From the NCBI RefSeq assembly GCF_000013405.1, contig NC_007759.1, positions 2,977,001 to 3,041,000 on the forward strand: a stretch of 64,000 nt of DNA, in the 5' to 3' direction. The DNA comes from Syntrophus aciditrophicus SB (lineage in GTDB: Bacteria > Desulfobacterota > Syntrophia > Syntrophales > Syntrophaceae). Made by a program: the position numbers and the translations under genes. Of the stretch, positions 1-64,000 are shown one piece after another; position 1 is the stretch's first letter; every line of letters starts with the position of its first letter. The notes under the pieces are model-generated. The model saw only the letters and a program-made list of their open reading frames with translations. It made no database searches and was not told where the DNA came from.

Positions 1-1
1 T

Positions 2-244
2 CTGGGGAAAGGCCTTTCTGAATTCCGCAAAACCGCGGAGGACGTAACCGACAGCCTGAAAGGCACCCTGCAGGAAGATGAGCCACAACCGGCGCAGAAA
101 GAAGGGAAAAACGGGAAGAATCTGCTTCTCGATGAAAATAAGAATGCAGAAAGAAACTCCAGCGAACCCTTTCAATCATCCCGAAACGAGTCCCGGGAAA
201 TCAAACAGCCCCCTCCTTCCTCTTCCCCCGGACAAGATGCGTAA
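2..244 (+). CDS. tatB: TatB-like Sec-independent translocase subunit, C-terminal part
   Basis: The frame is open from the first bases of the window to the TAA at 242-244, about 80 residues; the start lies outside. The visible part opens with LGKGLSEFRKTAEDVTDSLK, which matches the amphipathic helix of TatA/TatB proteins. A hydrophilic Glu/Asn/Ser/Pro-rich tail follows, as is common for TatB. The membrane helix that would separate TatA from TatB is not in view. tatC follows 76 bases downstream on the same strand, so the pair should encode part of the twin-arginine export machinery for folded proteins. TatA remains possible. Confidence 0.75.
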   Translation: MGKGLSEFRKTAEDVTDSLKGTLQEDEPQPAQKEGKNGKNLLLDENKNAERNSSEPFQSSRNESREIKQPPPSSSPGQDA

Positions 245-319
245 TCTGAAACCTTCAGGATTCGAGAGCGAGGCTCTTCCCTCTCGTCAATCCAGGAAAT
301 GCCCATTCAGGAATTGCCC

Positions 320-1132
320 ATGACTCTACCTGCTGATGAAAAACTGCCCTTGACGTCCCATCTGGAGGAATTGCGAAAACGTCTCATTCATGTTTTCATT
401 GCCCTCGGAATCGGCTTCACTCTCTGCTACATGTTCAAAGACTGGCTTTTTTTTGTGGTGACCCGTCCCCTGATCGCAGTCATGCCCAAAAACAGTTTCA
501 TGATCTTCACCTCCCTGCCGGAGGCCTTTTTTACCTATATGAAGATCTCTTTCTTTTCATCGCTGATCCTGACGAGTCCTTACATTCTTTATGAGATCTG
601 GAAATTTGTTTCACCCGGCCTCTATCCGAAAGAAAAGAGATACGTTCTTCCCTTTGTCTTTTTTTCGACCCTGCTGTTTGCCGGTGGCGTCCTTTTCGGA
701 TACTTTATCGCGTTGCCGCCAGCTTTTAAATTCTTCGTCTCCTTTTCCTCCGATTTCCTCAAACCCATGGTCTCCATGCGGGAATATCTCAGTCTTGCCC
801 TGAAATTTCTGCTGGCCTTCGGACTCTGCTTTGAGTTGCCGGTCTTTGTTTTTTTCCTGACCAAGGTCGGCGTCATCAACGCCCGGATGCTTTCCTCACA
901 GCGACGCTATGCCATCCTGATCATCTTCATTGTCGCGGCCGTGCTGACGCCGTCACCGGACGCGGTCAGCCAGATCCTCATGGCCCTTCCCCTCATGGTT
1001 CTCTATGAAGTCAGCATCCTGGTCTCCCGGTTAGCGGGGCGCAAGCGTCGCGGCACTCTGGAGGAAACCGGCAACGAGATCGACCGAAAAGAAGAAGAGG
1101 AAGACATCCCGGAAACGCCCAAGGCTGAATAA
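320..1132 (+). CDS. tatC: Twin-arginine translocase subunit TatC
   Basis: A 270-residue inner-membrane protein with about six hydrophobic segments. TatC recognises twin-arginine signal peptides and builds the Tat receptor with TatB. Family marks are TSHLEELRKRLI close to the N-terminus and LPEAFFTYMKISFF in the second third. I prefer the ATG at 320 because AGGA lies 8 bases upstream; an in-frame ATG at 299 has no usable ribosome site. The C-terminus is a charged Glu/Lys tail. It lies between the tatB end and the penicillin-binding protein gene, which starts one base after its stop, so the three are probably co-transcribed. Confidence 0.93.
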   Translation: MTLPADEKLPLTSHLEELRKRLIHVFIALGIGFTLCYMFKDWLFFVVTRPLIAVMPKNSFMIFTSLPEAFFTYMKISFFSSLILTSPYILYEIWKFVSPGLYPKEKRYVLPFVFFSTLLFAGGVLFGYFIALPPAFKFFVSFSSDFLKPMVSMREYLSLALKFLLAFGLCFELPVFVFFLTKVGVINARMLSSQRRYAILIIFIVAAVLTPSPDAVSQILMALPLMVLYEVSILVSRLAGRKRRGTLEETGNEIDRKEEEEDIPETPKAE

Positions 1133-1133
1133 G

Positions 1134-3158
1134 ATGGTCAAAACTTCTCAACATCCAGTGACAAGAAACCGGTGTTCTGCCGGCAGTATTCTGATCGTGC
1201 TTGTTTTCTTTCTCCTGCTGGCCCTGCTGGTGGGCAGCAGCATCCTCTATTATGTCGTTCTTCGGGATCTGCCCAGCATTGCCGCATTGAAGGAATACCG
1301 GCCAAGCATCACCACCCGGGTTTACGCGGACAATAATGAACTGATCGACGAATTCTACATGGAAAATCGTAAGCTGGTCAGATTCGAGGAAATCCCATCC
1401 CTGGTCATCAAAGCCTTTCTGGCCGCTGAGGATGCCCGGTTTTTTGAACACCGCGGTTTTGACGTGCAGAGCATTTCCCGGGCCTTTTTCAGAAATCTCA
1501 GGGCCGGAAGGATTGTCCAGGGGGGCAGCACCATTACGCAACAGGTCGCCAAGGCCCTCTATCTGTCCTCGGAAAAAAGTTACAGCCGCAAAATCAAGGA
1601 AGCCGTCCTGGCCTATAAGATCGACCGTTCCCTTTCGAAAAAGGAAATTCTGAATCTCTATCTCAATCATATTTATCTTGGCCACGGCGCTTATGGGATT
1701 GAAGCGGCCTCTCAGGTTTATTTCGGAAAAAGAACGCGGGATCTTAAACTTTCCGAAGCCTCTCTCCTGGCCGGACTGCCCAAGGCGCCCTCCAGTTATG
1801 ATCCTTATACCAGTTATCAGCGGGCCCGGCAGCGTCAAACCTACGTCCTGAGCCGGATGGTGGAGGATGGCCACATCACCGAGGAAGAGAAGAACCATGT
1901 GCTGCAGACGCCTCTGCCCCTAAGATCGATCCGGCCCAGAGACCGGGTTGCCGCCTACTTTATCGAAAATATCCGCCGTTACATCCAGGGAAAGTACGGC
2001 AGTGACGCCTTGTATAAGGAGGGCCTTGAAGTATATACCACGCTGGACATCCGCACTCAGCAGGCAGCACGGGACGCCGTCGAACGGGGGCTCAAGGAAC
2101 TGGAAAGTCGGCAGGGCTACTCAAGGGATATGGTTCAGGGCGCCCTCCTTTGCATGGACGCCCGCACAGGGGCCATCCGGGCCATGGTCGGCGGCCGGGA
2201 CTTCAGCAAAAGCGAATTCAACCGTGCCACTCAGTCGCGAAGGCAGCCGGGTTCCGCCTTCAAACCCATTATCTATGCGGCGGCTTTCGATCGGGGAATG
2301 ACCCCGGCCACGGAGATTGTCGATGCTCCGCTTGCTTTCGAGGATGGGATGGGACATGCCTGGACACCTCAAAACTATGACGAGGAATTTCTGGGACCGA
2401 TCTCCCTGCGCACGGCCCTCGTTCAATCCCGCAACGTTGTCACGATCAAACTGCTGCAGGAAATCGGTGTGGATTACGCCATTGCCTATGCCGCCAACAT
2501 GGGGATTTCTTCACGGCTGGCCCGGGACCTGTCGCTTGCCCTGGGTTCCTCGGCGGTCACCCTGCAGGAGCTGGTACGGTCCTATGCCGTCCTGGCCAAT
2601 GGAGGGAAAATCGTGGAACCGTTCATGATCAAGAAGATCGTGGATCGGACGGGCTATGTCTTTGAAGAGCACACAATTAAAGTGGAGCAGGCCATCGATC
2701 CCCGCATCGCCTTTCTGACGACTTCCATTCTGCAGGATGCTGTGGAAAGCGGGACGGGGCAGCGCGTTAAAAGTATCGGCCGGCCTGTAGCAGGAAAAAC
2801 AGGAACAACCAACGACGTGCATGATGCCTGGTTTGTCGGTTTCACCCCCTCTCTTGTCACCGGCGTCTGGGTCGGCTTTGACCAGCAGCGCCCTCTGGGC
2901 AACCAGGAAGTCGGTGGCCTGGCCGCTGCGCCGATCTGGCTCTACTGTATGGAAAGGGCTTTAGCCAACAAGCCGGTGGAGAGTTTTCCCGTTCCGGATG
3001 GAATTGTCTTTGTCCGGCGAAACGAAGGCGCGCTTCCCGAGCCTTTTATTGACGGGACCGCCCCTCCCGACGCGATCCCCGCCGACGCGGAGGGAAGCAC
3101 CTCAACGGAGGAGGAGGGTGAAGAGGATCCCGGCTGGAAGTTCAGATTTCCTTTTTAG
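1134..3158 (+). CDS. Class A penicillin-binding protein (PBP1A family)
   Basis: A 674-residue bifunctional peptidoglycan synthase anchored by one membrane helix (about residues 17-42). The glycosyltransferase domain shows EDARFFEHRGFD (catalytic Glu 99), GGSTITQQVAK and KKEILNLYLN. The transpeptidase domain has the serine nucleophile in SAFK (Ser 374), an SRN motif and KTGTT. The length is at the short end for PBP1A, without a large accessory domain, and the tail is acidic. It starts one base after tatC. The enzyme polymerises lipid II and cross-links glycan strands in the periplasm. Confidence 0.92.
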   Translation: MVKTSQHPVTRNRCSAGSILIVLVFFLLLALLVGSSILYYVVLRDLPSIAALKEYRPSITTRVYADNNELIDEFYMENRKLVRFEEIPSLVIKAFLAAEDARFFEHRGFDVQSISRAFFRNLRAGRIVQGGSTITQQVAKALYLSSEKSYSRKIKEAVLAYKIDRSLSKKEILNLYLNHIYLGHGAYGIEAASQVYFGKRTRDLKLSEASLLAGLPKAPSSYDPYTSYQRARQRQTYVLSRMVEDGHITEEEKNHVLQTPLPLRSIRPRDRVAAYFIENIRRYIQGKYGSDALYKEGLEVYTTLDIRTQQAARDAVERGLKELESRQGYSRDMVQGALLCMDARTGAIRAMVGGRDFSKSEFNRATQSRRQPGSAFKPIIYAAAFDRGMTPATEIVDAPLAFEDGMGHAWTPQNYDEEFLGPISLRTALVQSRNVVTIKLLQEIGVDYAIAYAANMGISSRLARDLSLALGSSAVTLQELVRSYAVLANGGKIVEPFMIKKIVDRTGYVFEEHTIKVEQAIDPRIAFLTTSILQDAVESGTGQRVKSIGRPVAGKTGTTNDVHDAWFVGFTPSLVTGVWVGFDQQRPLGNQEVGGLAAAPIWLYCMERALANKPVESFPVPDGIVFVRRNEGALPEPFIDGTAPPDAIPADAEGSTSTEEEGEEDPGWKFRFPF

Positions 3159-3204
3159 GAGTTAAAAAACGACAAGGAAGTGCTTATTTATTTCAAGAAT
3201 TTTC

Positions 3205-3233
3205 TTGACAAGGGTTTTCTTTTTCGATAGAAA
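3205..3233 (+). promoter_or_regulatory. Candidate sigma-70-type promoter of the ilv operon
   Basis: TTGACA at 3205-3210 is a perfect -35. A 17-base spacer leads to TAGAAA (3228-3233), a 4/6 match to the -10. It lies about 50 bases before the leader peptide start and is the only good candidate between the penicillin-binding protein gene and ilvB. Confidence 0.5.
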
Positions 3234-3284
3234 ATACTGATAGTTTTTTGTGTGAACATAAGATTTTTAAAGGAAAATGTCGTC

Positions 3285-3365
3285 ATGATTAAAGCGATTA
3301 TTCTGATACTGGGCATCGTAACCGTAGTCACCGTACGGAAGGGGACTGTTGCTCGGTTTCTTTAG
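3285..3365 (+). CDS. ilv leader peptide (attenuation control)
   Basis: A 26-codon frame with the typical look of a branched-chain amino acid leader peptide: it begins MIKAIILILGIVTVVTV. Eleven of the first 17 residues are Ile, Leu or Val. AAGGA ends 10 bases before the ATG. The stop at 3363-3365 is followed within 20 bases by the first of two strong terminator hairpins, and the first ilvB gene starts at 3600. Leader peptides of this type sense charged tRNA by ribosome stalling; that role is inferred here. A four-codon frame starting at 3277 overlaps its start and is likely unimportant. Confidence 0.8.
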   Translation: MIKAIILILGIVTVVTVRKGTVARFL

Positions 3366-3402
3366 AAAAATGACATAAAGAAAGAAGAGCCGCAGGCCCC
3401 TT
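3339..3402 (+). promoter_or_regulatory. Possible anti-attenuation pairing segment of the ilv leader
   Basis: Bases 3339-3348 (AAGGGGACTG), inside codons 19-22 of the leader peptide, can pair with 3393-3402 (CAGGCCCCTT) with one mismatch. The second segment includes the top of the ascending arm of terminator 1. Pairing would block terminator 1 and free its descending arm to pair with the ascending arm of terminator 2. A ribosome stalled on the upstream Ile/Val codons would leave 3339-3348 free; one that reaches the stop would cover it. The base pairing is visible; the mechanism is inference. Confidence 0.45.
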
Positions 3403-3426
3403 AAAGGAACTGCGGCTCTTCTTTTT
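3381..3426 (+). terminator. ilv attenuator terminator 1
   Basis: Perfect 15-bp inverted repeat (3381-3395 with 3410-3424, core GAAGAGCCGCAG / CTGCGGCTCTTC) with a 14-base loop, running into CTTTTT. It starts 16 bases after the leader peptide stop. Confidence 0.85.
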
Positions 3427-3430
3427 ATGG

Positions 3431-3475
3431 AAAAGAGCCGCATTGCAGACAGAACGTGCGGCTCTTTTGTTTTTC
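3431..3475 (+). terminator. ilv attenuator terminator 2
   Basis: Perfect 12-bp stem (3431-3442 with 3457-3468, AAAAGAGCCGCA / TGCGGCTCTTTT) followed by TTTTGTTTTT. Its ascending arm is nearly identical to that of terminator 1, so the descending arm of terminator 1 (3410-3421) can instead pair with 3431-3442. That gives the mutually exclusive 1:2, 2:3 and 3:4 pairings of a classical attenuator. Confidence 0.85.
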
Positions 3476-3599
3476 GATATCCGTAATGCTTTTATAAAAA
3501 CTTAAAAAAATTTGCTTCCTCAAAAGGCTCCCCGCGGTGAAACGCCTTGCGTGGCCCTGAACAGGGAAGTGGTCCAGTCTGAAAGGAGTATTAAAAATC

Positions 3600-5273
3600 A
3601 TGGAAACCATCGGTGCGGACATTGTCCTGCAAATCCTTCAGGAGGAAGGTGTGGAGGCCATTTTCGGCTATCCCGGGGGAAACTCTCTGCCTCTGCACGA
3701 CCGGCTGCTGGGCAGCCCCATCCGTCATTACCTGACGCGGCATGAACAGGCCGCCGCGCATGCCGCTGACGGCTATGCCCGGGCTACCGGCAGAGTAGGT
3801 GTCTGCCTTTCCACGTCAGGACCGGGAGCGACCAACCTGGTGACGGGCATCGCGACCGCCCATATGGATTCATCCCCCATTGTCGCTCTGACCTGCCAGG
3901 TCAACACCAGCCTCATGGGACGGGACGCTTTTCAGGAAACAGACATAATCGGGATTACACTGCCGATAACGAAGCACAGCTATCTGGTGCATGATGTGAA
4001 CAATCTGGCCACCATCCTTCGCCAGTCCTTCAAACTGGCACGCTCGGGACGACCGGGACCGGTCCTGGTGGATATGCCCCGGGATATCCTGGCTGCACGG
4101 TGTGAACGGGCGGCTCCCCGACAGGAAGCACCCGAAGCCACAGTGGAGCAGAGTCCCTCGGATCGGCAACAACTGGAAAAAATTGCCAGGGCTCTGAATC
4201 AGAGTGAACGTCCCGTGATCATCATGGGCGGCGGCGTCAAGTTGAGCAACTCCTGCGATCTCATGCTTGGACTCATTGAAAAAGGCGGTATTCCCTTTAC
4301 CACCACGATGATGGGCGTGGGTTCGATCACTTCCGGAAACGGCTATGATCTGGGTTTCATCGGCACTCACGGCAATCAGCTGGCGAACAGCATCGTTCAT
4401 CAGTCTGATTTCATTCTGGCTGTCGGCATGCGCTTCTCGGATCGCAGCACTTCCCTCATTGATGAATTCGCCCCTCTGGCCACCATTGCCCAGACTGACA
4501 TCGATCCCACATCCATCGGCAAGAACGTTAAGGTTGCTTTCCCCTTTGTGGGTGAAATCCGGGAAACGATATCCGCCCTGGTAAAACTGGTGGAACGGAA
4601 AGAAAGGACGCCATGGATGGAGCGCATACAGCAGGAGCGGGAAACAACGGATAACTGCCTGCCCTACAAAGGGTGCGGAAAGGCAGGGCATTTTATCAGC
4701 CTGGTTCAGGACGCCATGCCCAGGGAAACCATCGCGATTTCCGATGTGGGCTTGAACCAGATCTGGACGATGAGAACCTGGAAGGCGCGCACCCCACGCA
4801 GCCTGATCACCAGCGGCGGCATGGGAACGATGGGATTCAGTGTACCGGCGGCAATGGGCGCCAAAATCGGCGCTCCTGATCGGTCGGTCGTAGCGATCTG
4901 TGGAGATGGCGGCTTCTACATGAATATTCAGGAACTGGCCACAATCAGCTATTACAATATCCCCGTGAAAATCATCGTCCTCAACAACGGCCACCTGGGG
5001 ATGGTTCGTCAACTTCAGGATCTGTTTTATGAATCCCGTTTCAGCACCGTGGATCTCGGCACGCATGTCGATCTGGTGACGGTTGCCAAAGGTTTCGGCA
5101 TCCCAGCCCGCAGAATTTCCGTGGACGACAGCCCCGAAGCGGCCCTTGCCGCCATGGCAGGCGCGGAAGGGCCTTATATGCTGGAGGTGATGGTTGACCC
5201 GAACGATTATGTGTTCCCCATCATCCCTCCCGGCCATCCGAATATATCGATGATCCACGGCAAGATCTGCTGA
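3600..5273 (+). CDS. ilvB: Acetolactate synthase large subunit, copy 1
   Basis: A 557-residue thiamine-diphosphate enzyme that condenses two pyruvates to acetolactate, or pyruvate and 2-ketobutyrate to acetohydroxybutyrate, the first shared step of Val/Leu/Ile synthesis. Three ThDP-family domains are recognisable: GYPGG near residue 24, the HEQ motif carrying the ThDP-activating Glu, and a C-terminal GDGGFYMNIQELAT...NNGHLGMV pyrophosphate/Mg site. AAGGAG lies 9 bases before the ATG. A small subunit follows at 5359 and a second ilvBN pair after that. This copy differs from copy 2 in several conserved stretches (GNSLPLHD versus GSVIDLYD), so it is not a recent duplicate. Confidence 0.93.
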   Translation: METIGADIVLQILQEEGVEAIFGYPGGNSLPLHDRLLGSPIRHYLTRHEQAAAHAADGYARATGRVGVCLSTSGPGATNLVTGIATAHMDSSPIVALTCQVNTSLMGRDAFQETDIIGITLPITKHSYLVHDVNNLATILRQSFKLARSGRPGPVLVDMPRDILAARCERAAPRQEAPEATVEQSPSDRQQLEKIARALNQSERPVIIMGGGVKLSNSCDLMLGLIEKGGIPFTTTMMGVGSITSGNGYDLGFIGTHGNQLANSIVHQSDFILAVGMRFSDRSTSLIDEFAPLATIAQTDIDPTSIGKNVKVAFPFVGEIRETISALVKLVERKERTPWMERIQQERETTDNCLPYKGCGKAGHFISLVQDAMPRETIAISDVGLNQIWTMRTWKARTPRSLITSGGMGTMGFSVPAAMGAKIGAPDRSVVAICGDGGFYMNIQELATISYYNIPVKIIVLNNGHLGMVRQLQDLFYESRFSTVDLGTHVDLVTVAKGFGIPARRISVDDSPEAALAAMAGAEGPYMLEVMVDPNDYVFPIIPPGHPNISMIHGKIC

Positions 5274-5358
5274 GAAGAAAGCGTCTGGTTTTCTTATCCG
5301 ACAGGAACAAACCAGGCAGGGCGGTCACAGTGAAATCAATAGAGGAGAAAGATCAGAA

Positions 5359-5859
5359 ATGAGCATTGAAGAACGTACCATCACGATCCTGGTTAAAAAT
5401 GAACCGGGGGTGCTGTCGCGGGTCGCGGGAGTTTTCAGCGGACGGGGATATAACATCAAGACCCTGTGCGTCGCGGAAACGACGAATCCGGAAATCTCGC
5501 GGATCACTTTAACCAGCAATGCCGATGCGGATTTTACGGAAAAGATCAAAAAGCAGCTTGATAAACTGGTTGATGTCGTGGATGTCCTGGACTACACAGG
5601 CGAACGTTTTCTTAAAAGGGAAATGATGCTGATCGGTCTGAGAATTACCCCGGATCGCTATGCGGAACTTCTCCAGGCCGTGAACACTTTCGGATGCCGG
5701 ATCATAGGTATGCAGCCGGATTATTACATCATCGAGACATCGGGCCGCCGGTCTGAAAATGATGCAGTTTTTAAGTATTTTCAAACTTTCGATGTCGAAA
5801 TGATGAACCGGACCGGTTCCATCGCCCTTCCGCGGCACCCGCAGAAGGATTCCGCATGA
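5359..5859 (+). CDS. ilvN: Acetolactate synthase small (regulatory) subunit, copy 1
   Basis: A 166-residue ACT-domain protein of the IlvN/IlvH family. The N-terminal ACT domain reads TITILVKNEPGVLSRVAGVFSGRGYNI, the usual ligand-binding face for valine feedback inhibition. The C-terminal half (REMMLIGLRI onward) is the second IlvH domain. It has its own AGGAGA site 12 bases before the ATG. It lies 85 bases after its large subunit and should assemble with it, though exchange with the copy 2 large subunit cannot be excluded. Confidence 0.93.
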   Translation: MSIEERTITILVKNEPGVLSRVAGVFSGRGYNIKTLCVAETTNPEISRITLTSNADADFTEKIKKQLDKLVDVVDVLDYTGERFLKREMMLIGLRITPDRYAELLQAVNTFGCRIIGMQPDYYIIETSGRRSENDAVFKYFQTFDVEMMNRTGSIALPRHPQKDSA

Positions 5860-5932
5860 GGACGAAGGACTCTGCAGATTCCTGGAAAGAAGAATTTTTA
5901 TTTCATAAATTAACAGTCAGGGGGTATTTCTC

Positions 5933-7639
5933 GTGAAACTCACCGGATCACAAGTCCTTTTTAAAGCCTTGCGGGAAGAAAAAGTAGATACTATTTTCGG
6001 TTATCCCGGGGGCTCCGTCATCGATCTTTATGATGAATTGTTCCATCAGGAAGGAATCAAACACTATCTGGTGCGGCATGAACAGGGGGCCGTCCACGCC
6101 GCGGACGGTTATGCGCGCGCTACCGGCAAAGTCGGGGTCTGCCTGGTGACTTCCGGTCCCGGCGCCACCAACACCGTAACCGGCATTGCCAATGCCTATG
6201 CGGATTCCATCCCGATCGTCATCCTGACCGGGCAGGTTCCCACCCATATGATCGGCAAGGATGCCTTTCAGGAAGTGGACATTACAGGCATTACCCGTCC
6301 CTGCAGTAAGCATAACTTTCTGGTCAGAAAAATCGATGACCTGGGCCGTACTATAAGAGAAGCCTTCTACATCGCGCACAGCGGGCGTCCCGGTCCCGTT
6401 CTGGTCGATATCCCTAAAGATATTCTACAGGGAACGCTGGAAGAAACAGAGCTTTTCATGGAAATTCATCTGCCTCCGGAGCCGCCCAAAGAGCCGATCG
6501 ACGAGGCCTGCGCCGCAGCCCTGACCATGATCCGGACCGCACGCAAACCGGTTATTTTCGCCGGCGGCGGGGTTCTGCGGGGAAAAGCCGTTTCCGAGCT
6601 GATGACCTTTGCCAATTGCATCCATGCTCCGGTCACGGCATCGCTCATGGGACTGGGAGCTTTTCCCGGAACTCACCCGCGCTGGCTGGGCATGCTGGGC
6701 ATGCACGGAACTTATTACGCCAACATGGCCGTCAGTCACTGTGACCTGTTGATTGCCGTGGGTGTGCGCTTTGACGACCGTGTCACCTCCAAGGTGGCGG
6801 AATTCGCGCCTCACGCCAAAATTATTCATATCGACATCGATCCCGTTTCAATCAACAAGATCGTCAAGTCTCATGTTTCTATCATCAGCGACTGCCGGGA
6901 AGCTCTGCAGCGTCTTCTTTCCATGGCCGGTGGCGAAGTTCTGCTTTCCGCGGATCAAACCCGGGAATGGCTGGAGCAGATTGAAAAATGGAAGAAGGCG
7001 GTTCCTCTGAGCTATTGCCGCAGCGCGAAGATCAAGCCTCAGTATGTCATCGAAAAGCTCTACGAACTGACGCGGGGGGAGGCCATCATTACCACTGAAG
7101 TCGGTCAGAATCAGATGTGGGCAGCCCAGTTCTACCGGTTCGATCACCCCGATACCTTCATCTCCTCGGGCGGACTGGGAACGATGGGATTCGGGCTTCC
7201 GGCGGCGATTGGCGCCCAGGTAGCCTTTCCGGACCGGTTGGTCGTCGACATTGCCGGAGACGGCAGCATTCAGATGAACATCCAGGAACTGGCTACCGCC
7301 GTGCATTACAATCTGCCGGTCAAGGTCGTCATCCTGAACAACGGCTTCCTGGGAATGGTCCGGCAGTGGCAGGAAATGTTTTACGGCAGACGCTATTCCC
7401 AGACCGAGATGAAACAGGCGCTGGATTTCGTCAAACTGGCCGAGGCATTCGGTGCCGTCGGGTTAAGGGCCACAAAACCGGAAGAAGTGGAAGAGGTTCT
7501 GCGCAAGGGGCTGGAAACTCCGAGGGCCGTCATGATGGATTTCCACGTGGAACCGGAAGAGCAGGTATACCCCATGGTCAGCCCGGGTGCGGGACTGACG
7601 GACATGAAGCTGGGAAACCTGCGTCGGGATGCCGATTAA
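5933..7639 (+). CDS. ilvB: Acetolactate synthase large subunit, copy 2
   Basis: A 568-residue acetohydroxyacid synthase catalytic subunit that starts at a GTG behind CAGGGGG. It has the classical family sequence: FGYPGGSVIDLYDEL, HEQGAVHAADGYARATGKVG and the ThDP/Mg motif GDGSIQMNIQELAT ending NNGFLGMVRQWQ. It is closer to textbook IlvB/IlvI than copy 1. The second small subunit gene follows after 52 bases. Two complete ilvBN pairs in tandem suggest isozymes with different feedback or 2-ketobutyrate preference, which the sequence alone cannot decide. Confidence 0.94.
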   Translation: MKLTGSQVLFKALREEKVDTIFGYPGGSVIDLYDELFHQEGIKHYLVRHEQGAVHAADGYARATGKVGVCLVTSGPGATNTVTGIANAYADSIPIVILTGQVPTHMIGKDAFQEVDITGITRPCSKHNFLVRKIDDLGRTIREAFYIAHSGRPGPVLVDIPKDILQGTLEETELFMEIHLPPEPPKEPIDEACAAALTMIRTARKPVIFAGGGVLRGKAVSELMTFANCIHAPVTASLMGLGAFPGTHPRWLGMLGMHGTYYANMAVSHCDLLIAVGVRFDDRVTSKVAEFAPHAKIIHIDIDPVSINKIVKSHVSIISDCREALQRLLSMAGGEVLLSADQTREWLEQIEKWKKAVPLSYCRSAKIKPQYVIEKLYELTRGEAIITTEVGQNQMWAAQFYRFDHPDTFISSGGLGTMGFGLPAAIGAQVAFPDRLVVDIAGDGSIQMNIQELATAVHYNLPVKVVILNNGFLGMVRQWQEMFYGRRYSQTEMKQALDFVKLAEAFGAVGLRATKPEEVEEVLRKGLETPRAVMMDFHVEPEEQVYPMVSPGAGLTDMKLGNLRRDAD

Positions 7640-7691
7640 AGGAACTTCAACTCCGCCCATTCATTTTACTGACAGAAAGGTTTGCTGAAAA

Positions 7692-8165
7692 ATGGAAATC
7701 AAGAAGAGTGTCATCTCAATTCTGGCCAGCAACAAGCCTGACGTCCTGGCCCGTATCGCCGGCACGTTCAGTGGACGCGGCTTCAATATCGACAGCATCA
7801 CAGCCAATGTGACGGGCAATCCCCGGATTACCAGGATTATCATCACGACTCAAGGAAACCAGGACACCATCATCAAGATCGAAAAAGAACTCAACCGTCT
7901 CGTCGATGTTCATCAGGTCACGGATCTGACCAGCCTGGATCTGCCCCTCCGGGAGATGATCCTGATTCGTATGCCGATGACGGGAGAAAACCACGAAAAA
8001 ATTATGGAAATCGTTGACAGATACCATGGGGAAGTGATAGAAACCGGCTCCGGATATGGCATCCTTGAGCTGACGGGCAAAAAGGAAGACATGGACAATG
8101 CCCTGTCGTCCCTGGAACTTCTGGGAATTGATGACTTTGTAAGAACGGGCAGTGTAACGCTTTAG
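7692..8165 (+). CDS. ilvN: Acetolactate synthase small (regulatory) subunit, copy 2
   Basis: A 157-residue IlvN/IlvH-type ACT protein: VISILASNKPDVLARIAGTFSGRGFNIDSI in the first ACT domain and REMILIRMPM at the start of the second half. AGAAAGG lies upstream of the ATG. It sits directly behind the copy 2 large subunit, its likely partner, and 234 bases before ilvC. The 233-base gap that follows holds no convincing gene or terminator. Confidence 0.93.
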   Translation: MEIKKSVISILASNKPDVLARIAGTFSGRGFNIDSITANVTGNPRITRIIITTQGNQDTIIKIEKELNRLVDVHQVTDLTSLDLPLREMILIRMPMTGENHEKIMEIVDRYHGEVIETGSGYGILELTGKKEDMDNALSSLELLGIDDFVRTGSVTL

Positions 8166-8398
8166 TTATAAGGCTTTAGTTTTACGAATGGCTCGCGAAA
8201 CACATTCGCAAACGAAAAGTGCGGGAAAGTCAACCAGATCCAGAGCACTGCGGCTCATCTCTTCACATCGGGACAATGGACCATTGCACCGATGTCTTAT
8301 CATCCGGGAAGCAGCTCCGGATTCTGAGCAAAACGGCAGATCTGTACTTCAAAGCAACAAGATGAAAATCTCGGTTTTAATATAGAAGGAGGCTCATT

Positions 8399-9445
8399 AT
8401 GGCAAAAATTGATTTCGGCGGTGTAGTGGAAGATGTCATCACTCTGGAAGAATTTACCCTGGAAAAGGCCAGGGAGGTATTGAAGAACGAAGTGATCGCC
8501 GTGGTCGGTTACGGAATTCAGGGGCGAGGCCAGTCCTTGAACATGCGCGACAACGGAATAAAGGTCATTGTCGGTGAAGGCCCATACTCATGGAACCAGG
8601 CCGTAGAAGACGGCTTTGTCCCCGGCGAGACGCTCTTTTCTCCGGAAGAGGCGGCAAAACGGGCCACCATCATCCAGTATCTGCTTTCCGACGCAGGGCA
8701 GAAGGAGATGTGGCCGGTGATGAAAAACTGCCTTCAGCCGGGCAACGCTCTGTATTTCTCCCATGGATTTTCTATTGTTTACAAGGAACAGACCGGCGTG
8801 ATTCCGCCGGCGGATATCGATGTCATTCTGGTGGCCCCAAAAGGATCCGGACGCACCGTGCGGACGAATTTCCTGGACGGCAGCGGCATCAATTCCAGTT
8901 ATGCGGTATTTCAGGATGCAACGGGCAAGGCCCTGGAACGTACCCTGGCGGTAGGCATCGCCATTGGTTCCGGTTATCTTTTTCCCACCACCTTTGAAAA
9001 GGAGGTTTACAGCGATCTCACCGGCGAACGGGGTGTCCTTATGGGCTGCCTGGCTGGAGTGATGGAGGCTCAGTACAACGTACTCCGCAGGAACGGCCAC
9101 AGCCCCAGCGAGGCCTTCAACGAAACCGTGGAGGAGCTGACCCAGAGCCTCATCCGCCTGGTAGCGGAAAACGGCATGGACTGGATGTATTCCAATTGCA
9201 GCGCCACCGCCCAGCGAGGCGCCCTGGACTGGAAGGATCGCTTCCGTGACGCGGTCGCCCCCGTGTTTGACGCCCTTTACGAAAGCGTGGTTACCGGCAA
9301 GGAAACCCAGATCGTGCTCGATGCCGGCAAAGATCCCAATTATCGGGAAAAGTTGCAGAAAGAGCTGGAAGTCATGCACAACAGCGAAATGTGGCGCGCC
9401 GGAGCCGCTGTGCGTGATCTGCGACCGGAACGACGCAAAAAATAG
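8399..9445 (+). CDS. ilvC: Ketol-acid reductoisomerase
   Basis: A 348-residue NAD(P)H-dependent enzyme that isomerises and reduces acetolactate to dihydroxyisovalerate. The Rossmann motif is GYGIQGRGQSLNMRD near residue 38. The C-terminal knotted helical domain holds the Mg ligands (EVYSDLTGERGVLMGCLAGVMEAQY). AGAAGGAGG precedes the ATG. The N-terminus (IDFGGVVEDVITLEEFTL) and GxGxQGxGQSLNMRDNG resemble what I recall of the Bacteroides-type branch more than the usual proteobacterial class I enzyme; a tree would be needed to confirm this. Confidence 0.94.
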   Translation: MAKIDFGGVVEDVITLEEFTLEKAREVLKNEVIAVVGYGIQGRGQSLNMRDNGIKVIVGEGPYSWNQAVEDGFVPGETLFSPEEAAKRATIIQYLLSDAGQKEMWPVMKNCLQPGNALYFSHGFSIVYKEQTGVIPPADIDVILVAPKGSGRTVRTNFLDGSGINSSYAVFQDATGKALERTLAVGIAIGSGYLFPTTFEKEVYSDLTGERGVLMGCLAGVMEAQYNVLRRNGHSPSEAFNETVEELTQSLIRLVAENGMDWMYSNCSATAQRGALDWKDRFRDAVAPVFDALYESVVTGKETQIVLDAGKDPNYREKLQKELEVMHNSEMWRAGAAVRDLRPERRKK

Positions 9446-9521
9446 CATCGCCCCCTTCTGCAGGGCAGAATGGTGATGAACAAGGGTACGGATTAAATTT
9501 GATTTTTTTGACGGTACCAGG

Positions 9522-9562
9522 GGGATAAACCGGTTGCAACCAGCGGGTTTATCCCTTTTTTT
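9522..9562 (+). terminator. Rho-independent terminator between ilvC and ilvD
   Basis: Perfect 10-bp stem GGGATAAACC (9522-9531) / GGTTTATCCC (9546-9555) with a 14-base loop and seven T. It lies 77 bases after ilvC and 38 bases before ilvD, so ilvD must depend on readthrough or a promoter of its own, for example around 9480-9520. Confidence 0.85.
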
Positions 9563-9592
9563 AAGGGAGAACATTCCCGGAAGGAGAGATTC

Positions 9593-11254
9593 ATGCGCAG
9601 TGATATCATGAAAAAAGGACTTGAAAAGGCGCCTCATCGATCTCTGTTCAAGGCAATGGGCTATACGGATGAAGAAATTGCCCGCCCGCTGATCGGTGTT
9701 GTCAACGCCGCTAACGAAATCATCCCCGGTCATATCCATCTGGATCGGATCGTGGAGGATGTCAAGGCGGGCATCCGGATGGCAGGTGGAACGCCGGTGG
9801 AGTTTCCCGCCATCGGGATCTGCGACGGCATCGCCATGGGCCATCTGGGTATGAAATATTCCCTGGCCAGCCGGGAATTGATCGCCGACTCCACAGAAGC
9901 CATGGTCATGGCCCATCCCTTTGACGGCCTGGTTCTTGTTCCTAACTGTGACAAAATCATTCCCGGAATGCTCATGGCCGCCCTGCGCCTCAATATTCCA
10001 TCAATTTTTGTCAGCGGCGGCCCCATGCTGGCCGGACGTCTCGATGGAAAGTCTGTGGATCTCATCAGCGTCTTCGAAGGAGTCGGCGCCGTGAAGGCGG
10101 GCAAGATGACGGAAGAGCAGCTGAAGGCCCTGGAGGACTGCGCCTGTCCCGGATGCGGATCCTGTTCCGGAATGTATACGGCCAATTCCATGAACTGCGT
10201 GACGGAGGCACTGGGCCTGGGTCTGCCGGGAAACGGAACGATTCCTGCGATTCATGCGGCGCGACGGCGCCTTGCTAAAGAGGCGGGAGTCCGAATCATG
10301 GATCTGGTCTCCAAAAACATCCGGCCTCGGGACATCGCCACGCTCGATGCCTTCAAAAATGCCCTCGCTGTGGATATGGCCCTGGGCTGCTCCACCAATA
10401 CGGTGCTGCACATCCCGGCGATTGCCCACGAAGCGGGAATTCGACTGGATCTTGACCTTTTCAACGAAATCAGTGCAAGGACGCCGAATCTCTGTCATCT
10501 CAGTCCGGCCGGCCCCCACCATATCGAGGAACTTGATGCCGCCGGCGGGATTCAGGCGGTCATGAAAGTCATCAGTAAACTGGGGGTGATCCAGGAGTCG
10601 GCTTTAACCGTATCCGGCAGGACAGTTGGAGAAAACCTGGAAAAGGCACGTGTTCTCAATGAGGAGGTGATCCGCCCATTGGACCGTGCCTATCGGCAGG
10701 AGGGCGGCATCGCCATTCTCCGAGGAAATCTTGCTCCCGATGGCGCGGTGGTCAAACAGTCCGGAGTGCTGCCGGAAATGATGATCAATGAAGGAACGGC
10801 TCGCGTCTTCGATTCCGAGGATGAAGCGATTGCCGCAATCCTCGGCGGTAAAATTGTCGCGGGAGATATTGTGGTCATCCGCTACGAAGGTCCGAAAGGA
10901 GGTCCGGGAATGCGGGAAATGCTGAGCCCCACCTCGGCCATCGCGGGCATGGGTCTGGATACCTCGGTCGCTCTGCTTACGGATGGACGTTTCAGCGGAG
11001 GCACCCGCGGCGCCGCCATCGGGCACATTTCTCCGGAGGCCGCGGAAGGAGGCCCGATTGCCCTGATCCGGGAGGGAGACTGGATCGCCATCAACATCCC
11101 GGAAAAAACATTGACCTTGAAGGTTGACCCGGAAGAACTGGAAAAGAGAAAGCAGGAATGGAAACCCAAAGCATCACAGAACCTGACCGGTTATCTGGCC
11201 CGTTACGCAAGGCTTGTCACTTCCGCAAGCACGGGCGCCATCTTTAAGGATTAA
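9593..11254 (+). CDS. ilvD: Dihydroxy-acid dehydratase
   Basis: A 553-residue iron-sulfur dehydratase that converts 2,3-dihydroxy acids to 2-keto acids for Val, Ile and Leu synthesis. Cluster ligands are visible in [10 protein letters not shown] and in [20 protein letters not shown]; the C-terminal half has GFSGGTRG-like [28 protein letters not shown] precedes the ATG. Length is normal. It is separated from ilvC by a strong terminator, so its expression may be uncoupled from the attenuated upstream operon. Confidence 0.95.
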
Positions 11255-11629
11255 CAGCAGGCATCCATACGATCTCCGGCACCAGTCGTCTTTCCCAGGC
11301 TGATCCCGACAGTTTTGACGTCGGCTTCCTGACTGATCGAACATCAGACGAAGTTGCTATTTTCCTGCCGGCCTTCCCTGCTGTTCTTACTGAAGTTTGA
11401 TAAGTTACAAAAAATTACTTCCATCCTGCATGCCCTTTCGGAATCTGGAAAGGGCATGCAGGATCATCTCCCCTTCGCAAAATTCTCCTGCCGGGAGAAA
11501 CTTTAAAAGTTAAAGGAAAACAACCCGTTCTGGTCATCCCGGGGGAAAAATAAAACATTAGCAACATCATTACATTTATGTTAGAGAAACCGATCAAATA
11601 AGAATCAGATTTGATATCGGGAGGTTTCA
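11255..11629. other. Non-coding gap between ilvD and the DegP gene
   Basis: No supported gene in about 375 bases. The one clear structure is the perfect 17-bp inverted repeat at 11423-11464. The AT-rich stretch 11500-11610 probably holds the protease promoter, but I cannot name boxes with confidence. Confidence 0.6.
11423..11464. repeat. Perfect 17-bp inverted repeat upstream of the DegP gene
   Basis: ATCCTGCATGCCCTTTC (11423-11439) and its exact reverse complement (11448-11464) flank an 8-base loop. No T run follows on the plus strand. On the minus strand a run of six T follows only after several bases. It could end ilvD transcription, act as an mRNA hairpin, or bind a dimeric protein. Confidence 0.8.
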
Positions 11630-13114
11630 ATGAAAAAGGAAAGTAAGAACAGAAATACGTTCATTATGTTTCTGTTAGCTTTTCTCGTAGCATTTTTTGT
11701 CGTATCCGTGATTGAAGTCCTGCGTTCCTCCTTTGCACCGGTTGCGCCCGATGTCCAGGTCGCATCGGCGATATCTCCCATAGACCCGAGAACTCCCGGA
11801 TCCTTTGCGGACTTGGTCGACCGTTTAAAACCGGCTGTCGTGAATATCAGCACCACCAAGACCATCCGCTCCGGATCCAATCCTTTTTCCTCGCCTTTCA
11901 GCGGCGAAGGATCGCCTTTTGAACGGTATTTCTGGGGGGATGAATTCTTTGACCGGTTCTTTGGCGATGTTCCCAAGCGTGAGTTCAAGAAGAAAAGCCT
12001 CGGGTCCGGTTTCATCATCAGTCATGACGGTTACATTTTCACCAATAACCATGTCGTGGAGCAGGCAGACAAGATTCTGGTGAAGCTTTCGGACGGCAAG
12101 GAATTCGAGGCGCGCGTCATCGGAAAAGATGCCAAGACAGACATCGCCCTGATCAAGATCAAGCCAACTGTCAGTTTGCCCGTTGTTGAAATAGGCGATT
12201 CCGATAAGTTGCGGGTGGGGGAATGGGTCCTGGCGATCGGCAATCCTTTCGGACTCGAGCAGACAGTCACGGCTGGAATTGTCAGTGCGAAAGGTCGGGT
12301 GATCGGCGCGGGCCCCTATGATAATTTCATTCAGACGGATGCCTCCATCAATCCGGGAAACAGCGGCGGCCCTCTGTTCAGCATGGATGGACAAGTCATC
12401 GGGATTAATACCGCCATTGTCGCCCAGGGACAGGGGATCGGATTTGCAATCCCTGTAAATATGGCCAAAAATATTCTGCCCGACCTGAAAACAAAGGGAA
12501 AGGTTTCACGCGGCTGGCTTGGGGTTTCCGTTCAGGACATCACCGAGGATATCGCCAAGAGCATGAAGCAGAAAGACAGGCAGGGCGCCCTGGTGGCTGA
12601 GGTTTTCAAAGGCGATCCGGCCAGCAACGCGGGAATCAAGCCGGGGGATATCATTACGGAAATCAACGGCAAGACAGTCATCAACTCGCACGAACTGCTG
12701 CTGATGATTGCCAACTTTCACGTGGGGGATCGCATCAATATCACATTACTGCGAGGCAACCGCCCCATGAACGTGAATGTTCTCGTTGCGGAGCGAACAG
12801 ACCGCGGCGAGTATGCGGCAAGAAAAACCTCCCGGGATGATTACGGCATGGTGGTGCACGACATCACGCCTGAGATCGCACAATATCTGGGATTGTCCAG
12901 TCGTACGGGAGTGATCGTGACGGACGTTCGCGAGGGAAGTCCAGCTGATGATGTGGGCATTCAACCCCAGGATGTCATCCTGCAGGTCAATCGCGCAAAA
13001 ATTGCTTCCAAAAAAGACTATCTCAAAGAATTGTCCCGAAAAGAGGCAAAACAGAATCTCCTTCTGCTGGTCAAGCGAGGTCAATCCACCTTCTTTGTTG
13101 CCCTGCAACAGTAA
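11630..13114 (+). CDS. degP: DegP/HtrA-family periplasmic serine protease
   Basis: A 494-residue Do-like protease/chaperone for misfolded envelope proteins. One hydrophobic segment near residues 11-30 acts as signal or anchor. The catalytic triad is His 141 (TNNHVV), Asp 171 (KTDIALI) and Ser 245 (GNSGGPL). Two PDZ domains follow, around 285-375 and 390-490. GGGAGG lies 6 bases before the ATG. The insertion before the protease core is rich in Phe and Gly (about 85-115), as in the LA loop of this family. It is monocistronic or leads into the glycosylase gene 19 bases later. Confidence 0.95.
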   Translation: MKKESKNRNTFIMFLLAFLVAFFVVSVIEVLRSSFAPVAPDVQVASAISPIDPRTPGSFADLVDRLKPAVVNISTTKTIRSGSNPFSSPFSGEGSPFERYFWGDEFFDRFFGDVPKREFKKKSLGSGFIISHDGYIFTNNHVVEQADKILVKLSDGKEFEARVIGKDAKTDIALIKIKPTVSLPVVEIGDSDKLRVGEWVLAIGNPFGLEQTVTAGIVSAKGRVIGAGPYDNFIQTDASINPGNSGGPLFSMDGQVIGINTAIVAQGQGIGFAIPVNMAKNILPDLKTKGKVSRGWLGVSVQDITEDIAKSMKQKDRQGALVAEVFKGDPASNAGIKPGDIITEINGKTVINSHELLLMIANFHVGDRINITLLRGNRPMNVNVLVAERTDRGEYAARKTSRDDYGMVVHDITPEIAQYLGLSSRTGVIVTDVREGSPADDVGIQPQDVILQVNRAKIASKKDYLKELSRKEAKQNLLLLVKRGQSTFFVALQQ

Positions 13115-13133
13115 ATATTCAGGTCGTTCCGTC

Positions 13134-13790
13134 ATGAAATCGAAGACAGAATCCTGCGAGCTGTCCGTTATATACAGCAGGCTCAACAGTCACTTTGGCG
13201 ATCTTCACTGGTGGCCGGCGGATTCATCCTTTGAAGTGATCTTAGGCGCGATCCTCACACAAAACACAGCCTGGCAGAACGTGGAACGTGCCATCGAAAA
13301 CCTGAAGGCTCTCAATCTGCTGGAGCCTCAATTACTGTATGAGATGGATCACCGCGTCCTCGAAGAACTGATTCGCCCCTCGGGTTACTTCCGCATCAAG
13401 GCGGCAAGAATAAAGAATTTTTTGAGTTTTCTGCAAAATCATTATGATTGGGACTTAAAAAAAATGTTCCAGGATGATTTATGGAAGCTCAGAGAGAAAA
13501 TGCTGAAAATAAAGGGCATCGGAAAGGAAACGGCGGACAGCATTTTACTCTATGCCGGTCACAGGCCCGTGTTTGTTATCGATGCCTATACCAGAAGGAT
13601 TCTCTCCCGGCACGGCATGGTGGCTTCGAATATTTCCTATGATGAGCTCCAGGACTATTTTATGAGGAACCTTCCCCTGGATGTTTCTATCTATAACCAG
13701 TATCACGCCCTGATTGTCAATGCGGGGAAGACGTTTTGCCGTACCGTTCCGCTTTGCGAGAAATGCCCCCTGAAGTCCGTCGGCCTTTGA
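13134..13790 (+). CDS. Endonuclease III-like (MagIII-type) DNA glycosylase
   Basis: A 218-residue HhH-GPD base-excision protein. The N-terminal WWPADSSFEVILGAILTQNTAWQNVE and IRPSGYFRIKAARIKNF match the family that includes Helicobacter MagIII, a 3-methyladenine glycosylase. The hairpin is LKIKGIGKETADSILLYA, followed by the catalytic Asp in VFVIDAYTRRIL. The C-terminus has Cys in FCRTVPLCEKCP but lacks the fourth Cys of the endonuclease III iron-sulfur motif, because the protein ends seven residues after the third. An ATG far upstream in the same frame (12948) lies inside the protease gene and is not the start. Confidence 0.85.
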   Translation: MKSKTESCELSVIYSRLNSHFGDLHWWPADSSFEVILGAILTQNTAWQNVERAIENLKALNLLEPQLLYEMDHRVLEELIRPSGYFRIKAARIKNFLSFLQNHYDWDLKKMFQDDLWKLREKMLKIKGIGKETADSILLYAGHRPVFVIDAYTRRILSRHGMVASNISYDELQDYFMRNLPLDVSIYNQYHALIVNAGKTFCRTVPLCEKCPLKSVGL

Positions 13791-13968
13791 AAACATGCAT
13801 TTCGCGAGAAGGAACATCAGGGAGACCTGATTAGAGGAAAAGGGGTTTAGGGCCGTCACCGAGGCCATCCCTGAAGCAGGGAGTCGGGGGAAAGCAATTC
13901 CGCCTTATTAAAAAGAATCCCCGGGAAAATGCTTCATCTTCACATGGAACAGCCGCAACGAGGTTTGA

Positions 13969-14652
13969 GTGTTCAAGAATTTCTCTCTTTTTACAATCAA
14001 CCATGGCCTTATTCGCCAGATTTACTCTCTGTTCCGCTTTTACTTCCTCTTCTGCAAATTGACCATTACAAGTGACGCCCCGGTTCTGCAGAGTCTTTCC
14101 CTCGGGGAGCGGGCTATTGTCTCCATCTGGCATCAGAGAATCCTGGCCGTATTTCCTTATGCCCGCCGGTTTTCCCCTTATGGCCCTTCCGTGATGATCA
14201 GCCGGAGTCGCGATGGCGAGATGGTGTCTCAGCTGTTCTCCTGTATGCATTTCCGACCGGTTCGCGGTTCCAGTTCCCGGGGTGGACCATCGGCGCTTTC
14301 TTCCCTGATCCTGGATCTCAAGACTCATCCCGCAGTCCATGTTGTGGATGGTCCACGCGGCCCGCGGGGAATCATCAAACCCGGCCTCATCACCCTGGGA
14401 CAGATTTCCGGAGTTCCGATTTTCCCTATCTCCGTTTCCGCCAGCCGCGCATGGATTTTAAACAGCTGGGACCGATTCCTTGTTCCCAAACCCTTCAGTC
14501 GCATTGTTATTTCCTGGGATGCTCCCATTTCCATCCCTAAGGACCTTGACTCGGAAAATTTCGAACAGATCCGTCTTGAGATTCAGGATCGCATGCTTTC
14601 TTTTCAGCAGCATCAGGATGCCGCTCTGGGCTGGGGCAACCTCTTTGAATGA
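13969..14652 (+). CDS. DUF374 lysophospholipid acyltransferase-like protein
   Basis: A 227-residue protein probably starting at GTG behind CGAGG. It has the DUF374/LPLAT-family signatures: IVSIWHQRILAVFPY (His motif), ISRSRDGEMVSQLF, VRGSSSRGGPSAL and VDGPRGPRGIIKPG. Members are thought to acylate lipid A-type or phospholipid acceptors at the membrane; the substrate is not known here. It is convergent with the response regulator gene, which ends 8 bases later on the other strand. The 178-base stretch before it holds no recognised gene. Confidence 0.8.
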   Translation: MFKNFSLFTINHGLIRQIYSLFRFYFLFCKLTITSDAPVLQSLSLGERAIVSIWHQRILAVFPYARRFSPYGPSVMISRSRDGEMVSQLFSCMHFRPVRGSSSRGGPSALSSLILDLKTHPAVHVVDGPRGPRGIIKPGLITLGQISGVPIFPISVSASRAWILNSWDRFLVPKPFSRIVISWDAPISIPKDLDSENFEQIRLEIQDRMLSFQQHQDAALGWGNLFE

Positions 14653-14660
14653 AGGAACGG

Positions 14661-16169
14661 CTATTTCTTTCTTAAATTATACTTCACCATCTTGATCTGC
14701 AGACCCTTTCTGCTGAAACCCAGGCGTTTGGCGGCATGGGTGATGTTGCCGCTGCACTCTTCGAGTATCTTTTCAATCATTTTTTTTTCGACTTCCGCCG
14801 TTTTACTTTTGATAAATTTCCGATACACGCCCTGATCTTTTTCCGTTGAATCCAATGAGTCCTCTTCAAGGCGATCTCCCGCCTCCCTTTTCTTTTCACT
14901 TCGCGCCATCAGGACAAGCCTCTCCGTAAAATTCTCCATTTCTCTCAAGAGATATTCTTCAAAGGGATTTTTTTCATGGACTTCATTTTCCGGAAGATCT
15001 TGATCCTCCATTGTTTTAATTTCCTCGGGAACATCCTCTGGAGAAATCGTATTTCCCTTGGTTAACAGAATGATCCGTTCAATCAGGTTCTCAAGTTCCC
15101 GGATGTTGCCGGGCCAATTGTATTTCTTGAAACATTCCAGGACCTGTGGGTCTATTCCTTTAATATCCATGTTCAGCTTGTCATTGAATCGATCCAGAAA
15201 ATAATGCGTCAGCGGGATGATATCCTCTTTTCTTTCCCGCAGGGGCGGCATCTTGATCGGAACGACATTTAATCGATAGTAAAGATCTTCGCGGAAATTC
15301 CCTTCCTTGATTTCTTTGATCAGGTCCCGGTTGGTCGCCGCGATGATTCGAACATCCACCTGGATCGTCTTGATTCCGCCGACTCTTTCGAAGGTTTGAT
15401 CCTGCAGAACCTGCAGAAGCTTGACCTGCATATCCCTGGGGATTTCACCTATTTCGTCGAGAAAGATGGTCCCCTGGTCGGCCAGTTCAAATTTCCCCGG
15501 TTTTGCCGACGCAGCTCCGGTAAAGGCCCCCTTTTCATATCCGAACAATTCCGCTTCGATGAGATTTTTTGCGATGGCCCCGCAGTTGATTTTGATATAG
15601 GCGTTATCCTTTCTCGGGCTTCCCCGATGGATGGCATGGGCAATCAGTTCCTTTCCTGTTCCGGTCTCTCCTGTAATCAGGATCGTTGTCTTGGTCGAGG
15701 CCACTTTTTCTATCGTTTTGTATATCTCCCTGATCTTTTCGCTGCACCCGACGATTCCGTATTTATCGATTTCCTCTTCCGCCAGGATAACCTCGCCATG
15801 ATTTTTAATCCGGGTTCGGATCGCCTTTTCAATGACACTGATCAGTTCATCCCGATCAAAGGGTTTGGTGATGTAATCGAATGCCCCTTTTTTTAGAGCA
15901 TCGACCGCCGTTTCGATGGTTCCATGCGCGGTGATGATGATGACCGGCGTTTCGGGATAAGTTGACGTAACGTGTTCAAGCAGCCCTAGCCCGCTGAGTT
16001 TCGGCATTTTCAGATCCGTGACCACGACGTCGATCTGTTCCTTCTCAAGACACTCCAGCGCTTCCAGACCATCAGCGGCCTGAGCAACCTGGTAGCCCTT
16101 CTTCTTCAGCATGGCCTGAAGAACGACGCGCATGTTCAGTTCGTCGTCGACAATTAATACTTTCTCCAT
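14661..16169 (-). CDS. Sigma-54-dependent response regulator (NtrC family)
   Basis: A 502-residue transcription activator. Receiver domain at residues 1-120 with phosphoacceptor Asp 52 (VVVTDLKMP). AAA+ domain at about 145-380 with Walker A GETGTGKE and the sigma-54 contact loop GAFTGA. A charged linker (about 390-450) leads to a C-terminal Fis-type helix-turn-helix (NITHAAKRLGFSRKGLQIKM). It follows the sensor kinase gene on the same strand after 106 bases. The sigma-54 promoter at 17998 just beyond the kinase start makes the divergent acyl cluster its most likely target. Confidence 0.95.
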   Translation of the reverse strand: MEKVLIVDDELNMRVVLQAMLKKKGYQVAQAADGLEALECLEKEQIDVVVTDLKMPKLSGLGLLEHVTSTYPETPVIIITAHGTIETAVDALKKGAFDYITKPFDRDELISVIEKAIRTRIKNHGEVILAEEEIDKYGIVGCSEKIREIYKTIEKVASTKTTILITGETGTGKELIAHAIHRGSPRKDNAYIKINCGAIAKNLIEAELFGYEKGAFTGAASAKPGKFELADQGTIFLDEIGEIPRDMQVKLLQVLQDQTFERVGGIKTIQVDVRIIAATNRDLIKEIKEGNFREDLYYRLNVVPIKMPPLRERKEDIIPLTHYFLDRFNDKLNMDIKGIDPQVLECFKKYNWPGNIRELENLIERIILLTKGNTISPEDVPEEIKTMEDQDLPENEVHEKNPFEEYLLREMENFTERLVLMARSEKKREAGDRLEEDSLDSTEKDQGVYRKFIKSKTAEVEKKMIEKILEECSGNITHAAKRLGFSRKGLQIKMVKYNLRKK

Positions 16170-16275
16170 TTTTTCTTCTCTCTACACCTGCGATATATCG
16201 TTTCTTTATCTGTGAGCCTGATCCATAGGTGAATTCTTATCCTTCATCATCGGAGAGTCCCGGGAAGCGCTCTCT

Positions 16276-17796
16276 TCAATCCACCAGTCTTATTCTGAAC
16301 GTACTTCCTTTATCCACGAAGGATTTCACCTTGATTTCTCCCCCATGGCTTCTCACGATTCGATTGCATATCGCCAATCCCAATCCGACCCCCCGTTCTT
16401 TTGTCGTGTAAAATGGCTTGAAGATATTTTTCAAATCTTCTCTGGCAATGCCCTTTCCCGTATCCCTGACCATAATTTCAATACCCTCACGGTTTTCTTT
16501 TTCGATCCTTCTGGCACCGAGCGTCAGCGTTCCTCCCTCCGGCATCGCCTCAATGGCGTTAAAGACGATGTTCAGAATAACCTGCATGATTTTCTCCGAG
16601 TCAATTCTTATGGCGGGAAGATTCTCCTGTATTTCTTTTTTGATGGCTACGCGATCAATAATCTGCCTGGCCTCGACGAGGGACAGAATTTTCTGCAGCA
16701 TGGGTTCGACCTTCTGTTCCGTTTTTTCGTATCGGTAGGGTTTGGCATAATTTAAAAATTGGGACATAACCCCATTAAGGCGATCTGTTTCTTCGATGAT
16801 GACATTCAGGATCTTTCTGTTTTCTTCACTGTCTATCTCTGTAGCAAGGTATTGCGCCGCCCCTTTGATGGAACCCAGGGGATTTTTTATTTCATGAGCA
16901 AGAACCGGCGCCATTTCCTCCAGCATCATGGACTTCTCCCGCTCCAATCGTTCGTCAAAGGCGTAAAGAGAGGTAAAGACATCCTGACTGCCTGGATAGA
17001 AATAACTGAATATTTTTTTCATGATCACTTTCAAAGGCGTTACAGATATCACAATGACAAATGCCGACACCAGTATGGGGGTGAAGGGTATCGTCGAGTC
17101 TGCGGTGAACAGAGTAATCACGAGATAGAAACATCCTGTTGCCAGAATAGTCTGAATCGTTATCACCAGGGTTCTGGCCATGAGTTCGTGTAGCCGGGTC
17201 AGATGAGGATAGGCGACGATCAGAAGAACAAAGTAAAGTAGCGCGGCAATAACGATATTCGATAAAGGCGGGAGCTCCATTTCCTTCTGCAGAGCGAAAT
17301 CCAGCAGGCAGAATCCTGCTGCAATGGCGCAGGCAATCGCCAGGTAAATCAGTCTTCTTTTTTCCACACTCACGGCCTTTTTTATCGTATAGACCACGAT
17401 CGATAAATAGATGGCAACGGCAACGCCGGCGATATAGACGGCCATCAGGAGATGGAATGTATGTTCCTGAATGATCCCCGTCAGTTCCGCCAGAAAAACC
17501 AGGATAGGAACAACGAACGCAGCGATCACCTGCTTTTTCTTTATGTAGTCCCCTTTGATGATCAGGGTTCGCGTAAAATTCAGGCTCACTGCAGGAAGAA
17601 GAAGCAACCCCAGTTCCCCCAGGGTTTTCCAGTATTCCGCACCCGCCACAAAAAACAGGAACGAAGCCGATCTCTGCAAAAAGATCCCCATACACAGGAT
17701 GGCGAAGGTTATTTTTTTTTCATCCTTATTTTTGTTGATAAAGAGTGATATGGCGATGATCAGACTGACCGTTGCCAGTATGAAGGTTTCCATCAT
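16276..17796 (-). CDS. Membrane-bound sensor histidine kinase
   Basis: A 506-residue kinase. The first about 265 residues are almost all membrane helices (seven or eight) with no large periplasmic domain, so it may sense a membrane or lipophilic signal. The H-box is LAHEIKNPLGSIKGAAQYL (near residue 300), followed by the N, G1 and G2 boxes (VFNAIEAM, VRDTGKGIA, GVGLGLAI). No PAS domain is evident. It is the first gene of the two-component operon and diverges from the acyl cluster. Confidence 0.93.
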   Translation of the reverse strand: MMETFILATVSLIIAISLFINKNKDEKKITFAILCMGIFLQRSASFLFFVAGAEYWKTLGELGLLLLPAVSLNFTRTLIIKGDYIKKKQVIAAFVVPILVFLAELTGIIQEHTFHLLMAVYIAGVAVAIYLSIVVYTIKKAVSVEKRRLIYLAIACAIAAGFCLLDFALQKEMELPPLSNIVIAALLYFVLLIVAYPHLTRLHELMARTLVITIQTILATGCFYLVITLFTADSTIPFTPILVSAFVIVISVTPLKVIMKKIFSYFYPGSQDVFTSLYAFDERLEREKSMMLEEMAPVLAHEIKNPLGSIKGAAQYLATEIDSEENRKILNVIIEETDRLNGVMSQFLNYAKPYRYEKTEQKVEPMLQKILSLVEARQIIDRVAIKKEIQENLPAIRIDSEKIMQVILNIVFNAIEAMPEGGTLTLGARRIEKENREGIEIMVRDTGKGIAREDLKNIFKPFYTTKERGVGLGLAICNRIVRSHGGEIKVKSFVDKGSTFRIRLVD

Positions 17797-17879
17797 GGTG
17801 TATGAATTCCGTCCTTTTCCAGGGAGTTATTCCTTTCTCACAGGTTATGATTCCCGCACGTCGCCAGTGCGTAATTTAG

Positions 17880-17907
17880 TTCGCACCGCGAAGTGTCTTA
17901 TACACTT
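17880..17907. promoter_or_regulatory. Candidate enhancer (UAS) half-sites for the sigma-54 activator
   Basis: Two adjacent inverted repeats: TTCGC-ACC-GCGAA (17880-17892) and AAGTGT-CTTAT-ACACTT (17891-17907). A shorter one, CGCAC-GTCGCCA-GTGCG, lies just upstream around 17855-17871. They lie about 90-120 bases before the -24 element, the usual distance for NtrC-type activator sites. Assignment to this regulator is inference. Confidence 0.4.
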
Positions 17908-17997
17908 TTTATTTCTTCCTGTCGCCTGCTGTTCTTCGCATCATTTTCAACTAATTGTTTTCATTTTATATTTATTTTTATATTTTAGAATTTGACT

Positions 17998-18014
17998 TTG
18001 GCACATGACATGCT
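17998..18014 (+). promoter_or_regulatory. Sigma-54 (-24/-12) promoter of the acyl cluster
   Basis: TTGGCACATGACATGCT matches the consensus TTGGCACRNNNNTTGCW at all fixed positions but one (A for the first T of TTGC). GG and GC have exactly the required spacing. The expected start of transcription is near 18025, some 28 bases before the malonyltransferase ATG. Confidence 0.75.
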
Positions 18015-18052
18015 AATAGTACTTCCGTTTAATTATGATTAGGGAGCCTGCC

Positions 18053-19000
18053 ATGATTCATGAAAACTCTGCAGCCGTCGTATTCCCGGGCCAGGGATCT
18101 CAGCGGCCCGGTATGGGAAAAGATTTTTTTGATAATGTCCCCATATCCAGACAGACATTTGAGGAAGCATCAGATGCTCTGGGCTGGGATGTTGCCGCTC
18201 TGTGTTTTTCCGAGGATGAACGCCTCAACCTGACGGAATTTACTCAGCCCTGTATTGTTACCACTGAAATCGCGATGTTCCGGGCAGTGCAGACTCTTTT
18301 TTCCTTCTCTCCCTCCTTCTATGGCGGACACAGTCTCGGTGAATTTTCAGCTCTTGTTGCAGCCGGCGTTTTTCCATTTCAGGATACGCTGCGCATCGTT
18401 CACGAAAGAGGCCGTTTGATGCAGAACGCGGTCCCCGTCGGTGTTGGAGGAATGGCAGCCGTTATTTTAAACGATCTGGATGTCCAGCAAATCCGCAGCC
18501 TGCTTTCCGATCTCCCTGTGGATGTGGCCAATGAAAATTCTCTGCACCAGGTTGTGATCAGCGGAGATGCCAAAGCATTGCCCGTCGCGGAAAGCCGCCT
18601 GACAGAGCAGTTCACGGATTCCTCCTTCCGGGTGGTTCCGTTGCGGGTCAGCGCACCCTTTCACAGCCGGTTCATGAAATCCATTGAAGAGCCTTTTGAG
18701 CAGGTATTGCGCGCCTCTTCACCCCTCTGGAAGTCTCAGAACGCGGATAAGGTGACTTCCAACTATACGGGTGGCTATCACCTTCCCACGACTGAAGCTG
18801 TTTCCACGGCTCTCGTTCTGCAGCTCAGCCACGCCGTTCGATGGGTCGATAACATGAGAACCCTGTCTTCCTCAACAAAAAGTGTCTTTGAAGTCGGACC
18901 CGGTCGGCCGCTTCGTGACTTTTTCAAGACAATCGGCATAACCTGTTCTTCCGTCACCACCCTTTCGGCTGCTGAACGTCTTTTCCGTAATGAAAAGTGA
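18053..19000 (+). CDS. Malonyl-CoA:ACP transacylase-like acyltransferase (FabD family)
   Basis: A 315-residue acyltransferase that would load an acyl or malonyl group on the cluster's ACP. FPGQGSQRPGMG opens the protein, GGHSLGEFSALVAAG holds the nucleophilic Ser, and SAPFHSRFM holds the His. AGGGAG is 7 bases before this ATG; an in-frame ATG at 18035 lacks a site. It is the first gene behind the sigma-54 promoter and begins a tightly packed ten-gene unit. Since a housekeeping FabD is probably elsewhere, this copy is likely dedicated to the cluster. Confidence 0.88.
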   Translation: MIHENSAAVVFPGQGSQRPGMGKDFFDNVPISRQTFEEASDALGWDVAALCFSEDERLNLTEFTQPCIVTTEIAMFRAVQTLFSFSPSFYGGHSLGEFSALVAAGVFPFQDTLRIVHERGRLMQNAVPVGVGGMAAVILNDLDVQQIRSLLSDLPVDVANENSLHQVVISGDAKALPVAESRLTEQFTDSSFRVVPLRVSAPFHSRFMKSIEEPFEQVLRASSPLWKSQNADKVTSNYTGGYHLPTTEAVSTALVLQLSHAVRWVDNMRTLSSSTKSVFEVGPGRPLRDFFKTIGITCSSVTTLSAAERLFRNEK

Positions 19001-19048
19001 TTGACGGACTTTTATACTCCGACCGGTTTAAGAAAGGATAATAATAAT

Positions 19049-20245
19049 ATGGATCTGAGCCTGACCGATACTCAACAGATGTATGTGACTACAGTGCAGC
19101 GTTTTGTCAAGAACGACATCCTGCCCCATGTTCTGGAAATGGATCGCAGGCATGTCTTTCCCATGGATCTGATCAAGACTTCCTGGGAAATGGGCATCAT
19201 GAATATCAGCATCCCGGAATCCATCAAAGGCTACCATGTTGACGTAGTCTCCGCCGCACTGATCATCAGGGAACTGGCTTATGGCGATTCCGGAATTGCG
19301 ACTTCAGCCATGTGCAACGATCTGGCCAATGTGGTTATCGCCCAGCATGGAACAGATGAACAGAAGGAGGCCTTTCTTCGCCCCTTTGTCGATTCGCCGC
19401 TTCTTTCCGCCTTTTGTTTGACCGAACCCGGAGCAGGGTCGGATAACCTCTCCATGACATCTTTTATTTCAAAGCGCGACGATGGCAAGTATGTTCTCAA
19501 CGGGTCTAAATGTTTTATCACCAATGCCTCTTACGCTTCGCAATTCACGGTTTTCTGCAAGGTGGGAAAACCTTCCAGTCAGTTGATGGCCTGTGTTGTG
19601 GTTCCTGTTCCCCCATTTGTCCTGGACAAAGCGTCTCCTGTCGATGGGATTCGGGAAATTGAACTGGCCTCCGGAGGAAAGATCACTGTCGGGAAGCCTG
19701 AGGATAAGCTGGGGCAGCGTCTATCCAATACCGCCAGTGTGACCTTCGAAGATGTGCTCATCGAACCGGGGCAGATTATCGGTGACCGCCGGCTTGGATT
19801 TAAGTACATCATCGACGTTCTCGATTTTGCCCGCCCCATGATCGCCGCGATCGGAGTCGGCGTGGCAAAAAAAGCCTTTGATCTGACCTTGTCTTATACA
19901 AAGGAACGCAAACAGTTCGGTCAGCGGCTCTGCGACATTCCCGTTGCCCGGGAAATGCTGGTTCAAATGTGGAAAAAAGTGGAGCTTTCCGAGCTGGCTT
20001 TGCTCAAATCCGCCATCAAGATACAGGAAAATGCCACAGATAAGGGCATGTATTCCTCCCTGGCTAAAAATGAAGCCGCGGAAGCCGCTCTGTTCTGTGC
20101 AAACGAGGGACTCCATCTTCACGGCGGCTACGGGTTCACGAATGAGTATGAGATTTCCAAGCTCGTTCGTGATGTTCATATAATTGACATTTACGAGGGA
20201 ACCCGTGAAGTCCAGAACATGATCATCGGGCGGGAACTTGTATAA
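19049..20245 (+). CDS. Acyl-CoA dehydrogenase-family flavoenzyme
   Basis: A 398-residue member of the acyl-CoA dehydrogenase superfamily with all usual parts: SAFCLTEPGAGSDNLSM (FAD/substrate strand), ITNASYASQFTVF, the RKQFGQ-type segment (ERKQFGQRLCDIP) and IIDIYEGTREVQNMIIGREL with the catalytic Glu. AAAGGA lies 11 bases upstream of the ATG at 19049; a TTG at 19001 is less likely. Within a fatty-acid-synthase-like cluster that has no FabI/FabK-type enoyl reductase, it may act on ACP-bound chains, either desaturating them or serving as enoyl reductase. That role is inference. Confidence 0.9.
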   Translation: MDLSLTDTQQMYVTTVQRFVKNDILPHVLEMDRRHVFPMDLIKTSWEMGIMNISIPESIKGYHVDVVSAALIIRELAYGDSGIATSAMCNDLANVVIAQHGTDEQKEAFLRPFVDSPLLSAFCLTEPGAGSDNLSMTSFISKRDDGKYVLNGSKCFITNASYASQFTVFCKVGKPSSQLMACVVVPVPPFVLDKASPVDGIREIELASGGKITVGKPEDKLGQRLSNTASVTFEDVLIEPGQIIGDRRLGFKYIIDVLDFARPMIAAIGVGVAKKAFDLTLSYTKERKQFGQRLCDIPVAREMLVQMWKKVELSELALLKSAIKIQENATDKGMYSSLAKNEAAEAALFCANEGLHLHGGYGFTNEYEISKLVRDVHIIDIYEGTREVQNMIIGRELV

Positions 20246-20247
20246 TT

Positions 20248-21228
20248 ATGTTATATCTACATGGCTTAGGACATTTTCACCCTGAAAATGTCATCAGCAA
20301 TCAATTCCTGGAAGAACTCGATATCGGCACGAACGAAGAGTGGATTATCGAGCGGGTGGGTATTCTTTCTCGGCGAACAGTCCTGCCTCTGGATTACATC
20401 CGTTCGACCAGAAACCAGGATCAGCGGGCAGCTTTTGAGGCTGCTGAATACAACAACGCACAGACAGGCTCTTTTGCGGCCAGAATGGCCCTTGAGCGGG
20501 CAGGCATTTCCCCTGAAGACATCGGCATGGTCATTTCGGGAAGTTCCGCCCAGGACATGCTGACACCAGCGGAAGCATCGACGGTCGCCGGAGAGTTGAA
20601 CATTGACGTTCCCTGTTTCGACATAAATTCCGCATGCAGCACCTTCGGTATGCATATCAATGTCCTTGGCATGATGAAACCGGAAGCTCTTCCTCCCTTT
20701 GTGCTGCTCGTCAACCCCGAAAATATGACACGAAACGTGAATTACGCGGATCGCAGCGTAGCCGTCCTCTGGGGTGACGGAAGTGCGGCCGCGGTGGTTT
20801 CCACACGGGAACGTTCCCGTGCCGTTTTTCTCTCCAGCCACTGCGATTCGAAACCTACCGCATGGGAAAAGGTCATGATTCCCCGGATGGGCTATTTTCA
20901 GCAGGATGGGCATGCGGTTCAGGGGTTTGCCATCCGCAAGACAACAGAATCGATTCGTGCCCTGCAATCTTTGTATCCGGTCAACCGTTTTGTCGGCCAT
21001 CAGGCAAATCTCGGCATGCTTCGCACAGCTTGTGAGCGTACAGGAATCACGGAAGATCAGCATTGGCATAATGTTGAACTTTTTGGCAATACAGGCTGCT
21101 CAAGCGCCCCTGCCGTATTGAGTCAGCATTGGGATGACTTCACTCCCGGCGATCATATTGCGGTTTGCGTTGTGGGAGGCGGTCTGACTTGGGTGCACAC
21201 CCTTTTAAAAATTGAGGATATTAAATGA
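20248..21228 (+). CDS. 3-oxoacyl-ACP synthase III-like (KAS III) enzyme
   Basis: A 326-residue thiolase-fold condensing enzyme. The Cys-His-Asn triad is visible: Cys 130 in DINSACSTFG, His in VGHQANLGML and Asn in FGNTGCSSAP. Such enzymes start chains by condensing an acyl-CoA with malonyl-ACP. It starts two bases after the dehydrogenase stop and overlaps the next gene by four bases. The N-terminal third is divergent from housekeeping FabH, so the primer may not be acetyl-CoA. Confidence 0.88.
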   Translation: MLYLHGLGHFHPENVISNQFLEELDIGTNEEWIIERVGILSRRTVLPLDYIRSTRNQDQRAAFEAAEYNNAQTGSFAARMALERAGISPEDIGMVISGSSAQDMLTPAEASTVAGELNIDVPCFDINSACSTFGMHINVLGMMKPEALPPFVLLVNPENMTRNVNYADRSVAVLWGDGSAAAVVSTRERSRAVFLSSHCDSKPTAWEKVMIPRMGYFQQDGHAVQGFAIRKTTESIRALQSLYPVNRFVGHQANLGMLRTACERTGITEDQHWHNVELFGNTGCSSAPAVLSQHWDDFTPGDHIAVCVVGGGLTWVHTLLKIEDIK

Positions 21229-21815
21229 CTTACGAAGAATTTTGTAAGCAAGGAAGCTTCTCTCTCGAAGATTTGCTTGCCTTTGCATACGGCAATCTTG
21301 TAGATGATCGTCCCGATGGCTTTGACGCACGTCTTCCTGCCCCTCCTTTTCTCATGCTGGATCGGATTCTGACGATCACAAGTGAAGGCCGGCAGGGACG
21401 CATCGTAGCGGAGCAGGATATTCGTCTTGACGCCTGGTATTTCCAGTGCCATATGCCCGGCGACCCGGTCCAGCCGGGTTGCCTCTGTGTCGATGCCATC
21501 TGGCAGCTGCTCGGATTTTATTGCGTCTGGCGGGGTGCATTGGGTGCCGGAAGAGCGCTGGGATGCAAAAATGTTTCCTTCAACGGTCAGATTCGACCCT
21601 ACAACCGTTGCGTTCGTTATGAAGTGGATATTCGTCGTTTTTCCCATTTGAAGGATTCCGGAGCCAGCATTGTGATCGGCGATGCGAAGGTCTTTGTGGA
21701 TAATGAATTGATCACGGAAATTACCCAGGCCCAGACCGGTGTTTTCAGTGGCATTGTTTATCCGGATTATCCAAAACACTCCCGCAATTCAGTGGGAGGA
21801 ATGATCAGGAGTTGA
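21225..21815 (+). CDS. FabA-like 3-hydroxyacyl-ACP dehydratase
   Basis: A 196-residue hot-dog fold protein with a clear FabA signature, WYFQCHMPGDPVQPGCLCVD then AIWQLLGFY. Catalytic His 76 and Asp 90 have the same 14-residue spacing as E. coli His 70/Asp 84. FabA proteins dehydrate 3-hydroxyacyl-ACP and can isomerise trans-2 to cis-3 double bonds. RALGCKNVSFNGQIRP also fits. It is about 25 residues longer than E. coli FabA. ATGA overlaps link it to both neighbours. Confidence 0.88.
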   Translation: MTYEEFCKQGSFSLEDLLAFAYGNLVDDRPDGFDARLPAPPFLMLDRILTITSEGRQGRIVAEQDIRLDAWYFQCHMPGDPVQPGCLCVDAIWQLLGFYCVWRGALGAGRALGCKNVSFNGQIRPYNRCVRYEVDIRRFSHLKDSGASIVIGDAKVFVDNELITEITQAQTGVFSGIVYPDYPKHSRNSVGGMIRS

Positions 21816-22552
21816 ACATGAGTCAAGACAAACCAGTTGCCATCATCACCGGAGGAGGTACGGGAATCGGTGCGGCCTGTTCCAGAATTCTTTCCCGGGA
21901 TGGTTTCCGTGTGGGAATCAATTATATAGATCCAGTAGAGGAGCAGTCCCGTCAGGTTCTTTCTGAGCTTGAAGACGGCTTTCTTCTTAAGGCGGATCTT
22001 TCCAATCCGGACGAGATCGAAACCATGATCGCGGAAATCAGAGAAAAGGCGCGTCGCGTGGATGTTCTGGTCAATGGCGCAGGCATATCCATCAATAAAG
22101 ACATCAACAGCATGACACTCGATGATTTCGATCTTCAGAGGGCCATCGTCAGGGGAAGCTGGTATCTGACCAAAAGGATCCTCAGGCTTTTCATGCTCCG
22201 GAAAAACAGCGGACGCATCATCAACATCTCCAGTGTTGTCGGTCATACCGGTAACTCCGGCCAGATTCCCTACACAATGGAAAAAGCCGCCTTGGACGCC
22301 TTTACGAAGTCGCTATGCAAGGAACTTGCAGGGAGAAACATCCTGGTTAATTCCGTCGCCCCGGGGTTCATCGACACACCGATGACCCAGAATCTGCCGG
22401 ATGAAGTTAAAAGCCGCATTCTGGGAAGCATTCCTCTGGGCCGTCTTGGATCGCCGGAAGAGATCGCCGATTTGGTTTCCTTTCTTGCCTGCAGGGCTTC
22501 GTATATTTCAGGAACGGTCATTCATGTGAACGGAGGCCTGTATGGTGGCTGA
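21812..22552 (+). CDS. 3-oxoacyl-ACP reductase-like SDR (FabG family)
   Basis: A 246-residue short-chain dehydrogenase. Cofactor motif TGGGTGIGAAC (residues 10-20), NGAGIS strand motif, catalytic Ser/Tyr/Lys in ISSVVGHTGNSGQIPYTMEKA, and the C-terminal SYISGTVIHVNGGLYGG typical of FabG. It would reduce the 3-oxo group after each condensation with NADPH or NADH. It overlaps the FabA-like gene by 4 bases and the FabZ-like gene by 11. Confidence 0.9.
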   Translation: MNMSQDKPVAIITGGGTGIGAACSRILSRDGFRVGINYIDPVEEQSRQVLSELEDGFLLKADLSNPDEIETMIAEIREKARRVDVLVNGAGISINKDINSMTLDDFDLQRAIVRGSWYLTKRILRLFMLRKNSGRIINISSVVGHTGNSGQIPYTMEKAALDAFTKSLCKELAGRNILVNSVAPGFIDTPMTQNLPDEVKSRILGSIPLGRLGSPEEIADLVSFLACRASYISGTVIHVNGGLYGG

Positions 22553-23021
22553 TCAGGAAACAATGGACCTCATTCTCAACGCGGTTCCACAAAAACATCC
22601 CTTTCGATTCATCGATGAGATTATCGAACTGGACGATGATCACATTGTGGGTTCTTACCGCTATCGCGAGGATGAGTACTTCTATGAGGGACACTTTCCC
22701 GACCGCCCAATCACTCCGGGAGTTATTCTCATTGAAACCATGGCCCAGACGGGCGTCGTCGCTTTCGGACTTTACCTGACCATGCGGCAGAAGGATTATT
22801 CCCTTGAAGAAACCAAACAATTGACCACCCTGTTTACTTTTGTCGAGGGTGTCGAATTTAACAATATTGTATCACCTGGTGAGCGGGTGATTGTCCGTGG
22901 TGAAAAAATATATTTCCGGAGGGGAAGCCTGAAAACAAGGGTGAGTATGGAACGGGAAAATGGTGAGAATATCTGTTTTGGTGTATTAGCCGGGGCGGGG
23001 GTCATGTTAAATGAAGCATAG
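22542..23021 (+). CDS. FabZ-like 3-hydroxyacyl-ACP dehydratase
   Basis: A 159-residue hot-dog dehydratase with the FabZ motif EGHFPDRPITPGVILIETMAQ; catalytic His 51 and Glu 65. The cluster thus carries two distinct dehydratases, one FabA-like and one FabZ-like. That suggests double bonds are both kept and removed during chain growth. It overlaps the genes on both sides by 11 bases, pointing to coupled translation. Confidence 0.88.
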   Translation: MVADQETMDLILNAVPQKHPFRFIDEIIELDDDHIVGSYRYREDEYFYEGHFPDRPITPGVILIETMAQTGVVAFGLYLTMRQKDYSLEETKQLTTLFTFVEGVEFNNIVSPGERVIVRGEKIYFRRGSLKTRVSMERENGENICFGVLAGAGVMLNEA

Positions 23022-24288
23022 AGTCGTTATTACAGGCATGGGTGTTGTGGCACCCAACGGTCATGGATTGCAGGAATTTGAAGCGGCCCTTCGCGAGGGT
23101 CGGTCAGGCATCCGCTTTATTCAAGAGCTGAAGGATCTCAATTTCGCCTGTCAGGTAGGCGGCGTGCCTCAAGGTGTTGAAGCGATTCGCGAACGTTATT
23201 TTTTACCCGAACAGCTTGTTTCAATGAATGAGAACATCGGTTACGCGGCGATTTCCGCCGTTGACGCCTGGAAGGATGCCGGGTTTACCGTACCTCCTTT
23301 CGACTCCGATGAGGTGGATTGGGATTCAGGCATAATCGTGGGTTCCGGAATTGGAGGAATGGATACGATTGCCAATATCGTGGTTCCCATGGTCACTTCC
23401 GGTAAAGTGAAACGGATGGGCAGCAGCATTGTCGAACAGGTCATGAACAGCGGAACCAGCGCACGCGTCGGCGGACTGCTGGCCCTCGGAAACCAGGTGA
23501 CCTCCAACTCCTCGGCATGCAGCACCGGAAATGAAGCCATATTTGAAGGCATGATGCGGATCCGGTTGGGATTAGCCAAGCGGATGCTTGCCGGCGGATG
23601 TGAGGGCTCATCACCATTCATCTGGGCGGGTTTTGACGCGATGAAAGTGCTTGCCCGGAAATATAACGATTGTCCCGAAGAAGCATCCCGCCCCCTGAGC
23701 GGATCAGCGGCCGGATTTATTCCCGGCGCCGGTGGGGCTCTTCTTCTTCTGGAGGATCTTGAAACAGCGCAAGCCAGGGGCGCCCGTATTTATGCGGAAC
23801 TCCTCGGAGGAAACGTCAACTGCGGCGGTCACCGGATGGGAGGGTCCATGACCGCTCCCAATCCGGAAGGAGTCAAACGATGCGTCCGCTCAGCCATTGC
23901 CGATGCAGGCATTTCTTCAATGGACGTCGATGCGATTAATGGCCACCTGACGGCAACATTCGCTGATCCCTACGAGGTCAGGAACTGGGCCGGGGCACTG
24001 GATCGGGAGCCGGATAATTTTCCCTATATCAATTCAACCAAATCCATGATCGGTCATTGTCTCGGTGCAGCAGGAGCCGTCGAGTGCGTTGCGGTTGTTC
24101 TGCAGCTCCATAAAGGGTTTCTCCATCCCTCCGTGAACTGCACGGATGTTCATCCGGAGATTGAGTCATTCTCCAAGAGTATTCCGCATCAGGCCCTGGA
24201 ATGTCCTGATGTGAAGATTATCGCCAAAGCCGGCTTCGGGTTCGGCGATGTTAACAGTTGCTTGATTTTCAAGAAATGGGAAGAGTAA
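23011..24288 (+). CDS. 3-oxoacyl-ACP synthase II-like (KAS I/II) enzyme
   Basis: A 425-residue elongating condensing enzyme. Cys 170 in TSNSSACSTGNEA is the nucleophile; the two His are in INGHLTATFADP, a variant of the usual NAHGTST, and KSMIGHCLGAAGA. It lacks the aromatic-polyketide style chain-length partner, so it is not an obvious KS-CLF pair. It overlaps the FabZ-like gene and is followed by the ACP gene after 38 bases. Confidence 0.9.
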   Translation: MKHRVVITGMGVVAPNGHGLQEFEAALREGRSGIRFIQELKDLNFACQVGGVPQGVEAIRERYFLPEQLVSMNENIGYAAISAVDAWKDAGFTVPPFDSDEVDWDSGIIVGSGIGGMDTIANIVVPMVTSGKVKRMGSSIVEQVMNSGTSARVGGLLALGNQVTSNSSACSTGNEAIFEGMMRIRLGLAKRMLAGGCEGSSPFIWAGFDAMKVLARKYNDCPEEASRPLSGSAAGFIPGAGGALLLLEDLETAQARGARIYAELLGGNVNCGGHRMGGSMTAPNPEGVKRCVRSAIADAGISSMDVDAINGHLTATFADPYEVRNWAGALDREPDNFPYINSTKSMIGHCLGAAGAVECVAVVLQLHKGFLHPSVNCTDVHPEIESFSKSIPHQALECPDVKIIAKAGFGFGDVNSCLIFKKWEE

Positions 24289-24326
24289 AATCAAATTATT
24301 TATTAAGGAATAAAGGAGCATAAAAA

Positions 24327-24575
24327 ATGGACGAAAAAAAGATTTTTGATGAGTTGATCAACATCCTGAGGCTTTACGCCAAGGATCCTGCTCTTCTTGA
24401 AAAAGCCACGAAAGAAACGCATATTCTGAACGATCTCAAGGTCAATTCAGCGCGTCTTGTGGACGTCATCATTAAATGTGAGGATGTCTTTGGAATAGAA
24501 ATCGATGATGATGACGCCGACAAGATCCGGACGATCGGAAACGCGATCGAAGTGATTCAGAGCAAATTAGCATAG
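24327..24575 (+). CDS. Acyl carrier protein, cluster-specific
   Basis: An 82-residue acidic helical protein. The phosphopantetheine Ser is Ser 41 in LKVNSARLVDVI; the usual DSL is NSA here, a clear departure from housekeeping AcpP. The tail GIEIDDDDADKIRTIGNAIEVI is typical of helices III-IV. AAAGGAG lies 8 bases before the ATG. The variant recognition helix and the dedicated phosphopantetheinyl transferase two genes later suggest a carrier kept separate from primary fatty acid synthesis. Confidence 0.87.
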   Translation: MDEKKIFDELINILRLYAKDPALLEKATKETHILNDLKVNSARLVDVIIKCEDVFGIEIDDDDADKIRTIGNAIEVIQSKLA

Positions 24576-24583
24576 GGTTCATC

Positions 24584-25408
24584 ATGAATGAGATGGCGAA
24601 ACATCATCTTCTTCTGCAGTATTATCTCGGCAGGATTGCTGTGTTGATCCTGGGTCCGTTGATTTATCTGGCGATACGCCTTGCGGGCTATCGGGTCCGG
24701 GACCTGCGTCAGATTCGCCGTAAATGCCACGAGCTCTTCAAAATCCATGAAGGGCCGTGGATTATTTGCGCAAATCATCTGACGATGATCGATTCCGCGA
24801 TACTGGCTTATGTCATCGCCCCAACGCACCGCTTTATGTTCAACTACCGGATTCTCCCCTGGAATGTTCCGGAAAGGGCCAATTTTCAGCGTAATCTATT
24901 TCTCACGGTCCTTTGTTATCTCTCGAAGTGCATCCCCATCAGCCGTGGCGGAGACCGTCAAGAGGTTCGGTCCACACTGGATTCATGCCTTTCCGTGTTG
25001 AAAAGTAAACAGAACGTTCTAATTTTTCCGGAAGGTGGCCGTTCACGCACAGGACGGGTGGATACTGAAAATTTCTCCTATGGAATTGGACAATTAATCG
25101 ATTCCTGCAAGGAATGTAAAGTGCTGTGCATTTACCTGCGGGGGGACAGCCAGCATACTTACAGCAATCTGCCCCGCTGGGGAGAGAAATTTTCCGTGCT
25201 CATCGATATCATGGAACCTGTTTCCACGGAATTGACCGGCCGTAGAGCACATCGTCATTATGCGGCACAGAGCATTCAGCAACTGGCCCTGTTGGAGGAA
25301 AGTTATTTTGCCTCATGTCGGCAACGACATCGTGGATCTGACCGATTCCGCGTCAAAAAAGAAGAGCAGGAATACTCGCTTTCTGAACCGCGTCTTCACG
25401 CCCGATGA
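24584..25408 (+). CDS. PlsC-like 1-acylglycerol-3-phosphate acyltransferase family protein
   Basis: A 274-residue membrane-associated acyltransferase. Motif I is CANHLTMID (His-x4-Asp), motif III FPEGGRSRTGR. One hydrophobic helix lies near residues 15-35. It would move the finished chain from the ACP to a glycerol-phosphate or other hydroxyl acceptor, so the product is probably a membrane lipid. Its last about 33 codons overlap the phosphopantetheinyl transferase gene in another frame and look like non-conserved tail. Confidence 0.82.
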   Translation: MNEMAKHHLLLQYYLGRIAVLILGPLIYLAIRLAGYRVRDLRQIRRKCHELFKIHEGPWIICANHLTMIDSAILAYVIAPTHRFMFNYRILPWNVPERANFQRNLFLTVLCYLSKCIPISRGGDRQEVRSTLDSCLSVLKSKQNVLIFPEGGRSRTGRVDTENFSYGIGQLIDSCKECKVLCIYLRGDSQHTYSNLPRWGEKFSVLIDIMEPVSTELTGRRAHRHYAAQSIQQLALLEESYFASCRQRHRGSDRFRVKKEEQEYSLSEPRLHAR

Positions 25409-25997
25409 AAAAAGCGTCATTTTATCTTCCGCTTTTCCCGATCTGCTACTCTGGGCCTTATGGGCTGCCAAGGAGGCAGCCTATAAGGCAATCAGCAAGG
25501 AATTCCCGGATATCCCTTCGATTCCCAGACTTTTTCCTGTTTTTTTAGATCCTCATGATTCTGCGGATTTCCCTCCAGAATCCAGAATTATTCCTTTTTC
25601 CGGCTACAGTACGGGTACCGTCCTGACGCCCGAAGGAACGTGCTGGATTCGAATCGATTATCGCCCTGCCTGTCTCCACTGCGTTGCTTTTACCGACGTC
25701 CCTGATCATCTCATTTCTTCCTGGCGCGTTCATTATCTTTTTGCACCACGTCAAACGGCTTCATCTCCCGAATCCGAGGCGGTCCGCCTGGCATCAAGGC
25801 TCCATCTCGCCGGTTTTCTTGAAAAAAAATTTGAAGACCTGGAGATCATTCGCGGGAATGACGGACATTCCCAAGCGCCGCCCCGCGTCATCTGTCAGGG
25901 TCGTCCTCTGGATGTCGACATCAGCCTGAGCCATCACGGATTGTTTATAGCTCATGCCTGCCTGAAGCACTACGGAGATTCTTCCTTATCCCCTTGA
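25308..25997 (+). CDS. 4'-phosphopantetheinyl transferase (Sfp/AcpS superfamily)
   Basis: A 229-residue transferase that would activate the cluster ACP. It has VGNDIVDL at the N-terminus and WAAKEAAYKA, the metal- and CoA-binding motifs of the family, plus DISLSHHGLFIAHA in the second half. I start it at TTG 25308 because GGAGGAAA precedes it and VGNDIVDL follows at once. That leaves a 101-base overlap with the acyltransferase gene. It ends the acyl cluster. Confidence 0.82.
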   Translation: MPHVGNDIVDLTDSASKKKSRNTRFLNRVFTPDEKSVILSSAFPDLLLWALWAAKEAAYKAISKEFPDIPSIPRLFPVFLDPHDSADFPPESRIIPFSGYSTGTVLTPEGTCWIRIDYRPACLHCVAFTDVPDHLISSWRVHYLFAPRQTASSPESEAVRLASRLHLAGFLEKKFEDLEIIRGNDGHSQAPPRVICQGRPLDVDISLSHHGLFIAHACLKHYGDSSLSP

Positions 25998-26041
25998 CAA
26001 AAAAATGAACGGATTTGGGATTTGCACTCTTTACCGTCCTG

Positions 26042-26053
26042 TGATACGTATCA
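26042..26053. promoter_or_regulatory. Perfect 12-bp palindrome TGATACGTATCA
   Basis: It sits in the 134-base gap between the acyl cluster and the MCE operon, 79 bases before the permease start. Dimeric repressors often bind such sites; no regulator can be named. Confidence 0.35.
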
Positions 26054-26131
26054 GGCTCATTCAAACTAAAGGTTTTTCACCGAAGTCCTCAATATTTAAA
26101 ACGATTCCCCGGATGACACAATGCGGAGAAA

Positions 26132-26941
26132 ATGATCCCTTTCGGCAGAAAATCCATGGTCACTTTCATTGAAGGAATCGGCACAAAGGCATTAGTGGTT
26201 GCCCGTTCCGTAATCAACACCCTCTTTTTCGCCTGGCGGGCGATCGTTCATCTGGCGGATCGCAAGACATACAACAATGCCACTAAAATGGTCATTGTAA
26301 CCCAGTTGTATTTTACGGCGGTTCAGATATTGCCTCTGTTTATATCCATCTCCGTCATTCTGGGCCTGTTTCTGATGGGAATCGTGTTCGAGTCCATCAA
26401 GAACCTCGGTATGACCGGGTATCTGGGAAATATTCTGATGGGATTCATTGTGACGGAACTTTGCCCCTTCATGACGGTGCTCATGCTTGCGCTGCGCTCA
26501 GGCGCGGCGATCAACACGGAAATCGCGGTCATGAAAGTCAACAAAGAATTCGACGCATTGAGCGTCTTCAACATCGACATCTTTGATTATATCTATGTGC
26601 CGAGAATTTTGAACGGGGTCGTCTCCGTTGTCCTTCTCAATGGTGTTTTTACGCTCGTGCTGCTGACCAGCGGCGCTATTTTTTCGAGGGTGATCTTCGG
26701 CATCGGAATGGATGCTTACATCAGCATCCTGATCACCTCCGCTGAATTTCCGGATCTGGTGATCCTGCTCCTGAAATGCGCGACATTCGGTTTTTTCATC
26801 ACCCTGCTTCCGATCCGTTACGGATTGACGGCATCGAATGAATTGACCAGCATCCCCATAGCGGTCTTGAATGGAATGATCAACGTCTTTATCGCAATCG
26901 TCATCATCGAGGTTATATCATTAATTCTAAGCTCCATTTAA
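26132..26941 (+). CDS. MlaE-family permease of an MCE lipid transporter
   Basis: A 269-residue multi-helix membrane protein of the MlaE/DUF140 family. Typical are the N-terminal interfacial segment followed by LADRKTYNNATKMVIVTQLYFTAVQILPLF, and GFIVTELCPFMTVLMLALRSGAAINTEIAVMKV, where the coupling helix meets the ATPase. The family moves phospholipids across the envelope between inner and outer membrane. It is the first gene of a four-gene unit directly behind the acyl cluster. Confidence 0.87.
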   Translation: MIPFGRKSMVTFIEGIGTKALVVARSVINTLFFAWRAIVHLADRKTYNNATKMVIVTQLYFTAVQILPLFISISVILGLFLMGIVFESIKNLGMTGYLGNILMGFIVTELCPFMTVLMLALRSGAAINTEIAVMKVNKEFDALSVFNIDIFDYIYVPRILNGVVSVVLLNGVFTLVLLTSGAIFSRVIFGIGMDAYISILITSAEFPDLVILLLKCATFGFFITLLPIRYGLTASNELTSIPIAVLNGMINVFIAIVIIEVISLILSSI

Positions 26942-26985
26942 TCTTATTCGAAGATGAAAATCGCCTTACCGAGGCCCTGCTGGAT

Positions 26986-27408
26986 TTGAAAGAAAGACAT
27001 CAGCAGAACCTGGGACTCGTTTCTCTTGACATTCCTCTGATTTCCAACTTGAATGCATGGCTCAACATTGCTTTAATACGGCTCTACCATTTCAACGAAG
27101 GCAGCATGCGAACGAGAAAGCGCACGCTGGAACTTCTAAACCGTTTCCAGAAGATCGAGATAGCCGATCTGCGAATCGCAGCCCTGGACCAGTGGGAACT
27201 TTTCCTGGTCAAACTGCTCCGTGCGGCAATGGTTCAGGATGCCCTGATCGTGATCGATCGCCCTTTCAGGCTTGTTCCTGATCTGCCTGACGCGGAAATG
27301 ATCCAGGATAGCCTGGATCGGATCGATGAATTTTATGAGTCTTGTCAAATTTATGATTATGTGTGGAATCGGGACAGGTACCAGATAGATGATGTTCAGG
27401 AGTCTTGA
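26986..27408 (+). CDS. Degenerate ABC-ATPase-like protein of the MCE operon
   Basis: About 140 residues from a TTG at 26986; the frame is open further upstream, and LILFEDENRLTEALLDL just before the TTG looks coding, so the start is uncertain. The middle, IADLRIAALDQWELFLVKLLRAAMVQDALIVIDRPF (split: ALDQWELFLVKLLRAA, then ALIVIDRPF), follows the layout of the signature helix and Walker B of an ABC ATPase. LSGGQ is replaced and Walker A is absent. It sits where mlaF belongs. It may be a non-hydrolysing partner, or the real ATPase may be encoded elsewhere. Confidence 0.55.
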   Translation: MKERHQQNLGLVSLDIPLISNLNAWLNIALIRLYHFNEGSMRTRKRTLELLNRFQKIEIADLRIAALDQWELFLVKLLRAAMVQDALIVIDRPFRLVPDLPDAEMIQDSLDRIDEFYESCQIYDYVWNRDRYQIDDVQES

Positions 27409-28345
27409 ATTCAAGGTAGGGCTGTTTATTCTGATCACTTCCGTGATGATTGCCGCGGCCGTTGGCTATGTCGCCTTCAAAAAGGATGTGTTTTCCCGGG
27501 TGGACACCTACACGTTGACTTCCCGCTCCGGTGAGGAGCTGACTGAAGGAATGCCGGTTCTATTGTCGGGTTTCAAAGTAGGAAGGGTGGATGCTTTGGA
27601 ACTGGGCAGCGACGGGCGTGTTCTGATCAAACTGAAAATACCCCACAGGTACGCAAAATGGATTCGTACGGACAGCGTGTTCATCATCAACAAACCCCTG
27701 ATCGGCGCTCCACGAATCGTCATCTCCACAAGGAATATGAGCAGTCCGCCTTTATCGACGGACACGATCAGGGAAGTTGTTGTCGCCAATGACATCAACG
27801 AGACCATCAAAAAGCTGGAGCCTGTGGTGGAAAGACTCAACAGGATCACCATCAATATCGAAACCCTGACGGCGAACCTGGCTGATCCCCAGGGGAATGT
27901 CAATCAGATCTTACGCAATACGGCAAAGCTGTCGGAACGGGCTGCCCGTACGGAATCCCTGCTTGAACTGGCCCTCGCCGATCCGGAAAGCGTCCATGCA
28001 GTCCAGACCGCCTTGAAAAATACTGAGGACATTACCATCCAGCTGACTTCGATCCTGGAAAAAGTCGACGCAATAGCCGAAAAATCCGATGAATCGCTTT
28101 ATGGCAAAAACGGCGTTTTCCCGTCTGTGAGAATACTGTTGATTGATCTCGTAGGAAAGCTGGCTAAACTGGATAAATTTGTCGATCATATCAACAACAT
28201 CAGTGCCAATGCGGACGAATCTACGAAAGAACTGAAGGTTCTGCGATATGACATTGATGAAACAGTGAATTCCATCAATTCCCTGGTTAATGAGCTGAAC
28301 AGAAAGATCCCTTTCAAAAAAGATCCACAGATAAAACTGCCATGA
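27389..28345 (+). CDS. MlaD-family MCE-domain protein
   Basis: A 318-residue protein anchored by one N-terminal helix (residues 9-28), followed by a single MCE domain (about 40-120, with GMPVLLSGFKVGRVDALEL). A long, mostly helical C-terminal region (about 135-310) is predicted to form a coiled coil. MCE proteins form hexameric rings that carry lipids through the periplasm. It overlaps the ATPase-like gene by 20 bases and the lipoprotein gene by 4. Confidence 0.88.
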   Translation: MMFRSLEFKVGLFILITSVMIAAAVGYVAFKKDVFSRVDTYTLTSRSGEELTEGMPVLLSGFKVGRVDALELGSDGRVLIKLKIPHRYAKWIRTDSVFIINKPLIGAPRIVISTRNMSSPPLSTDTIREVVVANDINETIKKLEPVVERLNRITINIETLTANLADPQGNVNQILRNTAKLSERAARTESLLELALADPESVHAVQTALKNTEDITIQLTSILEKVDAIAEKSDESLYGKNGVFPSVRILLIDLVGKLAKLDKFVDHINNISANADESTKELKVLRYDIDETVNSINSLVNELNRKIPFKKDPQIKLP

Positions 28346-29004
28346 AAAGATATTTTGGTCTGATAAGTTGCCTGTTCCTGCTATGGGGGTGTGGATTAAA
28401 ATCGATTCCGGAATGGAGAACGGCCAGCTTCAATCATCTGGAGCAGTATAAGAAATATTTCCTGACGGGACGGGAGCAACTGGCGGCAATCCATTTTCAG
28501 AAGGCCGTTAATGAACTTAAGGGCAGCGGTAATCTTTCCCTGCTCATGACGGTTTACCTCACCCGCTCCGCCCTGCATGTTGCCATTCTTGAAGCCCCAC
28601 AAGGCGAAGAATATCTTGAGATCGCGAAAGTCTGGCCGAGCGATGATCACCAGGATTACTATTTCCTGCTGGAGGGAAGATTCGCAGAGATCCAAAAAAG
28701 CAGCCTTCCAACATCCTATCAGGACCTTGTAACCACCATCGAGGAAGGCAATGCGAAAAGGATAACCGAAACAATACGGAATATTCAGGACGACCTGTCC
28801 CGACTGATCGCCATTGGCGTTGTTGTCCGACATGGAGTGGTGAATGAAGCCATTCTGACTCAGGCTGTTGATCTTGCGTCGGTTAATGGCTGGCGGAAAC
28901 CCCTGTTAATTTATCTGAATCGGCTGAAATCCTTTTACGAGACAACGGGCAAGAGAGATCAAGCAGAAATCATCCGCCTGAAGATCGAACTGCTCAAATC
29001 ATGA
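28342..29004 (+). CDS. Putative lipoprotein of the MCE operon
   Basis: A 220-residue protein with a lipoprotein signal peptide: positive start, hydrophobic core and lipobox LLWGC (Cys 17). The mature part is helical and Lys/Glu-rich with no family I recognise. It could be an outer-membrane acceptor with the role of PqiC or VacJ/MlaA, but sequence similarity to these is not visible to me. ATGA overlap with the MCE gene ties it to the operon. It is convergent with pdxT. Confidence 0.75.
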   Translation: MKRYFGLISCLFLLWGCGLKSIPEWRTASFNHLEQYKKYFLTGREQLAAIHFQKAVNELKGSGNLSLLMTVYLTRSALHVAILEAPQGEEYLEIAKVWPSDDHQDYYFLLEGRFAEIQKSSLPTSYQDLVTTIEEGNAKRITETIRNIQDDLSRLIAIGVVVRHGVVNEAILTQAVDLASVNGWRKPLLIYLNRLKSFYETTGKRDQAEIIRLKIELLKS

Positions 29005-29148
29005 GAAGCAGGCTGCCAGGTGAACCGCAAACAGTATTTTCAACGGCTGGCGGTTTTCCTGACAGTGTTAAGAGAGCAATGTGAGATGACTTTTGACGCG
29101 ATTCTGACGAAAATGCTGCCGGTTTTCCAGCTATCCCTTTGTCCTGCG

Positions 29149-29823
29149 TCAGACATGGGGCGCAAGACGCATCCAGCTTCTGGAATTCCATTGAGCGTCA
29201 CTGTCGGCAAGATCATCTTCAGGAGTGCAGCAGATCCCGCATTTATGGACGAAGTGCTTGTGGAAGACTATACAGGGCGTCAATTCCGGATGAAAAACGG
29301 TAACCAGCACCCGGTCATTTTCCGCAGCCACGATATAATCCTGAAGTTGAAGCAGGATCCGGACATCGCTTCCGACACGTCGGATTTTCGGGGCACGGAT
29401 GAACGTCAGAGGAACGGGATCCGCAGATAACTCGGGGAGGGCGGCTTCGATGCAGAAACTGTCAAGTTGTGAACCGAAGCCGTTCCGTTCGATATCCATG
29501 TCAATTAACCCCAGATGGGGCCTTTCCCCCAGGATGCCAGTGGCAAGAAGAATGGCGCCGGCACATGTTCCCCAGATCTTCATTCCTTTCTGAAAAGCAT
29601 CCAGAATACATCCCTCGAGGTGAAAGATGCGGATCAGCCTGGAGAGGCATGTGCTTTCCCCTCCAGGAAGAATCAATCCCGCGACCCCTTCAAAATCAAG
29701 AGGTTCCTTCACTCTTTTGCAGGCTATGCCCAGACGTTCCAGGTGCTCCAAATGCTCACATACCCCTCCCTGGAGATCTAGAACGCCGATTGTGTTTCTT
29801 CTACTGTCTTCTCTGTAAATCAT
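29149..29823 (-). CDS. pdxT: Pyridoxal 5'-phosphate synthase glutaminase subunit
   Basis: A 224-residue class I glutaminase that feeds ammonia to PdxS. Signatures: IGVLDLQGGVCEHLEHL, LPGGESTCLSRL, nucleophile Cys in WGTCAGAILL, and the His/Glu pair in FHPEL. About 30 residues after HPEL exceed the usual 190-200-residue length and look like an unconserved tail. It lies 151 bases downstream of pdxS on the same strand. Confidence 0.92.
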   Translation of the reverse strand: MIYREDSRRNTIGVLDLQGGVCEHLEHLERLGIACKRVKEPLDFEGVAGLILPGGESTCLSRLIRIFHLEGCILDAFQKGMKIWGTCAGAILLATGILGERPHLGLIDMDIERNGFGSQLDSFCIEAALPELSADPVPLTFIRAPKIRRVGSDVRILLQLQDYIVAAENDRVLVTVFHPELTPCIVFHKHFVHKCGICCTPEDDLADSDAQWNSRSWMRLAPHV

Positions 29824-29974
29824 GAATTGATGAAAATAAATATTTCATTTATCTGTCAAAGCGCACTCTTAGACGGCTTCGTCCTCTGCTCATCAAAGGT
29901 TTTCTTATGTATGCCCGCGTTGTCACCTCTTCCTTGCCGCCCGCCTTTATATCTCCTCAGATCTGGGATTGGAA

Positions 29975-30856
29975 TTACCAGCCTCGCGTCGCCAGAATCT
30001 GATCTTCAGGAATCTGAGCGATTTCCAGAACCGGCATGGCTTCTCCCAGATCTAAGGACGCCTCCAGAACTTTTGCGGCGTCGTTGAAATAGGCCGTTGC
30101 TTTCACAATAGCACGGGCCCGCCTGTCTGGATTCGAGGACTTGAAGATACCCGATCCCACAAAAACGCCGTCGCAGCCGAGCTGCATCATCAGTGCCGCA
30201 TCAGCCGGCGTCGCAATGCCTCCGGCAGCAAAATTGACAACAGGCAGACGGCCAAGCCCCCGGACCTGAAGGGCAAGTTCGTAGGGTATCCCGTTGCTTT
30301 TAGCAAATACGGTCACTTCCTCCACAGGCATGCCGACGAGCTGTCGAATTTCACGATTCATGGTCCTCATATGGCGAACCGCTTCCACCACGTTTCCCGT
30401 CCCTGCTTCACCTTTTGTCCGGATCATTGCAGCACCTTCAGCTATTCGACGAAGCGCCTCGCCAAGATTTCTGGCACCGCAGACAAAGGGTATGGAAAAC
30501 CGGGTTTTATCGATATGGCATTCTTCGTCGGCCGGGGTAAGCACTTCACTTTCGTCTATATAATCGATTTTGAGGGCCTCCAGTATCTGAGCCTCCACAA
30601 AGTGGCCGATCCGCGCCTTCGCCATGACCGGAATTGAAACAGACTTTTTAATTTCTACGATCATCGATGGATCGGACATTCGGGCCACACCACCCTGTGC
30701 GCGAATGTCTGCCGGGACCCGTTCAAGGGCCATCACGGCCACTGCGCCTGCATCTTCTGCAATCCTGGCCTGCTCGACATTAGTGACGTCCATGATGACG
30801 CCCCCTTTGAGCATTTGTGCCAGTTGAACATTTAGTTCATATCTTTTCTTGTCCAC
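29975..30856 (-). CDS. pdxS: Pyridoxal 5'-phosphate synthase lyase subunit
   Basis: A 293-residue (beta/alpha)8 enzyme that makes PLP from ribose 5-phosphate, glyceraldehyde 3-phosphate and ammonia. Highly conserved: [56 protein letters not shown] (catalytic Lys) and [21 protein letters not shown]. Length is normal. With pdxT it gives the DXP-independent vitamin B6 route. Confidence 0.96.
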
Positions 30857-30980
30857 GATATTTTACCTCTCCACTCCTTAAGATATTCTGAGATTAAAAG
30901 TTTTTCGGATTTTTATGATGATTTCACAGATACGTCAAGGATAAAGCTTGATATAAATTGCACCGGAAAGACAGGGAGTA

Positions 30981-31760
30981 CTACCAGAACATGCGCATTT
31001 TCACACCCTTCGCATCCAGATATGTCTTGATATCCTTTATTGTATAAGTCTGATAATGGACCATGGAGGCAATCAGCGCCGCATCGGCCCTGCCCCGAGT
31101 CAGCACGTCCAGCAGGTGTTCCGGTTTACCTGCTCCTCCCGAGGCAATAACCGGAATCTGCACGCTGGTGGAGACCAGGGAAGTCAATTCGATCTCATAA
31201 CCTTCCCGGGTGCCGTCCGCATCGATGGAATTGAGACATATCTCTCCCGCACCGAGTCTTTCCGCCTCTTTTGCCCACCACAAGGCATCTATCCCTGTAT
31301 AAACCCGGCCGCCATGGATTACAATCTCGTAACCAGTTGGGATTGCATCGGATAAACCAACATTTTTAACGTCCATGCCCAAGACGATACACTGAGAGCC
31401 AAAGGCTTTGGCGCCTTCCGCAATCAGGAGGGGATTCTTAACAGCCTCCGAATTGATGCTGATTTTTTCAGCTCCGGCCAGAATAACTCGTCTCATGTCC
31501 TCGACCGTCCGAATTCCTCCTCCGACAGAAAAAGGGATCATAATCACCTCCGCCACCCGGCGGACGATATCCACCATTATATCCCGTCTGTCCGACGATG
31601 CTGTTATATCGTAAAATACAATTTCATCTGCCCCCTGCTCGTAATATTGGCGGGCGGCTTCGACCGGGTCGCCGATATCAATATTGTCCTTGAATTTTAT
31701 TCCCTTGGTCAATTTTCCTGCACGAACGTCAAGGCAGGGGATGATCCGTTTACTCAGCAT
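30981..31760 (-). CDS. hisF: Imidazole glycerol phosphate synthase cyclase subunit
   Basis: A 259-residue TIM barrel of histidine synthesis that uses ammonia from HisH to form imidazole glycerol phosphate and AICAR. Conserved [41 protein letters not shown] and [13 protein letters not shown]; catalytic Asp residues are in LDV and SIDADGT. It overlaps hisH by 11 bases. Confidence 0.95.
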
Positions 31761-32385
31761 CTGTTCCCTTCCACCTGCAGAAATTTTCTAATATAGCCAG
31801 ACCGGGCTTTCCACTTTTTTCCGGATGAAATTGTACGGCGATGACATTGTCTGCCACAACCGCGGAGGGGAACTCTATGCCATAGCGGGTCTGTCCCAGA
31901 ATGTTTTCCTCTCGTTCCGGCATTGGGAAAAAAGAATGGACGAAATAAAACTCTGCCTGCCCCGGAATGCCTCTGAATACGGGATGGCTTCTGCGTAACG
32001 AAACTGAATTCCATCCCATATGAGGAATTTTAAGCTTTCGTTCATCACAGATCATGTTTTCCGGGAAATGTATCACTTTCCCGGGAATAATCCCTAAACA
32101 GGGGGTGTCGTTTTCTTCACTGTAGTCAAAGATGATCTGTGTCCCGAGACAAATCCCCAGAACAGGCTTCCCCTCCTGAACAAGCTGAAAAATGATTTTG
32201 TCCAGTCCGGTTTGCCTCAGATTGGACATGGCCTCACCCGCGGCGCCGACACCCGGAAAAATAATATGGGAAGCAGAGCACAATACTTTGTAATCACGGG
32301 TAATCTGACAATCCTGCTTCAGAAAGCTAAGCGCACGGAACACACTGGTCAAATTACCTGCCTGATAATCAATAATCGCAATCAT
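31750..32385 (-). CDS. hisH: Imidazole glycerol phosphate synthase glutaminase subunit
   Basis: A 211-residue glutaminase partner of His[15 protein letters not shown] opens it; the oxyanion strand is [13 protein letters not shown], the nucleophile Cys is in [10 protein letters not shown], and His/Glu are in [13 protein letters not shown]. It is the upstream gene of the pair; no other his genes are in view. Confidence 0.95.
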
Positions 32386-32778
32386 AATCCGATCTTAATT
32401 ATGTGTTAAAATTATATGATATGCATAACGGCATTGGCCGGAATGATATCGTTAATCATCAAGAGGTGTTTTATTATATGAAATACAGGTGAAACGCATT
32501 CAACTCATGAAGAAAATCCACATCTATATTACGAAAAGGAATTTTTCAACCATAATTCAAATATTTATCAGAGCGCCGACGAGGCGGGTAAATCCAATTT
32601 CACGGAATAAAATATGGCACAAAAGCCGTGTAAAAAAACGGATAAATAGTCTGACGGGACTCTTCTGTTCGTGAGATACAAAGGCCCCGTTTGAACTCAA
32701 ATCAAACGGGGCCTTTAAACTGCTTCTCTGAATACAAATATTTTAACTCAAATCCCGATGTTTTCAATTTCCCGCAAA
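32386..32778. other. AT-rich gap between hisH and the DUF35 gene
   Basis: No supported gene in about 390 bases. It probably holds the hisHF promoter at the left side and the shared terminator at 32680-32716. A 61-codon plus-strand frame inside (32489-32674) has no family likeness. Confidence 0.5.
32680..32716 (-). terminator. Terminator hairpin behind the thiolase-DUF35 operon
   Basis: Perfect 15-bp inverted repeat (32680-32694 and 32702-32716, AAAGGCCCCGTTTGA and complement) with a 7-base loop. It lies 63 bases downstream of the DUF35 stop. The T run is only three bases on either strand, so efficiency is uncertain; it could act in both directions. Confidence 0.7.
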
Positions 32779-33216
32779 TTAGGCAGGATTGAACACATAG
32801 GTTAACTGCCCGTTAGCCGTCTTGGCAGTCTTGGCAACCATTTCCATGCCGACTTTCAAGTTACTGTCGGGTTCGGCAACGGCCGGATCGATCCGCCCGA
32901 AAACCTTATAATCACCATAATCAACGAGGGCGATGGTATAGGGCAGTTCTTCTGTGAAGCCCGTCGGCCCATAACGGAGAGTGCTGAAGGAAACCAGTTT
33001 TCCCTTTCCTGTCACTTCAAACCATTCCATATTGCCGGACAGAGACTTGAAACAATGAGCGCGGGGCGGGAAAAATTTCAGCCCGCAGTCCTTGCACTTC
33101 GTACCCATCAGTTTACCCTGTTCCAGGTAATCAATAAAATCGTTAACCTGCGTTACACCCGTGAAGCTAACCGTCCCAAATTTACTGAAGCGAACGTCTT
33201 TTTCTGTCTTAGCCAT
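32779..33216 (-). CDS. DUF35 OB-fold protein with Zn-ribbon, thiolase partner
   Basis: A 145-residue acyl-CoA-associated OB-fold protein. The rubredoxin-like ribbon is CKDCGLKFFPPRAHC; the usual fourth Cys is absent (CFKS). The OB-fold follows from about residue 60 (GKGKLVSFSTLRYGPTGF). Such proteins are usually encoded beside SCP2-type thiolases and bind to them. Here the thiolase gene ends two bases upstream. Confidence 0.87.
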   Translation of the reverse strand: MAKTEKDVRFSKFGTVSFTGVTQVNDFIDYLEQGKLMGTKCKDCGLKFFPPRAHCFKSLSGNMEWFEVTGKGKLVSFSTLRYGPTGFTEELPYTIALVDYGDYKVFGRIDPAVAEPDSNLKVGMEMVAKTAKTANGQLTYVFNPA

Positions 33217-33218
33217 GG

Positions 33219-34385
33219 TTATTCTCTCCCAAAAATAGTCACATTTCCGTACAAGCCAACACCGCCGATATTATGAACCAATCCGAACATCGGATCTTTT
33301 ACCTGAATATTATCGGCCTCATCCCTCAACTGCCGCACGATGGTCCGAACCTGCGACCCGCCGGTTGCTCCAATGGGATGCCCCTTGGAAAGAAGCCCTC
33401 CATCGATATTAATGGGAATGCTTCCTTCTTTATAGGTTTCTTTCGCACGGACTAATTCAGGACCGCCACCCGCTTCGGCAAAGCCGAGATTTTCGATGGC
33501 CATCATTTCGGCAATGGTGAAACAGTCATGGACTTCAGCGACATCGATATGCTTTGGCGTAATGCCGGCCATTTTGTAAGCCTGACGTCCGGCTTCAATG
33601 CCAACCGCAAGTCCCGTCAGGGATTCGCGTCCGACCATGTTGACTGCCGCCGAAGCTGACCCGATGCCGAGAATCCAGACGGGTTTCTTGCAGAATGCCT
33701 TCGCTTTTTCTTCATTGGCAACGATGATACAGGAACTGCCATCGGCGTTTGCGCAGCAGTCACCCACGCGCAGAGGACTGGCGACCGGGCCGCCCATCTT
33801 CTGCGGATCCAGGAAATCCTCGAGAGCAACCGGTTTCCGATAAACAGCTCTCTCGTTTAGAACGCCATAGGTGGCTGATTTTACACGAATGAGGGCAAGG
33901 TCTTCCGGTTTCGTTCCGTATTTCGCCATATGAGCCTGGGCATGAAGGGCATAGTAGGCGGGCATCATCGTGCCGAAGGGAGATTCCCACTGAATATCCG
34001 CGCCCCGGCCCATTCTCTCCTGGGATTCATTGGAGGTCAACTGAGACATGATCTGGAAACCAAGCACCATGACACAGTCATGGAGTCCGGATGCAACCAG
34101 GGAATAGGCCAGCTTCAACCCCGTGCTGCTGGATGAACAGAGAGTTTCAACATAGAACGTCGGTTGAGGATTCAAACCCAGGTACTCGGCGACGACACCG
34201 GCCGGGGATCTCTGCTTATCATACTCGGGGGCGGAGCACATCACTGTAGCGTCAATGTCCGCATTCTGTATATTTGCATCCTTCATCGCTTCACTATAAG
34301 CTTCAAACGCCAACTCCCTTATGGAACCGGGATAGCTTCGAACAAAGGTGCTTTGTCCAACGCCAATAACTGCAACTCGACTCAT
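33219..34385 (-). CDS. SCP2/non-specific lipid-transfer type thiolase
   Basis: A 388-residue thiolase-fold enzyme. VAVIGVGQSTFVRSYPGSIREL opens it (GVGQSTF), the nucleophile Cys is in VETLCSSSSTGL, and the second site region is EVHDCFTIAEMMAIENLG with GGLLSKGHPIGATGGSQ (His). It would cleave or form 3-oxoacyl-CoA. It forms an operon with the DUF35 gene and is divergent from an SDR gene. The actual substrate is not evident. Confidence 0.9.
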   Translation of the reverse strand: MSRVAVIGVGQSTFVRSYPGSIRELAFEAYSEAMKDANIQNADIDATVMCSAPEYDKQRSPAGVVAEYLGLNPQPTFYVETLCSSSSTGLKLAYSLVASGLHDCVMVLGFQIMSQLTSNESQERMGRGADIQWESPFGTMMPAYYALHAQAHMAKYGTKPEDLALIRVKSATYGVLNERAVYRKPVALEDFLDPQKMGGPVASPLRVGDCCANADGSSCIIVANEEKAKAFCKKPVWILGIGSASAAVNMVGRESLTGLAVGIEAGRQAYKMAGITPKHIDVAEVHDCFTIAEMMAIENLGFAEAGGGPELVRAKETYKEGSIPINIDGGLLSKGHPIGATGGSQVRTIVRQLRDEADNIQVKDPMFGLVHNIGGVGLYGNVTIFGRE

Positions 34386-34896
34386 AAATCTCCTCCTGAT
34401 CTTTTTGTTTAATTCCCGTCACACAACTCTCATTACCCGAGAAATCCTTAATTGGATGGTTGCTATCATAAAATAAAATGACTGTCAAATTCTAAAAGCG
34501 GTCATGAATCGATAAACAGGCGACAACCTTTTTACGAAGTTTCATCAGTTGTTGAAAATGCGCAGAGAATTGACTTGACAAAACAGAGTCAAGTTGCTAT
34601 TGCGCTATGCTGTTAATTCCATTGATTGCTCTAATAAAACACCATCGGTTAATGCATCATCCTGATGGACACCCGCTGATCAGAATGTTTTCCAATCAAG
34701 CGAATCATGCATTTGGAAAAAGATTCACATCCGACCATACCCTTATTGAATCAGTTATTGGGCGATGACATCAGGCTAAGTCGCCTTACGCTGGGAGATA
34801 CAGAACAACAGATAAATAATTTCACAGGATCATCGAGCCAGTGAAAGCACCTCAATTGATTGATATCAACAATAATAACGACAGGGGGATTTAGAA
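34386..34896. other. Divergent regulatory region between the thiolase and SDR genes
   Basis: About 510 bases without a supported gene. The plus-strand SDR gene has AGGGGG before its ATG. The notable element is the inverted repeat at 34573-34594 overlapping a TTGACA. GGCGA...TCGCC arms around 34760-34785 form a weaker hairpin. Confidence 0.5.
34573..34594. promoter_or_regulatory. Inverted repeat overlapping a TTGACA box
   Basis: ACTTGAC (34573-34579), 8-base spacer, GTCAAGT (34588-34594). TTGACA at 34575-34580 lies inside the left arm, so a dimeric repressor bound here could block a promoter. The -10 downstream (around TATTGC at 34598) is weak. Confidence 0.4.
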
Positions 34897-35652
34897 ATGG
34901 GAAAGTTAGATGGTAAGGTAGCTGTGGTAACCGGCGGAGGAAGAGGAGTTGGGCGGGCCATTTGTGTCGCCTATGCCGAGGAAGGCGCGGATGTCGTCGT
35001 GAATTACGCGGGTAACCATGCCGCTGCAAACGAAGTGGTTGCAATGATTGAAAAGATGGGACGGCGTGCCGTTGCTGTTCAGGGCCGTGTTGAAATCAAG
35101 GCTGAAGCGGAGAAAACTATTCAGACTGCCGTGGATAATTTCGGCAGAATTGACGTTCTTGTAAACAATGCCGGCGCTACAAAACCGGCAATGCTCCATA
35201 AAATGACGGAAGAACAGTGGGATGCGGTGGTTAATATCCATTTGAAAGGTCCCTTCCTGTGTGTCCAGGCGGCAGCGAAGTATTTTATGGAACAGAATTA
35301 CGGAAAAATTATCAATGTGACCTCCGTAGCCGGTCTGGTGGGTACGACGGGACAGATTAATTACAGTGCGGCCAAGGGCGGCATTCTTTCCTTCACCATG
35401 TCAGCAGCAAGGGAACTTGCACGGTTTAACGTCACATCCAATGTGATTTCCCTGGGCATTGTAACCACGGATATGACGGAAAAGATCACCACTGATGATA
35501 AATTGAAAGAAATCTACATGAGGCGTATTCTGCTCAATCGTTATGCAGAGCCTTCCGAAGTCGCCCCGGCATTTGTTTTCTTCGGATGCGATGACTCAAA
35601 ATATATAACAGGCCAGTTGCTTAAAGTTGACGGTGGTTATGGTTTGACCTAA
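34897..35652 (+). CDS. Short-chain dehydrogenase/reductase (FabG-like)
   Basis: A 251-residue SDR. Cofactor motif TGGGRGVGRA, NNAGAT, catalytic residues in VTSVAGLVGTTGQINYSAAKGG, and YITGQLLKVDGGYGLT at the end. It could be a 3-hydroxyacyl-CoA dehydrogenase working with the neighbouring thiolase, or a 3-oxoacyl-ACP reductase. It is a single-gene unit closed by a strong hairpin. Confidence 0.9.
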   Translation: MGKLDGKVAVVTGGGRGVGRAICVAYAEEGADVVVNYAGNHAAANEVVAMIEKMGRRAVAVQGRVEIKAEAEKTIQTAVDNFGRIDVLVNNAGATKPAMLHKMTEEQWDAVVNIHLKGPFLCVQAAAKYFMEQNYGKIINVTSVAGLVGTTGQINYSAAKGGILSFTMSAARELARFNVTSNVISLGIVTTDMTEKITTDDKLKEIYMRRILLNRYAEPSEVAPAFVFFGCDDSKYITGQLLKVDGGYGLT

Positions 35653-35699
35653 ACTTCCAGATTAAGGGATTAGGATCAACAAGTTTATATCCAGCTTTT

Positions 35700-35737
35700 A
35701 AAGCCCTCTGAACGGGATGTAGCGTTCAGAGGGCTTT
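35700..35737 (+). terminator. Terminator hairpin after the SDR gene
   Basis: Perfect 15-bp stem AAAGCCCTCTGAACG (35700-35714) and complement (35723-35737), 8-base loop, 48 bases after the SDR stop. Only a short T run follows. Confidence 0.75.
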
Positions 35738-35916
35738 AACCCCTCGAAGTGATCGTTTTTTAACTTTTTTTAATTCCAAAGATACTCTTCTGGCTGTCAA
35801 AAAAATTTTCATAAGGTGATTTTGATTGGACATAAGATATTTATTGACAAGATTTCAGTTACATTATAGCGTTGGGGTGGCTATTATGAGTAGGTCAAAA
35901 ATCGGGAATAGAAATT

Positions 35917-36213
35917 ATGCGCACACAGGAACCAGAGAAAAAAAATTCCGTATCGGACCCTTCACCATCCAGGAAACCGTCTGATCAGTCATCTGAAAAA
36001 TTTTCCGAAATGTCGTCGCAAAAAACAGTAGATAAAACCGAAGAAAGCAGTGCCGAAAAACCGCCAGAGAGCAATATCTTTCAGAAAGTTAAATTTGAAA
36101 TCTACGGGGAAGAAATGATATCCAAGGAAGTAAAGCAGAGCGGTAACAGCGGCCGGGTTTATCTACCTCCGGACTGGATCGGAAAACATATAAAAATTAT
36201 TCGGATTGACTGA
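35917..36213 (+). CDS. Small AbrB-like/DUF2080-type protein
   Basis: A 98-residue protein in two parts. The first about 52 residues are Ser/Glu/Lys/Pro-rich and look disordered. The C-terminus, KEVKQSGNSGRVYLPPDWIG onward, follows the swapped-hairpin AbrB fold and is like the DUF2080 family. Such domains bind DNA, often as autoregulators. It precedes the GNAT gene by 8 bases. A TTGACA with TATAGC after 15 bases (35844-35870) may be its promoter. Confidence 0.6.
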   Translation: MRTQEPEKKNSVSDPSPSRKPSDQSSEKFSEMSSQKTVDKTEESSAEKPPESNIFQKVKFEIYGEEMISKEVKQSGNSGRVYLPPDWIGKHIKIIRID

Positions 36214-36221
36214 GTCAGGTT

Positions 36222-36677
36222 ATGAAAAACGGAATAGAAATAAAAGAGCTTGCACTTGAATACTGCCCGGAAATTGTTGAGATTCACCGTGCGATCATGA
36301 AAGGCAACATCTCCGATACATGGAGAAAGAGCATCGAACTTCACCTTCAGAAAAAGGATGTTGTCGGCTATGTGGCACTGAAAGACGGCAAAGTGGTGGG
36401 GTTCATCATCGGCGAGGTTAAAGGGCCCAGCTTCGGACTGGAAAAAAGCGGGTGGATCATTGGTCTCGAGGCTCATCCTCAATTCATGGGAACGGGTATA
36501 GGCCGGGTTCTTATGGACAGTATTTTTAAATATTTCCGGGAAAAGGGCGTTCGGGATATTTTCACGGCGATTCGCTGGGATGCTGTGGATATGCTGTCTT
36601 TCTTCATAGCCACAGGATTTGATCGCTCTGAATTCGTCAATCTGGGAAAACAGCTTGATAATGTGAAGACGGAATAA
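36222..36677 (+). CDS. GNAT-family N-acetyltransferase
   Basis: A 151-residue acetyltransferase. Motif A, the acetyl-CoA pyrophosphate site, is GLEAHPQFMGTGIGRVLMDSIF (R/Q-x-x-G-x-G as GTGIG). GYVALKDGKVVGFIIGEV is the preceding strand pair. It resembles RimI-like proteins, but the target is unknown. It lies between the AbrB-like and FdhD-like genes and may be co-transcribed with both. Confidence 0.85.
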   Translation: MKNGIEIKELALEYCPEIVEIHRAIMKGNISDTWRKSIELHLQKKDVVGYVALKDGKVVGFIIGEVKGPSFGLEKSGWIIGLEAHPQFMGTGIGRVLMDSIFKYFREKGVRDIFTAIRWDAVDMLSFFIATGFDRSEFVNLGKQLDNVKTE

Positions 36678-36723
36678 AAAAGAAGCATTTCAGCGGTCTC
36701 GCCATGACGGAGCACGGTGTTCT

Positions 36724-37425
36724 ATGCAAAGCGGATTTCTCAAGGAAGTGCAATTTACCCGGGCTGATGGAGAGTTAACACCCACAGGCGAAAGAGTCGT
36801 GAGAGAGAAGGCGCTTTCCATGTTTGTGGATGGCAGGCACTGCGCCACTGCCATGATACTGGCCACGCTGGAAAAAGAATATATTACCGGATATCTGTAT
36901 GTGCAGGGATTGATTCATGAGGCAACGGACATTGCCTCCCTTGAAATAACAAATGACATTGCCCGGGTCAGTCTCAAGACCGGTATTGAAAAACGTTCTT
37001 TTCCCCGGAACATCACCTCAAATCTTAAAATCTCCAAAGAAGATATTTTCCGGAGTGTCCGCGCCATCCTGAAGTCTCCGGTTTTCGAAGAAACCGAAGC
37101 CGTGCATTCCGCTGGCCTTTTTATCGCCGGCAGTAAAGCCATCTCCCTTGCTGAAGACCTGGGCCGCCACAACGCCATGGACAAGGTCATCGGTGCCGCA
37201 TTACTCCAAAAGGTCGATTTTTCCAGGACGCTCGCCACTTCCACCGGTCGGCAGCCGGCTGAGATGATTTTCAAGTACCTCAGCGCAGGCATCCCGATCA
37301 TCGCCACCAAGGGAGTACCTACCTCAAAGGCAGTGGAACTGGCGGAAAAATCAGGAATAACCATCGTCGGAATGGTCAGGGGAGATTTCATGATCGTGTA
37401 CTCTCATCCGGAGAGAATACAATGA
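36724..37425 (+). CDS. FdhD-like protein, short paralogue
   Basis: A 233-residue FdhD-family protein (known members pass sulfur to the bis-MGD cofactor of formate dehydrogenase). EDLGRHNAMDKVIGAALL and STGRQPAEMIFKYLSAGIPIIATKG are diagnostic of the cofactor-binding part. The segment that carries the CxxC or SGCG sulfur-transfer cysteine in ordinary FdhD is replaced by EKRSFPRNITSN with no Cys. ATGA overlap joins it to the second paralogue. Function may be cofactor binding without sulfur transfer. Confidence 0.8.
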   Translation: MQSGFLKEVQFTRADGELTPTGERVVREKALSMFVDGRHCATAMILATLEKEYITGYLYVQGLIHEATDIASLEITNDIARVSLKTGIEKRSFPRNITSNLKISKEDIFRSVRAILKSPVFEETEAVHSAGLFIAGSKAISLAEDLGRHNAMDKVIGAALLQKVDFSRTLATSTGRQPAEMIFKYLSAGIPIIATKGVPTSKAVELAEKSGITIVGMVRGDFMIVYSHPERIQ

Positions 37426-38243
37426 TGGAACCGGCATCAAAAATCGTTCCAGTCCTCAAGCTGTCGGACGGTCGGTTTACGCCTTCTGAAGCCAGCATTG
37501 TTGTCGAAAAAGAATTGCCCGTCATCATCAACGGAGAACATCTGGCGATCGCATCCCTCACGCCATCAATGGAGAGGGAATTTGTAGCAGGCTATCTCTT
37601 CGGGCAGGGATTTATCGAAAGCGCCGGAGAGATCACCAGGCTGGATATCACAGACCAGGGCGCCGACGTTGTCCTGGCAACGGCGGATATCCTGTCAAGC
37701 CGCAGAATGAAGACCACCTATCGCATCGTCTCAGGAGGCGGTCGCACCGCCTACTTTGAAACCTCCGCCCTGCCACGCCTTACGTCCAACTTCAGCATCG
37801 CGAAAGAAGATATTTTTCGGGCCATGAACCTCCTCTTCGAACGCGCTTCTCTTTACCGCGAAACCGGAGGTGTGCATTCCGCCGCACTTTTCGATGGGGC
37901 TATGAATCTCCTCTGCGTCGTGGAAGATATCGGACGGCATAACACCCTGGATAAAGTGATCGGCTATGCGCTCCTGAATGGAATCGACTGTGCCGATAAA
38001 CTCCTTGTCTCCACCGGCCGCATGGCCTCTGAAATGGTTATGAAAATCGGCCGGGCCGGCATTCCCCTGGTCGCCACCAAGACCGCCGTCACAGATAAAG
38101 GCATTGAAATCGGTGAACAATGCGGGCTGACCCTCATCGGTTTCGTACGGGACGTCGGTTTCAGGATGCACACGAACATGGAGGTCCGGGTTTTTCAGAA
38201 AGCTGAAATGAGGATTTACACCGGGGTGGAGAGAGTGCGCTGA
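37422..38243 (+). CDS. FdhD-like protein, second paralogue
   Basis: A 273-residue FdhD-family protein. EDIGRHNTLDKVIGYALLNG and STGRMASEMVMKIGRAGIPLVATK are well conserved. At the expected cysteine motif it reads RIVSGGGRTAYFE, so the usual SGCG Cys is Gly. The N-terminus keeps the EKELPVIINGEHLAIASLTP strand order. It follows its paralogue and lies a few genes from a molybdopterin oxidoreductase. A canonical FdhD may exist elsewhere. Confidence 0.85.
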   Translation: MMEPASKIVPVLKLSDGRFTPSEASIVVEKELPVIINGEHLAIASLTPSMEREFVAGYLFGQGFIESAGEITRLDITDQGADVVLATADILSSRRMKTTYRIVSGGGRTAYFETSALPRLTSNFSIAKEDIFRAMNLLFERASLYRETGGVHSAALFDGAMNLLCVVEDIGRHNTLDKVIGYALLNGIDCADKLLVSTGRMASEMVMKIGRAGIPLVATKTAVTDKGIEIGEQCGLTLIGFVRDVGFRMHTNMEVRVFQKAEMRIYTGVERVR

Positions 38244-38296
38244 ATATCGGCGCTTCTCAAGTTGAATGAGAGAAACCCGGAAAGACATTACCCCGA

Positions 38297-39391
38297 TCAT
38301 GTGGGCTTTCGGAAAACAGCCTGGATATCGCCGAGAGCCCGCTCCCGGAAACCCGCCTCGCAACAGGCCAGGTAGTAGTTCCATTTTCGCTCGAACAATT
38401 CATCGAACCCCAGAGAACGAACGCGATTCCTGTTCTTGTTGAATCGCTTCCGCCAGTCCTTGAGGGTGCGGGCATAATGAGGTCCGATATCCTCCAGATG
38501 CTCCATAACCAGACTGGAGTGCCGAGTGGCTGCTTCAACCAAGGTGGTGACGGACAGCAGTTGCCCGCCGGGGAAGATATGCTTTTGAATCCAGTCCGTT
38601 TCTCTCCTGTACTCATCGTAAACCTGATCGGCGACGGTGATGATCTGGATTAGAACCTTGCCACCGGGCTTGAGCAGTCGATCGCAGACAGCAAAGAAAT
38701 CGCCCAGGTACTGATGCCCCACGGCTTCGAGCATCTCAATGGAAACGATCTTGTCGAAGATTCCGGACACATCGCAGCAATCGACAAGAAGAATGGAAAC
38801 CCTGTCCTCAAGTCCCTCCCGCGCCACCATCTCCCGGGCAAAGGCATGCTGTTTTTCGGATACCGTGATCCCTGTCACGCGACAGCCGGTCTTTCTTGCC
38901 GCCTCTGCCGCAAAGCCGCCCCACCCGCACCCGATATCCAGGACAGAGTCTGAAACCCGAATCTCCACCTTTCTGATAATCTCTTCGATTTTACGCTCCT
39001 GGGCATCCTCGCAGGATTCCAATCCGTCCGCGTAGATGCCGCAGGAATACAAAAGCCTTCGATCCAGGAAGGTCTGAAAGAGGTCATTGCTCAAATCATA
39101 GTCTGCCTCGATGTTTTTCCGTGCGCCCCTTGCGGTGCTGGCCCTGAGGGCATGGACGATACGGTTTTTCCGCCGGGCCAGCCAGGCCGTTACAAGGTAA
39201 CCGTTGACCAGGGCGTGGAACTTTTCAAGAGCGCGCTTTTCCTGCTCCGAACCGGCAGTCGGCGGCGGAACGAGACAGGGATCGTTCTGCTTGAGAACCT
39301 GAAGTAATTTTTCATAAATGCCCCTTCCTTCCTGGGAAGGACGGTAATTATACAGGTAAAGACAAGCGAAATGACGAATTTTCCGGCGCAC
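38297..39391 (-). CDS. Cyclopropane-fatty-acyl-phospholipid synthase-like methyltransferase
   Basis: A 364-residue SAM enzyme. IEADYDLSNDLFQTFLDRRLLYSCGIY and the SAM motif VLDIGCGWGGFAAEAA are typical of CFA synthases, as are SIEMLEAVGHQYLGDFF and KHIFPGGQLLSVTTL. The start is uncertain: GTG at 39391 gives this length, and no better ATG is seen. CFA synthases add a methylene group across cis double bonds of membrane lipids. It is a lone minus-strand gene. Confidence 0.88.
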   Translation of the reverse strand: MRRKIRHFACLYLYNYRPSQEGRGIYEKLLQVLKQNDPCLVPPPTAGSEQEKRALEKFHALVNGYLVTAWLARRKNRIVHALRASTARGARKNIEADYDLSNDLFQTFLDRRLLYSCGIYADGLESCEDAQERKIEEIIRKVEIRVSDSVLDIGCGWGGFAAEAARKTGCRVTGITVSEKQHAFAREMVAREGLEDRVSILLVDCCDVSGIFDKIVSIEMLEAVGHQYLGDFFAVCDRLLKPGGKVLIQIITVADQVYDEYRRETDWIQKHIFPGGQLLSVTTLVEAATRHSSLVMEHLEDIGPHYARTLKDWRKRFNKNRNRVRSLGFDELFERKWNYYLACCEAGFRERALGDIQAVFRKPT

Positions 39392-39729
39392 ATTTTTTAA
39401 ACCTTGATGGCATTCTTTACATATCTATAAAAATTGGATGTAATCATTTTGTTCAGTCGGAATATCTGCTTTCCTTCTTTATTTTAAGGATGGAAAACCC
39501 AGCGCTTCATCCAATCCACACCTGTAGACAAATCCTTCCCCGGAAGCGCGAACCTCATTGACTTTGTTGAATGTTTTTCTTATAAAATAAATATCGAAAG
39601 TTGTCGCGAGCGGTTGATATGCGCTTTTCCGACACGGAAATATCCGGCCGTTTTATCGGCCAGGCAACGGCATCGGCAGCCGAATCGTTGTGATCGCGTT
39701 TTTTGGTTTTGGGATTGGGGAGTTCACGC
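39392..39729. other. AT-rich divergent region
   Basis: About 340 bases between the CFA-synthase-like gene (minus) and the methyltransferase gene (plus). No gene or clear structure is seen; it must hold both promoters. Confidence 0.45.
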
Positions 39730-40668
39730 ATGAAAAAGATTCTTCTGGACATACTTATTTGTCCCCGCTGCCTGCCGGAGGAGATTCGTCTGAGCGACGT
39801 CGCACTGGAAACGTCTTCCACGGAAATTCTGAAGGGAAGACTGCACTGCGGAAACTGCGGCACCGATTACCCCATCGAAGAGGGAATTGCCTTCCTGGAA
39901 CCTGATCCATCCCTTGAACTGCGGCAGAAAAACCGCTACGAGACGATGCCGGTCGTTTCCTCTTACCTCTGGAGCCACTTCGGTGACCTCATGAAAGATG
40001 ATGAAGCATCCAACGCCTACAGAGAATGGGCGATTCTCATTGAACCCCATGGAGGCTTCTGTCTCGATGCGGGATCTGCTGTAGGCCGGTTTACCTTCGA
40101 AATGGCGCAGAAAGCCGACTTTGCCGTCGGCATCGACAACGCAGTCGCCTTCATCCGGACAGCGCGGGAGCTGATGCTCTCCCGGGGAGGTACGTTAGAA
40201 CTGGCGGAAGAGGGACGGATCACCCGTTCCCAGCGGCTGATCTTCCCCGGAAACTGGAAGACGGACAACTGCGAATTCATCGTCGGCGACGCCCTGGCTC
40301 TCCCCTTTTCCACCGCCTCCTTCGCGTCTGTCTCCTCTCTCAACATTGTGGACAAAGTTTCCAAGCCCCTGAAACATCTCCAGGAGCTCAACCGTGTTGC
40401 CCGCCCCCGAGGGGCGCAGTGCCTGTTCTCCGATCCCTTTTCCTGGTCTCCGGAGGTTGCCGACCCGGCGGACTGGCTGGGTGGAACTCAGGAGGGCCTC
40501 TTTGCCGGGAGGGGACATGAGAACGTCCTTGCCCTCCTGGAAGGACGTCTTGACGGGCTGCATCCATTCTGGCATATCCAGGGCATGGGACGGATTCAGT
40601 GGAAAATCCGGACACACTGCAACCATTACGAATCGATTCGAAGCTGCTTTGTCAAGGCAGCGCGCTGA
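39730..40668 (+). CDS. Methyltransferase with N-terminal Trm112-like zinc ribbon
   Basis: A 312-residue protein. The N-terminus (about 1-60) reads MKKILLDILICPRC and later LHCGNCGTDYPIEEGIAFL, the Trm112 type of Zn-binding ribbon. A Rossmann methyltransferase follows, with FCLDAGSAVGRFTFEMA as SAM motif I. I start at 39730 because GGGGAG precedes it. It lies 48 bases before the molybdopterin oxidoreductase gene, so the two may act together. The substrate is unknown. Confidence 0.75.
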   Translation: MKKILLDILICPRCLPEEIRLSDVALETSSTEILKGRLHCGNCGTDYPIEEGIAFLEPDPSLELRQKNRYETMPVVSSYLWSHFGDLMKDDEASNAYREWAILIEPHGGFCLDAGSAVGRFTFEMAQKADFAVGIDNAVAFIRTARELMLSRGGTLELAEEGRITRSQRLIFPGNWKTDNCEFIVGDALALPFSTASFASVSSLNIVDKVSKPLKHLQELNRVARPRGAQCLFSDPFSWSPEVADPADWLGGTQEGLFAGRGHENVLALLEGRLDGLHPFWHIQGMGRIQWKIRTHCNHYESIRSCFVKAAR

Positions 40669-40716
40669 GCGAGCAAGCCGATACACGCTTATCTTTGAGA
40701 AAAAAGGAGGGACATC

Positions 40717-42768
40717 ATGCAATGCCATACGGTGTGCCGACTCTGTTCAGCCTGCTGCCCGGTCACGGTAACTGTGGAGGCCGGGAAAATGGTCCGCGCG
40801 GCAAGAAAATCCTTTCTGCCTGAAGAGAAGCGTCTCTCCTGCCCCAAACTTGCCGCGGCTCCGGAAATTGTTTATTCCCCGGCCCGTATACTCCGTCCCC
40901 TGATCAGATCCGGACCGGGCAACGGTTTTCACGAGGCCTCCTGGGATGAAGCGCTGGGGCGGGTGGCGGAGCGGTTCAACTTCTTCAGGCGGACCGACGG
41001 CGCCCAGTCCATTGCCTGGCTGCGGGGCATGGCAGCCGACTGGGGCGCGCCCTGGGATTACGCCTGCCGACTCATGAACGCCTTCGGCTCCCCCAACACA
41101 ATCGGCAACGGTTCCGTCTGCCATGTCGCCCGGGAGATGGCCCATGCCTTTACTTACGGCGCCATGACTCTTCCCCAGCCCCGGAATTCCCGATGCATCC
41201 TCATCTGGGGAAAAAACGACCGCAACACCGCTCCAGGCGTCTGCGAACAGATCCTTCATGCCCGATCCCATGGCGCACGGCTTATCGTTGTCGATCCGAT
41301 CAGGACATCCTTCGCGCAGATGGCCGACATCTGGCTGCAGATCAAGCCGGGCCATGACGGCCCGCTGGCGATGGCCATGCTGAACGAGATCATCAACAAC
41401 AATCTATACGACGCCGCATTCGTCGATCAATACGGTATTGGATTCGACGAGCTGCGAGCGGCTGTCGCGCACTTTTCTCCGGACCTGGTTGCCGCGGATC
41501 TCTGGCTCGATCCAGAGGACATCCGCCGTGCAGCCCGGCTCTACGCCACAACCAGACCTGCCTGCATCATTGACGGCAACGGCCTGGACATGCAGCTTTC
41601 GACCTTCCAGGCGACCCGGGCGGTCTGTATGCTCCGGGCCGTTACAGGAAATATCGACCGGGAAGGCGGGGACTTGATTCCCCAGCCGATCCCTCTGAAG
41701 AATATCCAACTCAAAGAGCGGCTTCCCAAAGACGTTCAACCGGTTACCGCAGCCTATCCCCTCTTCGACGCCTTCCACCCCACCTGGGGCCGCCACGCCC
41801 AGTCGTGTCTGATCGATGCCATTCTCGGGGAGCGACCCTATCCGATCCGGATGCTTGTCGTGCAGTCGGGAAATCCGGCGGTCACGATGACCGATGCAAA
41901 GCGGGTCCGGCGGGCGCTTCAGAAACTGGACTTTCTCGTGGTGATCGATCTCTTCCGGAACCGGACGGCAGAGATGGCCGACGTCATCCTACCGGCGGCA
42001 AGCTGCTTTGAGAAAACCCAGCTCAACCGCGCCTCGATGCGCAGCAGCCCCGTGGTCCTCCAGAATCAGGTCATCGACTGCCTGGGCGAGAGCCGACCGG
42101 ACTGGCAGATCGTTTTCGAACTGGGACGCCGCCTGGGACTGGAAGCTGATTTTCCCTGGGCGTCGGTGGAGGCGGCCATCGATGAACAGCTTTCCCCCTC
42201 TGGTCTGACGGTGGCCTTCCTGCGGGAAAATCCCGATGGTCTGTGGACCGAGCCAACGAAATTCGAAAAATACCGCAGCAAAGGGTTTGCCACGCCGTCC
42301 GGCAGGGTGGAGTTTCATTCAGACCGGCTTGCCCGGGCAGGGCATGCGCCGGTACCCTTTGCCGAGGGAACCTTTGAAGACCTGCCCGGTTCCGCAGACG
42401 CATGCAATGCCGACGTCGTGATCGGGATAAGCGGCGAGAGGACGAACCGCTTCACCCACACCCAGTTCCTGCGCATCCCGTCCCTGGCACGTCAGGAACC
42501 GGAAGGCTTCGTGGATATTCATCCCCGGGATGCGGCGGCAAGGGGAATCAGCGACGGGCAGGAAATCACGATCTCCAACGAACGGGGACAGGTGCGGATG
42601 AAGGCCCGGATCTCCGACGTCGTCCACCCCGGGTCGATCCGCATCGCCTGGGGGTGGGGAGAGATCGACCCGGATGCCAACGTCAACAATCTGACCGATG
42701 ACAACCGGCGGGATCCCATCACTGCTACACCGTCAAATCGCAGTTTTTTATGTCGCATCGAGACCTGA
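40717..42768 (+). CDS. Molybdopterin oxidoreductase (DMSO reductase family)
   Basis: A 683-residue bis-MGD enzyme. The N-terminal [4Fe-4S] motif is CHTVCRLCSACC with a further Cys in LSCPKLAAAPE. Cofactor-binding regions include GSVCHVAREMAHAFTYG (a Cys candidate for the Mo ligand), WGKNDRNTAPG, VVDPIRTSFAQMAD and DRNREGGD-like GNIDREGGDLI. No Tat signal peptide is visible, so it is probably cytoplasmic. AAAAAGGAGGG precedes the ATG. Closest families are formate dehydrogenase/polysulfide reductase-like; the substrate cannot be fixed. The FdhD-like pair is nearby. Confidence 0.88.
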   Translation: MQCHTVCRLCSACCPVTVTVEAGKMVRAARKSFLPEEKRLSCPKLAAAPEIVYSPARILRPLIRSGPGNGFHEASWDEALGRVAERFNFFRRTDGAQSIAWLRGMAADWGAPWDYACRLMNAFGSPNTIGNGSVCHVAREMAHAFTYGAMTLPQPRNSRCILIWGKNDRNTAPGVCEQILHARSHGARLIVVDPIRTSFAQMADIWLQIKPGHDGPLAMAMLNEIINNNLYDAAFVDQYGIGFDELRAAVAHFSPDLVAADLWLDPEDIRRAARLYATTRPACIIDGNGLDMQLSTFQATRAVCMLRAVTGNIDREGGDLIPQPIPLKNIQLKERLPKDVQPVTAAYPLFDAFHPTWGRHAQSCLIDAILGERPYPIRMLVVQSGNPAVTMTDAKRVRRALQKLDFLVVIDLFRNRTAEMADVILPAASCFEKTQLNRASMRSSPVVLQNQVIDCLGESRPDWQIVFELGRRLGLEADFPWASVEAAIDEQLSPSGLTVAFLRENPDGLWTEPTKFEKYRSKGFATPSGRVEFHSDRLARAGHAPVPFAEGTFEDLPGSADACNADVVIGISGERTNRFTHTQFLRIPSLARQEPEGFVDIHPRDAAARGISDGQEITISNERGQVRMKARISDVVHPGSIRIAWGWGEIDPDANVNNLTDDNRRDPITATPSNRSFLCRIET

Positions 42769-42786
42769 GGCCATGAACGGCGATGG

Positions 42787-42918
42787 TCATTCCTGTTCCA
42801 ATGAGCGAAGACATCGATGCGGCCGGGAGGCAATGCAGGAGAACCGCGCGGGAAGGTCGAGGAGTCGATAACGAAGCCAACGCAGGATCTCCTTGAGTAA
42901 GAAGTTGCTTTTTTTCAT
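42787..42918 (-). CDS. Possible small protein (43 residues)
   Basis: An ATG at 42918 on the minus strand has an excellent GGAGG 7 bases upstream. The product starts MKKSNFLLKEILRWLRYRL and is strongly basic (many Arg) with a short Leu-rich amphipathic start. It ends 19 bases from the oxidoreductase stop, convergent to it. I recognise no family; the basic C-terminus is faintly like transposase tails, so it could also be a remnant. Confidence 0.35.
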   Translation of the reverse strand: MKKSNFLLKEILRWLRYRLLDLPARFSCIASRPHRCLRSLEQE

Positions 42919-42996
42919 TGACATACCTCCGCGGTTTCCTTATCCTCTTCTGCCCTGAAAAGAATTTATGAAGAAGTTTATGAATAGAGGTGCACA

Positions 42997-43494
42997 ATGG
43001 CCCAATATGACGCCGTGGTGACGAGTCTTCTTCCGAACGGCAGGGCCGAGATTGTTATCCGGCCGGACAAGCCCGGCATACCCGATGCGCCGGAAATATC
43101 CAGGCGGGTGTGCCACTGTGCGACCGACGGTTCAATGGTTCGGACCGAAGCGTTGAACCGGGCCGATGCCCAGGTCGGCGACTGGGTTTCCGTCTACCGC
43201 AAGCCCGGCGTCGTCATGAAGAACATCGCCGCCCTGATCGGCTTTCCTCTGGCTGGTGTAATCGCCGGCACGATGCTGGGGAGCGCGCTGGGCAAAGCTG
43301 CGATGGCAATCGCTGCCCTTGGTGGGGGTCTGCTCGGCATTGTACTGGGGGTTCGATATTACCGGCATCTGTCCGAAGAGAATCTGATGGTCATCGACCG
43401 GGTGATCAGATCCCGGGAGGAATTAGCCGCCTTTTCCGGCGGTCGTGCCGGTTGCCGGGACGACTGCAGTCAATGTATTCCGTGGTCATCTTAA
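42997..43494 (+). CDS. RseC/SoxR-reducing-system-like membrane protein
   Basis: A 165-residue protein like RseC, the small partner of Rnf-type complexes in the reduction of SoxR. The N-terminal half is a beta domain (VVTSLLPNGRAEIVIRP) with CHCATDG where the family has a Cys cluster. Two membrane helices follow (about 68-90 and 95-118), then a cytoplasmic tail with late Cys residues (CRDDCSQC). Genes for ApbE and the rnf operon lie downstream, which supports a redox role. Confidence 0.7.
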   Translation: MAQYDAVVTSLLPNGRAEIVIRPDKPGIPDAPEISRRVCHCATDGSMVRTEALNRADAQVGDWVSVYRKPGVVMKNIAALIGFPLAGVIAGTMLGSALGKAAMAIAALGGGLLGIVLGVRYYRHLSEENLMVIDRVIRSREELAAFSGGRAGCRDDCSQCIPWSS

Positions 43495-43736
43495 CGCCAT
43501 CCTTTGCCTTTGAATCCTCTCTGAGACCGGGTTTGGATACACTGATATGCCGCATTTAAAAAGTGCGGGACCGGCAGCGGTTCGGACTGTATCCTGCAAT
43601 GCCCCGGGGAAGAGAGAACCCCATGGTCACAAATTCCGGAAACAGGGTTATCCCCCTGATGAATCTCTTCAACTTGATGATTGCCTGTTTCTATAAAAAA
43701 ATACGAAATTTTATACCCTTGATGGTACATGATTAA

Positions 43737-44759
43737 ATGAGATCCATGACAAAAACGACACAAAAAATGATCTTCGGTATTATTCTTACTGGATCGATGC
43801 TGGGCTTTTTCTGGATGGCATGGAGCCGAATCGCGAATGAACCGCTGGTTCGTTCACGGCTGATGATGGGGACGATTATCGAAATAACGGCCTACGATCG
43901 GGGAGCAGAAGCAGCCATTACAGCGGCTTTTGCACGAATGCAGCAGATCGAGGCCGCCATTGGACGGCAGGAATTTTCAGATCTGAACAGGTTGGCCGCT
44001 CAGGCCGGTGGACGTCCTCTGAAAGTCGGTGACGATACATGGCAGATCCTTTCCCTGGCTGCCGAATACTGGCAGAAGACGGACGGGGCCTTCGATGTAA
44101 CCGTCAATCCCCTGCTGGAATTGTGGGGATTCGGTTATGACGGCGAGGGTAATTTCCCTGAGCCCGCAGCGATTCAAGCCGCCCTTCCCAAAGTCGGCGG
44201 TAACAAACTGCTCCTTTTCCCGGAAAAACGGGAAATCCAGCTGGTGAAACCCGGAATGTCCCTGACCGTAGGCGGCATCGCAAAGGGCTACGCCGTGGAG
44301 GAGGCCGCCAAGGTCCTCAAAAGGAACGGCATCAAGAACGCCATGATCAACGGAGGCAGCAGCATCAAGGTGATCGGGGACGGACCCGGCGGGCGCGGCT
44401 GGAGAATCGGTGTGGAAAACCCCCGTGAGGCAGGCAGGCTTGTCGGGGTGATAGTCCTGCATTCCGGGGACGCCATGGGCACTTCCGCGGACAACAAGCG
44501 TTTTTTTATCAGGGACAGTCACCGCTATTCCCATATCATCGATCCGCGTACCGGGTGGCCCGCTCCGGAAAAGATGACACTGGTAACTGTGGTGACCCGG
44601 AATGCCGCAACCGCGGATATCCTTACAAAAGCCCTTTTTTTAAACGATCTGAACTGGAGCATGAGATTCCTTGAACAGGAAAACCTGAAGGCGGTGCTGA
44701 TCGATACCCAGGGGAAAATTCATACGACCCCGGGCTTTCAATTACTGAGGCAATCATGA
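43737..44759 (+). CDS. apbE: FAD:protein FMN transferase
   Basis: A 340-residue ApbE. An N-terminal membrane segment (about 9-28) is followed by the core: MMGTIIEITAYD, WQKTDGAFDVTVNPLLELWGFG, GGIAKGYAVEEAAKVL (FAD site), MINGGSSIKVIG and HIIDPRTGWPAPE with TADILTKALF (metal Asp). ApbE attaches FMN covalently to a Thr in S/TGAT-type motifs; such motifs exist in RnfG and RnfD encoded 2-6 kb away. It has no lipobox Cys. ATGA overlap with the next gene suggests co-transcription. Confidence 0.93.
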   Translation: MRSMTKTTQKMIFGIILTGSMLGFFWMAWSRIANEPLVRSRLMMGTIIEITAYDRGAEAAITAAFARMQQIEAAIGRQEFSDLNRLAAQAGGRPLKVGDDTWQILSLAAEYWQKTDGAFDVTVNPLLELWGFGYDGEGNFPEPAAIQAALPKVGGNKLLLFPEKREIQLVKPGMSLTVGGIAKGYAVEEAAKVLKRNGIKNAMINGGSSIKVIGDGPGGRGWRIGVENPREAGRLVGVIVLHSGDAMGTSADNKRFFIRDSHRYSHIIDPRTGWPAPEKMTLVTVVTRNAATADILTKALFLNDLNWSMRFLEQENLKAVLIDTQGKIHTTPGFQLLRQS

Positions 44760-45541
44760 TCAGGGTCGAGGACGTCACCCATTCATTCAACAGCCATAAG
44801 GCCCTGAACAACCTGTCTTTTCATGTCGCACCGGGAGAATGCTTCGGTCTCCTCGGTCCAAACGGCGCCGGCAAATCGACCTTGATCAATATCCTGGTCA
44901 CCCTGATGCAACCGGACAGCGGCACCGTCACGATCAACGGCTGGGCGCTGGAAAAAGAACCGGCAAAAATCCGCAGTGCCATCGGGGTTCTCTTCCAGGA
45001 TCCAAGCTTGGACGAACGCCTTACAGCTTATGAAAATCTCTATTTTCATGCCATGTTTTACCATGTCCCGCCCCGGGATGTCACTCAGCGCATCAAGGCG
45101 TTCCTGGAAATGGTGGGCCTTGCCGACCGCGGCCACGACCTGGTCATCACCTTTTCCGGCGGACTGAAACGCCGCCTGGAGATCGCCCGCAGTATACTCC
45201 ATCACCCTCAGATCCTGCTGCTGGACGAGGCAACCGTCGGCCTCGATCCCCAGGCCCGTCGCCGCATCTGGGACTACATCGCCGAACTGCGCCGGGATCG
45301 TGAACTCACCGTCCTCCTCACCACCCACTATCTGGAGGAGGCCGAAATCTGCGACCGCATCGCCATCCTCGATCACGGCGCCATCATTGCCTGCGATTCC
45401 CCGACCCGCTTGAAAGAAATCCACGGACAGAAAACCCTCGACGATCTTTTCCTCCACCTGACCGGACGCGATCTGCAGGATTCGGAAACCGGTGAACTGG
45501 AGCGGCTGAAGGCGACCCTGCGCGTGCGGAGGATCAAATGA
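44756..45541 (+). CDS. ABC transporter ATP-binding protein (DrrA/NatA type)
   Basis: A 261-residue ATPase. Walker A GPNGAGKST, signature FSGGLKRRLEIARSIL, Walker B ILLLDEATVGLD and an H-loop in LLTTHYLEEAE. The family drives ABC-2 exporters for drugs, lipids or polysaccharides. It overlaps apbE and the permease gene by four bases each. The substrate is unknown. Confidence 0.93.
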   Translation: MIRVEDVTHSFNSHKALNNLSFHVAPGECFGLLGPNGAGKSTLINILVTLMQPDSGTVTINGWALEKEPAKIRSAIGVLFQDPSLDERLTAYENLYFHAMFYHVPPRDVTQRIKAFLEMVGLADRGHDLVITFSGGLKRRLEIARSILHHPQILLLDEATVGLDPQARRRIWDYIAELRRDRELTVLLTTHYLEEAEICDRIAILDHGAIIACDSPTRLKEIHGQKTLDDLFLHLTGRDLQDSETGELERLKATLRVRRIK

Positions 45542-46305
45542 TTAGCGGTCTTCGGGACAGTTACTACATCATGAAACGCGATCTTATCCGGGCGCTGCGT
45601 CAGAAAAGTCCACTGGTCGGAGCAATCGTCCGCCCGGCGCTCTGGCTTTTCCTGCTTGGGACTGGACTCAAATTCGGTTTCGTCGCCCTGCCTCTGGTCG
45701 GAATCAACTGGCAGCAGTATATCTTCCCCGGCATTATCGCTATGAATGTCCTCTTCTCCGGGGTCATGTCCGGAGCCACCATTGTCTGGGACCGTGAATT
45801 CGGTTTTCTGAAAGAGATCACCGTTTCTCCGATTCCCCGCTGGTCCATCATCCTCGGCAAGGTCATGAGCGGCGCAATCATCGCCGGCTCTCAGGGAGTG
45901 ATCGTGCTCGCAGTCTATCCGCTTCTCGGGCTTTCCCTTGGTCTCCTGCAGTTGCTCCAGACCCTGCTGGCCATTTTTTTCATTGCACTGGCCGTAACTG
46001 CAGTCGGCGTGCTCCTCGCAGCACGGATCCGCTCCCTGGAGGGGTTCGGCGCTGTCAATAATTTCGTGGTCATGCCGTGTTTTTTTCTCAGCGGCGCCCT
46101 CCATCCCCTCTCCAATATTCCGGACTGGCTGAAGATTCTGATTTATCTCAATCCGTTCAGTTACGCCGTGGATCTCCTGCGTGTCATTATCCTGGGACTG
46201 GACGGAGATCCCGCTTTCGATATCCTGGCCATCGCCCTATTCACCAATGTAATTTTCATGACGGCGCTCTATCTTTTCGCCCGACGGGGCAAGTATTATA
46301 TCTGA
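45538..46305 (+). CDS. ABC-2 type transporter permease (DrrB type)
   Basis: A 255-residue membrane protein with six helices. Family traits are the N-terminal amphipathic RDLIRALRQKSPLVGAIVRPALWLFLLGTG and FFLSGALHPLSNIPDWLKILIYLNPFSYAVDLLR. It forms an exporter with the preceding ATPase. No substrate-binding gene is near, consistent with export. Confidence 0.9.
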   Translation: MISGLRDSYYIMKRDLIRALRQKSPLVGAIVRPALWLFLLGTGLKFGFVALPLVGINWQQYIFPGIIAMNVLFSGVMSGATIVWDREFGFLKEITVSPIPRWSIILGKVMSGAIIAGSQGVIVLAVYPLLGLSLGLLQLLQTLLAIFFIALAVTAVGVLLAARIRSLEGFGAVNNFVVMPCFFLSGALHPLSNIPDWLKILIYLNPFSYAVDLLRVIILGLDGDPAFDILAIALFTNVIFMTALYLFARRGKYYI

Positions 46306-46477
46306 CGGAATAAGCTTAATTTATTCCCGTAGTTTACTGACAGCAAAATTCCCAGAAAATGTTCTTTCGTGCCAGTTTCTGGTCAACCGAGCTTTTTCAA
46401 CCGCTATCGTCATTCTGTCCTTGCGGGCATATTTAAGCTTGACTTGAAATTTGTTATTTGGTTTCATCAAATAGTTC

Positions 46478-46506
46478 TTGACAAAAAAATAGTTACATAA
46501 TATCCA
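46478..46506 (+). promoter_or_regulatory. Candidate promoter of the rnf operon
   Basis: TTGACA (46478-46483), a 17-base spacer and TATCCA (46501-46506, weak -10). It lies about 100 bases before rnfC in a 299-base gap without a supported gene. Confidence 0.4.
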
Positions 46507-46604
46507 CATTGCGGCTACGGTAGACAGGCTAATGATCCGAAACATAGTGACCGGATCGTTAGGCTTGAAAAAGAAACTTTAATGAAATCATCGGGTTATT
46601 AACT

Positions 46605-47924
46605 ATGACTGCATCATTGTTGACTTTCGCTAAAGGCGGAGTTCATCCTCCAGAGTCCAAGGAGATTACTGAACATCTGGCTATTGAAAAGATGCCCTTG
46701 CCGGCACAGGTTGAAATTCCGCTTCTTCAGCATTTTGGCGCTCCCTGCCAGCCCCTGGTGAACAAAAAGGACCGTGTGGAAGAAGGCGACCTGATCGGTC
46801 AGGTTCAGGGTCTGGGAGCAAATGTTCACGCCAGCATTACCGGCACGGTGACGAATGTCGGCACATCCATCGGACCGACCTCGCTCAACATTCCCTCCGT
46901 GACCATTGATCGGGATACTGAAGCGCCTGATAAAATCTACACTCCCTCGGACTGGAGAGGTCTGTCCCCTCAGGAACTGCTTCAGAAGATCAAGGATGGC
47001 GGCATCGTCGGGATTGGCGGTGCAGGTTTCCCGGCTCATGTCAAGCTGTCTCCACCGCCGGATGCCAAGGTTGACACCCTGGTTTTGAACGGCGCAGAAT
47101 GTGAACCCTACCTGACTTGCGATCATCGCGTCATGCTCGAGAAACCTGAAGAGGTGGTTGAAGGCGCAAAGATTCTTCTGCATGTTCTGGGCATCAAAGA
47201 TTGTTATATCGGTGTTGAATCGAATAAAAATGACGCCATCGACGCTCTTAGGAAAACCATTGAACAGCAGAAGCTTGACGGGGTAAAGATTCAGGTCAGC
47301 CCCCTGAAAGTCAAGTATCCTCAAGGTTCCGAGAAACAATTGATCGAAAGCACCACCGGCAGAAAGGTGCCTGGCGGCGGATTGCCTTTCGATGTCGGCG
47401 TCATTGTGCAGAACGTCGGTACGGCCAAGGCGGTATTTGACGCGGTGGTTCTCAATAAACCGCTCTATGAAAAGGTCATCACCATATCCGGCAGAGGCAT
47501 TTCCAGGCCCGCCAATCTACAGGTTCGGATCGGAACGCGCATTCGGGACATTGTTGAGTACCTGGGAGGCACCAAGGCTGATCTGGCCAAGATCGTCATG
47601 GGAGGCCCCATGATGGGATTCGCCGTTTCGAGCTTGGACATTCCAGTAACAAAAACCTGTTCCGGAATTCTCTTTCTGACTCGTGATGAAATTGATGAAC
47701 AGCCCTATGGACCCTGCATACGGTGCGGATGGTGCGTCGAAGCCTGCCCCATGGGGCTCTCTCCCAATGAGATCGGCCTGTACGTAGAAGCCGGTCGGGC
47801 TGCCGACACCGCACCTTTCGGTGTGTTTGATTGTTTTGAGTGCGGTTCTTGCGCCTTTGTATGTCCAGCCAAGAGGCCGCTTGTCCAATTTATCCGCCTG
47901 GCCAAGCAAAAGGCGAGAAAATAG
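46605..47924 (+). CDS. rnfC: Electron transport complex subunit RnfC
   Basis: A 439-residue peripheral subunit that exchanges electrons with NAD. TFAKGGVHPPESK opens it; the NADH/FMN domain has GIVGIGGAGFPAHVKL and LNGAECEPYLTCDHRVM; two [4Fe-4S] motifs are CIRCGWCVEACP and CFECGSCAFVCP near the C-terminus. It lacks the long C-terminal repeat of gamma-proteobacterial RnfC. First gene of rnfCDGEAB, the order found in clostridia and acetogens. Confidence 0.95.
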   Translation: MTASLLTFAKGGVHPPESKEITEHLAIEKMPLPAQVEIPLLQHFGAPCQPLVNKKDRVEEGDLIGQVQGLGANVHASITGTVTNVGTSIGPTSLNIPSVTIDRDTEAPDKIYTPSDWRGLSPQELLQKIKDGGIVGIGGAGFPAHVKLSPPPDAKVDTLVLNGAECEPYLTCDHRVMLEKPEEVVEGAKILLHVLGIKDCYIGVESNKNDAIDALRKTIEQQKLDGVKIQVSPLKVKYPQGSEKQLIESTTGRKVPGGGLPFDVGVIVQNVGTAKAVFDAVVLNKPLYEKVITISGRGISRPANLQVRIGTRIRDIVEYLGGTKADLAKIVMGGPMMGFAVSSLDIPVTKTCSGILFLTRDEIDEQPYGPCIRCGWCVEACPMGLSPNEIGLYVEAGRAADTAPFGVFDCFECGSCAFVCPAKRPLVQFIRLAKQKARK

Positions 47925-47945
47925 TTAAAAAGGAGTCAAGCCATC

Positions 47946-48998
47946 GTGGAGCAAGTAAAAGACACTCAGATTTCAGAAAATCCATTGCCGGCATTGACGG
48001 TCTCCCTGTCGCCCCATGTCAAGAGCCGTGAATCCACGGCCAAGATCATGTGGATGGTGAATGCCTGCCTGTTGCCTCCTCTCGTTTTATCGGTTTTTAT
48101 TTTCGGTTTTCAGACCTTGATTATCACCCTGATCAGCGTTCTGAGCTGCGTCCTGACCGAAGCGGTTTCCCAGAAGCTGCTTCACCGTCCGATCACCATA
48201 AAGGACGGCAGTGCCGTGATCACAGGTCTTTTACTGGCCTATGTGATTCCACCCGGCGTTCCCTACTGGATGCCGATCCTGGGAGCGATTTTTGCCATTT
48301 ACATCACTAAGCATCTTTTCGGTGGACTGGGATTCAACATTTTCAATCCGGCCCTGATCGGACGCGCCTTTCTGGTGGCAACCTTTCCTGTTGCCATGAC
48401 CTCGGCATGGATTCTGCCCATCCAGGATTTCGCCATTTTCAAATACATGCAGCCGGGAGTCGATGCGGTATCCACAGCCACCCCCCTTTATGTGCTCAAG
48501 CACTACGGACTCGCCGCTTTAATCGAGAAATACGGAACTCTTTCTACCGTTTATAAGGACTTCTTCCTTGGCGTCCGTCCGGGGTGTATCGGGGAAACAT
48601 CAAATCTGCTCCTTCTCCTGGGAGGGGCATTCTTAATCTATAAACGATATATTTCCTGGCACATTCCCGTTTCCACCATCGCTTCCGTCGGTCTTTTGAC
48701 GTGGATCTTCGGTGGGGAAGGATATTTCAACGGTGATCCCATTCTGGCGGTGCTGTCTGGCGGTATCTTTTTAGGGGCCATCTTCATGGCCACGGACTAC
48801 GTCACGGCTCCCACTCAGAAAACTGCACAACTGGTATTCGGGATCGGTGTTGGAGCCATAACCGTCCTGATTCGTCTCAAGGGCGGCTATCCGGAAGGCA
48901 TCTGCTATGCAATACTGCTGATGAATACGCTGACACCGGCATTGGAATCCTGGTTTAAACCCAAGCGTTTTGCTCCTGCGAAAGGTATTGTAAAATGA
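47946..48998 (+). CDS. rnfD: Electron transport complex subunit RnfD
   Basis: A 350-residue membrane subunit with about nine to ten helices starting at GTG behind AAAGGAG. The flavin attachment motif appears as DAVSTATPLYVL, in which the Thr before Pro-Leu would carry covalent FMN. GGLGFNIFNPALIGRAFL is well conserved. It sits in the membrane core that couples electron flow to Na+ or H+ transport. Confidence 0.94.
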   Translation: MEQVKDTQISENPLPALTVSLSPHVKSRESTAKIMWMVNACLLPPLVLSVFIFGFQTLIITLISVLSCVLTEAVSQKLLHRPITIKDGSAVITGLLLAYVIPPGVPYWMPILGAIFAIYITKHLFGGLGFNIFNPALIGRAFLVATFPVAMTSAWILPIQDFAIFKYMQPGVDAVSTATPLYVLKHYGLAALIEKYGTLSTVYKDFFLGVRPGCIGETSNLLLLLGGAFLIYKRYISWHIPVSTIASVGLLTWIFGGEGYFNGDPILAVLSGGIFLGAIFMATDYVTAPTQKTAQLVFGIGVGAITVLIRLKGGYPEGICYAILLMNTLTPALESWFKPKRFAPAKGIVK

Positions 48999-49897
48999 AA
49001 GAAATTATACGGATAACATTTCGCTTAACTCTTTCCTGTTTTCTTGCAGCCCTGGTTATGGGCATGACCTTTATCTTCACAGATAAAGCCAAAAAAGATA
49101 ATGAACATCATAATGTTCAGACAACGATGCTGGGACTGCTCGGTTACAGCAGTCAGAACCCGGCTCCCAAAGAATTGAAGCTTTACTCGATTTACCGCTA
49201 TATTATTGAAGAAAAGGGAACGACCTATCTGGGCTACATGGTCCCTGTCAGTAATGCCGGCAAGGAAAGTTATGAGTTTCTCAAGCTGTCCCTGGATGGA
49301 AAACTGGAACAGCGTCTCCCTTTGAACATTTCTTTGGAGAAAGCCGCTGAGGATGCTGAACGCCAGAGTGTTTTGAAAGAGGCCCTCAAGACTGAAAAAG
49401 GGTTTGCCTATCAGGATTCAACGGTTGTCGCCCGGATGGGGAATCAGAGGCTGGCATACCTCCTCCCAGGGAAATTTGGAGGCTTCAAGACTCATATTAA
49501 AGTCATCCTCTCCCTGAATCCCCAGTTCGATGTCCTCGGTCTGGAGATCATGGAGCACGAGGAAGATCCCGGACTCGGAGCAGAAATCTCACAGAACTAC
49601 TTCAAGAACCAGTTCAGGAACAGATCCTTTGAGCGTCTGAAGGGTTTGGACGTCGTCAAGGAACCCCTGCCTGATGAATACCGTCGCTACCTGGATGCTC
49701 CGGATAAATTCAGTGGTGAACAGCTGGATACGATCCTCACTCAGTATCGCGACAAAGATATCTATGCCCTGACCGGCGCCACCATTTCCAGTCGGTGCGT
49801 GACAGATGGCGTGAAGAACATGGCCAAGCGGTTTGCCTACCGGATCAAGATCCTGGATGAGGCAATCGCCAGCCAGAAGATACCAGCTTTGATTTGA
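48995..49897 (+). CDS. rnfG: Electron transport complex subunit RnfG
   Basis: A 300-residue subunit with one N-terminal helix and a periplasmic flavin domain. The covalent FMN site is YALTGATISSRCVTDGV (Thr of TGAT), the target of ApbE. EHEEDPGLGAEI precedes it as in the family. It is longer than the typical 200-220 residues, mainly between residues 40 and 165. ATGA overlap with rnfD. Confidence 0.94.
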   Translation: MKEIIRITFRLTLSCFLAALVMGMTFIFTDKAKKDNEHHNVQTTMLGLLGYSSQNPAPKELKLYSIYRYIIEEKGTTYLGYMVPVSNAGKESYEFLKLSLDGKLEQRLPLNISLEKAAEDAERQSVLKEALKTEKGFAYQDSTVVARMGNQRLAYLLPGKFGGFKTHIKVILSLNPQFDVLGLEIMEHEEDPGLGAEISQNYFKNQFRNRSFERLKGLDVVKEPLPDEYRRYLDAPDKFSGEQLDTILTQYRDKDIYALTGATISSRCVTDGVKNMAKRFAYRIKILDEAIASQKIPALI

Positions 49898-49914
49898 CAT
49901 TAAGGAGGAGTATT

Positions 49915-50538
49915 TTGGCCGCCACGAAAAAAACCAATAGCGAACTGCTTTTCAACGGGATTTTGCTGGAAAATCCGATTTTCCGCCTGGCCCTTTCCAT
50001 GTGCCCGGCCGTCGGATTGACGACCTCTATCAAAAACGGTCTGCTGCTCGGCACCGCCGTCCTTTTCGTCCAGGTCTTTTCCAGTTGTACGATTGCCGCC
50101 ATCAAGAACTTTATTCACCCCAGGATTCGCATTCCGACCTACACGTTGACCATTGCCACCTGGGTTACGGTCATCGACCTGGTCCTGGCTGCCTATGTGC
50201 CCGAAGCCTACAAGCAGGTGGGACTTTTCGTCAAACTGATTGTTGCGTTTGCAATTATTACCATGCGGCTTGAAATGTTTGCCTGTAAGAACACTGTTAC
50301 GTCCTCATTCTTTGATGGTGTCGGCATGGGCATCGGGTTCATGGTCGGGATGGTGACTATCGGCTTCGTTCGGGAGCTTCTCGGCGCAGGTACGCTTCTC
50401 GGCTACGATGTTCTTGGATTCAAACCCCTGCTTTTCTTTGTTCTCCCTGCTGCAGGTTTCTTCTGTGTGGGGATCATGATGGCAATGTTCAACTACATTG
50501 AGGTGGTTTTCAACCGCAGTAAAGAGAGGAAGTCATGA
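49915..50538 (+). CDS. rnfE: Electron transport complex subunit RnfE
   Basis: A 207-residue membrane subunit of the RnfA/RnfE pair, six helices. Conserved: LFNGILLENPIFRLALSMCPAVG and KLIVAFAIITMRLEMFACKNT. I take TTG 49915 as start because AAGGAGGAG lies 4 bases before it; the frame begins earlier at a TTG (49894) without a site. With RnfA it forms the inverted-topology core that holds a membrane-embedded iron-sulfur centre (family knowledge). Confidence 0.92.
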   Translation: MAATKKTNSELLFNGILLENPIFRLALSMCPAVGLTTSIKNGLLLGTAVLFVQVFSSCTIAAIKNFIHPRIRIPTYTLTIATWVTVIDLVLAAYVPEAYKQVGLFVKLIVAFAIITMRLEMFACKNTVTSSFFDGVGMGIGFMVGMVTIGFVRELLGAGTLLGYDVLGFKPLLFFVLPAAGFFCVGIMMAMFNYIEVVFNRSKERKS

Positions 50539-51506
50539 GCACTTTGATGAAAAGATCCATTTTGCTGTCGATCTGGCTGGTTTCGATCTTTCTTGCCAGT
50601 CTGCCGGTGTGCGGTCATGCTGCCGAAAATTCATTTGCCAAAAAGACTGATTTCAAGGACAACCGGACCATCGTGATCGAGTTTGCGGGAGCTGTCGACG
50701 AAGAATGGGCAACCAGTCCAGCCAACTTTAAAGTAAATGAAAAACAGAACCCGGATGTTCTCCTGCCCGTTGAAAAGGTAGAGCTCAGTCCCGACAAGAA
50801 AACCGTTTTGATCAGGTTTGGTGAAGATATAGACCTCCGCGCGGCCCATGTTGTCAGCATGACCCCAGTATCGTCTGAGGGCAAGAATATGGGACCCGCC
50901 ATTTTGGACGTAAAGAAATCTTATTTCGGTTATCTTTTCTCGATTCTCATCGGCGCGATGCTGATAAACAACTATGTCTTCACCAAATATCTTGGCCTGT
51001 GCGTTTTTATCGGAACATCCCGGAAAAAGGACACTGCTGTCGGTATGGGGATAACGTTCACAATCGTCATGGTGGTCAGTGCCATGATATCCTGGTTCCT
51101 GTATCAGTACGTTCTCAAACCCTATCGGCTCGATTACCTTCAGGTCGTAGTTTTCATTGGGTTGGTTTCCCTTACTGTACAGGCTGTTGACACGGTCCTT
51201 CGTAAGGTTAATCCTGCTCTTTTCAAGGCCTTCGGTGTGTACCTTGTTCTGGTGATCGCCAACTGTGTTATCATTGCTGTTCCTTTGACTCTTGCGAGCA
51301 ATGAATACAACGCATTTGAAAGCTTCATGCTGGCTCTTGGCGCTGGCGGTGGATTCCTTCTCGCACTCTTCCTGATGTCGGCATCAAGGGAGCGTTTGGA
51401 ATTAGCCAATGTTCCTCCCACATTTCGTGGTTTGCCCATAGCTTTTGTCGCAACAGGCCTTTTTGCTCTTGCCTTCATGGGTTTTTCCGGAATGGCAATT
51501 TTTTAA
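50535..51506 (+). CDS. rnfA: RnfA with an N-terminal exported extension
   Basis: A 323-residue protein, about 130 residues longer than normal RnfA. Residues 1-30 look like a signal peptide or anchor ending VCGHAAEN. Residues 31-125 form a soluble beta-rich domain (NRTIVIEFAGAVDEEW, VEKVELSPDKKTVLIRFGEDID). The RnfA core starts near 132 (FGYLFSILIGAMLINNYVFTKYLGLC) and is complete with six helices. The extension should face the periplasm. I see no frameshift; ATGA overlap with rnfE fixes the start. Confidence 0.9.
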   Translation: MSTLMKRSILLSIWLVSIFLASLPVCGHAAENSFAKKTDFKDNRTIVIEFAGAVDEEWATSPANFKVNEKQNPDVLLPVEKVELSPDKKTVLIRFGEDIDLRAAHVVSMTPVSSEGKNMGPAILDVKKSYFGYLFSILIGAMLINNYVFTKYLGLCVFIGTSRKKDTAVGMGITFTIVMVVSAMISWFLYQYVLKPYRLDYLQVVVFIGLVSLTVQAVDTVLRKVNPALFKAFGVYLVLVIANCVIIAVPLTLASNEYNAFESFMLALGAGGGFLLALFLMSASRERLELANVPPTFRGLPIAFVATGLFALAFMGFSGMAIF

Positions 51507-51533
51507 TTAAATTTAACTTTTTTGAGGTATGTC

Positions 51534-52397
51534 ATGGATCCAGTATTGATTAAGTTGGCTCTGGGGGGAATTGCTTTCCTCGTATGTATCGGACTCTTGT
51601 TCGGTATCGGTCTAGCTCTGGCTGCGCAGAAATTTGCTGTCGAAGCTAACCCCAAGGTTGAGGAGGTTCTTGAAGTTCTTGCCGGTGCGCAATGAGGCGG
51701 TTGTGGCTTCGCAGGTTGCGAAGCGTATGCCGAAGCGGTTGTCGATGATCCGGATGTTCCTACGAATCTCTGCTTTCCCGGCAAGGCCGCAGTCGCGGAA
51801 GCGGTTGCAGAAATCACAGGGAAAAAAGTCGCAGGCGCAGAAAATATGATTGCTTCAATACGATGCTCCCGAATCGAAGGGGAGGTTAAACAAAAATATG
51901 AATATCTTGGCTATGATACCTGCGCTGGTGCGAGCTTGGCTTTTGGAGGCCCTCAAGAGTGTGCCTATGCCTGCATTGGTTTAGGAGACTGTGCTACGTC
52001 ATGCCCGTTTGGCGCCATCATCCTGCAAAATTCATTTCCGGTTGTAGATCCTGCCAAGTGTGTTGGTTGCGGATCATGTGTGCGTGCCTGCCCCAAAAAA
52101 GTGATCGAACTTATTCCCTTGAAGGCTCGAGTCTGGGTGCCGTGCAGCACTCAGGATCCTGGAAAGACCGTAAGGGCTCTTTGCAAGGTCGGCTGTATAA
52201 CTTGCAAGATGTGCGTCAAGGCCTGTCCGGCTGGAGCGGTCAGTGTAGATGGAAACCTTGTGCACATTGATCATGAAAAATGTCTGGCCTATGGACCTGA
52301 CTGTAAGGAAGCCTGTGTTGAAAAGTGTCCCCGAAATATTTTCAGACCTTTTATTGCGGAACTGAAAAGAGTTGAGCCGGCAAAGAACGCGGCTTGA
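51534..52397 (+). CDS. rnfB: RnfB, predicted selenoprotein (in-frame TGA at codon 54 read as Sec)
   Basis: One frame of 288 codons if TGA 51693-51695 is read through. The first part has an N-terminal membrane helix (MDPVLIKLALGGIAFLVCIG). The motif VLAGAQ-[TGA]-GGCGFAGCEAYAEAVV aligns with the family's GANCGGCGFAGC, so TGA replaces the first ligand Cys of the first [4Fe-4S] site. Its other ligands would be Cys 57, 62 and 80. Ferredoxin-type sites follow (CVGCGSCVRACP, CITCKMCVKACP) plus CAYACIGLGDCATSCP. Similarity continues unbroken across the TGA, and a SECIS-like hairpin follows. An ATG at 51846 would yield a headless protein. Confidence 0.88.
51693..51724 (+). promoter_or_regulatory. SECIS-like element directing selenocysteine insertion in rnfB
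   Basis: After the TGA (51693-51695), GCTTCGC (51706-51712) pairs perfectly with GCGAAGC (51718-51724), leaving the loop AGGTT (51713-51717). The loop GG starts 19 bases after the TGA. As I recall it, the E. coli fdhF SECIS has its SelB-binding GGU in an AGGUCU loop at the same distance. Confidence 0.85.
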
Positions 52398-52498
52398 AAC
52401 AGGTGTACCGATTCCATTGCATACATAACAGTATGAAGCTTTTTAATTCATTCCATTCGAATTAGCGAACATCATTAATTTAACAACAATGCTCTGTG

Positions 52499-52537
52499 AA
52501 AGAGGGTGCTGCATTTATGGGACGCACCCTCTTTTTT
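52499..52537 (+). terminator. Rho-independent terminator of the rnf operon
   Basis: AAAGAGGGTGC (52499-52509) pairs with GCACCCTCTTT (52524-52534), 14-base loop, T run to 52537. The insertion sequence begins right at the end of the T run, so part of the T tract has become its target duplication. Confidence 0.88.
52530..52537. repeat. Left target-site duplication of the ISL3-type element
   Basis: TCTTTTTT directly before the left inverted repeat equals the 8 bases directly after the right one (53852-53859). Eight bases is the usual duplication size for ISL3-family elements. Confidence 0.85.
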
Positions 52538-53851
52538 GGTTCATCCGGTTAATGAGTACCTCTGAGTATGCAGGTGATAGAGGCGGAGTTTGAAGTATTC
52601 CATATCCCGGAATCCATAGGCCTGCCTTTTTAAAGTTTTAATCTTGTTGTTTGTGCCCTCAAGGGCGGCATTTGTAATGTGATGTTTGAAATAATTGAGT
52701 ATCGCAGTCCTGTATCCGGAGAGCGTTTTGGCTACTTTGACGAGTTCTTTGATTCCGGACAGCATGGCGTCCTTACACCAGGTGTCAAGGAAGGTAACAG
52801 CCTGGGCGTACTCCGGTATTTCCCAGAAGAGTCTGAGTTGCTCTTTCATGGAATGCATGACGAATAGAGGCTGATTGGCCTGCATCAGGGCATCGAGACG
52901 TTCCTTATGGTCCGGCTTCAGGGAATCATAATTTCGCAAAAGGAGGAAGCGGTTTCCCTTGAGGGTTTGCTTCCCGGTATCATCAAGTTCTTTCTGATGA
53001 TTTCTGCGCAAGTTTTCGATGCCTTGATTCATCAGAGCCATAATATGGTAACGGTCGAAGACGACATCGATATTGGGAAGGGCTTCCCGGACGGCGGAGA
53101 AGAAGGAAATTCCCATGTCCATTGCAACCGCTCGCAGTTTTTTCCCCTTGCGTGCAAGTTTTTTCAGGAAGGGTAAAATCCCCTCCTTGCCCTTTCCCTC
53201 AGTGGCGTAAAGGATTCGTCCTTCGGAGAGATCCATCACCGTGGTCATGTACTCATGGCCTTTCCGGATGCTGAATTCATCGATACCGATATACCGAACT
53301 TTATGAAGAGGAATGTTCCGATAGAGGCGCTGCAATTTCAACTTATGAATCTCTTTGATCATATCCCAACCCACGCCGAGGTAATCGGCAACCCAGCGAA
53401 TCGTGCCGAATCGAAGCAGATCCAGAACAATCAGAGCAAAGGATCGGGCAAATCTATGCTTCCCCACCATAAAAGGCAGATCGGGCCACCAAAGGGTGTC
53501 GCAAGTGTTGCATTTTATTCGATGAAGGGAAAGTACAAGGAAACACCTCTTACGCCCCATAGGTCCCAGATGAAAACTCCGTGTTTTCTGTCCTTTAAAG
53601 GTAAATTTACGCTGCCCGCACTTTGGACAGCGAATGTATTCTTCTTTCACATCTGCAAAATATTCGATGACGTCACCCGTGAAGCGTGTTGCTCTATAAG
53701 TAATACCCTTCAGATTGAAAGCATGATAAAGAACCGATGTGGACATGGTCTGGAGCCTCCTTTTGTTGTTCGATTGGTCTCAAACAACAGGGCTCTTGCC
53801 ATGTCCATGTGATTTTATGCAATACCAAGGTACTCATTAACCGGATGAACC
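52538..53851. mobile_element. Complete ISL3-family insertion sequence, 1314 bp
   Basis: The ends are perfect 24-bp inverted repeats: left 52538-52561 starts GGTTCATCCGGTTAATG, right 53828-53851 is its exact complement. One transposase gene fills the element. The 8-bp target duplication TCTTTTTT is intact, so it inserted recently enough to keep perfect ends. Confidence 0.93.
52541..53746 (-). CDS. ISL3-family transposase
   Basis: A 401-residue DDE transposase. The N-terminal zinc-finger region has CPKCGQRKF and CNTCDTLWWPD, then a helix-turn-helix (IRWVADYLGVGWDMIKEI). Catalytic residues are Asp in YIGIDEFSIRKGH, Asp in VAMDMGISFF and Glu in NAALEGTNNKIKTLKR. The stop codon lies within the left terminal repeat. 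The frame is intact, so the element may be active. Confidence 0.95.
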   Translation of the reverse strand: MSTSVLYHAFNLKGITYRATRFTGDVIEYFADVKEEYIRCPKCGQRKFTFKGQKTRSFHLGPMGRKRCFLVLSLHRIKCNTCDTLWWPDLPFMVGKHRFARSFALIVLDLLRFGTIRWVADYLGVGWDMIKEIHKLKLQRLYRNIPLHKVRYIGIDEFSIRKGHEYMTTVMDLSEGRILYATEGKGKEGILPFLKKLARKGKKLRAVAMDMGISFFSAVREALPNIDVVFDRYHIMALMNQGIENLRRNHQKELDDTGKQTLKGNRFLLLRNYDSLKPDHKERLDALMQANQPLFVMHSMKEQLRLFWEIPEYAQAVTFLDTWCKDAMLSGIKELVKVAKTLSGYRTAILNYFKHHITNAALEGTNNKIKTLKRQAYGFRDMEYFKLRLYHLHTQRYSLTG

Positions 53852-53859
53852 TCTTTTTT
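53852..53859. repeat. Right target-site duplication of the ISL3-type element
   Basis: TCTTTTTT, identical to 52530-52537 on the other side of the element. Confidence 0.85.
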
Positions 53860-54389
53860 TATGTTCGTGTTCCAGAATTTTCAGCCATTTTTCGAAAATT
53901 GGAAATAGGATGATTATTTTCCATGACATATGTTTTCATCTTTTCCTGAACAGAACTGTCTTTGACAATCTCCGAATTGACTGACGCAGGCATTTTTGAA
54001 GAAGATAATGTAATTTAAACAGCAGATTGCTTAATGTCATTGAGTAGATACTCTTATAATGCCGTGAAAGTCAATTTTTGTTCATAAAACGTCTTGAATG
54101 TAAACACCGGCTGTGATACACAGTACGAGGTTTGTGATATATGGATCGGAGTTGTCACTCAAGAGGATTGAGTGCGGATGGATAGTTGATCAGATATTTT
54201 TTACTCCAGAAAGCGGATACGCAATAAACTGATTATAAAAACTGTTTCGAGATACGGGATGAGTTCTCACTTCTGCATAATCTCGGATAAAAGTTGAATT
54301 TATAATTTTTGAGGGGGTGATAAGAAAGAGGCGTCTGAATCATTAAGTATATTTCAATTTCTATATTAAATCTTTTATGGAGGTGTCTA
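53860..54389. other. AT-rich gap before the had-oah-dch genes
   Basis: About 530 bases with no supported gene. It should contain the promoter of had; I cannot pick boxes with confidence. TGGAGGTG 5 bases before the ATG at 54390 is the had ribosome site. Before the IS insertion this was the rnf-had intergenic space. Confidence 0.5.
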
Positions 54390-55502
54390 ATGGCTGACGT
54401 ACCGAAAACGATCAAAACGTGGCAAATGGTAGCACCATGGAGAAAGAACAAGGAAACGGGAGAGAAAATCCCCGGTCAACTGCAATTAACGGAGATTCCT
54501 GTTCCTGAGCTGAAAGAGGGGGATGTTCTGGTAAAGATTGCGGGCTGCGGTGTCTGCCACACCGATCTCGGCTTTTTCTTCGATGCCGTCCCGACCGTTA
54601 CCAAACCCCCGTTGACGCTGGGCCATGAAGTCAGTGGTACCGTCGTTGCGGGCGATCCAAAATGGATTGGGAAAGAAGTTTTAATTCCTGCCGTTTTGCC
54701 CTGCCGTAAATGTGAACTTTGTAAAACAGGTCGTGGAAACCGCTGCCTCAATCAGATGTTCATTGGCTGCAGTCATGGAATTTATGGCGGTAATTCAGAT
54801 TACATTCCCGTTCCCTCACTTGACCTTTGCGAAATCAAAAATCGTCCCAGCACTCGCCCCCTGGAAAATTACTCCGTTGCGTCCGATGCGGTCACAACGC
54901 CCTACCAGGCAATGATCAAGGCGAAGGTAGGAATTGGGGATAATGTCATTGTCATCGGAGCCACTGGCGGTGTCGGTCTTTATACGGCGCAGATCGCCAA
55001 GGCGATGGGCGCGGATGTCGTTATCGGAATCGACATCGCAGAACAGAAGCTTCAGAAGATGCTCAACTATGGGTGCGATTTCGTCATCATGAATAAGGAC
55101 AAGAGCAACAAGGATGTCATGGGTGAATACCGCGCGATCTGCAAGGCCAATGCGCTGCCCAATTATGGCTGGAAGATCTTCGAAGTTTCAGGGAACAAAT
55201 TTGGTCAGGCCCTGGCCCTCGATCTGCTTTCCTTCACCGGGACCATGGTTCAAATCGGGTACGGGCTGGGATCTATTGATTTCAATGTATCCAGGCTGAT
55301 GGCGTTTGATGCACAGATTATCGGCACCTGGGCATGCCTGCCCGAGTACTATCCACATGTTCTCTCTCTGATCCATTCCGGAAAGATCCAGATCGATCCT
55401 TTCCTGGAAGTTCGGCCAATGAGCACAATCGCAGCAACCTATGATGAAGTTCACAAAGCCGGTTCTCCGGAAAAGAGAATTGTTTTGAAGCCTGATTTTT
55501 AG
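54390..55502 (+). CDS. had: 6-hydroxycyclohex-1-ene-1-carbonyl-CoA dehydrogenase
   Basis: A 370-residue zinc alcohol dehydrogenase-type enzyme. It oxidises 6-hydroxycyclohex-1-ene-1-carbonyl-CoA to the 6-oxo form with NAD in anaerobic benzoyl-CoA degradation. Catalytic zinc ligands are in CGVCHTD and GHEVSG; structural zinc Cys are in CRKCELCKTGRGNRC; the NAD site is GATGGVGLYTAQIAKAMG. The specific call rests on overall likeness to Had and the oah and dch genes that follow. First gene of the unit. Confidence 0.9.
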   Translation: MADVPKTIKTWQMVAPWRKNKETGEKIPGQLQLTEIPVPELKEGDVLVKIAGCGVCHTDLGFFFDAVPTVTKPPLTLGHEVSGTVVAGDPKWIGKEVLIPAVLPCRKCELCKTGRGNRCLNQMFIGCSHGIYGGNSDYIPVPSLDLCEIKNRPSTRPLENYSVASDAVTTPYQAMIKAKVGIGDNVIVIGATGGVGLYTAQIAKAMGADVVIGIDIAEQKLQKMLNYGCDFVIMNKDKSNKDVMGEYRAICKANALPNYGWKIFEVSGNKFGQALALDLLSFTGTMVQIGYGLGSIDFNVSRLMAFDAQIIGTWACLPEYYPHVLSLIHSGKIQIDPFLEVRPMSTIAATYDEVHKAGSPEKRIVLKPDF

Positions 55503-55540
55503 AAAATCACCAAATAAAATAACGTATAAGGGGGATTAGT

Positions 55541-56689
55541 ATGAGTTTAGATTGGATGCCAAGAGAACACGGGTTAAAGAATCACAGCCGACATACTGAA
55601 CAGTGGTGGGGCACGGAAGCACCCTGCACCGTATACGAGAAGAGACCCTTGAAGGACCCCAAGGGTAATGTAGTTCCCGGCCTTTACAGCGCCTGGATCA
55701 GACTGAACAACCCGGGCCAGTACAATTCTTATACAACCGAGATGGTTAAAGGTGTTATCGCCGGTTTTGAGAATTCCTCCACCGACCGCGAAGTCGTTGC
55801 CGTCGTCTTCACCGGAACAGGTCCTAATGCCTTCTGTACAGGCGGCAACACGAAGGAATATTCCGAATATTACAGCATGAGACCGGAAGAATACGGCTCC
55901 TACATGGAACTGTTCAACAATATGGTGGACTCCATCCTGATGTGCAAAAAACCGGTCATCTGCCGCGTTAACGGCATGAGAGTGGCTGGTGGTCAGGAAA
56001 TCGGCACTGCCACAGACATTACCGTTTCTTCCGACTTGGCCATTTTCGGTCAGGCCGGACCCCGCCACGGCTCAGCCCCCGTCGGCGGCGCCTCCGATTT
56101 TCTCCCCTGGTTCCTCAGCATTGAAGACGCCATGTGGAACTGCGTAAGCTGTGAAATGTGGTCTGCCTACAAGATGAAAGCCAAAAACCTCATCTCCAAG
56201 GCCCTTCCCGTGCTGAAGGACGACAAAGGCAACTGGGTAAGAAACCCCCAGGTCTATACCGACACCTATGTAAAAGACGGCGAGATCGTTTACGGCGAAC
56301 CCAAGACCGGCGAAGAAGCCAAACAGGCACGTGCCTGGGTCAACGAGAAACTGAAGAACAACGATTACGATTTCTCCCTCATCGATGCCGAAGTCGACCG
56401 GATTGTCTGGGTTTTCGCAAATCTGTTCCCCGGCTGCCTGATGAAATCCATCGACGGCATCCGCCAGAAGAAGAAATTCTGGTGGGATCAGATCAAGAAC
56501 GACCACCGTTACTGGCTCGGCACCAACATGATGGGCGAAGCCTTCCTGGGCTTCGGCGCATTCAACACGAAGAAGATCACCGGAAAAGACACGATCGACT
56601 TCATAAAGAATCGTCAGCTGATCGCGGAAGGCGCCCTGGTCGACGAAGCTTTCATGGAGCAGGTCCTCGGAAAACCGCTGGCAAAATAA
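55541..56689 (+). CDS. oah: 6-oxocyclohex-1-ene-1-carbonyl-CoA hydrolase (ring opening)
   Basis: A 382-residue crotonase-family enzyme, also called BamA, that adds water and opens the ring of 6-oxocyclohex-1-ene-1-carbonyl-CoA to 3-hydroxypimelyl-CoA. The length, far above that of ordinary crotonases, and the N-terminal DWMPREHGLKNHS and HTEQWWGTEAPCTVYE are characteristic. The oxyanion region is TGTGPNAFCTGGNTKEYSEYY and NGMRVAGGQEIGTATDITVS. AAGGGGG precedes the ATG. Its gene is a known marker for anaerobic aromatic degradation. Confidence 0.94.
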   Translation: MSLDWMPREHGLKNHSRHTEQWWGTEAPCTVYEKRPLKDPKGNVVPGLYSAWIRLNNPGQYNSYTTEMVKGVIAGFENSSTDREVVAVVFTGTGPNAFCTGGNTKEYSEYYSMRPEEYGSYMELFNNMVDSILMCKKPVICRVNGMRVAGGQEIGTATDITVSSDLAIFGQAGPRHGSAPVGGASDFLPWFLSIEDAMWNCVSCEMWSAYKMKAKNLISKALPVLKDDKGNWVRNPQVYTDTYVKDGEIVYGEPKTGEEAKQARAWVNEKLKNNDYDFSLIDAEVDRIVWVFANLFPGCLMKSIDGIRQKKKFWWDQIKNDHRYWLGTNMMGEAFLGFGAFNTKKITGKDTIDFIKNRQLIAEGALVDEAFMEQVLGKPLAK

Positions 56690-56705
56690 TTTTCAGATTC
56701 AAATT

Positions 56706-56731
56706 AAAGGGGGGGACTCCCCCCCTTTTTT
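56706..56731 (+). terminator. Terminator-like hairpin after oah
   Basis: AAAGGGGGGG, loop ACT, CCCCCCCTTTTTT: a seven G:C stem (56709-56715 with 56719-56725) followed by six T, 17 bases after the oah stop. It may limit transcription into dch, which begins 124 bases later. Confidence 0.75.
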
Positions 56732-56854
56732 ATTTCAAACAGCTCCACAAAAAGGCTGAGAGAACTGAGCGTGATATTCATGAGCTCTTTACGGATTAAT
56801 CTCAGCCCTTGACTTCACAATTTCACTTTAACCTCAAGAGAAAGGGAGATTGTT

Positions 56855-57625
56855 ATGGGATTCAACACTATTCTTTTTGAAAAGAAAGACAAAGTTGCCA
56901 CAATTACACTGAATGTCCCCAATTCAAACTGGCTTACCATACCGATGATGAAAGAGATCAACGAAGCTCTGATGGATGTCAAGAAGGATCCGACCATTCA
57001 GCTTCTCGTTTTCGATCATGCCGGTGATAAAGCCTTCTGTGACGGTGTCGATGTTGCCGATCACGTCCCCGAAAAAGTGGACGAGATGATCGACCTGTTC
57101 CACGGCATGTTCCGCAACATGGCCGCCATGGATGTGACCTCCGTATGCCTGGTCAACGGCCGTTCCCTAGGCGGCGGTTGCGAACTCATGGCCTTCTGCG
57201 ACATCGTCATCGCCTCCGAGAAGGCCAAGATCGGGCAGCCCGAAATCAACCTTGCCGTCTTCCCGCCTGTGGCTGCGGCCTGGTTCCCCAAGATTATGGG
57301 TCTTAAAAAGGCAATGGAACTGATCCTCACCGGAAAGATCATTTCGGCGAAAGAAGCGGAAGCCATTGGGCTGGTCAATGTCGTACTCCCGGTGGAAGGT
57401 TTCAGGGAAGCCGCACAGAAATTCATGGCTGATTTCACCAGCAAGAGCAGACCCGTTGCGATGTGGGCCCGTCGCGCCATCATGGCCGGCCTTAATTTGG
57501 ATTTCCTCCAGGCCCTTAAAGCATCGGAAATTATCTACATGCAGGGTTGCATGGCGACTGAAGATGCAAATGAAGGACTTGCCTCATTCCTGGAAAAGAG
57601 AAAACCGGTGTTCAAGGACAAATAA
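56855..57625 (+). CDS. dch: Cyclohexa-1,5-diene-1-carbonyl-CoA hydratase
   Basis: A 256-residue crotonase-family hydratase that adds water to cyclohexa-1,5-diene-1-carbonyl-CoA, the product of benzoyl-CoA reductase. GDKAFCDGVDVADHVPEKVDEM and VNGRSLGGGCELMAFCDIVIAS form the CoA/oxyanion site. GQPEINLAVFPPVAAAWFP and the neighbours had and oah support the specific call over a generic enoyl-CoA hydratase. AAAGGGAG precedes the ATG. Confidence 0.88.
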   Translation: MGFNTILFEKKDKVATITLNVPNSNWLTIPMMKEINEALMDVKKDPTIQLLVFDHAGDKAFCDGVDVADHVPEKVDEMIDLFHGMFRNMAAMDVTSVCLVNGRSLGGGCELMAFCDIVIASEKAKIGQPEINLAVFPPVAAAWFPKIMGLKKAMELILTGKIISAKEAEAIGLVNVVLPVEGFREAAQKFMADFTSKSRPVAMWARRAIMAGLNLDFLQALKASEIIYMQGCMATEDANEGLASFLEKRKPVFKDK

Positions 57626-57631
57626 TCGTCC

Positions 57632-58807
57632 ATGATTTATACTCCGAAAGAAGAGATTATAAACAGGACGGATAAATTAAGGACTTTAATGGGGAGGGCC
57701 TCACTCGATGGGGCCTTCTTCCATTATAAGATCGATTATTTTTACCTCTCAGGAACCATGCAGGACGCCTTTCTCTATGTTCCGCTCAACGGTGAGCCCA
57801 AGCTCTTCGTCCGGCGGGAGATGCGTCGGGCACGGCGGGAATCGCCCCTTTCCGACCTGATCCCCCTTCGATCCCTTGAGACCGTCAAGGCCCATATCGG
57901 CAACCCGCGGAGAGTTGGTTTTCAGCTTGATGTGATGCCATACAATTTTGTCATGCGTTTTCAAAAGCTTTTGGGGGATGTTGAACTGGTGGATGTTTCA
58001 CCGCTGATCATTGACCTCCGAAAGATCAAGAGCCCCTTTGAAGTCGGGTTGATGGATAAGGCGGCGGCCATTGCCGGGAAGGTTTACGAAAAAATCCCCG
58101 AAGTGCTCCGGGAAGGGATGACTGAGATTGAGCTCGGCGGGATACTGGAAGCCTATGCCAAGACCCTCGGGCATGAAGGACTGCTGCGCACACGATCCCT
58201 GATTTTCGAGGCCTATACCTGGCATATTCTGAGTGGGAAGACGGGAAGCATCGTCAGTCAGATGAATTCCCCCCTGGGTGGCCTGGGCATGTCGCCGGCC
58301 TTTCCCGTCGGGGCCAGCCGCAAGAAAATCCGGAGGGGAGAGCCGATCATGATCGATTTCGGCATCTGTTATCACGGGTATCAGGTGGATGAGACCCGCA
58401 TGTTTGCCATCGGCCATATGCCGGAACGTTTTGCCGATGCCTATGAAGCCTGCCGGGAGATCCATTACCGGGTGCTGGATAAAGCTCTGGAAGGCGTTTC
58501 CTGCTCAGAACTTTTTCAGTATTCCGTGGAGCTTGCCGACAGGATGGGATATGGCGATTATTATCTCGGTTACACTCCGCACAAAGTCAATTTTCTGGCT
58601 CACGGAATCGGTATAGAGATTTCTGAACCCCCTTTCATTGCTGCAAAGATGGATTACCCCCTGTTAGAAGGGATGACGCTGGCGATTGAACCCAAGATGG
58701 TCTTTCCGCGACAGGGCGCCTGCGGTATCGAGAATACGGTTTTGATCGAGAAAGACCGGTATCGCGTGCTCACCCGGATGGATGAAAAGATTATCGTGGT
58801 CGATTGA
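57632..58807 (+). CDS. M24-family metallopeptidase (Xaa-Pro aminopeptidase-like)
   Basis: A 391-residue protein with a creatinase-type N-domain (1-150) and a pita-bread catalytic domain. Metal ligands are visible: Asp in IMIDFGICYHGYQVDETRM (two), His in AHGIGIEISEPP, Glu in LAIEPKMVF and Glu in GIENTVLIE. It starts 6 bases after dch and is probably co-transcribed with it, yet no step of benzoate degradation is known to need it. Its end overlaps the convergent radical SAM gene by 17 bases. Confidence 0.88.
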   Translation: MIYTPKEEIINRTDKLRTLMGRASLDGAFFHYKIDYFYLSGTMQDAFLYVPLNGEPKLFVRREMRRARRESPLSDLIPLRSLETVKAHIGNPRRVGFQLDVMPYNFVMRFQKLLGDVELVDVSPLIIDLRKIKSPFEVGLMDKAAAIAGKVYEKIPEVLREGMTEIELGGILEAYAKTLGHEGLLRTRSLIFEAYTWHILSGKTGSIVSQMNSPLGGLGMSPAFPVGASRKKIRRGEPIMIDFGICYHGYQVDETRMFAIGHMPERFADAYEACREIHYRVLDKALEGVSCSELFQYSVELADRMGYGDYYLGYTPHKVNFLAHGIGIEISEPPFIAAKMDYPLLEGMTLAIEPKMVFPRQGACGIENTVLIEKDRYRVLTRMDEKIIVVD

Positions 58808-59798
58808 GATCACTCCTGTAAAGGCGCCCTTGCCGGATATTCCTTCGCTCCAGCTCCCGGTCAATGGCGTTGAGGACGCTCATCTTGTTTGAAGCCCATG
58901 CCGGGGCCAGGAAGATGTCCTGGTAGCCGTCGGCAGTCAATCGCTGGATCACCATGTCCGGAGGCAGGATTTCCAGGACATCGCAGACGGTCTGAACATA
59001 CTCCTCCCGTGGCCACAGGGTTAACTGACCTTTTTTGTACTCCTCCCCGAGAACCGTGCCTTCCAGAGCCAGCAGGAGATGAATCTTGATTCCCTGAATC
59101 GGCAGAGACGCCAGAGTAGCCGCGGTTTGCATGACATCTTCATGATTTTCACCGGGCAATCCCAAGATAATATGCGTGCAGATCAAAAGATTTTCGTCGA
59201 CAGCCCGCGCGACGGCATCTAAAAACTGGGCTGCTGTATGTTCCCTGTTAATACGCAACAGCGTTTTGTCATGGATCGACTGCAGGCCGAATTCCAGCCA
59301 GACATGGCGATCCCGGGCATAATCTTTCAAAAGACCAAGCACCTCATCCGATACGCAGTCGGGTCGCGTGCCTACGGAAAGGCCGATGACATCTTCCTGT
59401 GCAAGGGCCTCGTCATAGAGCCTTTTCAATGAGCCACAGGGCGCGTAAGTGTTTGTGAAGGTCTGGAAATAAGCGATAAATTTTTTTGCGCCCTTGCGGT
59501 TACGATAGAATTCCCTCCCCCGGCGGATCTGTTCGCTGACGGAGGGCAGCGGCCCTTCCTGTCGAAGTCGCGATCCCCGACCATCACAGTAGATGCATCC
59601 CCCTGTCCCCAGGAAACCATCCCGGTTCGGGCAGGTGAATCCCGCATCCACAGGTAATTTATAAACCGTGCAGCCGAAACGGTTCCTCCAGTAAGTCTTT
59701 AAATCATGGTAGCGTTTTGAACCGCTCCTTGTATGTGTTGGTGACACGAAAGTTTGTCTCCCCTTGTAATTTTTTGGCTTTATACTATTATATGCCAA
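58791..59798 (-). CDS. Radical SAM protein (YhcC/TIGR01212 type)
   Basis: A 335-residue radical SAM enzyme. The cluster motif is CPNRDGFLGTGGCIYC, the wider spacing typical of the YhcC family. Before it lies KLPVDAGFT; after it are RKGAKKFIAYFQTFTNTYAP and HIILGLPGENHEDV. These proteins are related to Elp3-like enzymes and their substrate is unknown. It is a single minus-strand gene. Confidence 0.9.
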   Translation of the reverse strand: MAYNSIKPKNYKGRQTFVSPTHTRSGSKRYHDLKTYWRNRFGCTVYKLPVDAGFTCPNRDGFLGTGGCIYCDGRGSRLRQEGPLPSVSEQIRRGREFYRNRKGAKKFIAYFQTFTNTYAPCGSLKRLYDEALAQEDVIGLSVGTRPDCVSDEVLGLLKDYARDRHVWLEFGLQSIHDKTLLRINREHTAAQFLDAVARAVDENLLICTHIILGLPGENHEDVMQTAATLASLPIQGIKIHLLLALEGTVLGEEYKKGQLTLWPREEYVQTVCDVLEILPPDMVIQRLTADGYQDIFLAPAWASNKMSVLNAIDRELERRNIRQGRLYRSDLNRPR

Positions 59799-59988
59799 TT
59801 ATTTTCAAGGGTAAGAACCGGAATTGAGAAGATATACCGATCTGTCCTTCCAAAGGATGACGAGTCGGCAAAAAAGAAGCGGTGAAGTCCTATCCGTTTA
59901 TGAATGAGTCGAAAAGCCGCCGATGCAGAAAAGTCAGCTGACGAAAGGCGATTGGATAGAACTTCCAGATTACCGGAGAAAGGCGCAA

Positions 59989-61908
59989 ATGAGGCAATTT
60001 GATGTCATTGTCGTGGGGGCAGGCCATGCCGGTTGTGAGGCGGCGCTGGCAGCATCCCGCATGGGTTGTGAAACCCTTCTTTTCAATATCAATCTGGATT
60101 CCATTGCCCTGATGTCGTGCAACCCCGCAATCGGTGGGCTGGCAAAAGGACAGCTCGTCAAGGAAATCGATGCCCTGGGCGGTGAGATGGGCAGGATGGC
60201 GGACAAAACGGCCGTTCATTTCCGCATCCTTAACGCATCCAAGGGACCGGCGGTACAGTCGTCGCGGGTTCAGTGCGACAAACAGCTTTACCGGCTCGCC
60301 ATGAAGTCCGTGGTCGAACGGCAGCCAAAACTTCATCTTTTTCAAAGCCTGGTTGACTGCCTTCTTGTCAAAGACGGCCAGATCACCGGCGTGGCAGATC
60401 AGACCGGCGTTTGTTTCGGCGCGAAAGCCGTGGTCATCACCACGGGCACGTTTCTCAACGGGCTGGTTCATGTCGGAACATCACATTATCCGGCGGGACG
60501 TGCCGGGGAAATCGCTTCCATTTCTCTGGCGAATTGCCTTCGCAAAATGGGCTTCGAAATGGGCAGGATGAAGACCGGAACGCCGCCACGGTTGAAGGCG
60601 TCTACAATTGACTTTTCCCGTCTCGAAAGGCAGGACAGCGATCCCGCCTTCGAACCCTTTTCCCTGTCCACGGAACGCCTGGGAAAAGAACGGCTTCCCT
60701 CCTACTTCGGCTATACAACTTCAGAAACACATCGCCTGATCCGGGATAATATCCGTTTTTCACCCCTCTATTCCGGAGTCATCAAGGGAGTCAGCGCACG
60801 TTACTGTCCATCCCTGGAGGATAAGGTGATGCGTTTTGCCGACAAGGGACGTCATCCCGTGGTTCTTGAATTTGAAGGATTGGAAACGGAAGAGGTCTAT
60901 GCCAAAGGCCTGGGAAACAGCCTTCCTCTGGACCTACAGGAACAAATCGTTCACAGCGTGCCGGGACTGGAAAATTCGGAAATTCTGCGATCGGCCTATG
61001 CCATTGAATACGACTTCGTCCAGCCGACTCAACTTAATCACACATTGGAAACCAAAAGGGTTCGTGGGCTTTACCTGGCCGGTCAGATCAACGGCACGTC
61101 CGGATACGAAGAAGCAGCCGCTCAGGGGATGTGGGCGGGCATCAATGCCGCCCTGGCGGTGCAGGGCCGTCCGCCCTTCGTGCTCGATCGCTCGGAAGCC
61201 TATATGGGGGTTTTGATAGATGATCTCGTGACCCAGGGCGTGGATGAACCCTACCGGATGTTTACCTCCAGAGCGGAATACCGGCTGATCCTGCGTGAAG
61301 ACAATGCCGCACTGCGCCTGACTCCCCGGGGTTTTGATCTGGGGTTGATCCCTCAGGATCTTCATGAGCAGATTTCCGAGAGAATCCGCCGGATTGAAGA
61401 AGGGATGAAATGTCTTTCCTCTTTCAAGATCTATCCCGGCACCGCCGTCAATTCGAAACTGGAGGAACATGGAAGTCCAGCGATCAAAAATCCGGTAACG
61501 CTGTTTCAGCTTCTCAAACGCACGGACCTTTCCTGGGAGGATCTGTCGATGTTTCAGGATCTTCCGGATTTTCCGGAAGATGTACCGGACGGCTACGACC
61601 GGATGATCCGGAAGCAGATCGAAATCGAAGCCAAATATGAAGGGTACATTCAGCGTCAGCGGGAAGCCGTTGTCCGGATGAAAGCACTGGAAAGCCGCAG
61701 AATTCCGCCGGGAATGGATTATTCGGCCATTCCCGGTTTGTCCAATGAGTTGCGGATGAAACTGGCCCGAGTGGAGCCGGAAACCATCGGGCAGGCCCGG
61801 CGCATCACAGGAATGACTCAGGCCGCTCTGGCCGCGGTCATGATCATGATCAAAAAAAAAGAACAGGATACCCGGGGACAATCTCCTCTTCCTGCCCAGT
61901 CCGAATGA
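59989..61908 (+). CDS. mnmG: tRNA uridine 5-carboxymethylaminomethyl modification enzyme MnmG (GidA)
   Basis: A 639-residue FAD protein that with MnmE modifies U34 of tRNAs. FAD site [23 protein letters not shown], then [23 protein letters not shown]. Other marks: [29 protein letters not shown] and [17 protein letters not shown] start at 59989 (GGAGAAAGG upstream, then [10 protein letters not shown]); an upstream ATG at 59923 would add 22 unlike residues. Neither mnmE nor rsmG is adjacent. Confidence 0.95.
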
Positions 61909-62410
61909 AGGGAAAAATCCTCATGAACCTTTTTCTGAATGGATGGTGACAGTGTCCAGGAAATATGAGATCCAATTTCTTTCACCCTGATTGTGCTCAA
62001 GTTGATCCCCGTTAAGATGCCATTCATGATCCCTTCTGTTTTCGTCCGCCTAAATCAGACCCTTTCACCACCGGCAAACTGCCATCGCGCATCTCTTTCT
62101 CGTTGCCTTTCCTTTTCCTTGATCAACGCGACGATATGCTTGTTATCCTTTTTACTTTTCCATTCAGGCGTCAAGGTATACTTCCGTCCGGAATAGCCGG
62201 AACAGTTTTAAAAATTGTTTATTTGCACCTTCCGTTTCACATATCTTCATTGGACTTGGTTCGACTCCAACCGCCTTTGACAGTCGAGTCCTGATATAGG
62301 AATGAGGATGAGCAGTAGCAGTCTCATCAAATAAGTTTCGTCACAGCCCAGAGGGAAGAAGGAGGAACTCAGCCTGTTTCTGAAACGCTGCTCTCCTCCC
62401 GTGGAGAATC
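61909..62410. other. Gap between mnmG and the iron-sulfur gene
   Basis: About 500 bases without a supported gene. A minus-strand stretch at 62055-62207 looks like coding debris. No clear terminator for mnmG is seen. Confidence 0.45.
62055..62207 (-). pseudogene. Possible minus-strand coding remnant
   Basis: Translating backwards from 62207 to a TGA at 62057-62055 gives about 50 residues including SGRKYTLTPEWKSKKDNK and then a Lys/Arg/Glu-rich end with WQFAGGERV. The composition looks protein-like, but a stop codon directly precedes it and there is no ATG, only a TTG inside. No family is recognised. Confidence 0.2.
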
Positions 62411-62995
62411 TCAGGGCGCCACGAGTCCCATCGTCAGGACGAAAGCCGCCTGGAGGGCCTCCGTCGGACAGAGAGGGAAGCATTCCTTGCAGGCCATGCA
62501 TTCCTTCGCGGCGATCTCCGGAATAAAGCTGATCTCCTTCCGAATCCCCCGGTCGACGAAGCCGATGGCGTTCTTCTTCTTGACCTCGGCGCAGTACCGC
62601 ACACAGAGGCCGCAATGGATGCAGAAGGACGCTTCCTTTTCGAAACGGTTCCGGTCCGCCCCGTATTCTCTGGCCAGCTCCTCCAGGACGAAGGAATCCG
62701 GCGCGTGAGCCAGCAGGAGTTCCAGAATCATCTTGCGGATCCGGTCGATCTTCTCCGATCGGGTCCTGACAACGAGATTATTTTCCACCGGATATACGCA
62801 GGAGACCACGAGTCTCGACGAACCGCGGCTCTCCAGTTCCACAATGCAGAGGCGGCAGGCCCCGAAAGGCTCCAGTTTCTCATGGTGGCACAGCGTCGGA
62901 ATGAAGATCCCCGCACTTTTCGCCGCCTCCAGAATCGTCATTCCCTTCTCGGCACGAACCTCTTTGCCGTCTATCTGTAAAAGGATTTCACTCAT
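62411..62995 (-). CDS. NuoG/HydA-N-terminal-like iron-sulfur protein
   Basis: A 194-residue protein with a [2Fe-2S] ferredoxin domain ([20 protein letters not shown] and VVSCVYPV), then an NuoG-type segment and two ferredoxin-type sites ([11 protein letters not shown] and [12 protein letters not shown]). It contains no molybdopterin or H-cluster domain. It would pass electrons between the NuoF-like protein, encoded just upstream with a 4-base overlap, and another enzyme such as a formate dehydrogenase or hydrogenase outside the window. Confidence 0.85.
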
Positions 62996-64000
62996 GATTC
63001 TTTACCCCCTCTGACGATCTTTCTCGCTTCCCCGGAAACTGGAGGCGGAACCGGCTCGCCGGAAATCTTCCTTACCGCGTTGAAGCGGGGGGGACATACT
63101 TCAAAGCAGGTCCCACATTTCGTGCATTTCTCCTGGTCGATGATGCTGACCAGGTCTTTGCCGCCGTCAATCGCCCCGGCAGGGCACTTCTTGACGCACA
63201 GCTGACACGCCCGGCACTGTTCCGGATCGATGACGTAGGCGATCAGCTCCTTGCAGGACAGCGCCGGACATCTCTTCTCCTTAATGTGAGCCTCGTATTC
63301 ATCCCGGAAGTACTGCAGCGTGCTCAAAAAGGGATTGGGGGCGCTTTTGCCCAGGGCGCACAGGGAGGCTTCCTGGGCAGTCTCGGCCAGCGCCTCCAGA
63401 AGTTCGATGTCGCCCTCTCCGCCTTTCCCTTCGGTGATGCGGGTCAGGATGTTGTCCATCTGCCTTAAGCCCTCACGGCAGGGAACGCATTTGCCGCACG
63501 ATTCATCGGTAAGAAACTTGACGAAGTACCGGGCCGTATCCACCATGCAGGTATCTTCATCCATGACAATCATTCCGCCGGAGCCCATCATGGAACCCGC
63601 CGCGGTCAGCTCGTCAAAACCGACCGGCAGATCCAGCAGGGACTCGGGGATGCATCCCCCCGACGGCCCACCGGTCTGGACCGCCTTGAACTTCTTCCCG
63701 CCGGGAATGCCGCCGCCGATCTTGAAAACGATGTCCCGCAGCGATATCCCCATGGGCACTTCCACCAGCCCGGTATTGGCGATCTTGCCCACCAGAGAGA
63801 AGATCTTCGTCCCCTTGCTGCTTTCCGTTCCAATGGAGGTAAACCAGTCGGCCCCCTTGTTGATGATCAGCGGCACATTCGCCCAGGTCTCCACGTTGTT
63901 CAGCACGGTGGGATGGCCCCAGAGGCCGACCACATTAGAGCGGACATACTTCGGTCGGGGCTCTCCCGCCCGGCCCTCTATGGAGGTCATCAGGGCCGTC
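62992..64000 (-). CDS. NuoF/HymB-like NADH-binding flavoprotein, C-terminal part
   Basis: At least 336 residues; the 5' end lies beyond the window, and TAL can be read before the Met at 63990, as in NuoF ([18 protein letters not shown]). The FMN/SLBB region contains [19 protein letters not shown], and the [4Fe-4S] motif is [16 protein letters not shown]. Two C-terminal ferredoxin clusters, [15 protein letters not shown] and [12 protein letters not shown], mark the HymB/HydB type of electron-bifurcating or formate/hydrogen-linked complexes rather than respiratory NuoF. Confidence 0.92.

Follow-up and report, generated by a model that had tools for sequence, protein, structure and literature searches.

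The ilv operon and its leader region

The window is a 64,000-nucleotide stretch of DNA covering positions 2977001-3041000 of the 3,179,300-base single-contig genome of Syntrophus aciditrophicus SB. A set of ilv genes was identified on its forward strand in the order ilvB-ilvN-ilvB-ilvN-ilvC-ilvD. The first ilvB gene (3600-5273), encoding the large subunit of acetolactate synthase, matches NCBIfam model TIGR00118 with 635.7 bits against a cutoff of 538. It is followed by ilvN/ilvH (5359-5859), encoding the small subunit, and by second copies of ilvB (5933-7639) and ilvN/ilvH (7692-8165). The last two genes are ilvC (8399-9445), encoding ketol-acid reductoisomerase, and ilvD (9593-11254), encoding dihydroxy-acid dehydratase. 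The two adjoining ilvB-ilvN pairs (3600-8165) differ in type, with IlvB copies sharing approximately 42% identity, and one putative attenuator serves both.

The gene upstream of the leader, named as a penicillin-binding protein gene from its translation, ends at 3158. A probable sigma-70 promoter (3205-3235, forward strand) follows, with TTGACA at 3205-3210 and a weak -10 element, GAAAAT, at 3230-3235. Of 43 ilv loci, 42 have an exact TTGACA ahead of the leader. A Shine-Dalgarno-like AAGGA (3270-3274) precedes the leader peptide ORF (3285-3365), which starts with ATG at 3285, ends with TAG at 3363-3365 and comprises 26 codons, MIKAIILILGIVTVVTVRKGTVARFL. Codons 5-17 are the putative control codons, which specify Ile, Leu and Val and are rich in the rare GTA.

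Folding of the leader RNA reveals two terminators between the leader and the first gene, both on the forward strand and both conserved. Terminator T1 (3379-3426) is formed by segments beta (3379-3395) and gamma (3410-3426), and its stem has a folding energy of -32.6 kcal/mol (z -6.65). Terminator T2 (3431-3475) is formed by delta (3431-3443) and epsilon (3456-3468), with -19.4 kcal/mol (z -3.24), and is followed by TTTTGTTTTT, the T-run extending to approximately 3475. The whole region 3285-3480 has a z-score of -6.49, and none of 200 shuffled sequences was equally stable. A scan for consensus terminators and promoters listed neither these forward-strand terminators nor the promoter, although folding does reveal the terminators; the scanner missed them because the T-runs lie partly within the stems or after a G.

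Two further pairings compete with these terminators. The main one joins segment alpha, the last leader codons (codons 19-26 plus the stop, 3339-3364), to the 5' arm of T1 (beta, here 3376-3402) by 22 bp at -28.9 kcal/mol (z -5.15). The arms of T1 and T2 have AAGAGCCGCA/TGCGGCTCTT in common, so that gamma can also pair with delta as a second antiterminator (3411-3443, approximately 3411-3420 with 3434-3443). This pairing is seen on folding 3404-3477, at -21.5 kcal/mol with a z-score of only -1.62. An earlier sequence-only reading had described an Ile/Leu/Val-rich 26-codon leader followed by two terminators with nearly identical arms and ends near 3426 and 3475, and possible pairing of the second arm of T1 with the first arm of T2, all of which sequence and folding bear out. 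That reading also paired codons 19-22 with the upper part of the first stem, which was correct but understated, as the alpha:beta pairing extends into the stop codon. The minimum free energy structure of 3338-3430 contains T1, which means that T1 wins at equilibrium even with a stalled ribosome and that the switch must be kinetic. A small hairpin within alpha (3339-3363), taken from the global fold, was dropped as a general element, as inspection of the alignment showed that it is not conserved.

Conservation and coevolution of the leader in Syntrophales

Protein searches with IlvB retrieved 44 distinct upstream regions from Syntrophales, and a search for IlvB relatives in viral contigs found none. 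The order of leader ORF with an Ile/Leu/Val run, T1 and T2 before ilvB is present in 42 of the 44 loci, most of which have a leader C-terminus resembling G-T/A-A-A-R-x-L. One of the exceptions carries T1 only, and in the other the attenuator lies approximately 330 nt upstream. Relatives share the leader, the antiterminator and the two terminators, indicating that their arrangement is not due to chance. The sequence-only reading had called for this comparison and had named loss of the frame with retention of the hairpins as evidence against an attenuator; frame and hairpins are instead kept together.

T1 begins 13-36 nt beyond the leader stop in the ilv loci, roughly at the ribosome edge. The ribosome footprint is 12 nt (PMC4833913). 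T2 ends approximately 20-35 nt ahead of the ilvB start in most relatives, too short a gap to hold a promoter; expression therefore requires overcoming T2. GTA makes up 69% of the Val codons in the leaders of relatives versus 8% in the window genes, as expected for stall codons.

The plan of alpha:beta is fixed, with GGGG.x.CCGC.x.GCUC facing GAGC.x.GCGG.x.CCCC, and its extension by the codons up to the stop varies together with the partner strand, for example TGTATCTTT with AAAGATACA and TTCCTATG with CATAGGAA. Across the ilv loci, alpha:beta has a mean energy of -29.9 kcal/mol and a mean z-score of -4.8, with z below -2 in 38 of 39. Paired cells account for 96% of the alpha:beta alignment, including double changes, for example from CG to UA. 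In a swap test, native partners scored -32.8 and swapped partners -28.4 (p 6e-8, with related sequences that are not independent); relatedness inflates the p-values of all swap tests reported here. In sequence comparison, alpha:beta is conserved and covarying in approximately 40 Syntrophales loci and shows the strongest coevolution of the pairings. The T1 and T2 stems likewise keep pairing across relatives.

The gamma:delta pairing is kept at 90%, with some double changes that mostly fall in one block within the genus Syntrophus. Within the ilv set, its swap test is not significant (p=0.12). When partners were swapped in a wider set of 123 attenuators, the energy was -15.4 versus -16.9 for native pairs (p 4e-10, inflated by kinship). 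Native pairs are also more stable than pairs with generic terminator arms from the same loci (-16.9 vs -9.9 kcal/mol; 119 of 123 attenuators). A directional wobble test of gamma:delta, which at first gave counts of 122 vs 53, was discarded after the difference vanished in the stem core (44 vs 47). Judged by the sequence alignments, covariation of gamma:delta is weak, and it supports this pairing less well than it supports alpha:beta.

Distribution of twin-terminator leaders in Desulfobacterota

A covariance model (R1) built on the ilv twin-terminator region had matches in 144 of 155 Syntrophales genomes and in 101 of 395 genomes of the phylum Desulfobacterota. Within Syntrophales, the weaker matches may represent trp or other attenuators or be due to chance. 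In a control set of Pseudomonadota, R1 matched 16 of 200 genomes with weak scores (best 3.5e-5); inspection of 15 loci showed ordinary terminators lacking a matching leader, and these were rejected as attenuators. Matches on the minus strand were also rejected, being palindromic hairpins read backwards.

Outside ilv, the R1 matches are twin-terminator leaders with a peptide that fits the downstream gene. Trp runs (WWWW) precede trpE (35 loci, nearly all) and are also found before TrpB-like and trpD genes. Phe/Tyr runs precede the AroG-type DAHP synthase and ADTH synthase, the other type of DAHP synthase is preceded by Trp or Phe/Tyr runs, and Leu runs precede leuA. The genome of S. aciditrophicus itself carries a second example on the minus strand (1901791-1901932), where the Trp leader MRETDFIINMNWWWQASIQGFVRR and twin terminators lie before trpE. 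The twin layout had been singled out as the unusual feature of the ilv leader; it is real, but it is common across Desulfobacterota and not peculiar to the ilv operon.

Single-terminator versions exist as well. A survey of trp leaders was based on TrpE protein searches because R1 was built on twins. Among the 70 trpE upstream regions read, approximately 22 have a Trp leader with two terminators and approximately 11 a Trp leader with one, and the remainder are without a recognizable Trp leader and terminator. The existence of single-terminator trp attenuators indicates that T2 is not indispensable.

In seven Syntrophales loci, a gene for a LivK-like ABC substrate-binding protein is preceded by a Phe-rich leader (FFSFF, FFGFF) and twin terminators, which predicts that phenylalanine controls a transporter whose annotation is of the branched-chain type. 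Three other Syntrophales loci have Phe-containing leaders (FGFF, CFF) and twin terminators before acyl-CoA ligase genes, possibly linking aromatic metabolism to the supply of Phe. Genes of the same DAHP synthase type carry Trp-run leaders at L158, L159, L166 and L176 and Phe/Tyr-run leaders at L178, L186 and L248, and the leader type is a possible label for end-product specificity. At four loci, Trp-run leaders stand before TrpB-like (TrpB2) genes, which supports the participation of TrpB2 in tryptophan synthesis. Leaders of this kind may allow regulation to be deduced from sequence for genes not yet studied, such as the LivK-like transporters with Phe-rich leaders and the DAHP synthase isozymes with Trp- or Phe/Tyr-type leaders.

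Proposed mechanism and relation to known attenuators

Co-transcriptional folding was simulated by folding the growing RNA with a simple home-made barrier model that uses one assumed threshold. For the window RNA, a ribosome held at the control codons leads to alpha:beta and subsequently gamma:delta, and no terminator is formed; a ribosome positioned on the stop codon leads to both terminators. Folding under these two ribosome positions had been proposed in the sequence-only reading, and the outcome agrees with it. The untranslated window RNA forms neither terminator. Across 39 ilv loci, T1 forms in 2 and T2 in 15 when starved, and in 34 and 33, respectively, when replete. The independent set of 31 trp loci behaves similarly: under starvation T1 forms at 1 locus and T2 at 11, and under replete conditions at 29 and 30, respectively. 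Among untranslated leaders, T1 forms in 3 of 14 and is absent in 11. In this model, control of T1 is robust, and control of T2 is seen in about two thirds of loci.

The leader very probably represents an attenuator of transcription that is mediated by the ribosome, is built from five RNA segments and controls two terminators together. A shortage of Ile-, Leu- or Val-tRNA would stall the ribosome in codons 5-15 of the leader, leaving alpha free to pair with beta before gamma is made. Single-stranded gamma would then capture delta, blocking T2 too, and the polymerase would read into ilvBN-ilvBN-ilvCD. When amino acids are plentiful, the ribosome would run to the stop codon and hide alpha; beta:gamma (T1) would form and terminate, and polymerases leaking past would meet T2 (delta:epsilon). 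T2 would thus be a second stop ganged to T1, and one stall could disarm both. Comparative and folding evidence supports the earlier interpretation as a leader-peptide attenuator, with both terminators under one control. The switch itself needs revision, as alpha:beta is predicted to be the main antiterminator and not a side pairing, and gamma:delta is retained as a second step.

A simpler scheme, which we consider rather unlikely but worth weighing, is that T1 alone regulates, T2 is a leaky fail-safe with a similar stem and gamma:delta has no function. In favor of this scheme, T2 is the weaker of the two terminators and, in the starved simulations, was still formed at a third of the loci. However, most relatives have T2 immediately ahead of the gene, where most starved transcripts would be lost to a second terminator that is constitutive. 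Covariation of gamma:delta in the ilv set, by swap test and core wobble counts, would be compatible with a functionless pairing, but the complementarity of delta to gamma greatly exceeds that of generic terminator arms. Single-terminator Trp leaders presumably work without T2, and yet the twin layout is kept in different pathways and across the phylum.

Sensing of the amino acids by a T-box, a riboswitch or a leader that binds a protein, with the peptide being incidental, is highly improbable. Some ilv and trp leaders of other phyla use T-boxes. Nevertheless, the covariance models of Rfam release 15 gave no match at the gathering cutoff in the window, and no T-box or specifier structure matched up to E=1 over 3150-3610. 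The best amino-acid leader family, Thr_leader, scored 21.7 bits against a cutoff of 55 and was rejected together with BTnc231 and sau-5971, which also lie far under their cutoffs. Moreover, the leader residues fit the pathway, and the leader codons themselves build the antiterminator. Tandem terminators after genes are common, but an ordinary tandem terminator of the penicillin-binding protein gene followed by a chance frame can hardly account for the TTGACA element between that gene and the leader, the conserved frame with rare control codons and the pathway-matched leaders elsewhere.

By every feature testable through sequence comparison and modelling, the ilvB element is a leader-peptide attenuator. 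Its ORF, with a Shine-Dalgarno-like site, a conserved Ile/Leu/Val-rich frame and GTA enrichment, is predicted to be translated; two terminators separate it from the first gene; and conservation, coevolution and simulation of alpha:beta point to an antiterminator that excludes T1. The five-segment attenuator may also belong to a modular ganged platform in Desulfobacterota, in which the leader sense is swappable (ilv, leu, trp, aro, Phe-rich transport or acyl-CoA ligase) and the five-segment chain with two serial terminators is kept, a generalization that we regard as plausible but somewhat short of an even chance. If true, the off state would be tighter than with a single terminator, and an untranslated leader would lead to read-through rather than termination.

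Attenuation is a textbook mechanism that has been studied mainly in enteric bacteria, where the leader-peptide attenuators of ilv, leu, trp, his and thr are known, for example E. coli ilvGMEDA and trp. The ilvB twin leader resembles these in its short peptide rich in the end product, its alternative hairpins and its intrinsic terminator before a biosynthetic operon. Enteric attenuators have one terminator, whereas the ilvB leader has two that share arms. The untranslated enteric trp leader terminates, whereas untranslated twin leaders are mostly read through in the simulation.

The Corynebacterium ilvBNC attenuator or ilvB-II motif is a single-terminator system before ilvB (PMC10272879, PMC11109978, PMC11857589). 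It shares with the twin leader an Ile/Leu/Val uORF and an antiterminator overlapping the terminator, but it has one terminator and an anti-antiterminator hairpin (H1) and is restricted to Corynebacterium; no relation between ilvB-II and the twin element was found in Rfam. The rimP-leader has tandem terminators in some Gammaproteobacteria (PMC2965389), with the second terminator upstream of the first and a potential antiterminator. It lies before rimP, is not described as an amino-acid leader peptide, and has hairpins with inverse motifs instead of shared arms. Tandem attenuators in Salmonella mgtCBR (PMC3641672) also place two attenuation events within one leader, but these use two ORFs and two signals without intrinsic terminators, in contrast to one ORF and two intrinsic terminators in the twin leader. 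No description of twin attenuators in Desulfobacterota was found in the open literature, and an earlier account in older subscription papers is possible. Collectively, sequence comparison and modelling suggest that the two-stop design is a new and apparently undescribed, phylum-wide variant of the classical mechanism. From its conservation across phylum and pathways, it seems that placing terminators in series under a single switch curbs the leak of a single terminator, and many natural twin and single versions are available for comparison.
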